Positions 1 through 32,312 of a stretch of DNA of 32,312 bases are shown here, piece after piece; position 1 is the stretch's first letter; each line of letters opens with the position of its first letter. This DNA comes from an uncultured Pseudomonadota bacterium (GTDB lineage Bacteria > Pseudomonadota > Gammaproteobacteria > Methylococcales > Methylomonadaceae). The stretch covers positions 1 through 32,312 of the forward strand of contig CAIUWU010000223.1 in the NCBI GenBank assembly GCA_903902945.1, given 5' to 3'. A model generated the notes under the pieces. It was not told where the DNA came from. It was given only the letters and a program-made list of their open reading frames with translations, and searched no databases. The position numbers and the translations under genes were made by a program.

Positions 1-472
1 GAGTTTCCGATTTCAGTGCCGCTGCCAGACCATCGGCATACGGAAATAAAGATGCAGTATGACCATCATTGCCCATCCCGACGATCGCAAAAGTAAACGG
101 CTTGGGCAGCGCCTGATAATTGGCTTCGGTTTCGGCCAGCCCCTTGGCGGCAGTATTGGCGGCAGTCTTCATACCGACAAAAGTAGCCACTTTGGCATTG
201 TTGACCAGCAGGCTTTTGCGGATCAGGGCTTCATTACTGGCGCTGTGTTGTTGATCGACCCAACGTTCGTCAACCAAGGCAACTTTTACCTTTTTCCATG
301 CCAGATCCATTTTCGAAAGTGCCTCATACAGCGGCGCCGGGGTTGTACCGCCAGAGACAAACAAAGTTGCACTACCGTGCTTGCTTAATGACTCAGACAA
401 CATGTCCTGACATTCAGCAGCCAAGGTTGTGAATAAATGATTGCGTTGCTCGAAGTGAAATTCTCTAACCAT
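1..472 (-). CDS. pgl: 6-phosphogluconolactonase (3' end beyond window)
   Basis: Hydrolyses 6-phosphogluconolactone to 6-phosphogluconate in the oxidative pentose phosphate pathway; cytosolic. I translated the minus strand from the ATG at 472-470, giving MVREFHFEQR and 157 visible residues. Family motifs are present: VSGGTTPAPLYEAL near residue 40 (sugar-phosphate isomerase-like fold), VDERWV near residue 78, and GMGNDGHTASLFP near residue 130, which holds the catalytic His. The C-terminal part lies outside the window. It starts 77 bp after the stop of zwf on the same strand, so it acts on the product of its neighbour and is probably co-transcribed with it. Assignment is firm; only the missing end is unknown. 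Confidence 0.93.
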   Translation of the reverse strand, partial: MVREFHFEQRNHLFTTLAAECQDMLSESLSKHGSATLFVSGGTTPAPLYEALSKMDLAWKKVKVALVDERWVDQQHSASNEALIRKSLLVNNAKVATFVGMKTAANTAAKGLAETEANYQALPKPFTFAIVGMGNDGHTASLFPYADGLAAALKSET

Positions 473-549
473 AGCAGTGTTTCTCAATTATCAATCCAGA
501 ATAATAGCTTTAATCCTTGCGGGGATCTTTGAATGGAAGGCATAGCCGA

Positions 550-2022
550 TTACTCTTCCCAGGCCCGCCCATCCCTTGCCAGCAGCGCCACGGACGCCAC
601 AGGCCCCCAGCTGCCGGCCGGATAAGGCTTGGGAAGTGAATGATTATTGGCCCAGGCAGACTGAATCGAATCGACCCAGGTCCATGCCTGTTCAATTTCT
701 TCGCGCGACAGGAATAAGGTGGGATTGCCGCGCAGCGCTTCCAAAATCAGTTTTTCATAACCGCCAAAAATGCGGTTTTTCTTGAAGGTTTCGGAAAAAC
801 TCAAATCCAGCTTGGTTTGTTGCAATTTGATATTGCCATCGATACCGGGCACTTTATTCAGCATCATCACATCGACGCCTTCATTCGGTTGCAAATGGAT
901 CACCAGTTTGTTAGCCGGCAAGTCTCTGAAACTATCCTTGAAAATGTTGTGCGGCAGCTGTTTGAAGTTGACCACGATTTCAGTGCGTTTATTAGGGGTC
1001 CGCTTACCGGTCCGCATATAAAACGGTACACCCGCCCAGCGCCAGTTATCGATATCGACACGCACTGCCACGAAGGTTTCCGTCGTGCTTTGAGTGTTGG
1101 CGCCTTCTTCCACCAGATAACCGGGTACGGCGGTACCTTTAATAAAACCATCGGTGTACTGACCACGCACCGTTTTTTCGTCGACGTTATGCGGTGTAAT
1201 CGGTCTCAGTGCCTTCAGCACCTTGATTTTCTCATTATGGATGCTTTCGGCCGACAGATCGGCAGGCGGTTCCATCGCCACAAAAGTCAGAATCTGTAAT
1301 AAATGATTCTGCAACATATCGCGCAGCTGGCCGGTTTTATCAAAATAATCCCAACGTCCTTCGATACCAATGTCCTCACCAACGGTAATCTGAATATGAT
1401 CAATGGTATTGTGATCCCAGTTGGTGGTAAAAATCGAATTGGCAAAGCGCAACGCCAGCAAATTCAAAACGGTTTCTTTGCCTAAATAATGATCGATTCG
1501 ATAGACCTGTTCTTCATGAAATACATCGGCTACCACATCATTAATTTCTTTGGATGACTTTAAATCATGGCCAATCGGCTTTTCCATCACCATCCGTGCG
1601 TCGGGCGTCAACACCCCAGAGCTGTGCAGCCCCTGACAAATACTCTTAAACAATAACGGCGATACCGCGAAATAGTTAACCATCACCCGATTGGTGCTAT
1701 CGACTATCGCATTTAATTGCTGGTATTGAGCCACATCGGTCAGGTCGATTTTCAGATAAGACAGCCGTTTGGAAAAACGCTGCCAGATTACTTCATCAAC
1801 CGTGTTATTCAGAAACAATTGCAGACTTTGCTGAGCAATCGCGGTAAAGCTTTCACTGCTTTCATCCAGCCTGTCCACACCGATAATTCGGGTATCGGCT
1901 TCGAGTAAATTGTGTTTTTCCAATCGGTAGAGAGAAATCAGTAACTTACGTTTTGATAAGTCACCCAGAGCGCCATAAATGACTAAATCGCAGGGTCTGT
2001 AGTTGGTCATTGTGAGTGTCAT
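550..2022 (-). CDS. zwf: Glucose-6-phosphate 1-dehydrogenase
   Basis: Oxidises glucose 6-phosphate to 6-phosphogluconolactone with NADP+ (or NAD+). The 490-residue protein has the usual bacterial length. The N-terminal coenzyme-binding motif GALGDLSKRK is at residues 17-26 (commonly GASGDLAKRKL), EKP at 147-149, and the active-site signature RIDHYLGKE at 175-183 with the catalytic His-Asp region. Two in-frame ATGs (2022 and 2010) are possible starts; both precede the Rossmann motif and I keep the first. A good sigma70-like promoter lies 70-100 bp upstream, and pgl follows 77 bp downstream. In methylotrophs using the ribulose monophosphate cycle, zwf and pgl feed the dissimilatory (oxidative) branch; that role is inference from family knowledge. 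Confidence 0.97.
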   Translation of the reverse strand: MTLTMTNYRPCDLVIYGALGDLSKRKLLISLYRLEKHNLLEADTRIIGVDRLDESSESFTAIAQQSLQLFLNNTVDEVIWQRFSKRLSYLKIDLTDVAQYQQLNAIVDSTNRVMVNYFAVSPLLFKSICQGLHSSGVLTPDARMVMEKPIGHDLKSSKEINDVVADVFHEEQVYRIDHYLGKETVLNLLALRFANSIFTTNWDHNTIDHIQITVGEDIGIEGRWDYFDKTGQLRDMLQNHLLQILTFVAMEPPADLSAESIHNEKIKVLKALRPITPHNVDEKTVRGQYTDGFIKGTAVPGYLVEEGANTQSTTETFVAVRVDIDNWRWAGVPFYMRTGKRTPNKRTEIVVNFKQLPHNIFKDSFRDLPANKLVIHLQPNEGVDVMMLNKVPGIDGNIKLQQTKLDLSFSETFKKNRIFGGYEKLILEALRGNPTLFLSREEIEQAWTWVDSIQSAWANNHSLPKPYPAGSWGPVASVALLARDGRAWEE

Positions 2023-2094
2023 TAATTGAATGAGCTTGAACTTTGTCAGCTAAGGGAAACTAACAAAATCTAGCTGAAAGTTAATAATGGCCGC

Positions 2095-2124
2095 ATTATA
2101 AAGGCCGCTAGGGCCGCTAAACAA
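2095..2124 (-). promoter_or_regulatory. Probable sigma70-type promoter of zwf with tandem GGCCGCTA repeat
   Basis: On the minus strand a perfect -10 TATAAT (2100-2095) lies 18 bp downstream of TTGTTT (2124-2119). The spacer, read on the plus strand, contains two copies of GGCCGCTA 9 bp apart (2103-2110 and 2112-2119), and a third GGCCGC lies at 2089-2094 just past the -10. The repeats sit where a repressor or activator could act. Promoter call rests on consensus match and position 73 bp before the zwf ATG; the operator idea is inference. Confidence 0.5.
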
Positions 2125-2143
2125 GTTTGGTTCCGGTGCAAGG

Positions 2144-4741
2144 CTATGACGCCGCCAGAATCTGTTTTAACTGATATAGGGTTTCTAAGGCCGCTTTAGG
2201 ACTTAATTCATCAGGATTCACCGCTTCCAAAAAGGTCATGGCCGGATGCGGCTCGCTATTGGCAAACAGATCCAGCTGATTGATTTCCTGATGAGTTTTG
2301 GTTTCCTGAACCGCCATGTTTTCCAACTGTTGCAGTTTCTTGCGGGCATTGCTGATCACCATGTGCGGCACACCTGCCAACGCCGCCACCTGCAGCCCGT
2401 AACTCTGGCTGGCCGGTCCCGGTTTCACGGCATGTAAAAACACAATTTTGTCAGCATGTTCCATGGCATCGAGATGAATGTTGTGAATACTGCCATGCTC
2501 CTCGGCCAGCGACGTCAGTTCAAAATAATGGGTAGCAAACAAAGTGAAAGCCCCGGTTTTACGGGCCAGATAATCAGCACAAGCCCAGGCCAACGACAAA
2601 CCGTCAAAGGTACTGGTGCCACGACCGATTTCATCCATCAGAATCAGACTATTACTGGTGGCGTTGTGCAAAATGTTGGCGGTTTCCGACATTTCCACCA
2701 TAAAAGTCGAACGGCCGCTAGCCAGATCATCGGAAGCGCCGATACGGGTAAAAATTTTGTCAACCGGCCCGCAAACCAGGCGCTGAGCCGGTACATAACA
2801 ACCAATATGCGCCATCAGTACAATCAAAGCCGCCTGCCGCATATAAGTCGATTTACCGCCCATATTGGGACCGGTGATAATCAGCATCCGGCGATCGCCG
2901 GCAAAACACAGATCATTGGCCACAAAAGGCGTTCTCGATAACTGCTCCACCACTAAATGCCGACCGGCAGTAATTTCAATACCCGGCGTGTCAGTCAGAA
3001 TCGGCTGCGATAAGTCCAGACTGGCGCTACGCTCGGCAAAATTAACCAGCACATCCAATTCGGCTAGTGCTTCGGCGCAGCGTTGCAATAAAGGCAAAGA
3101 TTCCAGCAAGCGATTCAATAAGTCGTCATACAGCGCTTTTTCATAACTCAGTGATTTTTCACGCGCACTCAAAACTTTATCTTCAAAGTTTTTCAGTTCT
3201 TCGGTGATATAACGCTCGGCACCTTTCAGTGTTTGTTTGCGCGCATAATGCAGCGGCACTTTATCCGCATGCAGATTGGAAATTTCAATGTAATAGCCAT
3301 GCACCCGGTTGTAATTGACTTTGAGGGTCTGGATACCGGTTGACTGCCGCTCGCGCAGTTCCATATCAATCAGAAACTGGTCGGCGTTCTGACTGAGATC
3401 GCGCAGCATATCCAGTTCGGCATCATAACCTCTGGCAATCACCCCACCATCGCGGATCAAAACCGGCGGATTATCGACCAGCGCCATTTGCAATAATGCC
3501 AGCAACTCCGGTTGCGGTTGTAGCGCTTGTCCTAGATCCGCGAGGTGAGGGCAGTCGGTTACTGCTTGCAAATCAGACTGTAAGACCGGCAATACCGCCA
3601 GCGTCTGCCGTAGCATCAGCAAATCGCGGGGACGCGCCGATTTCAGCGCAATCCGTGCGCCGATACGTTCGATATCACCCACCTGGCGCAGATTGTGCTG
3701 CAAATCCTGATAGCGCAGATTGTCCAGCAAGCTGGCAATACTGTTATAGCGATGATTAATCACGGCCTGATTGCGCAAAGGCCTGTGAATCCAGCGTCGC
3801 AGACAGCGACTGCCCATTGCCGTCACGGTTTTATCTAACACACCTGACAAGGTGTATTGCAGTTGTCCGCTAGCGTGAGTATCCAGTTCCAGATTACGCC
3901 GACTGGCGGCATCGAGTGCAATGCAATCCTGCGCCTGTTCAATGCTGATACCCTGAATATGCGGCAGCGCGGTTTGTTGGGTGTCGCGCAAATATTGCAA
4001 TAAACAACCGGCAGCGGAGATGGCAACTGTTAGAGTCTCGCAGCCAAAGCCTTTTAAATCGTGACAATGAAATTGCTTCAGAATCAGCTGCCGGCAACTT
4101 TCATAGTCAAAATGCCAAGCTGGCCGTCGGGTCAGACCACGACGCTCTTTGACTGCCACTGGTAACTCCCAGGTCTCGCTGAATAGCAACTCGGCCGGGT
4201 CCAGTCGTTCTATTTCGCTCAGCAACTGATTATCACTATCCAGCTGCTGCAAAATAAATTTGCCGCTGCCAATATCCAGACTGGCCAGACCATAGCTCCC
4301 GCCTTCATATGCCACTGCCACCAGCAGATTATCTTTGCGATCGTCGAGCAAGGCTTCGTCGGTCACGGTACCCGGCGTAACCACTCGCACCACTTGGCGC
4401 TCGACCGGTCCTTTAGTTTTGGCCGGATCACCGGTCTGTTCACAAATCGCAATCGACTCGCCCTGTCTGATCAGCCGGGCGATATAGTTTTCCGCCGCAT
4501 GATAGGGAATCCCCGCCATCGGAATAGGCTGTCCAGCCGAGTGGCCTCGGGCTGTCAGAGTAATATCGAGTAACTGGGCGGCTTTTCGGGCATCGTCAAA
4601 AAACAACTCATAAAAATCGCCCATCCGGTAAAACACCAAGGTGTCTGGATGTTGAGCTTTTATTCCCAGATATTGCTGCATCATCGGGGTGTGTTGTGTT
4701 TCTGGCTTTTTTGATTGCGCAGTAGTTTCGGCTTTTTTCAT
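2144..4741 (-). CDS. mutS: DNA mismatch repair protein MutS
   Basis: Recognises base mismatches and small loops and recruits MutL in methyl-directed or nick-directed repair. With start at the ATG 4741-4739 the protein is 865 residues (E. coli about 853). Visible in order: mismatch-binding N-terminal domain with the [11 protein letters not shown] motif that contains the Phe-x-Glu wedge, connector and lever domains, and the C-terminal ATPase with Walker [10 protein letters not shown], followed by [12 protein letters not shown] and the FATHYFEL segment. An in-frame extension reaches back to a TTG at 4819, but its 26 extra residues look unlike MutS and I prefer the ATG ([11 protein letters not shown]). 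It is first in a minus-strand run with zwf and pgl, 121 bp before zwf, which has its own promoter, so functional coupling is not implied. Confidence 0.97.
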
Positions 4742-4835
4742 TACAACTGTATGTCTTAAAAATAATTGAGTAAGTGCCCGATTTTGTTTTCTCAAACAAG
4801 CTGCGCATCGTGGATACAACTGTCAGGAGAGAACG

Positions 4836-4961
4836 ATGCCGAATACGGTGTTGATAGATCGGCTTAAAAATTTATGGCTAATCGAAAATGGCAAAACTTA
4901 TCATGCTATAAAAAATGGACTCATACAAACTGGCATCGGCTTTTCCAAATCACTTGATTGA
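4836..4961 (+). CDS. Possible 41-residue small protein
   Basis: In the 482 bp between divergent mutS and the aminotransferase gene, an ATG at 4836 is preceded 5 bp upstream by a strong Shine-Dalgarno AGGAGA (4825-4830). It opens 41 codons (MPNTVLIDRL... ending GFSKSLD) and stops at TGA 4959-4961. I recognise no family, signal peptide or membrane segment; the peptide is mixed polar and basic. It could be a genuine small protein, a leader peptide, or chance. The rest of the interval (4962-5223) shows no gene that I can support. Confidence 0.3.
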   Translation: MPNTVLIDRLKNLWLIENGKTYHAIKNGLIQTGIGFSKSLD

Positions 4962-5223
4962 AGTTAGATCAATTTTCAGCATTTTAGCCATCGAGACGAA
5001 GCAGAATTGTTTTGATTAGCCTGATTACAAGAGAACATTTGATAACACTATGATATTACTCGCAATTAAGCCTACCCTGTAAAACGCCTGCTTTTGACAC
5101 CGTATCACGGCCTTGCTTGGATCTGGTTTTGGGTAAACAGTCCTGTGAATTCTGCAGCGGAAAATATATCCTTGATGCCCTAAAACGAATACACTCAGCC
5201 GCCCTCAACCCGATGATGCCTTG

Positions 5224-6399
5224 ATGCGAAACACCGATAGACTTCAACAGGTACAAACACCGATTATCCCCATGATCGCCAATTGGACCCGACAAACTCC
5301 GGGGACACTGTCACTCGGGCAGGGGATGGTGAGCTATCCGCCACCGGATGCTGCAATGCAAGCCGCACTGGAGTTCGGTAGGTTGGCGGAGAATCATCTT
5401 TACGGATCGCCGTTGGGTCACCCCAAGCTGCTGGCGATGATCCAGACAAAATTACGGCAAGACAATCACATCTGCGACCAAGCTTATCAAGTCATGGTAA
5501 CGGCTGGTTCGAATATGGCTTTTTTAAATATCATCATGGCCATTAGCGATCCAGGTGATGAAATCATTCTGCCGCTGCCCTATTACTTTAACCAGGAAAT
5601 GGCAATTCAGATGCTGGGATGCGTTGTGGTGCCGGTCCCGGTGGGTGAAGATTACCAACTCGATCTGCCAGCCTTGCAAGCCGCCATTACCGAAAAAACC
5701 CGCGCGATTGTCACCGTGTCGCCGAATAATCCTTCGGGAGCCGTTTATCGGGAAAATGATTTGCGCGCGGTCAATGCCTTGTGTCAACAACGCGGTCTTT
5801 ACCATATCAGCGATGAAGCTTATGAGTATTTTACCTACGAGGGTGCCGCACATTTTTCACCGGCGAGTCTGGCCGATGCTAACGGACACACGATTAGTCT
5901 TTATTCCTTATCCAAAGCCTATGGCTTTGCCAGTTGGCGGCTAGGTTATGCGGTTTTTCCGGAAGCATTACTGCCGGCGATGTTAAAAATTCAGGATACC
6001 AACTTGATTTGTCCGCCCGCCATTACCCAAGTAGCGGCGATCGGTGCGCTTGCGGCAGGCGCCGATTATTGTCGTCAACAATTACCGGCACTTGCCCTGA
6101 CCAGACGCCATCTACTGCAACAACTGCAGACAATCGCTGATATTTGTCAGGTGCAAGCGACTACCGGCGCTTTTTATTTATTACTGAAAATCCGCACATC
6201 ATTAAGCGATCTTGAACTGGCCGAGTCTCTGATCAAACAATACCAAGTGGCTGCTATTCCCGGCTGTGCATTTGGCTTGCAAGGCGATTGTTATCTGCGA
6301 ATATCCTATGGCATGTTAAGTCCGACACAAGCAGGCGAAGCGGTCCAGCGCCTGATCACCGGCTTACTTGGATTATGTCGCAAAAACCCAGCAACCTGA
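5224..6399 (+). CDS. Class I/II pyridoxal-phosphate aminotransferase
   Basis: Fold-type I PLP enzyme of the AspC/aromatic aminotransferase group; exact amino-donor not determinable. About 391 residues from the ATG at 5224 (a TTG directly before it is also in frame). Visible signatures: YGSPLGHPKL near residue 60, PNNPSG (cofactor-contacting Asn) near 175, SDEAYEYF (Asp that holds the pyridine nitrogen) near 205, SLSKAYGFASWRLGY with the Schiff-base Lys near 237, and YLRISYG with the substrate-carboxylate Arg near the C-terminus. It stands alone between mutS (divergent) and the photolyase operon (convergent), so context does not reveal the pathway. Confidence 0.9.
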   Translation: MRNTDRLQQVQTPIIPMIANWTRQTPGTLSLGQGMVSYPPPDAAMQAALEFGRLAENHLYGSPLGHPKLLAMIQTKLRQDNHICDQAYQVMVTAGSNMAFLNIIMAISDPGDEIILPLPYYFNQEMAIQMLGCVVVPVPVGEDYQLDLPALQAAITEKTRAIVTVSPNNPSGAVYRENDLRAVNALCQQRGLYHISDEAYEYFTYEGAAHFSPASLADANGHTISLYSLSKAYGFASWRLGYAVFPEALLPAMLKIQDTNLICPPAITQVAAIGALAAGADYCRQQLPALALTRRHLLQQLQTIADICQVQATTGAFYLLLKIRTSLSDLELAESLIKQYQVAAIPGCAFGLQGDCYLRISYGMLSPTQAGEAVQRLITGLLGLCRKNPAT

Positions 6400-6452
6400 G
6401 TTTGTGGATAAATCCCCCGCAGATTTGCGGCTCAAAGCCGTGACAGGCCGCT

Positions 6453-7982
6453 TTACAATTGCTCGATCTGCTGCAGGATAGAGGCCGCATGGCTACTGAT
6501 GGCATGCTGTTCGGCAAGCGGGAAACGCGCCAGATTCCGATACACCATCCCCAGACGCGGATTGCTTGCCAGCTGTTGACGATGGCTGATGAAAAAATTC
6601 CAATACAAGGCATTGAACGGGCAGGCATCCTCGCCGGTGCGTTTTTTCTTGTCATAGCGGCAGGCCTGACAATAGTCACTCATGCGATCGATATAAGCAG
6701 CACTGGATACATAGGGCTTGGTGGCCAGCAAGCCGCCATCGGCAAACTGACTCATGCCCAGCGTATTGGGTAGTTCGACCCATTCGAAAGCATCGATATA
6801 AACCCCTAAATACCAGCGATGCACTGCGCTCGGCGCCAATCCGGCCAGCAGCGCAAAGTTGCCGATCACCATCAGGCGCTGGATATGATGGGCATAGGCG
6901 TAATTCAGTGACTGCCCAATCGCAGCAGCCAGACAATTCATCCGGGTTTCACCGCTCCAAAACCAGGCAGGCAGGGGCCGCTGATGCCCCCAATGATTCT
7001 GATCCAGATAGCCGGGCATTTTTGCCCAATACACGCCGCGCACATATTCACGCCAGCCCAGAATTTGCCTGATAAACCCTTCGCTGGCTGCCAGCGGCAC
7101 CGTACCATCCCGCCAGGCTGCCTCTGCGCTGGCAACCACTTCCTGCGGACTGAGCATCTTGGTGTTGAGAGCGAATGACAGCAATGAATGAAACAGACGC
7201 CAGCTATGGCGGGTCATGGCATCCTGAAAGTCACCGAAATAGGGCAGCGCCTGCCGGATGAACTGATCCAGCTGCTGCAATGCTTGATGGCGATTCAGCG
7301 GCCAACGGCAATCCGCGGCATCCACGGCGCCAAAACTCGGCACGCCGGCAACGACAATTTCCCGCCAAAGCGCCGAATGATTATGACGAGGCCGCTGATC
7401 GTAAGGGATAGCAGGCGCACCGGGCCAGCGCTTACGATTGTCATGATCGAAATTCCATTCTCCGCCACAAGGACGCTGTTTATGGTCAAGCAGTACCTGA
7501 TGCTTAAGTCGCATCCGCCGATAAAACATTTCCATCAGCCAATGCGGTCGTGAGCCGAACCATTCCGCTGCTTGATGGCGTGAACTATAAAAATGTTCAG
7601 TATCGCAAGCCTGGCTAGAGATGGATAAACGGCGGCAATACTCTTGCAACTGCTGATCCAGTCGCCATTCGTCCGGCATTTGATATTCAAACCGTTGAAT
7701 CTGATAGCGTTCAATCAACGCATCAAGGTTAGCAGTTAGCGATTGCCGGTTATCGGTAGCAGCGATGCTGAAATAATGCAGCTTATGACCTTGCCGGCTG
7801 AGTTGCTCTGCAAAATCGCGCATGGCGGCAAAAATGGCCAGGATTTTCTGGCCGTGATGCAGCACATAATCGGTTTCCTGGCGAATTTCCATTAAGGTAT
7901 ACAGCACATTAGCGTCGGCTTCTGTAAACCAGCTATGTAAGGGATTGAGCTGATCACCCAGAATCAGCCGCAGGGTAGTCAT
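6453..7982 (-). CDS. Iron-sulfur bacterial cryptochrome/photolyase, PhrB-type (6-4) photolyase
   Basis: Light-dependent flavoprotein that repairs UV photoproducts; the FeS-BCP branch typically reverses (6-4) lesions and carries a 4Fe-4S cluster plus a lumazine-type antenna. The 509-residue protein starts TLRLILGDQLN (Rossmann antenna domain) and ends with the FAD-binding helical domain, including YAYAHHIQRLM at 362-371. Counting residues, the four cluster cysteines fall at C350, C438, C441 and C454, the same positions that I recall for Agrobacterium PhrB. Its ATG overlaps the stop of the DUF2256 gene by 4 bp, indicating translational coupling. Not a classical CPD photolyase; substrate specificity is from family knowledge. 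Confidence 0.93.
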   Translation of the reverse strand: MTTLRLILGDQLNPLHSWFTEADANVLYTLMEIRQETDYVLHHGQKILAIFAAMRDFAEQLSRQGHKLHYFSIAATDNRQSLTANLDALIERYQIQRFEYQMPDEWRLDQQLQEYCRRLSISSQACDTEHFYSSRHQAAEWFGSRPHWLMEMFYRRMRLKHQVLLDHKQRPCGGEWNFDHDNRKRWPGAPAIPYDQRPRHNHSALWREIVVAGVPSFGAVDAADCRWPLNRHQALQQLDQFIRQALPYFGDFQDAMTRHSWRLFHSLLSFALNTKMLSPQEVVASAEAAWRDGTVPLAASEGFIRQILGWREYVRGVYWAKMPGYLDQNHWGHQRPLPAWFWSGETRMNCLAAAIGQSLNYAYAHHIQRLMVIGNFALLAGLAPSAVHRWYLGVYIDAFEWVELPNTLGMSQFADGGLLATKPYVSSAAYIDRMSDYCQACRYDKKKRTGEDACPFNALYWNFFISHRQQLASNPRLGMVYRNLARFPLAEQHAISSHAASILQQIEQL

Positions 7983-8128
7983 GATTTATCCTGTGTTGAA
8001 CGATGGCGCCGGCAACGCTCTGAGCAATATTTGACTTGCTGCCAGACTTTAGCCCATTTTTTGCGCCAGACCATTGGCCGGCCACAACAGCTGCAAAGTT
8101 TGGATGGTAGACATGCTTTTTGATGCAT
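7979..8128 (-). CDS. DUF2256 zinc-ribbon-like mini-protein
   Basis: A 49-residue protein from the ATG at 8128 (MHQKACLPSK); an in-frame TTG at 8167 would add 13 residues that do not look like the family. It carries CSCCGRP and YCSERCRR, two Cys pairs compatible with a small metal-binding knuckle, and the WRKKWAKVW basic-aromatic segment typical of DUF2256. This family is commonly found beside FeS-type photolyases; here it overlaps that gene by 4 bp (ATGA). Function is unknown; cofactor insertion or chaperoning of the photolyase is only a guess from this coupling. Confidence 0.82.
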   Translation of the reverse strand: MHQKACLPSKLCSCCGRPMVWRKKWAKVWQQVKYCSERCRRHRSTQDKS

Positions 8129-8240
8129 CAAAATTTCAGATGGTTTTTTTAGGGTCTGTAAACACAAAGCCGGAGCAGGCTGATGACAATTAACCGCCTT
8201 GAATATGCCTGATGATTAGACAATGGCAAGTCTGATAAGC

Positions 8241-8269
8241 CTTGGTAAGCTTTGGCGAGCTTTGCCAAG
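8241..8269 (+). other. Hairpin in the 5' leader of the exonuclease gene
   Basis: CTTGG pairs with CCAAG and, inside, AAGCT pairs with AGCTT around a 6-base loop, with a small internal bulge. It ends 44 bp before the preferred ATG. It could be a leader structure or part of a divergent regulatory region (8129-8313); no U-tract follows, so it is not a simple terminator. Confidence 0.3.
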
Positions 8270-8313
8270 CCAACCAACGTCATCTCAATACACCCAAAAC
8301 AGGTAACCGCACT

Positions 8314-9675
8314 ATGCAAGCCTTAGCCTTTGTCGATCTGGAAACCACTGGTACATCAGCGACCCAAGATTCAATTACCGAGATTGGCATCGTACTGGTA
8401 GATGACGACGGGGTCAGAGAATGGAATCAGTTATTGCATCCAGAGATGCGGATTCCATTATTTATCGAACAAATGACCGGTATCAGCAACGCGATGGTGG
8501 CCAAGGCCCCGACCTTTGCACAGGTTGCCACAGACATCGAAGCTCTACTGGAAGGTCGCTTGTTTATCGCCCACAACGCTCGCTTTGATTACAGTTTCCT
8601 GAAAAATGCCTTCCAGCGTATCGGCAGGGACTTCAAAGCGCAGGTACTGTGTACGGTTAAATTATCTCGGGCGCTCTATCCGCAGTATCAACGCCATAAT
8701 CTCGACAGCTTGATCGAACGCCATCAACTCACAGTCAATGATCGCCATCGCGCACTGGCCGATGCGCAACTGCTTTATCAGTTCTGGCAGCGGATCAATC
8801 GCGAATTCTCCGCTGATCTGATTGCCGATACGGTCAAAAGCCTGCTGCGACACCCCAGTCTGCCGTCACAACTCGATCCCCATCTGCTGCACCAATTACC
8901 CGAAACGCCCGGCGTTTACCTGTTTTATGGCGATAACGATTTACCGTTGTATATCGGCAAAAGTGTCAATATTCGCCAGCGGGTGTTGTCTCATTTTGCC
9001 GCCGACCATCGCCACGGCAAGGAGATGGCTTTATCGCAACAAACCAAGCGTATCGACTGGCTGGAGACCGGTGGCGAACTGGGCGCCTTATTGACCGAAG
9101 CCAGACTGATCAAGCAAATGATGCCGATACATAACCAGCGTTTGCGTCGCAAAAATGACCTATGCGCCTGGCAATTACAGCAGCAACAGCAACAGCTGAT
9201 ACCGCATCTAAGCTGGGCCAGTGATCTGGATTTTGGCAAACAAGATAATTTGTATGGTCTGTACAGTAATCAGCGTGACGCTCAAAAGTCCTTGCGTCAT
9301 CTGGCCGAACACCATCAGCTCTGTCTGGGCATCCTCGGCCTTGAAAAACTCGGCAGCGGCAAACCCTGTTTTGCCTATCAGCTCAAACGTTGTCGAGGTG
9401 CTTGTGTCGGCAACGAATCCGCCCAGCAACATGCCACACGCTTATTAACTGCCATGCAGACACTGAAACTGGCCAGTTGGCCTTATCGCGGTGCGATAGG
9501 CATTCGTGAACAAAACGATGTGCATGTGATTGACCACTGGTGTTATCTGGGTACCGCTCACAGCGCTGAACAGTTGCAGCAATTACGGGCACAAGGTCGA
9601 CCGGCATTTGATCGCGATACTTATCTGACTTTGCTCAAAGCCTTACAACACAGCGAGGTCATCGAATTGGATTAG
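8314..9675 (+). CDS. DnaQ-like 3'-5' exonuclease fused to GIY-YIG (UvrC/Cho-type) endonuclease
   Basis: Predicted DNA-repair nuclease of 453 residues. The N-terminal half is a DEDDh exonuclease: Exo I FVDLETTG near residue 7, Exo II HNARFDYSFL near 91, and Exo III HRALADAQ near 147. A GIY-YIG domain follows (GVYLFYGDNDLPLYIGKS near residues 201-218, with YIGKSVNIRQRV), then a Cho-like C-terminal part with CFAYQLKRCRGACVG. The ATG at 8314 is preferred over an upstream TTG at 8242 because it sits directly before the exonuclease domain and has AGGT upstream. It is divergent from the photolyase/DUF2256 pair, so the locus groups several repair functions. The fused architecture is known in Proteobacteria, but its damage substrate is not well defined. 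Confidence 0.9.
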   Translation: MQALAFVDLETTGTSATQDSITEIGIVLVDDDGVREWNQLLHPEMRIPLFIEQMTGISNAMVAKAPTFAQVATDIEALLEGRLFIAHNARFDYSFLKNAFQRIGRDFKAQVLCTVKLSRALYPQYQRHNLDSLIERHQLTVNDRHRALADAQLLYQFWQRINREFSADLIADTVKSLLRHPSLPSQLDPHLLHQLPETPGVYLFYGDNDLPLYIGKSVNIRQRVLSHFAADHRHGKEMALSQQTKRIDWLETGGELGALLTEARLIKQMMPIHNQRLRRKNDLCAWQLQQQQQQLIPHLSWASDLDFGKQDNLYGLYSNQRDAQKSLRHLAEHHQLCLGILGLEKLGSGKPCFAYQLKRCRGACVGNESAQQHATRLLTAMQTLKLASWPYRGAIGIREQNDVHVIDHWCYLGTAHSAEQLQQLRAQGRPAFDRDTYLTLLKALQHSEVIELD

Positions 9676-9854
9676 TGGCCACCAGCAATAATGCCGGGCC
9701 AGAGTGCTGACTGAAATTGAGGTGGCGCTCAATCTGCGATCAGCGTAGCTATTTTGACGCTTGCTTGATAATGCCACCCTTTGCTAATCAAATTCACGCG
9801 CATATCAACAGCAAGTGGGGTTATTGAATAAGGCGTTGACGATCAAACAAATCC

Positions 9855-10385
9855 TCACTTAAAGCTGATCTCACCAATCGCTATCAGCTTGTCGAGAAAC
9901 GCAGCGTCGGGGATGTCTTGTTCTGCGTAAGCGGCAACAGTGACACCGGCAGCAGCAAACATTTTATCGACCGCCTGATTGATCAGCACATGACTGCTGT
10001 GCTGCTTTTTGCGTAAATAGATCACTTGCTTGATGCCTACCTGAATAATCGCCTGGGCGCAGGTATTACAGGGAAACTGGGTGGTATAAAGCCGGGCCCC
10101 CTGCATGTCGTGGGCCATACAGTTATAAATCGCGTTCTTCTCGGCATGCACCACATAAGTATGCTTGGAATGCAGCAAGTCACTGTCATCTTCATCCTGC
10201 CAGAACTGCGGATCGTCATCGTCGCAACCGACAGGCAGGCCGTTATAACCAATACCAATAATCTTATGGTTGGGGTCGACAATACAGGCGCCGTTCTGGG
10301 TTTTGCTGTCTTTGGAACGAAACGATGACAACAGAGCGATAGCCATAAAATAACTATGCCAGCTCATGTAGTTGTTTTTTTTCAT
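9855..10385 (-). CDS. dCMP deaminase (deoxycytidylate deaminase family)
   Basis: Zinc-dependent deamination of dCMP to dUMP, feeding thymidylate synthesis. From the ATG at 10385 the protein has 176 residues; a longer frame to 10421 adds 12 residues unlike the family. The zinc site is complete: HAE at 80-82 (His ligand and catalytic Glu) and PCNTC at 105-109 (two Cys ligands). The stretch MSWHSYFMAIALLS and GIGYNGLPVGC resembles the DCTD-like branch that includes phage and eukaryotic enzymes more than the plain tRNA/cytidine deaminases. It lies 74 bp downstream of the TonB-dependent receptor gene on the same strand. The 179 bp between this gene and the convergent exonuclease show no feature I can support. 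Confidence 0.9.
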   Translation of the reverse strand: MKKNNYMSWHSYFMAIALLSSFRSKDSKTQNGACIVDPNHKIIGIGYNGLPVGCDDDDPQFWQDEDDSDLLHSKHTYVVHAEKNAIYNCMAHDMQGARLYTTQFPCNTCAQAIIQVGIKQVIYLRKKQHSSHVLINQAVDKMFAAAGVTVAAYAEQDIPDAAFLDKLIAIGEISFK

Positions 10386-10459
10386 GATGTTGTAAGGGAA
10401 GCAAAATAAAAGCCAAAACAATGGCGGGCATTATCTACCATCTTGACCCAAAAGTAAGA

Positions 10460-12472
10460 CTAAAAGGCGACCCTGATTCCAAGCTCTGCACTGCGTCCGG
10501 CTTCAGGGGCAAAATTGCGTAGATAAGAGCTGGCGTTGCGAATATTGGCATTCAGCAGATTAGTGGCTTTGAGGAACAGTGTGTAGTGTCCGGCATCAGC
10601 GGTTTTGAACTGATAATTGAGACCGTAATCCAGCAGGTAATAACCGGCAGTACTGGTTTCAAAGGCACCGGCATAAGGCTGATTATCGCGACGACTCAGG
10701 CGCAGATAGCTTGATAACCGACTGCGGCTAAAACCGATTTCCATGCCATAGCGTAACGGCGGCATGCGTGGCACATCACCACCGCTAACGAATTGTCCCC
10801 GGGTGTAATCACTGAATAAAGTCAGCTCGGTCACCCCCTGATGATGCTCCATCAGCGGTAACACCAGCTTCGCTTCATAGCCTTTAAAAATCGCATTCTG
10901 CTGGTTATAAGCCAGAACCGGGCGTTGAATCCCTGCTTCCAGCACATAATCACCATTACGTTGCTGATAAATGTAATCCTCAGCCCAGTTATGAAACCAG
11001 TCAAACTCGGCTCTTAACCAGTCGGTTTTAAACCGGTAGCCCAAATCCAGGTTATACAAGGTTTCAAGTTGCAAGCCCGGATTGCCGAGTTCGTAGCTGC
11101 GAGTGGCATCATGATAACCGTGGGTAAACAGTTCCTGAACACCCGGTGCGCGGGCTCCTCGACTGAGCCCCAGATTGACGCTGTGATGACGATTAACCTG
11201 CCACTTGGCCGAGAGGGCGGCGCTGACTGGGGTATAACTCAGACTACTAGAAGCGTCAGCATGCAGACTGTCTTGTTCAACTCTCAGCCCCAGCTGAAAA
11301 TCAACGGCGCGCCAGCGATAATTTTCCAGCGCAAACAGCCCGAAATTTTGGGTCAGTGCTTTGGGTAAAATCTGTTCACCGGTCAGTTTTCCGACCGCGA
11401 ACATCTCGCTGGATTGCACCTGTAAGCCCCAGATTCCTTCAATCGCACCGAGCGGCTGATGACTCATTTCCAGCCGACCTTCATAACTTTGATTATTGAA
11501 ATAAGCGCCGGGCTGGCCATTGCTGATTTCGGTATGCTGATAATCGGTATAACCCAGACGGGTTTTCAGCTGTCTGGCCAGCGCAAATGGCTGATTCAGC
11601 TCACTTTTGAAATCATATTTGTTTTGCTGCATGGCAATCCGGGTTTGCTCATCGCCACTGCCATCCGGCGCGATGCCGTAATGGTTGTTGAGACTATTGA
11701 TACTCAGACCGGCGAAACCGCTAGCCATTAACCATGACAGACCCGCCGAACCGCTGATGGCTTCGGCACCGGTATTAGTGAGTTTGCCGGAAGAATTCTG
11801 GACTACATCCAGCCCCGGATCGGTAATCGCGGTTTTGGCGCTATCGATTGCCGTGCCAGCAATACCCATATCGCCATGCTGTTTATAAAAACCATCCAGA
11901 TGCCAGGCCAGTTGGTCAGTGGCGCCGTCATGTTTGATCGCTGAGCTGGTTTCATCACTGACTGAGTTAAAGCGTTGTTCCAATACAGTGCTTTGCCCGG
12001 CACGCGGCGCCTGATCGGGAATCCGCTGATCCAGCACATTGACCACGCCGCCTACTGCACCGCCGCCGTATAGCAAGCTGGCCGGGCCTTTGATGATCTC
12101 GATGCTCTCTGCCGTTAAAGGATCGACACTAACGGCATGGTCGGGACTCAACGCCGAGGCATCGTTACTACCAATACCATTATTCAGCACCCGCACCCGA
12201 GGACCGGATTGACCGCGAATCATCGGCGTGCCGACTCCCGGACCAAAAGACTGATTCTGCACCCCCAGTTCATTTTTCAGGGTTTCGCCTATCGTGGTCC
12301 CGGTTTTCAGCAATAACTCATCACCGGCAAGCGTTGTCACCGGTGAACCGCTAAGCGGATAGGCGGGATCAGAACTGTCACTGACTACCACTTCATCGAG
12401 TTGTGAACTGACATCGTCAGCCAGAACCGAAGTCGGTATTAGTAACCATAAAACAGGAGTAAGGGCTTTCAT
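10460..12472 (-). CDS. TonB-dependent outer-membrane receptor, probable zinc/metal uptake (ZnuD-like)
   Basis: Outer-membrane ligand-gated beta-barrel driven by TonB. From the ATG at 12472 it has 670 residues (an in-frame TTG at 12484 adds 4). A signal peptide (MKALTPVLWLLIPTSVLA) precedes the TonB-box region DEVVVS, the plug domain (VTTLAGDEL ... MIRGQSGPRVRVLNNG ... IEIIKGPASLLYGGGAVGG) and a 22-strand barrel ending in the aromatic LGIRVAF. The segment RGARAPGVQELFTHGYHDAT followed by SYELGNP resembles zinc-type receptors such as ZnuD. Two palindromes resembling Zur operators sit right upstream, independently pointing to zinc. The gene lies 84 bp after ackA on the same strand but appears separately regulated. 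Substrate is inferred; siderophore or cobalamin uptake is less likely. Confidence 0.85.
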   Translation of the reverse strand: MKALTPVLWLLIPTSVLADDVSSQLDEVVVSDSSDPAYPLSGSPVTTLAGDELLLKTGTTIGETLKNELGVQNQSFGPGVGTPMIRGQSGPRVRVLNNGIGSNDASALSPDHAVSVDPLTAESIEIIKGPASLLYGGGAVGGVVNVLDQRIPDQAPRAGQSTVLEQRFNSVSDETSSAIKHDGATDQLAWHLDGFYKQHGDMGIAGTAIDSAKTAITDPGLDVVQNSSGKLTNTGAEAISGSAGLSWLMASGFAGLSINSLNNHYGIAPDGSGDEQTRIAMQQNKYDFKSELNQPFALARQLKTRLGYTDYQHTEISNGQPGAYFNNQSYEGRLEMSHQPLGAIEGIWGLQVQSSEMFAVGKLTGEQILPKALTQNFGLFALENYRWRAVDFQLGLRVEQDSLHADASSSLSYTPVSAALSAKWQVNRHHSVNLGLSRGARAPGVQELFTHGYHDATRSYELGNPGLQLETLYNLDLGYRFKTDWLRAEFDWFHNWAEDYIYQQRNGDYVLEAGIQRPVLAYNQQNAIFKGYEAKLVLPLMEHHQGVTELTLFSDYTRGQFVSGGDVPRMPPLRYGMEIGFSRSRLSSYLRLSRRDNQPYAGAFETSTAGYYLLDYGLNYQFKTADAGHYTLFLKATNLLNANIRNASSYLRNFAPEAGRSAELGIRVAF

Positions 12473-12505
12473 GAATACGGACAAAGATTTTAAAACGGCA
12501 GCTAA

Positions 12506-12520
12506 TGTTATATTGTAACA
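12506..12520 (-). promoter_or_regulatory. Zur-like operator, proximal to the TonB receptor gene
   Basis: TGTTATATTGTAACA is a near-palindrome (TGTTA/TAACA arms) and agrees with my memory of the gammaproteobacterial Zur consensus, whose core is TGTTATA-N-TATAACA, at all core positions but one. It lies 33-48 bp upstream of the receptor ATG, a normal repressor position. Confidence 0.6.
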
Positions 12521-12529
12521 CTCTGGTGA

Positions 12530-12542
12530 GTGATAATATCAC
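12530..12542 (-). promoter_or_regulatory. Second Zur/Fur-like palindrome upstream of the TonB receptor gene
   Basis: GTGATAATATCAC is a perfect 13-bp inverted repeat. It differs from a Zur-type core GTTATAATATAAC by two symmetric changes, and its centre (12536) is 23 bp from the centre of the proximal box (12513), about two helical turns, which would put two dimers on the same face of DNA. A Fur-family site is an alternative reading. Confidence 0.5.
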
Positions 12543-12556
12543 ATCCGTTATCCGTT

Positions 12557-13762
12557 TCAATGTCCCGGTTTTTTTAAATACTGATAACTTTCCAAGGCAA
12601 TTTGCCATTCTTCATCGGTTTTTATCACCAGAATCGCAGTCCGGCTGTCGGCGCTGGCGATATTGCCAACTTCGGCATCAGGCGTCTGATTTTTGGCGAC
12701 ATCTAAATCAATCCCCAAACCATGCAGGTTTTCAAGACAATGTGCCCGCAACCAGGCATCATTTTCGCCAATACCTCCGGTAAAAATCAAAGCATCGACG
12801 CGACCTAATACCGCCAGATAAGCGCCGATATACTTCTTGACCCGGTAGGCATAGATAGCCAGAGCCAGCTGAGCCTCAAGATCGCCGTCACCGGCATGCT
12901 GATGAATAGTGCGCATGTCGTTCTCATGACATAAACCTTTGCAACCGCTTTGCTTATTAAGCAGCGTTTCGATGGCAGCGAGACTCATATTTAATGAACG
13001 GCTCAGATAAAAAATAATCCCCGGATCGAGATCACCGCTACGGGTTCCCATCATTAGACCTTCCAGCGGAGTCATGCCCATTGAGGTATCAACGCTGTGA
13101 CCAGCAGCGATTGCGGTAACGCTGGCCCCATTGCCCAGATGCAAGGAAATCAGATTCAGCGCCGATAACGGTTTATCCAGATATTGCGCCGCACGTCCGG
13201 CAACATAACGGTGCGAGGAACCATGAAAGCCATAACGCCTGACGCCATGATCCTGATATAAAAAACCGGGTAGGGCATATCGATAAGCATAGTCAGGCAG
13301 GCTCTGATGAAATGCGGTATCGAATACCGCGATCTGCGCCAGATCAGGCATTTGCCGGCGGGCTTGTTCAATCCCCAGCAAATTGGCCGGATTATGCAGC
13401 GGTGCCAGCGGAATTAGCTCGCGAATCGCCTCAATCACTGCATCGTCGATCAGCTGCGGCGCCGAAAAGCGCTCACCACCGTGCACCACTCGATGCGCAA
13501 TACATAGCAATGGTTGCGACTGATAGGCTGAACAGGTCTGCAGCGTGGCGAATACCTGCTGCAAGGCGTCAGCATGATCCTTAATTGTCAGCGTTTCCTG
13601 CTGAGAAGCCTGGTTATCGACCGTGTATTTATGATGGGCCAGCTGTTCGCCGATACATTCAACCAGACCCGACATCAGACACAATTGCGGCTGTATTGAT
13701 AACAGACTGTATTTCAATGACGAGCTGCCCGAGTTGATCACCAGAATATTGGTCTGTTGCAT
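12557..13762 (-). CDS. ackA: Acetate kinase
   Basis: Interconverts acetyl phosphate + ADP and acetate + ATP; cytosolic, ASKHA fold. The 401-residue length is normal. Signatures: ILVINSGSSSLKYSLL at residues 6-21 (phosphate-binding N-terminal motif), VHGGERF near 93, RYGFHGSSHRYV near 175 (second acetate-kinase signature), and DTSMGMTPLEGLMMGTRSGD near 226. The start codon directly abuts the stop of pta (ATG at 13762-13760, pta TAG at 13765-13763), so the two are certainly one operon. In a methanotroph this pair would support acetate overflow or acetyl-phosphate balancing under oxygen limitation (inference). Confidence 0.97.
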   Translation of the reverse strand: MQQTNILVINSGSSSLKYSLLSIQPQLCLMSGLVECIGEQLAHHKYTVDNQASQQETLTIKDHADALQQVFATLQTCSAYQSQPLLCIAHRVVHGGERFSAPQLIDDAVIEAIRELIPLAPLHNPANLLGIEQARRQMPDLAQIAVFDTAFHQSLPDYAYRYALPGFLYQDHGVRRYGFHGSSHRYVAGRAAQYLDKPLSALNLISLHLGNGASVTAIAAGHSVDTSMGMTPLEGLMMGTRSGDLDPGIIFYLSRSLNMSLAAIETLLNKQSGCKGLCHENDMRTIHQHAGDGDLEAQLALAIYAYRVKKYIGAYLAVLGRVDALIFTGGIGENDAWLRAHCLENLHGLGIDLDVAKNQTPDAEVGNIASADSRTAILVIKTDEEWQIALESYQYLKKPGH

Positions 13763-15871
13763 CTAGTGGTGCTCCTGGGCCTGAATGGCGGTAATGATGA
13801 CGGTATTGACAATATCGGGCACCGTACAGCCGCGGCTTAGATCATTGACCGGTTTATTGAGTCCCTGCAATACCGGGCCAATAGCAATTGCATCCGAGGA
13901 ACGCTGCACCGCCTTGTAGGTATTGTTGCCGGTATTGAGGTCGGGAAAAATGAATACCGTTGCCTGACCCGCCACATCACTGGCTGATAATTTGGTTTTG
14001 GCCACTACCGGATCAACGGCAGCATCGTACTGAATCGGACCCTCTAGTTTCAGATGCGGACGGCGTTGTCTGGCAATTGCCACGGCGGCGCGTACTTTAT
14101 CAACCGCTTCGCCTTTACCGGAATCACCGGTCGAATAGGACAGCATTGCCACTTTGGGTTCGATATTAAACAACGCGGCGGTATCGGCGGCGTTAATGGC
14201 AATATCGGCTAACTGCTCGGCATCGGGATCGGGATTCACCGCACAATCGCCATAAACCAATACCTGATTTTCCAGACACATAAAAAACACACTGGAAACC
14301 ACTTCAGCGTCGGGCTTGTTTTTAATGATTTCAAAGGCCGGTCTGATGGTGTGTTGTGTGGAATGCACGGCGCCCGATACCATGCCATCCGCATAACCGA
14401 GCTGGACCATCAAGGTACCGAAATAGCTGACATCGGCCATCAGATCGAAAGCAGTGTCATAAACCACGCCTTTATGCTGGCGAGCCTGAAAATAATAATC
14501 GGCAAATAACCGGCGCCATGGTGAATCCAGCGGATCAATGATCGCCACCTGATCCAGTTTTAAAGACAATTTCTGAATTTTCTGTTCAATCGCCGCACGG
14601 TTTCCCAGCAGAGTGATATCGACCACATCACGCAAGCGCAAAATTTCGGCGGCGCGCAGAATGCGTTCTTCTTCGCCTTCCGGCAGCACAATGTGCTTTT
14701 TCTGCTGTTTGGCGCGTTGCAAAATGTCATATTCGAACATCAGCGGTGTCATTCTATGCGCGACACTACGGAACAGGCGCAGCCGCAATTCCACCAGATT
14801 GATGTGTTTTTCCATAAAGCCCAGGGCCGCAGCAATTTTGCGTTCATCCTGCCAGTCAAGTTCGGCATTGATCTCGCTGACAGCCAGCGCGGTACTGAAG
14901 GTATCATCGGCTACGCGTAACAAGGCAAACGGTAAAGAACCCAGGCCATTCAACAAATCCATTACCGTTCTGGACACAGGCGCAGAGCCGGTCAGTAACA
15001 AACCGGCTATCTTGGGATGCGCATCTGCCTGATAACTGATCAGAGAGGCCAACATAATATCGGCTCGGTCACTAGCACTGATGACCAAATCACCATCGGC
15101 AATGGCAGGCAGGAAGTCTGCTGTCTGCATGGAAGCAATCTTGTAATTCAACACTTCCCGGGCCAGTGTCGCCCGGGTAGCAGACAAGATCTCCGGCCTG
15201 AGTGCCTGGATAATATTGTGGATACTCGGCTTATCGAAACTGGCCTCCGGCGGCAAGCAATACAGGGGATAATCGGCCTGATGCGGAATCAGACAATTAA
15301 AGCCGGCCGCCTGCGAAGCCAGTCCGGTGATTACCAGTGCCAACACATTAGAACGATATTGTTTCAGGGTATAGCGAACGCTGCCGAGCAGGCTTTCCAG
15401 TTGTGTTTCATCACGGTTGGCGCCCTGAATCACCGCTAGTAACAGGGCATCGAGGTTATTGGCGATATCCAGATTGAATTCAAACTCATAAATCGAATCG
15501 CCCGCCAGATAGTCCGAGCCGACGCAAATCACGCTGGGACATAATGCTTTTAATGCCTTGTACTTGGCCAAAATGTGTTTCAGCAATTCGTCATATTGCT
15601 GGTTGGCCAAATACTCATGCACCTGTCCTGAGGTACAGCCGTACATGGCGTCTATCGGTATTTCCGGACCGTAACGCTTGCTAACGAAATTGATCAGGTG
15701 ATCATTGCCCGGGCTGTTTTCAATCACCGGACGAAACACTACCGCTTTTCCGGCATGAGCAATAGACATTTCCATCATCACTAACATCAACAACGACAAA
15801 TCGTTGCCACGGTCGAAGCCGGCAATATAAATGGTTTGCGGTGTTTGTTGCGGATTTACTAGATCTTGCAT
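13763..15871 (-). CDS. pta: Phosphate acetyltransferase (long form)
   Basis: Transfers acetyl groups between CoA and phosphate, giving acetyl phosphate for AckA. At 702 residues it is the long enterobacterial-type enzyme (E. coli about 714): an N-terminal P-loop-like/regulatory region beginning QTIYIAGFDRGNDLSLLMLV, a central DRTGG domain around residues 215-330, and the C-terminal PTA_PTB catalytic domain from about residue 370 (IVLPEGEEERILRAAEILR ... YADGMVSGAVHSTQHTIRPA ... VAMLSYSTGDSGKG). The stop abuts the ackA ATG with no gap. Upstream, a strong terminator separates it from pntB, so it should have its own promoter in 15872-15906, a short space where I cannot point to convincing boxes. 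Confidence 0.96.
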   Translation of the reverse strand: MQDLVNPQQTPQTIYIAGFDRGNDLSLLMLVMMEMSIAHAGKAVVFRPVIENSPGNDHLINFVSKRYGPEIPIDAMYGCTSGQVHEYLANQQYDELLKHILAKYKALKALCPSVICVGSDYLAGDSIYEFEFNLDIANNLDALLLAVIQGANRDETQLESLLGSVRYTLKQYRSNVLALVITGLASQAAGFNCLIPHQADYPLYCLPPEASFDKPSIHNIIQALRPEILSATRATLAREVLNYKIASMQTADFLPAIADGDLVISASDRADIMLASLISYQADAHPKIAGLLLTGSAPVSRTVMDLLNGLGSLPFALLRVADDTFSTALAVSEINAELDWQDERKIAAALGFMEKHINLVELRLRLFRSVAHRMTPLMFEYDILQRAKQQKKHIVLPEGEEERILRAAEILRLRDVVDITLLGNRAAIEQKIQKLSLKLDQVAIIDPLDSPWRRLFADYYFQARQHKGVVYDTAFDLMADVSYFGTLMVQLGYADGMVSGAVHSTQHTIRPAFEIIKNKPDAEVVSSVFFMCLENQVLVYGDCAVNPDPDAEQLADIAINAADTAALFNIEPKVAMLSYSTGDSGKGEAVDKVRAAVAIARQRRPHLKLEGPIQYDAAVDPVVAKTKLSASDVAGQATVFIFPDLNTGNNTYKAVQRSSDAIAIGPVLQGLNKPVNDLSRGCTVPDIVNTVIITAIQAQEHH

Positions 15872-15906
15872 GAATTAGACAATCCAGAATTTGAAACGGG
15901 ATTAAA

Positions 15907-15935
15907 ACAGGATGACCGCAGACCGGTCATCCTGT
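15907..15935 (-). terminator. Rho-independent terminator after pntB
   Basis: A perfect 12-bp stem (ACAGGATGACCG with CGGTCATCCTGT) encloses a 5-base loop. Read on the minus strand, it lies 10 bp past the pntB stop and is followed directly by TTTTAAT, giving a classical stem plus U-tract. It separates the pntAB transcript from pta-ackA. Confidence 0.88.
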
Positions 15936-15945
15936 GATGATGGCG

Positions 15946-17331
15946 CTAGTTTTGCAGCGCTTTAAGCAGGGCTTGCAGTCTGTCGTTGGCATCGCCAAAC
16001 AACATTCGAGTGTTTTCATGAACGAATAACGGATTGCCAACACCGGCATAGCCGGATGCCATACTGCGTTTCAAGACAATGGTGGTCTGCGCTTTCCAGC
16101 ATTCCAGAACCGGCATGCCGGCAATCGGGCTGTTGGGATCATCCAGCGCCGAAGGGTTAACGATGTCATTGGCGCCAATCACGATCGCCACGTCGACATC
16201 GGGAAAGTCTTCATTGATTTCATCCATCTCGAACACGATGTCATAAGGCACTTTCGCTTCGGCCAGCAATACATTCATATGACCAGGCATACGGCCCGCC
16301 ACCGGATGAATTGCAAAGCGAACTTTCTTACCTTTGCTGATCAACAATTTGGTGATTTCGTAAACGGTATGCTGCGCCTGGGCTACCGCCATACCGTAGC
16401 CGGGAATGATGACGATGTTTTTCGAGTCATGCAGCAACTGTGCGGTTTCTTCAGCCTCGATAGGAATCACTTCACCTTCCACTTCAGCAACTTCACCACC
16501 CGAGGCAGTGCCAAAACCACCGGCAATCACGCTCAGAAAATGCCGGTTCATCGCCCGGCACATGATGTAACTCAGAATCGCACCGCTACTGCCGACCAGC
16601 GCGCCAGTCACGATCAGTAAATCATTACTCAGCATAAAGCCGGTTGCTGCTGCGGCCCAGCCAGAATAACTGTTGAGCATCGATACCACCACCGGCATAT
16701 CGGCACCGCCGATTGCCAACACCATGTGAACACCAAACACCAGCGCTATCGCCGTCATCACCAGCAAAGGCAATAGTCCGCTTGCAGAATCGGCAATAAA
16801 CACATTACCCAGCACCACGGTAATCACCAATAGGGCCAGATTCAGCCAGTGCCGCGCCGGCAATAAAACCGGTTTACCGTTAATCCGGCCACACAGCTTG
16901 CCAAAGGCAATTACTGAGCCGGAGAAAGTCACCGCACCGATGAAGATGCCGATATAGATTTCTACTTCGTGTATGGTCTTTTCGGCACCGCTCAGACTAC
17001 TGCTGTGATCGAGAAAGTTGGCATAGCCGACCAGAACCGCAGCCATACCAACCAGACTGTGCATCAGCGCCACCAGTTCCGGCATCTGCGTCATTTCAAC
17101 TTTTGCCGCAGCACGGGCACCGATAAAACCACCGATTGACAAGGCAATCAGCAAACCGACATAAGCGTTGACCTGTCCGCTGAAAATGGTTGCGACAATC
17201 GCAATCGCCATGCCGGTCATACCGAAATAGTTGCCGCGTCTGGAACTGTCCTGACGACTCAGGCCGCTCAGGCTGAGAATAAAGAGAATAGAGGCCGCAA
17301 TATAGGCCATGGTTACTAAACCGTGTGACAT
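15946..17331 (-). CDS. pntB: NAD(P) transhydrogenase subunit beta
   Basis: Membrane subunit of the proton-translocating transhydrogenase, which uses the proton motive force to make NADPH from NADH. From the ATG at 17331 it has 461 residues, as in E. coli (462). The start is supported by AAGGGG 6 bp upstream; an in-frame codon at 17361 would overlap pntA. The N-terminal two thirds are a chain of hydrophobic helices ([17 protein letters not shown] ... [19 protein letters not shown]), and the C-terminal domain III carries the NADP-binding [11 protein letters not shown] and [13 protein letters not shown] motifs. It begins 10 bp after pntA and is followed by a strong terminator. Confidence 0.97.
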
Positions 17332-17341
17332 GTCATTCCCC

Positions 17342-18895
17342 TTATTTTCTGAACATTTCAAGCATGCGACGGGTTACCAGAAAGCCCCCGGCGATGTTTA
17401 TGGCGGCAATCAGGATCGCTAATCCCGACAGGATTTGAACGATGGCGGCAGGTGCCGAAATTTGAACCAGCGCACCGATTACGATAATGCCGCTGATCGC
17501 GTTGGTCACACTCATCAGCGGTGTATGCAGCGAAGGTGACACATTCCAGATCACCTGATAGCCCACGAAGCAGGCCAGCACGAATACCGTAAAATGCGAC
17601 AAGAAAGATTCCGGCGCAACCGAACCCATGCCGAAAAACGCAGCCGCACCAATCACCAGCGGCAACCATTGCGACAGCGCCGAAGCCGGGGCGGGTTCGG
17701 CTTTTTGATGCGCTTTGACAGCCGCGGCGTCTTTTGCCGGCGCTGCGGATAATTTTGGCGGAGGTGGTGGCCAGGTAATACCGCCTTCTTTAATTACGGT
17801 AGCACCGCGAATTACTTCATCGTCCATATTGACGAACAAGGTTCCATCTTTCTGCGGACTTAAGTCGGTAAGTAAATGTCTTAAGTTGGTGGCATACAAC
17901 TGGCTGGACTGATTAGCCAGACGGCTAGGCAGATTGGTATAGCCAATGATGGTCACATCATGCTTGACCACCACTTGATCTTTTTCGGTGAAGCTGCAGT
18001 TACCGCCCTGTTCGGCAGCCAGATCGACAATAACACTACCCGGTTTCATCGAGGCCACCATGTCTGCGGTAATCAGCTGCGGAGCCGGTTTGCCGGGAAT
18101 CAGCGCGGTGGTAATGATGATGTCGACTTCTTTGGCCTGCTCGGCGAACAAAGCCATTTCAGCGGCAATGAATTCCGGTGACATGACTTTGGCATAGCCA
18201 CCCGTGCCAGCACCGTCTTCCTTGAAATCCAGCATCAGGAATTCGGCATCCATACTTTCAATTTGTTCTTTAACTTCAGGCCGGGTATCAAAGGCTCTGA
18301 CGATGGCACCCATGCCTTTGGCCGCACCAATCGCCGCCAGACCAGCAACGCCGGCACCAATCACCAGGACTTTAGCCGGGGGCACTTTGCCGGCTGCGGT
18401 AATCTGGCCGGTGAAAAACCGTCCAAAATGCTGCGCGGCTTCGACCACGGCACGATAACCGGCAATATTGGCCATCGAGCTTAGGGCATCCATTTTCTGC
18501 GCCCGCGACATTCGCGGCACGCTGTCCATCGCCAGTACCGTGACTTGCTTGTCAGCCAGACGCTGCATTAATTCAGGATTCTGTGCAGGCCAGATAAAGC
18601 TGATCAGATGCTGCCCGGCGTGCATTAATTCGACTTCATCGACATTCAGCGCCGGATGAAACTCAGGCGCACGGACTTTCATAATGATGTCTGATTGTTG
18701 CCACAATGCCTGTGCCGACTCAATAATCGTCACACCGGCCTGACGATAAGCATCATCACTAATATTGGCAGCCTCACCGGCACCGCTTTCAACAGCAATT
18801 TCAAAACCCAGTTTGATAATTTTTTCTGCCGCATCCGGGGTAGTAGCAACTCGTCGTTCACCTTCGTGGACTTCCTTGGGTATACCGATTTTCAT
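17342..18895 (-). CDS. pntA: NAD(P) transhydrogenase subunit alpha (single-chain PntA)
   Basis: Carries the NAD(H)-binding domain I and the first membrane segments of domain II. The ATG at 18895 has a strong GGAGGA ribosome site and gives the canonical [14 protein letters not shown]-terminus and 517 residues; the frame extends upstream to 19018, but those 41 residues are not PntA-like. Visible: alanine-dehydrogenase-like N-terminal half, Rossmann motif [18 protein letters not shown] near residue 177, a Pro/Ala-rich linker ([14 protein letters not shown]) near 385, then hydrophobic helices to the C-terminus. It is the fused E. coli-type subunit rather than split PntAA/PntAB. First gene of the pntAB operon. 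Confidence 0.97.
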
Positions 18896-19043
18896 GCGTC
18901 CTCCGTTTGAATTAAAAACAAAATCGTTAACCCGGGCGAGAATAGGGTATGGCTGTTTTTTTGGCAACGGTTTTTGAAAGTAAATAATTAACTTAAAATG
19001 ATGACCTCTGTGTGACATCCGTTGATTTTTTAGGTAGCTACCG

Positions 19044-19976
19044 GTGTATCAAGTCAAAGATTTTATTGAAACTGCAACCGGTTTGCTGTTTGCCGTCGTG
19101 GTTGCCGGCACTGAATCGCAAACAGTACGCTGTTTTCTGCGCTATGCGCTGAGCGACGGACAATGGCAGAAACTCAACACTGAACAGGCTAATCACTACC
19201 TGTCCCAGCATTTTCCCGATTATCTGTTCTACTCAGCGGCTTTGGATGCCCAGCTACATGGTGTTCCAGAGAGTGACATCATGCGCCATTATGCGCCGCG
19301 CACCGAACTACAGATCCTGCTCGGCACAACGACAAAGGATCCGGTTATCGGGCATCTGCAGCAACTTTGTGCCTGGTTAGCCGAATACCAGCTTGATCTG
19401 TCCCAAATCGGTATCACCGGTTCCTGTCTGGTGGGCCTGCAAAACCATCAATCCGATCTGGATTTGGTCTGCTACGACCGCACACTATTTCATAAACTCC
19501 GGCAGGTGCTTGAACAGCTGATTATTTCAGGAAAATGCAGCGCGCTGGAAGCAGGGGACTGGTTGGAGGCTTACCAGCGCCGTGCCTGCGCCGATCTGAC
19601 CCTAGACCAATATATTTGGCATGAACAGCGTAAATACAACAAAGCGCTGATTGCCGGACGTAAATTTGATATTTCTTTGATTAACCCAGAACCTCCTGTT
19701 AGCAGGCAATACCAAAAACATGGGTTTATCCAGCTTAACGCTAAAGTCATCGCTGCCGATCAGAGTTTTGATTATCCGGCTACTTTTGTAATTGATCATC
19801 CTGAAATCACTCAGGTGGTCAGTTTTACCGCTACCTACAATGGTCAGGCAATTGCGGGGGAAATAATTGCCGTTTCTGGACAGCTGGAAAGCAATGACCT
19901 CGGCGAGCAACGCATCGTGGTCGGATCAGACCGCGAAGCCAACGGTGAATATATCCGGGTAATCAATGTTTACTAG
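19044..19976 (+). CDS. Archaeal-type predicted nucleotidyltransferase (Pol beta superfamily)
   Basis: A 310-residue protein starting at GTG 19044, 6 bp after TAGGTAG. The central [20 protein letters not shown] (near residues 128-147) is the GS-x(n)-S-D-x-D motif of minimal nucleotidyltransferases that binds Mg-NTP. The N-terminus ([19 protein letters not shown]) and the [17 protein letters not shown] segment recall the mostly archaeal COG2413 group as I remember it; no search was possible. The C-terminal 80 residues look like a small all-beta domain ([19 protein letters not shown]). Substrate unknown. The stop overlaps the ATG of the HAD phosphatase gene by 11 bp, so the two products are probably made together and may act on one metabolite. 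Confidence 0.7.
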
Positions 19977-20625
19977 TATCAGGGCCGTGATCTTTGATCT
20001 TGATGGTTTGGTGATCGATAGTGAAACCAGTTATATCCGCGCCTGGCAACAGGCAGCGGATGCCATGGGATATGATCTGAGTCATGTAGACTTTGGCTTG
20101 TTGAACGGCGCCGACGGCAAGAGGGTAGAGCAGCAATTACAGAACTGGTTTGGCGGGCAGTTTGATTTAAACCAGTTCAGAGAACACAGCTCGGCGCTGT
20201 GGCGGCGGCAGGTCGAAGCCGAAGGCATAGCCGTTAAGCCAGGCTTTGCTGAAATCATTGATCTCATCAAAACCCTAAACTGGCCTTACGCACTTGCGAC
20301 CAATAGTCGTCAGGCTCAGGCCTTATATTTACTGGAAAGTGCAGGTCTGAGCGGGGTCTTTGAGCACATCATCGGCCGCGATCAGGTTGAAAACCCCAAA
20401 CCGGCGCCGGACTTATTTCTGCATGCCGCACGGAGATTAGCAGCGCAGCCATCGCAATGTCTGGTACTGGAAGATTCCGCTACGGGTGTCGCTGCCGCGC
20501 TTGCTGCTGGAATGCGCTGCTGCTTGATTCCTTCCCACTTGCCCGCCAATCCCACCCACCAGGCTCATGCTGTATTCGACGATCTTAGTCAGTTGGCAAC
20601 AGCCATTCGGTATCATATAAACTGA
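19966..20625 (+). CDS. HAD-superfamily phosphatase (beta-phosphoglucomutase/phosphatase-like, subfamily IA)
   Basis: A 219-residue HAD hydrolase. Motif I DLDGLVIDSE (residues 11-20; nucleophile Asp and general acid Asp), motif II TNSR near 106, motif III Lys in ENPKPAPDLF near 145, and motif IV LEDSATGVAAALAAG near 168 are all intact. The cap inserted after motif I is helical, as in beta-phosphoglucomutase and GPH-type phosphatases. It overlaps the nucleotidyltransferase gene by 11 bp. Its TGA stop is at the edge of an IS3 remnant whose probable left terminus (TGAAATTCTCCCC) begins at that TGA, so the last residues may have been altered by the insertion. Substrate cannot be read from sequence. 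Confidence 0.88.
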   Translation: MFTSIRAVIFDLDGLVIDSETSYIRAWQQAADAMGYDLSHVDFGLLNGADGKRVEQQLQNWFGGQFDLNQFREHSSALWRRQVEAEGIAVKPGFAEIIDLIKTLNWPYALATNSRQAQALYLLESAGLSGVFEHIIGRDQVENPKPAPDLFLHAARRLAAQPSQCLVLEDSATGVAAALAAGMRCCLIPSHLPANPTHQAHAVFDDLSQLATAIRYHIN

Positions 20626-21000
20626 AATTCTCCCCACCATGAATAGTCGACATTTTGAAAAGCGAGTACTCGCAACCGAAGAGAGGTACTTGTATGAGCA
20701 CGAAATCGACCAACAGCAAAGGCAGCTACACAAGGCATAGCACCGAATACAAACAAGAAAGCCTGAACTAGCGACGTAGATTGGCGTAAGCAATTGGGGT
20801 TGAACGAATCGCAACTCTATGCCTGGTGCAAGCAGTCCGAACACACCCAAAGTATCAGTGAACGAGCAGTCATTCTAACCACAGAAAATGCTCACTTAAA
20901 ACGCCAATTGGCTCAGCAAGCGGAGGAGTTGGCGATCTTAAAAAAATGCGGCGACAGACTTCGCTCAACAATCAGTGAATTCCCTTATTAAAATGATGGC
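20623..21000 (+). mobile_element. IS3-family insertion sequence remnant (left end only)
   Basis: The likely left terminus starts TGAAATTCTCCCCACC at 20623 and leads into the orfA remnant. I found no copy of the reverse complement (GGTGGGG...TTTCA) before 21205 and no orfB, so the right side has been lost. Boundaries are approximate; the terminus call depends on the IS3 habit of starting with TG. Confidence 0.5.
20694..20991 (+). pseudogene. Decayed IS3-family OrfA (transposase helix-turn-helix subunit)
   Basis: From ATG 20694 (behind GAGAGG) the frame reads MSTKSTNSKGSYTRHSTEYK and then stops at 20769-20771; after a short deletion the protein resumes in another frame at about 20794 as LGLNESQLYAW, followed by a leucine-zipper-like stretch (ENAHLKRQLAQQAEELAILKK). 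The A-run near 20940 carries an inserted T, so the usual AATYF ending is read as CGDRL. No OrfB (DDE) sequence follows. This is a dead remnant. The remaining 20992-21204 is AT-rich and shows nothing else I can support. Confidence 0.82.
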
Positions 21001-21204
21001 AACCGGCGATTTATCCAACAAATCACGTTTTTACAGAAATAACTTTTAATGAATTATGGTGTATTGGTCTGGCGCCATGATATATTTACAAATACACAAA
21101 ATCACATTTATAGCGATTCAAAACAATCAACGATATTTTAAAACTGGTCCTTAAAACCCAAGATTAAAAAATACTCGTCTTATTTATTAGTAACAGGCCA
21201 ATTA

Positions 21205-21429
21205 ATGAAATTAAAACTTCCTTTTTTTATTTTTTCGACACTTTCTTCAGGATTAGCTCAGGCAGGTTATTCTCTTTACGAAGGGCAATATGGTGAATTA
21301 AATGCAGGTTTGGTTGCTGAAACTGCTTTATTTGCAGAAGGTAATAATCAGGGTGGTGGTGCGCAAAAAGAAGGATTAACTGATCAATTCTTGGATTTGA
21401 ATATAAAACCTTACTTAGAGGCGCTTTGA
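21205..21429 (+). pseudogene. N-terminal fragment of a frameshifted outer-membrane beta-barrel protein
   Basis: ATG 21205 opens MKLKLPFFIFSTLSSGLAQA, a clear Sec signal peptide, then a mature start (GYSLYEGQYGELNAGLVAET) that looks like the first strands of a porin. The frame ends at TGA 21427-21429. The next frame (-1) starts without any ribosome site at 21426 and continues the same kind of strand pattern, so one base appears to have been lost near GCGCTTTGAAT. Together the pieces would give about 460 residues. A sequencing error or programmed -1 shift are alternatives; the site is not a classic slippery heptamer. Confidence 0.75.
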
Positions 21430-22592
21430 ATACCTTTAAAGGTAGTAAGTTATATGGTGGTTTTAGTTATTCTTATACCAGTTCTTTAGGGCATGATCCA
21501 TCTGGCTATACAAGACGAGGTGTTATAGATTACACCAGAGAAAGTGATTATGTTAGTCTGGGTGGATATAAAGATTACCGTAATTTGTTTGCAACAGAGG
21601 ATTTATATGCTGGCTGGAATTCAGGTAAATTATTTGATGCCAACGAAAATATAACATTCGACATTTCAGGTGGCCGACAAAAATATAATATAGGATCGGG
21701 GTTTCTGATTAGTTACGGTGCCGAAAATGGAGCAAATAGAGGGGGTGGATATTTATGGCCTCGTACTTCATTTGATAATACCGTGATTGGTAGAGTCAAT
21801 GTGCATGATACAAAATTAGAAGGGTTCTATCTTGAAACCAGACCTCTGAATCCAGCTGATAAACGCAGCTATTCTGGTGTGAATATTGAACATAAGATTT
21901 CAGATACATCAAACATTGGTTTTAGTTATATCAACACTCAGAATAAACGTTCTTTGCATGACGATGGTACAAATATTTCACTAGGCATTCAAAACGTTGA
22001 TAACAATACCTATGATGCTCGGTTTGTTTTTTCACCGCTAGAGAATTTTCAGTTTAGCTCTGAATATGCTTATCAGGTAAATACAACTACTGTAACTTCC
22101 GACGTAAACGAAAAAACTAAACATAATGCGTCAGGTGGTTTTGGACAACTTGAATATAAAAGAACAGACCTCTACTTGCAACCGGCATTAAGTTATCGGT
22201 ATGCCATTCAAGATCAGAATTTTGATGGCATGTCACCTGGTATGACTAACTGGGGAACCTGGTTTCAGGGCGAAATATCAGGCATGTGGATGTTATACAA
22301 TACAAATTTAATTACACACATGGGTAAGTTAGTATTAAATCCTACAGTAGACATTACTACAAACCTGATTTACTTCAACTATACCTTTCTTGATCCATCT
22401 GCATTTAGTCAAACCTCAGGTAATTACGGAAGTGAGATTAATTTAATCACGGACTGGCAGTACAATGAAACGGTTAAGTTTACCGCCAGCCTTGCAACAT
22501 TAGTACCTGGTGAAGGTGCCAAAGAATATATGGGCGGTGATGCAAACCAAACATGGGTGCAAGGGATGTTATACGCTTCTTTCAATTACTAG
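21426..22592 (+). pseudogene. C-terminal part of the frameshifted outer-membrane beta-barrel protein
   Basis: A 388-residue frame, starting at a TTG that overlaps the previous stop by 4 bp, of alternating polar/aromatic strands (KLYGGFSYSYTSSLG ... FRFVFSPLENF-like strands ... WVQGMLYASFNY) ending in an aromatic residue, as outer-membrane barrels do. It has no signal peptide of its own, so it could not be exported unless joined to the upstream fragment. I do not recognise the transported substrate; porins of the alginate-export or short-chain amide type are possible relatives. The region is AT-rich compared with the flanking chromosome. The ion-channel gene follows 75 bp later, suggesting a former envelope-transport pair. 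Confidence 0.7.
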
Positions 22593-22667
22593 ACATAAAT
22601 TATAATTTTGACTTTATAAAAAATTATTTGATTGTTAATAAGTCATGGCAAATTAATAGCGTACAAA

Positions 22668-23693
22668 ATGAAATCTAAAAACATCTTATTCGGCATTCTG
22701 GCTTTCTTTATATTAAGTCTAAATGTCGCAAATGCTAACAATATAAAAGTAGGCAGCATGAAGCCTGCGACAACAGTTACTCCTGGCGCACAAATCGTTA
22801 CTATTGGATTTTTTCCAATATCCATTTACGGCTTAGATATATCCAACAACACATTCTACCTAGATACCTATATGTGGTTCAAATGGAAAGGCGATATAGA
22901 CCCTACCGAATCAATGGAATTGGTTAATGCAGTTGATAAATCTTCTATGGTAAAAGAAGTATTACTAGACACACCAAGTACTCTGTCTGATGGAAATAAA
23001 TATCAGATCATGCGCATTGAGGGTCATTTTTTTCAATCATTTCTTCTCAATGACTTTCCTCTAGATAAACATAAACTCAGTATCTTGGTTGAAGATAGCA
23101 CCCATGGCTTTCAACAGATCAGTTATGAAGTTGACCAGATATCTACTGGCATTGGTGACCAGTTATTCATTCCGGGTTGGTATATAAATAAATGGAACGC
23201 CACCTCTTTGATTCATGATTATGGTACGTCATTTGGTGAAAGTGATAGTCAAAATGCCGGGGGGTCTGTGTATTCAGCAGTAAGCTTTGGAATTAATATT
23301 TCTCGCCCTTCAAGTTATTTTTTCTGGAAACTGTTACTTCCGTTAATTATCGTTATTTCAGCATCCTGGGTTAGTTTACTGCTGGATTATAGTCTTATAG
23401 AAGCCAGAACAGGAATGCCGGCTACTGCATTGCTTACTACCGTTTTTTTACAACAAGGATACTCAGATAACCTTCCTCAGGTAGGTTACTTGGTACTAAT
23501 GGATAAAATATATGTTTTGGCTTACATACTCATCGTTGTATCGCTTATAAGAGCTATTGCGACGGCATATTTTGATAATGACCATTCTAATTCAATCAAG
23601 ATAAGAAAAGATGACAGAACTATTCTGGCCACTCAAGTTATTGTATTTATAGGTTATATTATATTTATTGTTTTAAACACAAACGGTATCTAA
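22668..23693 (+). CDS. Prokaryotic pentameric ligand-gated ion channel (Cys-loop receptor homologue)
   Basis: Homologue of ELIC/GLIC, inner-membrane channels with a periplasmic ligand-binding domain. From ATG 22668 it has 341 residues (an in-frame TTG at 22632 is rejected because it buries the signal peptide MKSKNILFGILAFFILSLNV). The extracellular beta-sandwich includes DTYMWFKWKGD and the Pro-loop FLLNDFPLDKHKLSILVED, which takes the place of the Cys-loop without cysteines. Four membrane helices follow: M1 from SYFFWKLLLPLIIVISASW, M2 ARTGMPATALLTTVFLQ preceded by a Glu, M3 from YLVLMDKIYVLAYILIVV, and M4 TQVIVFIGYIIFIVL. It lies in an AT-rich accessory patch. Ligand and ion selectivity are unknown. 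Confidence 0.85.
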   Translation: MKSKNILFGILAFFILSLNVANANNIKVGSMKPATTVTPGAQIVTIGFFPISIYGLDISNNTFYLDTYMWFKWKGDIDPTESMELVNAVDKSSMVKEVLLDTPSTLSDGNKYQIMRIEGHFFQSFLLNDFPLDKHKLSILVEDSTHGFQQISYEVDQISTGIGDQLFIPGWYINKWNATSLIHDYGTSFGESDSQNAGGSVYSAVSFGINISRPSSYFFWKLLLPLIIVISASWVSLLLDYSLIEARTGMPATALLTTVFLQQGYSDNLPQVGYLVLMDKIYVLAYILIVVSLIRAIATAYFDNDHSNSIKIRKDDRTILATQVIVFIGYIIFIVLNTNGI

Positions 23694-23768
23694 AAACTCT
23701 TGAATTTTTTATTTTCAAGAACCGTGTTTTCGTTTAAGCGAGTTTGCGTAAAATTAGACTTTGTTGCA

Positions 23769-24267
23769 TAAGCGCTTAACAATAAATAGCCGTGCAGTAA
23801 AACAGCAAGGTTTTGAACAAAATTTGCGCCGCAAACCTCGAATCGTTCGGCTTGGACCAAGCGAGGCAAAGTCAATGCCGGCGGCACAGCGCATCAATGT
23901 GATCGACGCGCTGCTGTGATCGGGGCGACTACTGTTGCCCCACTTTGGCAGAGCGTAAATGGCCTGCTTTCTGATGGCGTTGATCGAACGCATGCAAGCC
24001 GATGGTGGTGATTGTGCACAACGCATCCATTCACACCACCAAACAGCTGAAACCTTATTGGGATTTATTGGAAGAGAAAGGCATGCGATTTTATTTTCTG
24101 CCTACCTATACACTCCTGAGTTGAATTGAATCGAATTGCTGTGGCATAAGATGAAATATGAATGGCTACCTTTCAAAACATATACGCTGCATGAACTGCA
24201 ACAGGCCATTGATGAGATTGGCGTGGATTTGCCTCTAAATACACGCTAATTTTTTGCTAGGCGCTTA
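23769..24267. mobile_element. Internally deleted IS630-type element with terminal inverted repeats
   Basis: Imperfect 17-bp inverted repeats bound the element: TAAGCGCTTAACAATAA at 23769-23785 and the reverse complement of TAAGCGCCTAGCAAAAA at 24251-24267 (14 of 17 match). Each end begins with TA, fitting the TA target duplication of the IS630/Tc1 group. The element is about 0.5 kb, less than half of a normal IS630 copy, and holds only a broken transposase. Confidence 0.7.
23800..24249 (+). pseudogene. IS630-family transposase remnant
   Basis: Pieces of one DDE transposase occur in different plus-strand frames: a region resembling YAWTKRGK near 23850, VVIVHNASIHTTKQLKPYWD from 24005, FYFLPTY near 24100, and after stops and shifts IELLWHKMKYEWLPF near 24133-24170, ending at TAA 24247-24249. 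The second catalytic Asp that normally sits in the VxxDNAS motif is His here, and several stops interrupt the frame, so it cannot be active in cis. Confidence 0.82.
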
Positions 24268-24337
24268 CCTGATTACTTATTTGTTCAATTATCGTAAATG
24301 CCTTTTGCATTTGACGAAAAGGGGTTTACTTTTATCC

Positions 24338-24733
24338 TCAATAATTCTGACAAACATCAATGACAATTGTTACTGCTTGTATATTGCCAATTGCAGGATT
24401 ATCTTTCAAATAAGCTACTATACGTTCAGCCAGTGACACCTCTTTTTTAAGACACGCCTCAAGAGATAATGCGCTAACAACACCCGCTATAAAACCTGTA
24501 CATAAACCAGCACTTAAATTCTGTTTTTTACTATCAGTTCCCAGCCATAATGATCCTGTATTTTTATGCCATGCCAAATATTCTTCGCAATTCTCCTGTA
24601 ACCAGACACCGTCTTTAGTTTCTGCGTTAGCTTTCATCAAGGTATTGACGGCTGTTTTATCTATTCGCGCCGGCTCAGCCAAACAAACAGCCGCTTTAAA
24701 AAAAATTAAAACTACAAAAAACACTTTCTTCAT
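24338..24733 (-). CDS. Rap1a/Tai-like putative immunity protein (secreted, four Cys)
   Basis: A 131-residue protein with a signal peptide (MKKVFFVVLIFFKAAVCLA). The mature part has the pattern of the Rap1a/Tai family of type VI secretion amidase-immunity proteins: Cys at 49, 78, 94 and 128, the LCTGFIAGVVSAL segment, and a YLKDNPAIGNIQAVTIVI helix. No effector (Tae/Ssp-type amidase), Hcp, VgrG or other secretion component is visible in the window, so it looks like an orphan. It sits divergently 160 bp from the PQQ dehydrogenase gene and right beside the IS630 remnant, consistent with transfer. Other periplasmic roles are possible because the domain is widespread. Confidence 0.7.
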   Translation of the reverse strand: MKKVFFVVLIFFKAAVCLAEPARIDKTAVNTLMKANAETKDGVWLQENCEEYLAWHKNTGSLWLGTDSKKQNLSAGLCTGFIAGVVSALSLEACLKKEVSLAERIVAYLKDNPAIGNIQAVTIVIDVCQNY

Positions 24734-24799
24734 AATTAATAATAAACTTAATTAATGTTATGGATATTTAATTTTTTACGATTTTATGTTTTGAAAATT

Positions 24800-24849
24800 A
24801 TTTGCATTTTTGATTTGCATTAATTCTTTAAACGCAAAGAGTATATACT
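24800..24849 (+). promoter_or_regulatory. Candidate promoter and direct repeat for the PQQ dehydrogenase cassette
   Basis: Two exact copies of ATTTGCATT (24800-24808 and 24813-24821) start 13 bp apart. A -10-like TATACT lies at 24844-24849; the matching -35 position (24821-24826, TAATTC) is poor and touches the second repeat, an arrangement expected of an activator-dependent promoter. The start codon is 44 bp further on. All of this is inferred from spacing. Confidence 0.35.
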
Positions 24850-24893
24850 GAATTACATAGATATTATCCAATCATTATTGGGAGTTTTGATTT

Positions 24894-26807
24894 ATGACAT
24901 GTAAAACAGTGCCAGTCTATTCTCAAAATCAGAATAGTACTCGTTACGAACTCAACCCTTCTCAGGTGAAAACCGCTATTGCCATATTACTCGCCTTATC
25001 TTGTTTAAATACTGAGGCGGCAGTCATAGCAGGGACCGGAGCGGGTTTTGGCACACAAGGTAACTGGACCAGTCATGGTGGTACGCTGGATGGCATCCAC
25101 TATAGTGAGCTAAATGATATTACGACGGCTAATGTCAGTACCTTAATTGAAGAGTTTTCTTTTCCAACCAATGTCAACGGCAGCCACATGGGCACACCGT
25201 TGGTGAACAACGGCACATTGTATGCCGTCACACCGTTCCCGAATAATCTGGTAGCTTATGATCTAAGTACCGGTGCGCTTAAATGGACTTTTATACCCAA
25301 AATCCGTGGCTATGCATTCGGCGTTAACTGTTGCGATACGGTCAATCGCGGCCCGTCTTTCGCGACCCATGCAACCTACCCTAATGGACTGATTGTCTTT
25401 AATACCCTGGATAATACAACGGTAGCAGTCGATGCCTTGTCAGGCAAACAAGTCTGGCAAACAACGCTGGCTGACCCTACAACCGGGGTCACCACCAATG
25501 GCGCAACCTTAGTAGTACCCGATAAATCAAGACCCGGCGAATCGCTGGTGATCACAGGCAGTTCCAGCGGTGAAATGGCCGTCAGAGGCTGGGTTAAAGC
25601 GCTGGATTTAGCAACCGGCACCTTGAAATGGACAGCATACACAACCGGCTCTGATGTCGACGTTAAAATCAATCCAACCACTTATAAGCCTTTTTACAGT
25701 AAAGATGCCGCAGGTGACCAAGGCATTAAAAGCTGGGAAGGGGGTGGCGACAAATGGCAACAGGGAGGCAGTTCGGTATGGGGTTATATCACTTACGATG
25801 CTGACACCGATCTGTTGTTCTATGGCACCAGCCAGCCGGGCGTTTGGAATGCTGATCAGCGTCCGGGAGACAATAAATGGGGCGCCTCGCTTTTTGCCCG
25901 TAAGGCTTCAACCGGCGAAGCACAATGGATTTATCAGGTTACGCCTCATGACCAGTGGGATTACGATGCGATCAGTGAAAGTATCCCTATGGATTTAAAC
26001 ACCCCCATTACAACCGCTTCAGGTTCTCATAGTAAGGTACTGATACACTTCAACAAAAACGGCTTTGCCTATACCTTTGACCGCCAGACCGGGGAAGTCC
26101 TGTCAGCACCAATTTTTGGCCCCAACAAACAATCCGTCACCTGGGCCGATTCTATTGATTTGACAACCGGTAAACCGGTACCGCCTCAGACCAGCAAAGC
26201 AACCACGGAAGGCAGTACAACAACCGGTATTTGTCCTTCGGCAATGGGTATGAAGGGCTGGGAACCAGCAGCCTATTCACCCAGAATCAATACCGTTTAT
26301 CTGCCTGTTTTTAACCTGTGCATGAATTACCAGGGCCTAAAAACAGAATATATTGCCGGCGCGCCCTATATGGGTACCGATATGACAATTCTGCCAGGAA
26401 CCGCCTCTTTTACTTTTGCCGGCGGAGTCTTCAACATGGGGGAATTGGTCGCCTGGGATATCGCCACCAATAGCAGGAAATGGAATATCCCGGAAGTCAA
26501 ACCGATTTATGGCGGAATACTGGCGACTGCGGGTGATGTGGTTTTTTATCCTACACTGGACAATCAATTTAAAGCTGTTGATGCCAATAGCGGCGCGAAA
26601 TTATGGAATACCACGCTGGAATGCAGCTCAGTAGGCAGCCCAATTAGTTTCGTGAGTCCTAAAGATAACAAACAACGGATTGCCATTTTTTCAGGTGTAA
26701 GCTGGCTTGCAGGTGGTTTCACGGCCACTGGTAAACCCTGTCCGGGTAAAGGCGGCTCCAGCGTTGTCAGTGGCGGCGGCAGAGTCCATGTCTATAAACT
26801 GCCTTAA
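24894..26807 (+). CDS. PQQ-dependent alcohol dehydrogenase, divergent XoxF-like (lanthanide-type)
   Basis: Periplasmic quinoprotein predicted to oxidise methanol or another alcohol and pass electrons to a cytochrome c. The 637-residue chain has an N-terminal export signal after a polar stretch (TAIAILLALSCLNTEA, residues 28-42), then an eight-bladed propeller. Key residues: adjacent Cys 146-147 in NCCDTVNRG (disulfide over PQQ), Glu227 in SSGEMAVRG (metal ligand), Trp296 (stacks under PQQ), catalytic Asp356 and, two residues later, Asp358 in HDQWDYD, the extra Asp that marks lanthanide-dependent enzymes. Two deviations: Gln314 in GTSQP where MxaF/XoxF have the metal-ligand Asn (GTGNP), and Lys388 in FNKNG where they have Arg (FDRNG). 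It leads a tight three-gene cassette with a XoxJ-like protein and an unusual cytochrome c. Not MxaF; clade within the XoxF/PQQ-ADH family is unresolved. Confidence 0.9.
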   Translation: MTCKTVPVYSQNQNSTRYELNPSQVKTAIAILLALSCLNTEAAVIAGTGAGFGTQGNWTSHGGTLDGIHYSELNDITTANVSTLIEEFSFPTNVNGSHMGTPLVNNGTLYAVTPFPNNLVAYDLSTGALKWTFIPKIRGYAFGVNCCDTVNRGPSFATHATYPNGLIVFNTLDNTTVAVDALSGKQVWQTTLADPTTGVTTNGATLVVPDKSRPGESLVITGSSSGEMAVRGWVKALDLATGTLKWTAYTTGSDVDVKINPTTYKPFYSKDAAGDQGIKSWEGGGDKWQQGGSSVWGYITYDADTDLLFYGTSQPGVWNADQRPGDNKWGASLFARKASTGEAQWIYQVTPHDQWDYDAISESIPMDLNTPITTASGSHSKVLIHFNKNGFAYTFDRQTGEVLSAPIFGPNKQSVTWADSIDLTTGKPVPPQTSKATTEGSTTTGICPSAMGMKGWEPAAYSPRINTVYLPVFNLCMNYQGLKTEYIAGAPYMGTDMTILPGTASFTFAGGVFNMGELVAWDIATNSRKWNIPEVKPIYGGILATAGDVVFYPTLDNQFKAVDANSGAKLWNTTLECSSVGSPISFVSPKDNKQRIAIFSGVSWLAGGFTATGKPCPGKGGSSVVSGGGRVHVYKLP

Positions 26808-26825
26808 GTCTGACAAAGCAGTCTG

Positions 26826-27680
26826 ATGACCATGTTCACACAATGCAGAACGCGGACGCCTTATTCAGCACCAGTATTAATTATGGCTGCGGCAATGTTA
26901 TCAGTAGCGGTTTCAGTTCAGGCGAATCAGCCACTTCGCGTATGCGCCGATCCCGACAATCTGCCTTACTCCAATCAGCAGCAGCAGGGTTTTGAGAACA
27001 AGATTGCCTCGCTACTAGCCAAGGATATGCACAGAACACTTGCATACACATGGTTAAAGCAACGGCAAGGCTTTTTCCGGCAAACCCTGAATGCGGATCG
27101 TTGTGATGTCGTGATTGGGGTTCCAACCAGCCTGGATCTGGTTTTGACTACCAAACCCTATTACTGTTCAAGCTATATGCTGGTTAGCCGTAAAGATCGC
27201 ATGCTAAATATAAGCTCTTATAACGATCCGGCTTTAAAGGATTTAAAAATCGGCTTGCATGCCATAGGTAATGATGGCGCAAATTCACCGCCCGCAGTAG
27301 CGCTGGGTGATCATGGTCTGGCTGGCAATATTTATGGTTTCTCAATGTGGGGTAATGAGGGCGATCAAAACCCGCAGGGCTGGGTTGTTGATGCTGTTGC
27401 GGATGGCCGTATTGATGCCGCGATTATCTGGGGGCCATTTGCCGGATTTTTTGCCAAAAAACACGGTAATTTACTGCAATTAAGCCCCGCTCCTGTTGAT
27501 GAAAAAAAACCATCACTCGCTTTTGCATACAGCATTTCGATGGGCGTCAGAAAAAATGATCAGGCGTTTGCCAGCTTACTAGAGCGGAGTATCCGGCGGC
27601 AAAGCAAAACTATCAGAAAAGTACTAACCAGTTACCAGATTCCGTTTACCGAATCAGACGCCTGTTCTCCCGCTGCATAA
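26826..27680 (+). CDS. XoxJ/MxaJ-like periplasmic binding protein associated with quinoprotein dehydrogenase
   Basis: A 284-residue family-3 solute-binding-type protein 18 bp after the dehydrogenase stop. It has a signal peptide (VLIMAAAMLSVAVSVQA near residues 17-33), then PLRVCADPDNLPYSN, GFENKIASLLAKDMHRTL, CDVVIGVPTSLDL, KPYYCSSYMLVSRKDR, IGLHAIGNDGANSPP and DAAIIWGPFAGFFAKK, which are hallmarks of the quinoprotein-associated subgroup (XoxJ, MxaJ). These proteins are not thought to be transport receptors; structural work proposes a role in maturing or activating the dehydrogenase. Position right after the enzyme gene fits that. The Cys in CADPDN plus those at KPYYCSS and DRCDVV are typical. 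Confidence 0.9.
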   Translation: MTMFTQCRTRTPYSAPVLIMAAAMLSVAVSVQANQPLRVCADPDNLPYSNQQQQGFENKIASLLAKDMHRTLAYTWLKQRQGFFRQTLNADRCDVVIGVPTSLDLVLTTKPYYCSSYMLVSRKDRMLNISSYNDPALKDLKIGLHAIGNDGANSPPAVALGDHGLAGNIYGFSMWGNEGDQNPQGWVVDAVADGRIDAAIIWGPFAGFFAKKHGNLLQLSPAPVDEKKPSLAFAYSISMGVRKNDQAFASLLERSIRRQSKTIRKVLTSYQIPFTESDACSPAA

Positions 27681-27724
27681 GCAGCGGATCAAACAGCCAT
27701 CGTATTATTTATAGAAGGTACAAA

Positions 27725-28921
27725 ATGAAACTTAATCCAACTTTGTTTAAAAGCGGTCTGATACCGTTATTAGTTTTGATAAACGCCGGAACCTGCTGGG
27801 CGGCTGCCAGTCTGAGTCCTAGTAGTCAATCCATTACCGGAGTAGCCGGAAGTACAGTGACCTCAAAAACAATCACAGGAACCGGATTTACTGGCGCTAT
27901 TACATACACAGTTGCGACCGCTTTGCCAAATGGCCTGTCGATAAACAACAGCACAGGCGTTATCAGCGGCATACCCTCTATTGCACAAAAATCAACGAGC
28001 TACACAATAGCAGCAAGTGATGGAACAGCGACTGCAAGCACAAAAGTCAGTATCGCCGTTAATCCTGCACTGGCCCCCTCCAGCCAATCAATTAACATAG
28101 TTCTTGGCAATTCACTCACCACTACGGCTTTAACCGGAGCCGGTTTTGTCACTGCGCCTAGTTTTTCAGTATCGCCTGGCCTAGTTAACGGTCTGAGCTT
28201 AAACACAGCCACAGGTGTGATTAGTGGTAACCCCGCATCGACTTTAGCAACCACCACTTACACCATCACTGGCTCGGATGGTACTTTTAAAGCCACCGCC
28301 CAAACCAAGATTACCGTCAGCCCGCCGCCCCCCGCTATCTCACCTGCCAGCCAGACTATAGATGGTATCAGCAGAGGCACCACAGTTAATGGCGTTTTTA
28401 CAGGAACCAACGTTAACACCACGCCTTTTAGTGCAAGCAATTTTGGTGGCAGTGTGAGTTACAGTATCACGCCAGCATTACCTGATGGCTTAAGCATTAA
28501 TCCGACTACCGGCGTTATCAGCGGTATCGCCAAAGTACCTAAATTGGCAGCCGGCTATACCATCATCGCGAAAGGCGCTACCAGCGGTAATGCAACCGCT
28601 ACCTTATATCTGAATATTACTGATAATTGCATACCCGAAACTTTAGATTCGGCTAGTGAAGGCAGAAGAGCTTATTTACGGTTGAACTGTCAAAGCTGTC
28701 ATGGCGATAGTGGCTTGGGCGGGATGGGACCCAAAATCATTGGTCAAAATAATGTCGGTGAGCGCGTAACAATAGGCTCTTCGAGTCGTGGCATGCCGGC
28801 TTTCAAAGATTATATTTGTGGTAACGATATTAAAAATATGAACACATATCTCTACAATTTAGAACACGGACCAACCCCACCAAGCTTCAAACACTGGTGG
28901 GAAGCCAACCCAAGCCAATAA
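27725..28921 (+). CDS. Ig-like repeat cytochrome c, probable electron acceptor of the PQQ dehydrogenase
   Basis: A 398-residue secreted protein behind AGAAGG. After the signal peptide (ending about residue 27) come three putative-Ig (He_PIG/cadherin-like) repeats at about 29-113, 117-199 and 203-299, each with the core LPxGLSIN-x(2)-TGVISG (residues 68-82, 153-168, 252-267). A C-terminal single-haem domain follows: CQSCH at 322-326 and probable axial Met357 in SRGMPAF; Cys302 and Cys365 could form a disulfide. The haem domain (EGRRAYLRLNCQSCHGD) resembles the small class I cytochromes XoxG/MxaG that take electrons from methanol dehydrogenase, but those are not normally preceded by Ig-like repeats. 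It is 44 bp downstream of the XoxJ-like gene. The repeats may act as spacer, wall/outer-membrane tether or docking surface (inference). Confidence 0.88.
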   Translation: MKLNPTLFKSGLIPLLVLINAGTCWAAASLSPSSQSITGVAGSTVTSKTITGTGFTGAITYTVATALPNGLSINNSTGVISGIPSIAQKSTSYTIAASDGTATASTKVSIAVNPALAPSSQSINIVLGNSLTTTALTGAGFVTAPSFSVSPGLVNGLSLNTATGVISGNPASTLATTTYTITGSDGTFKATAQTKITVSPPPPAISPASQTIDGISRGTTVNGVFTGTNVNTTPFSASNFGGSVSYSITPALPDGLSINPTTGVISGIAKVPKLAAGYTIIAKGATSGNATATLYLNITDNCIPETLDSASEGRRAYLRLNCQSCHGDSGLGGMGPKIIGQNNVGERVTIGSSSRGMPAFKDYICGNDIKNMNTYLYNLEHGPTPPSFKHWWEANPSQ

Positions 28922-29142
28922 TCAAATAGCACCCAAACACAACGGACTCTTGCGGGCAGATAGGGATCAAGTCATGCCTAATTGGCGAGAACGACGCGAG
29001 CTGCTCAACCAACTGCCACTAGCATTTGATCAATGGTCATATTGAATTCTTCCCGCAAACTCGAATCGTTTTGAACGCTTTTAAAGACTAATAGCAAGCT
29101 ATAATGCCGCCTAATTTTTAGAAGCACATTGCAAACAATCCC

Positions 29143-30096
29143 GTGGTTAACAGAAAAATTCGCATTACCGCCCCCGCCAGACTCCATATGGGCTTTATCG
29201 ATTTAAGCAGCGCTTTGGATCGGCATTTTGGCAGCATCGGTGTCGGACTCAATGAAATCTCGACACAATTGACTCTTTCGGCTGCAGCGCAAACCACCGC
29301 CTGCGGTCCTTGTGCGGAGCGGGCTTTGAAATGTCTGAAGCAGTTATGTCAGCAGTTGCAAGTTTCTGATGCGCTCCAGCTTGAGATTGACAGCGCAATT
29401 CCCGAGCATGTCGGACTGGGTTCCGGCACCCAGTTGTCGCTGGCAATTGGTGTGGCTTTGAGTCATTTTTATGACTTGAAACTTTCGGTACGCGACATCG
29501 CCTGTCTGACCGATCGTGGCGCCCGTTCCGGCATCGGCATCGGCGTTTTCGAACAGGGCGGCTTTGTAGTCGATGGCGGCCGCGGCCCGGCTACCACCAC
29601 ACCACCGTTACTATCACGTATTGCAGTACCTGATGCCTGGCGTTTCATTCTGGTATTCGATACGCGCGGCCAGGGCCTGCATGGCGAACAGGAAATCAGC
29701 GCTTTCAAAGCGTTGCCAGCGTTCCCCAGAAGCAAAGCCGAACAGTTGTGTTATCTGTTGCTGATGCAAGGCTTGCCGGCACTGGCGGAAGCAGACCTCA
29801 AACAATTTGGCGCTGTCATTACTGCCTTGCAGCAGGCTGTTGGCGAACATTTTGCGCCGGTGCAGGGCGGCGTTTTCACCAGCACCGAAGTCGCTGCAGC
29901 GATGCAATGGTTACAGGCTCAGGGTGCAGTAGCAATAGGGCAGACATCATGGGGGCCAACCGGTTTTTGCGCGGTATCCAGTCAGGAAACTGCCGAGAGA
30001 TTGATAGCCGGTTTACAACAACAAGCGTATCCGCATTTGCAGTTTGCCATTACGACCGCCCGTAATCAGGGTGCCCGCATTAGTGTTACTGAATAA
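29143..30096 (+). CDS. Beta-ribofuranosylaminobenzene 5'-phosphate synthase (beta-RFAP synthase)
   Basis: Condenses p-hydroxybenzoate/p-aminobenzoate with PRPP in the first committed step of tetrahydromethanopterin biosynthesis, the C1 carrier for formaldehyde oxidation in methylotrophs and methanogens. The 317-residue protein has GHMP-kinase-like architecture: VRK/IRITAPARLHMGFIDLS at the N-terminus, the glycine-rich PEHVGLGSGTQLSLAIG near residues 86-102, GRGARSGIGIGVFEQGGFVVDGG near 128-150, and EISAFKALP near 188. It begins at GTG 29143 with a weak ribosome site; no better start was seen. The 221 bp upstream (28922-29142) show no gene. Its 3' end overlaps the convergent soxZ by 11 bp. Confidence 0.92.
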   Translation: MVNRKIRITAPARLHMGFIDLSSALDRHFGSIGVGLNEISTQLTLSAAAQTTACGPCAERALKCLKQLCQQLQVSDALQLEIDSAIPEHVGLGSGTQLSLAIGVALSHFYDLKLSVRDIACLTDRGARSGIGIGVFEQGGFVVDGGRGPATTTPPLLSRIAVPDAWRFILVFDTRGQGLHGEQEISAFKALPAFPRSKAEQLCYLLLMQGLPALAEADLKQFGAVITALQQAVGEHFAPVQGGVFTSTEVAAAMQWLQAQGAVAIGQTSWGPTGFCAVSSQETAERLIAGLQQQAYPHLQFAITTARNQGARISVTE

Positions 30097-30394
30097 TATG
30101 TTCCAGGCTGTCATGCTGAAGCTGATTATCCTGCCAGCTGACAGTAATCACATCTCCGGGACGGGTGGTTTTCAAGCGCAGGGTAAAAAACGGATTTCTG
30201 GCAATACTACCCGCCATATCCAGACTGATCACCGGCTCACCATTGCATGAAATCTGCAGTTGCTGAATGAAGTGAGCCGTAATCAGCTGTCCATCGGCAT
30301 CCCGGTTACGGCCATTTTCCATAACATGGCTGATTAGCAGTTTCAGATCGGTGTACTGCGGATAACGCTGACTTCTGAGTTTGATAGTTGCCAT
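30086..30394 (-). CDS. soxZ: Sulfur-carrier partner protein SoxZ
   Basis: Partner of SoxY in the periplasmic thiosulfate-oxidising Sox system. The 102-residue protein starts MATIKLRSQRYPQYTDLKLL and includes MENGRNRDADGQLITAHFIQ and ARNPFFTLRLKTTRPGDVITVSW (a fibronectin-like beta-sandwich), matching SoxZ over its full length. No signal peptide, as usual: it is exported as a complex with Tat-dependent SoxY. It directly abuts soxY (stop 30395-30397, ATG 30394). No soxA, B, C, D or X is present in the window. Its last 11 bp overlap the beta-RFAP synthase gene on the other strand. Confidence 0.92.
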   Translation of the reverse strand: MATIKLRSQRYPQYTDLKLLISHVMENGRNRDADGQLITAHFIQQLQISCNGEPVISLDMAGSIARNPFFTLRLKTTRPGDVITVSWQDNQLQHDSLEHIIQ

Positions 30395-30844
30395 TTAGCC
30401 CGTCCCGCAACCGCCTTTCATGACATTAACCCATTGGCGGGTCTGCCAGTACTGCCCGTCTTGTCTGATAATCACCCAGACCTGACAGCTTTCGGCCATT
30501 TTGATGCGGCTAGTCAGATAGAGCAGGGCATTGGTTTGTAATTCTGCTTGCAAAATCAGCGGGGTGGGGTTTTTTTCGACCAGCACATACAGCCGGTCGA
30601 TATTATCCAGCTCACTGCTGATCAGCATCGGCACACTGGCGCCGTCTTCGGCATTTTCCGGGAGTTGCAGGCTGATCGAGTCGCTGTCAGTCAGTGTCTG
30701 ACCTGCAAACAGTTGTTGGAAAATGGTCTGAAAATCATCGCTGGCAAACAGCGGTCTGGGCCAGACGGCATCGACGACACGGCTGCGGAAAAAACTCAGT
30801 GCAGCCAGCCACTTCAGAAAACGGCGCCTGCTGAGCATCAACAT
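30395..30844 (-). CDS. soxY: Sulfur-carrier protein SoxY
   Basis: Carries sulfur intermediates on a C-terminal swinging-arm cysteine. From ATG 30844 (TTG just before and ATG 30838 are alternatives) it is 149 residues. A Tat-like signal (SRRRFLKWLAALSFF) is followed by the SoxY sandwich and the C-terminal MKGGCGTG arm; the usual end is GGCGG or similar, so one arm residue differs but the Cys is intact. In bacteria lacking a full Sox system, stand-alone SoxYZ have been found beside other sulfur genes; here the neighbours are mtiP and hpt. Gap to mtiP stop is 15 bp, so co-transcription is likely. Confidence 0.88.
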   Translation of the reverse strand: MLMLSRRRFLKWLAALSFFRSRVVDAVWPRPLFASDDFQTIFQQLFAGQTLTDSDSISLQLPENAEDGASVPMLISSELDNIDRLYVLVEKNPTPLILQAELQTNALLYLTSRIKMAESCQVWVIIRQDGQYWQTRQWVNVMKGGCGTG

Positions 30845-30859
30845 CAAACCCCAACTTAA

Positions 30860-31600
30860 TCAGGCGGATAACAACACTGTCTGCGCCAGCAGATTAATGG
30901 CGTTGTGCATTCCCAGTTTCAGATTGGCTTCGATTTCAGCCATGGTAATTTCAGTGCTTTCAAGGCCGGCGCCCCAGTTGGCGACCACAGAAATATTGGC
31001 ATACGCCAGATCCAGTTCTTTCGCCAGTGCGGCTTCCGGCATGCCGGTCATACCGACCAGATCGCAACCGTCATTGGCCAGACGCTTAATTTCGGCAGCG
31101 GTTTCCAGTCTTGGTCCCTGAGTACAGGCATAAGTGCCGGTGCCAACCACATCGATACCGGCAGTTGCCGCGGCGGCAATGATGCGCTGTCTGAGGTGTT
31201 CTGCGTATGGATAGCTGAAATCGATATGCGTCACATGCGCCAGATCATCGGCAAAAAAAGTATGTTCGCGGCCATAGCTGTAATCGATGATTTGATCAGG
31301 AATGGCAATCTGCGCCGGTTTCATGGCACGGGTAATGCCACCAACCGCAGCAACCGCCAGAATTTCAGTGACACCCAAGGCTTTTAAGCCCCAGATATTG
31401 GCGCGGTAGTTGATTTTGTGCGGCGGGATAGTGTGCGGATTACCGTGACGAGCCAGAAAAATCAGTTGCCGACCATCCAGTTCGCCAAACACATAATCAG
31501 CCGATGGCGCACCAAACGGGGTATCGACTGACTGAGTATGGGTAATGGTCAGACGATCGATTGCCGTCAGACCGGTACCACCAATAATTGCGAGCGTCAT
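30860..31600 (-). CDS. mtiP: S-methyl-5'-thioinosine phosphorylase (MTAP/PNP family)
   Basis: Phosphorolysis of 5'-methylthioinosine to hypoxanthine and 5-methylthioribose 1-phosphate, in methionine salvage and polyamine by-product disposal. The 246-residue protein has the MTAP-family motifs GGTGLTAI (residues 7-14), FLARHGNPHTIPPHKINYRAN (phosphate and substrate binding, near 49-68), YACTQGPRLET near 158, and LVGMTGMPEAALAKEL near 181. MTIP rather than MTAP is chosen from length (Pseudomonas PA3004 about 245) and because the upstream gene is a hypoxanthine phosphoribosyltransferase; plain MTAP activity cannot be excluded from sequence. The ATG overlaps the hpt stop by 4 bp. Confidence 0.85.
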   Translation of the reverse strand: MTLAIIGGTGLTAIDRLTITHTQSVDTPFGAPSADYVFGELDGRQLIFLARHGNPHTIPPHKINYRANIWGLKALGVTEILAVAAVGGITRAMKPAQIAIPDQIIDYSYGREHTFFADDLAHVTHIDFSYPYAEHLRQRIIAAAATAGIDVVGTGTYACTQGPRLETAAEIKRLANDGCDLVGMTGMPEAALAKELDLAYANISVVANWGAGLESTEITMAEIEANLKLGMHNAINLLAQTVLLSA

Positions 31601-32142
31601 AACACGTCCTTGCAGGCAAAAATGCCATTAGCGTTTCTAAGATAGGCTTTGTAATCAAGACCAAAGCCGAATAAGTAATGATTAGCGACCTGTAAACCGA
31701 CGAAATCGGCCTGCAGCGGTTTGTCATATCCCAGTTGTTTATCCAGCAATACCGCCGAATACACCGCAGCTGCACCTTGTGATTTACACCAGTCGATGAT
31801 CGCCGCCAGAGTAAAGCCTTCGTCGAGAATATCATCGACAATCAGAATGTTACGACCGGCAAGTGGTGTCGAAGGCTTGAACAACCATTGAATCTCACTG
31901 CCGGACGTCTGGTTGCGATAGCGGCTGGCCTGAATACTGTCCAGCGTCAGTGGAAACGTCAGCCGGGTCAGCAATTGTCCGGCGGTAATGATGCCGCCAT
32001 TGATGACACATAACAGCAGCGGATTTTGCTCGGCCAGTTGCTGGTTGATGGCGGCGGCCATGTTATCCAGTGCCGCTTCGACTTCGGACTGCGTGTACAG
32101 ACAAATAGCGTTTTCTTGGATAGTACGGATTTCTTCAAGCAT
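31597..32142 (-). CDS. hpt: Hypoxanthine(-guanine) phosphoribosyltransferase
   Basis: Converts hypoxanthine (and guanine) with PRPP to IMP/GMP. The 181-residue enzyme has a hood region at the N-terminus, LLCVINGGIITAGQLLTRL near 41-59, the PRPP-binding ILIVDDILDEGFTLAAI near 98-114, and DFVGLQVANHYLFGFGLDY near the C-terminus (purine-contacting region). The 4-bp ATGA overlap with mtiP couples it to the enzyme that makes hypoxanthine, a sensible salvage pair. It begins just 1 bp after the stop codon of the upstream partial gene, so the three are very likely one operon. Confidence 0.93.
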   Translation of the reverse strand: MLEEIRTIQENAICLYTQSEVEAALDNMAAAINQQLAEQNPLLLCVINGGIITAGQLLTRLTFPLTLDSIQASRYRNQTSGSEIQWLFKPSTPLAGRNILIVDDILDEGFTLAAIIDWCKSQGAAAVYSAVLLDKQLGYDKPLQADFVGLQVANHYLFGFGLDYKAYLRNANGIFACKDVL

Positions 32143-32143
32143 A

Positions 32144-32312
32144 TCAGGCGGTCAGTTGGCTAAGTTGTTTGGAAACGCTTTGCCATCTGCTCAGCGTCGC
32201 TAACTGGGCCAGCTCAAACTGCGGCCGGCCTATCATTGCATTCAGATGCCTTTGTCTGGCGGCATTGGGCGCAAAGCGCACACCATCCAGTACCTGTTCG
32301 GCGGCAGCGGGA
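32144..32312 (-). CDS. nagZ: C-terminal end of a probable beta-N-acetylhexosaminidase (NagZ)
   Basis: Only the last 55 residues are inside the window, ending ...WQSVSKQLSQLTA at TGA 32146-32144. The pattern RQRHLNAMIGRP followed by ELAQLATLSRWQ resembles the short helical tail of NagZ enzymes, which hydrolyse N-acetylglucosamine from anhydromuropeptides in peptidoglycan recycling. Support from context: in Pseudomonas nagZ lies beside the mtiP homologue. The catalytic region is outside the window, so this is a moderate-confidence call. The frame is open to the edge, and the hpt ATG follows 1 bp after the stop. Confidence 0.55.
   Translation of the reverse strand, partial: PAAAEQVLDGVRFAPNAARQRHLNAMIGRPQFELAQLATLSRWQSVSKQLSQLTA

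Follow-up and report, generated by a model that had tools for sequence, protein, structure and literature searches.

The gene cassette

The window, by which we mean the whole stretch of DNA that was analysed (32,312 nucleotides), is an entire contig of a 2.3-Mb assembly, and the host can be called a methanotroph because its genome has two pmoA-family genes. The cassette consists of three intact open reading frames on the forward strand, spaced by 18 bp and then 44 bp. The first, at 24894–26807 (+), encodes a XoxF-like PQQ-dependent alcohol dehydrogenase of 637 residues. It has the PQQ β-propeller PF01011 (E=7e-54) and matches the methanol/ethanol dehydrogenase family TIGR03075 over nearly its full length (E=1e-141), with 473.2 bits as compared to a cut-off of 480.05. 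The second, at 26826–27680 (+), encodes a periplasmic binding protein of 284 residues that belongs to the XoxJ/MoxJ_2 family (282.5 bits against MoxJ_2 TIGR03871, cut-off 212.15), and its closest solved relative is XoxJ, 6onp. The third, at 27725–28921 (+), encodes a secreted cytochrome c of 398 residues, with a signal peptide, three He_PIG stretches and a Cytochrome_CBB3 match. Read from their sequences, all three proteins have a Sec-type signal-like N-terminus, and the first-pass annotation was right in describing three closely spaced, secreted genes on the same strand. Promoter and terminator scans gave signals no better than chance.

Over 20 independent loci share this order of genes, which is therefore more than chance. 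The conservation also bears out the earlier suggestion that the dehydrogenase is self-contained and has a cytochrome dedicated to it. Besides this enzyme, the host genome encodes a single PQQ dehydrogenase, which is a canonical XoxF5 with XoxJ behind it, and no MxaF was found in it.

A separate branch of dehydrogenases

By sequence, the solved structures nearest to the enzyme are those of XoxF2 (4mae) and XoxF5 (6dam and 6oc5). A fold search with its AlphaFold model (pTM 0.76, the active-site loops being of low confidence) gave XoxF2 4mae as the best match and XoxF5 6dam as the next. We built trees under the LG+C20 mixture model, and these correspond in part to the phylogenetic check proposed in the first-pass annotation: the enzyme falls in a clade of 22 sequences with 100/100 support, held on one side of the branch in 100% of the bootstraps, and with a long stem of 0.54–0.59. 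The clade is separate from XoxF1 (7o6z), XoxF2 (4mae), XoxF4, XoxF5 (6dam, 6oc5), MxaF (4tqo) and a XoxF3-like group, a separation that is relative to these named groups, as the tree does not settle the placement against several Gemmatimonadetes groups. The label of the XoxF3-like group is based on host range only (PMC10875860), and that of XoxF4 on the organism.

The XoxF3-like group, with members from Mesorhizobium, Rokubacteria, Acidobacteria and Methylobacter marinus, resembles the cassette in the order of many of its loci, where the dehydrogenase precedes XoxJ and a cytochrome c that is a distant homologue (~28–34% identity over the heme domain). Its enzymes, on the other hand, form a 100/100 clade of their own and keep Asn256, Arg326 and Asp388, and its loci often have further cytochrome-containing and large open reading frames downstream, with no Ig domains seen.

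Close relatives of the window enzyme, 49–72% identical, were found in 22 of 301 Methylococcales genomes, not counting the window's own, and the relatives are nearly always accompanied by the cassette. A wider scan of one genome per species (85,462 species) found carriers in Methylovulum psychrotolerans Sph1, Methylomonas koyamae, Methyloglobulus and other methanotroph MAGs, and more distant ones in Rhodospirillales MAGs, Burkholderiaceae MAGs and Novimethylophilus kurashikiensis. Among 369 genomes of the class, few of them methanotrophs, there were no strong relatives besides the window. A literature search, with subscription journals mostly outside it, gave no description of the enzyme clade or of the Ig-bearing cytochrome. 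The clade thus appears to be a distinct and apparently undescribed branch among the rare-earth methanol dehydrogenases.

Some loci depart from the common arrangement. In the basal members L083/L225 (Novimethylophilus kurashikiensis) and L076, the cytochrome follows directly after the dehydrogenase with no space for XoxJ. The dehydrogenase of L045 (G025, 7825–9642) has neither XoxJ nor a cytochrome beside it; of the loci with sufficient flanking sequence, this is the only one that clearly breaks the cassette. One genome (G086) has two copies of the cassette, L039 and L048, from different branches of the clade. In L051 (G080, 5100–8570) a dehydrogenase piece of 111 residues is followed by two open reading frames on the opposite strand and then by a piece of 483 residues, which resembles an insertion into the gene.

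The PQQ-metal pocket

We mapped the residues of the pocket onto the numbering of XoxF2 4mae. The enzyme has the eight-bladed PQQ propeller and the Cys-Cys ring of XoxF2 and XoxF5 (4MAE, 6DAM, 6OC5), and it keeps E227 (Glu172), D356 (Asp299), D358 (Asp301) and the vicinal C146-C147, but it is only ~38–42% identical to these enzymes and lies in a separate clade. The two active-site deviations given in the first-pass annotation are real but undercounted, since the pocket departs from that of 4mae at five positions or more: S225, S293, Q314, K388 and G455, i.e. Gly170Ser, Gly235Ser, Asn256Gln, Arg326Lys and Asp388Gly. The metal-ligand set Glu172/Asn256/Asp299 of XoxF enzymes is therefore incomplete, with Gln314 in place of Asn256, and of the PQQ-site feature that combines the Cys pair with Arg326 only Cys146-Cys147 is present, Lys388 taking the place of the Arg. 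Lys at this position is found throughout the clade and also in some Gemmatimonadetes enzymes. Because of these two features and its placement in the tree, the enzyme should not be filed under XoxF1–5. The C-terminal segment, too, is a different one in all clade members, which have a Cys where XoxF2 has Ser505. In MxaF this segment contributes to the active-site funnel, and a replaced segment or lid may change the access of the substrate.

The substitutions around the metal are coupled. Most clade members have Gln at the Asn256 position, and both Ser, at the 225 and 293 positions, are present in 19 of 19 Gln members. All 40 Asn members carry Gly at position 225 and only 3 of them Ser at position 293, and among the sequences compared the full Ser-Ser-Gln set is restricted to Gln members. 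A strict search for the Gln motif, with one exact peptide spelling, in 399 genomes of the phylum, few of them methanotrophs, matched the window only. It is conceivable that the cassette holds an ordinary extra methanol dehydrogenase that has undergone near-neutral drift and still oxidises methanol with La–Nd, the Ig domains of the cytochrome being a passive decoration. Every metal ligand but Asn256 is retained, characterised XoxF enzymes act on several alcohols (PMC8546591), and many clade members lack the Ig domain yet are paired with the same heme domain. A joint fixation of Gln and two Ser in 19 diverged sequences, as a set that is absent elsewhere, is unlike drift, and so is hard to combine with this explanation, as is the clade-wide exchange of the C-terminal segment with its new Cys; we consider it unlikely.

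In the table of solved MxaF and XoxF structures in PMC11845868, Asn256 or its equivalent coordinates the metal, and Asp301 is the lanthanide-specific ligand (PMC11845868). A Gln at the metal-ligand position could abolish lanthanide binding. In another reading, the enzyme would not use lanthanides: the altered site would hold Ca or some different metal, or the role would be one of sensing or regulation. Besides this otherwise invariant ligand the two positions near PQQ, Arg326 and Asp388, are also altered. This seems quite improbable to us, as every member of the clade alignment keeps Asp301, by which lanthanide enzymes differ from MxaF, and a dedicated cytochrome implies a flow of electrons. 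The lanthanide reading is supported by the whole invariant set, i.e. the equivalents of Asp301, Glu172 and Asp299 and the Cys pair.

XoxF1 (7O6Z) is known to carry a pair of changes, Asp172/Cys240, one in the loop that precedes the Glu ligand and one in the loop opposite; they reshape the PQQ-carboxylate contact and leave the overall lanthanide coordination unaltered (PMC8546591). By analogy, we read the pocket substitutions of the clade as a tuned, working site. A Gln would still be able to supply an amide oxygen ligand, and the likely outcome is therefore a shift in the metal preferred, in the redox potential of PQQ or in the range of substrates, rather than a lost activity. Membership of XoxF1 itself was considered and rejected: the window enzyme has Gly226 where the diagnostic Asp ahead of the Glu ligand sits, its substitutions are different ones, one residue away, and it lies outside that clade.

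The sequences L008 and L009, nested inside the clade, have Gly-Gly-Asn. When the Gln members were forced into one clade the topology was weakly rejected (p-AU 0.027), which speaks weakly against a single origin of the Ser-Ser-Gln set; between residues 199 and 294, L008 becomes locally more similar to the basal Asn members, and this weighs against a firm call. The Gly-Gly-Asn of the two sequences may be a joint reversal, or may come from retention or local recombination.

The cytochrome and its Ig domains

The He_PIG domains of the window cytochrome cover residues ~27–300 and are followed by a class I heme domain with one CxxCH, at ~302–398. The AlphaFold model has three β-sandwich domains in series (pLDDT mostly >90) and then the helical heme domain, and its fold matches are to cadherin- and titin-like chains, local and not over the whole length. 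He_PIG matches and predicted fold agree on three Ig-like domains, the number first reported.

The cytochrome gene lies directly downstream of the dehydrogenase in at least 26 clade loci. The heme domain of the window's cytochrome is ~40–56% identical to the others of the clade and 25–34% identical to those found beside XoxF3-like and Gemmatimonadetes enzymes. Like XoxG and cytochrome cL, the cytochrome adjoins the dehydrogenase gene and is the presumed electron acceptor. It differs from them by sequence profile: a profile of the clade heme domains against PDB sequences (E≤0.01) found no XoxG or cL, and the matches were heme domains of bc1 and cbb3 CcoP. The first-pass comparison with xoxF-J-G modules thus holds for the gene order only, since the cytochrome is no XoxG/MxaG homologue at the profile level, and the enzyme lies outside XoxF1–5.

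The neighbourhood check suggested at the same stage, for He_PIG repeats and a CxxCH domain beside PQQ dehydrogenases, showed that the combination recurs, and that the Ig domains are confined to one well-supported subclade. Other members examined have none, often with a Gly/Ser-rich linker in place. The number of Ig domains is 1 in L032–L034, L036 and L037 (the cytochrome of L037 is cut by a contig end), 3 in the window, 5 in L222, 7 in L035 and 16 in L221. The repeats are up to 81% identical among themselves in L221 and up to 78% in L222, which suggests that the arrays probably grow by duplication. The L221 cytochrome (G312:C4) has 1560 residues, with the heme domain at 9913–10206; the MAG is labelled Nitrosomonadales, and the bin may be mislabelled. 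An origin of the domains in another protein of the host was rejected, as He_PIG was found nowhere else in the window's genome than in this cytochrome gene.

Read from the sequences, the N-termini of the clade cytochromes resemble cleaved Sec signals and lack a lipobox, so there is no evident membrane anchor. On a plain reading, the Ig array would be a rigid spacer or an attachment stalk for the heme domain. The 16-domain form is estimated to be ~60 nm long, which exceeds the width of the periplasm. One could imagine the array as an arm that moves the heme domain off the dehydrogenase, the longest forms reaching the cell surface or beyond. We regard this as highly improbable, but if true, alcohol oxidation in the Ig-bearing methanotrophs could feed extracellular acceptors or partner cells.

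The 8.5-kb insertion

The cassette is part of an 8.5-kb insertion (20626–29142) between the genes of a HAD hydrolase and a beta-RFAP synthase, which are adjacent in seven genomes of the same genus. The insertion also contains two transposase remnants, an OrfA-type one at 20794–20991 (+; HTH_Tnp_1, weak) and another at 24002–24124 (+; DDE_3, weak). The GC content is ~35–40% in the first ~4 kb of the insert, ~46–50% in the cassette and ~49–54% in the flanks, so that the cassette is closer to the host in composition than the first 4 kb. No 10-mers, direct or inverted, are shared between the two insertion junctions. The window enzyme groups with enzymes of other genera and not with those of other cassette carriers of its own genus. 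This grouping and the insertion at an otherwise empty site point to a horizontal arrival of the cassette, and with the transposase remnants they agree with the earlier suggestion that it may have come in with an IS-rich patch. An assembly or binning artefact was rejected: the flanking genes match those of same-genus genomes in the same order (45–89% protein identity), and the insertion is internal to the contig.

Other genes lie in the insert beside the cassette. At 22632–23693 (+) there is a homologue of pentameric ligand-gated ion channels (ELIC/GLIC/GABA-receptor superfamily; phmmer against PDB, E ~1e-14). An outer-membrane-protein-like sequence at 21205–22592 (+) is split into two overlapping frames of 74 and 388 residues, neither of which has a Pfam match, and the longer one has no NCBIfam match. 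A small secreted protein at 24338–24733 (-) has a match to the Rap1a immunity family (PF18602), and no effector gene was seen next to it.

Function and significance

We find it probable that the cassette was acquired horizontally and encodes a periplasmic alcohol dehydrogenase that depends on a lanthanide and PQQ and belongs to a distinct XoxF-like clade, XoxJ serving as its accessory factor and a cytochrome of its own as the electron acceptor. Against this we count the TIGR03075 score, just under the cut-off, the Gln at the metal ligand with its possible loss of lanthanide binding, the low model confidence at the active-site loops, and the loci L083 and L076, where XoxJ finds no space between dehydrogenase and cytochrome. 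From the sequences we infer a module that works like XoxF-type alcohol oxidation, in which an alcohol would be oxidised to the aldehyde at the PQQ-lanthanide site and the electrons would pass to the heme domain of the cytochrome, held by the Ig array, and on to a membrane oxidase. The metal site would have been rebuilt as a unit by Asn256Gln, Gly170Ser and Gly235Ser, Arg326Lys and Asp388Gly being the changes close to PQQ. The enzyme would be accessory to the single canonical XoxF5 of the host, and its substrate may be one other than methanol.

For methanol dehydrogenase systems, the searched literature has no report of a partner cytochrome with an Ig stalk of variable length; several cultured methanotrophs have the cassette, without the Ig domains. 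In a family where the choice of metal is a current question, the clade is an additional, separate branch, and in it nature has exchanged an otherwise invariant metal ligand jointly with two residues of the pocket. With Gln in the branch and the standard residues in a lineage nested within it, the effect of Asn256 on lanthanide preference is therefore directly testable in natural enzymes.
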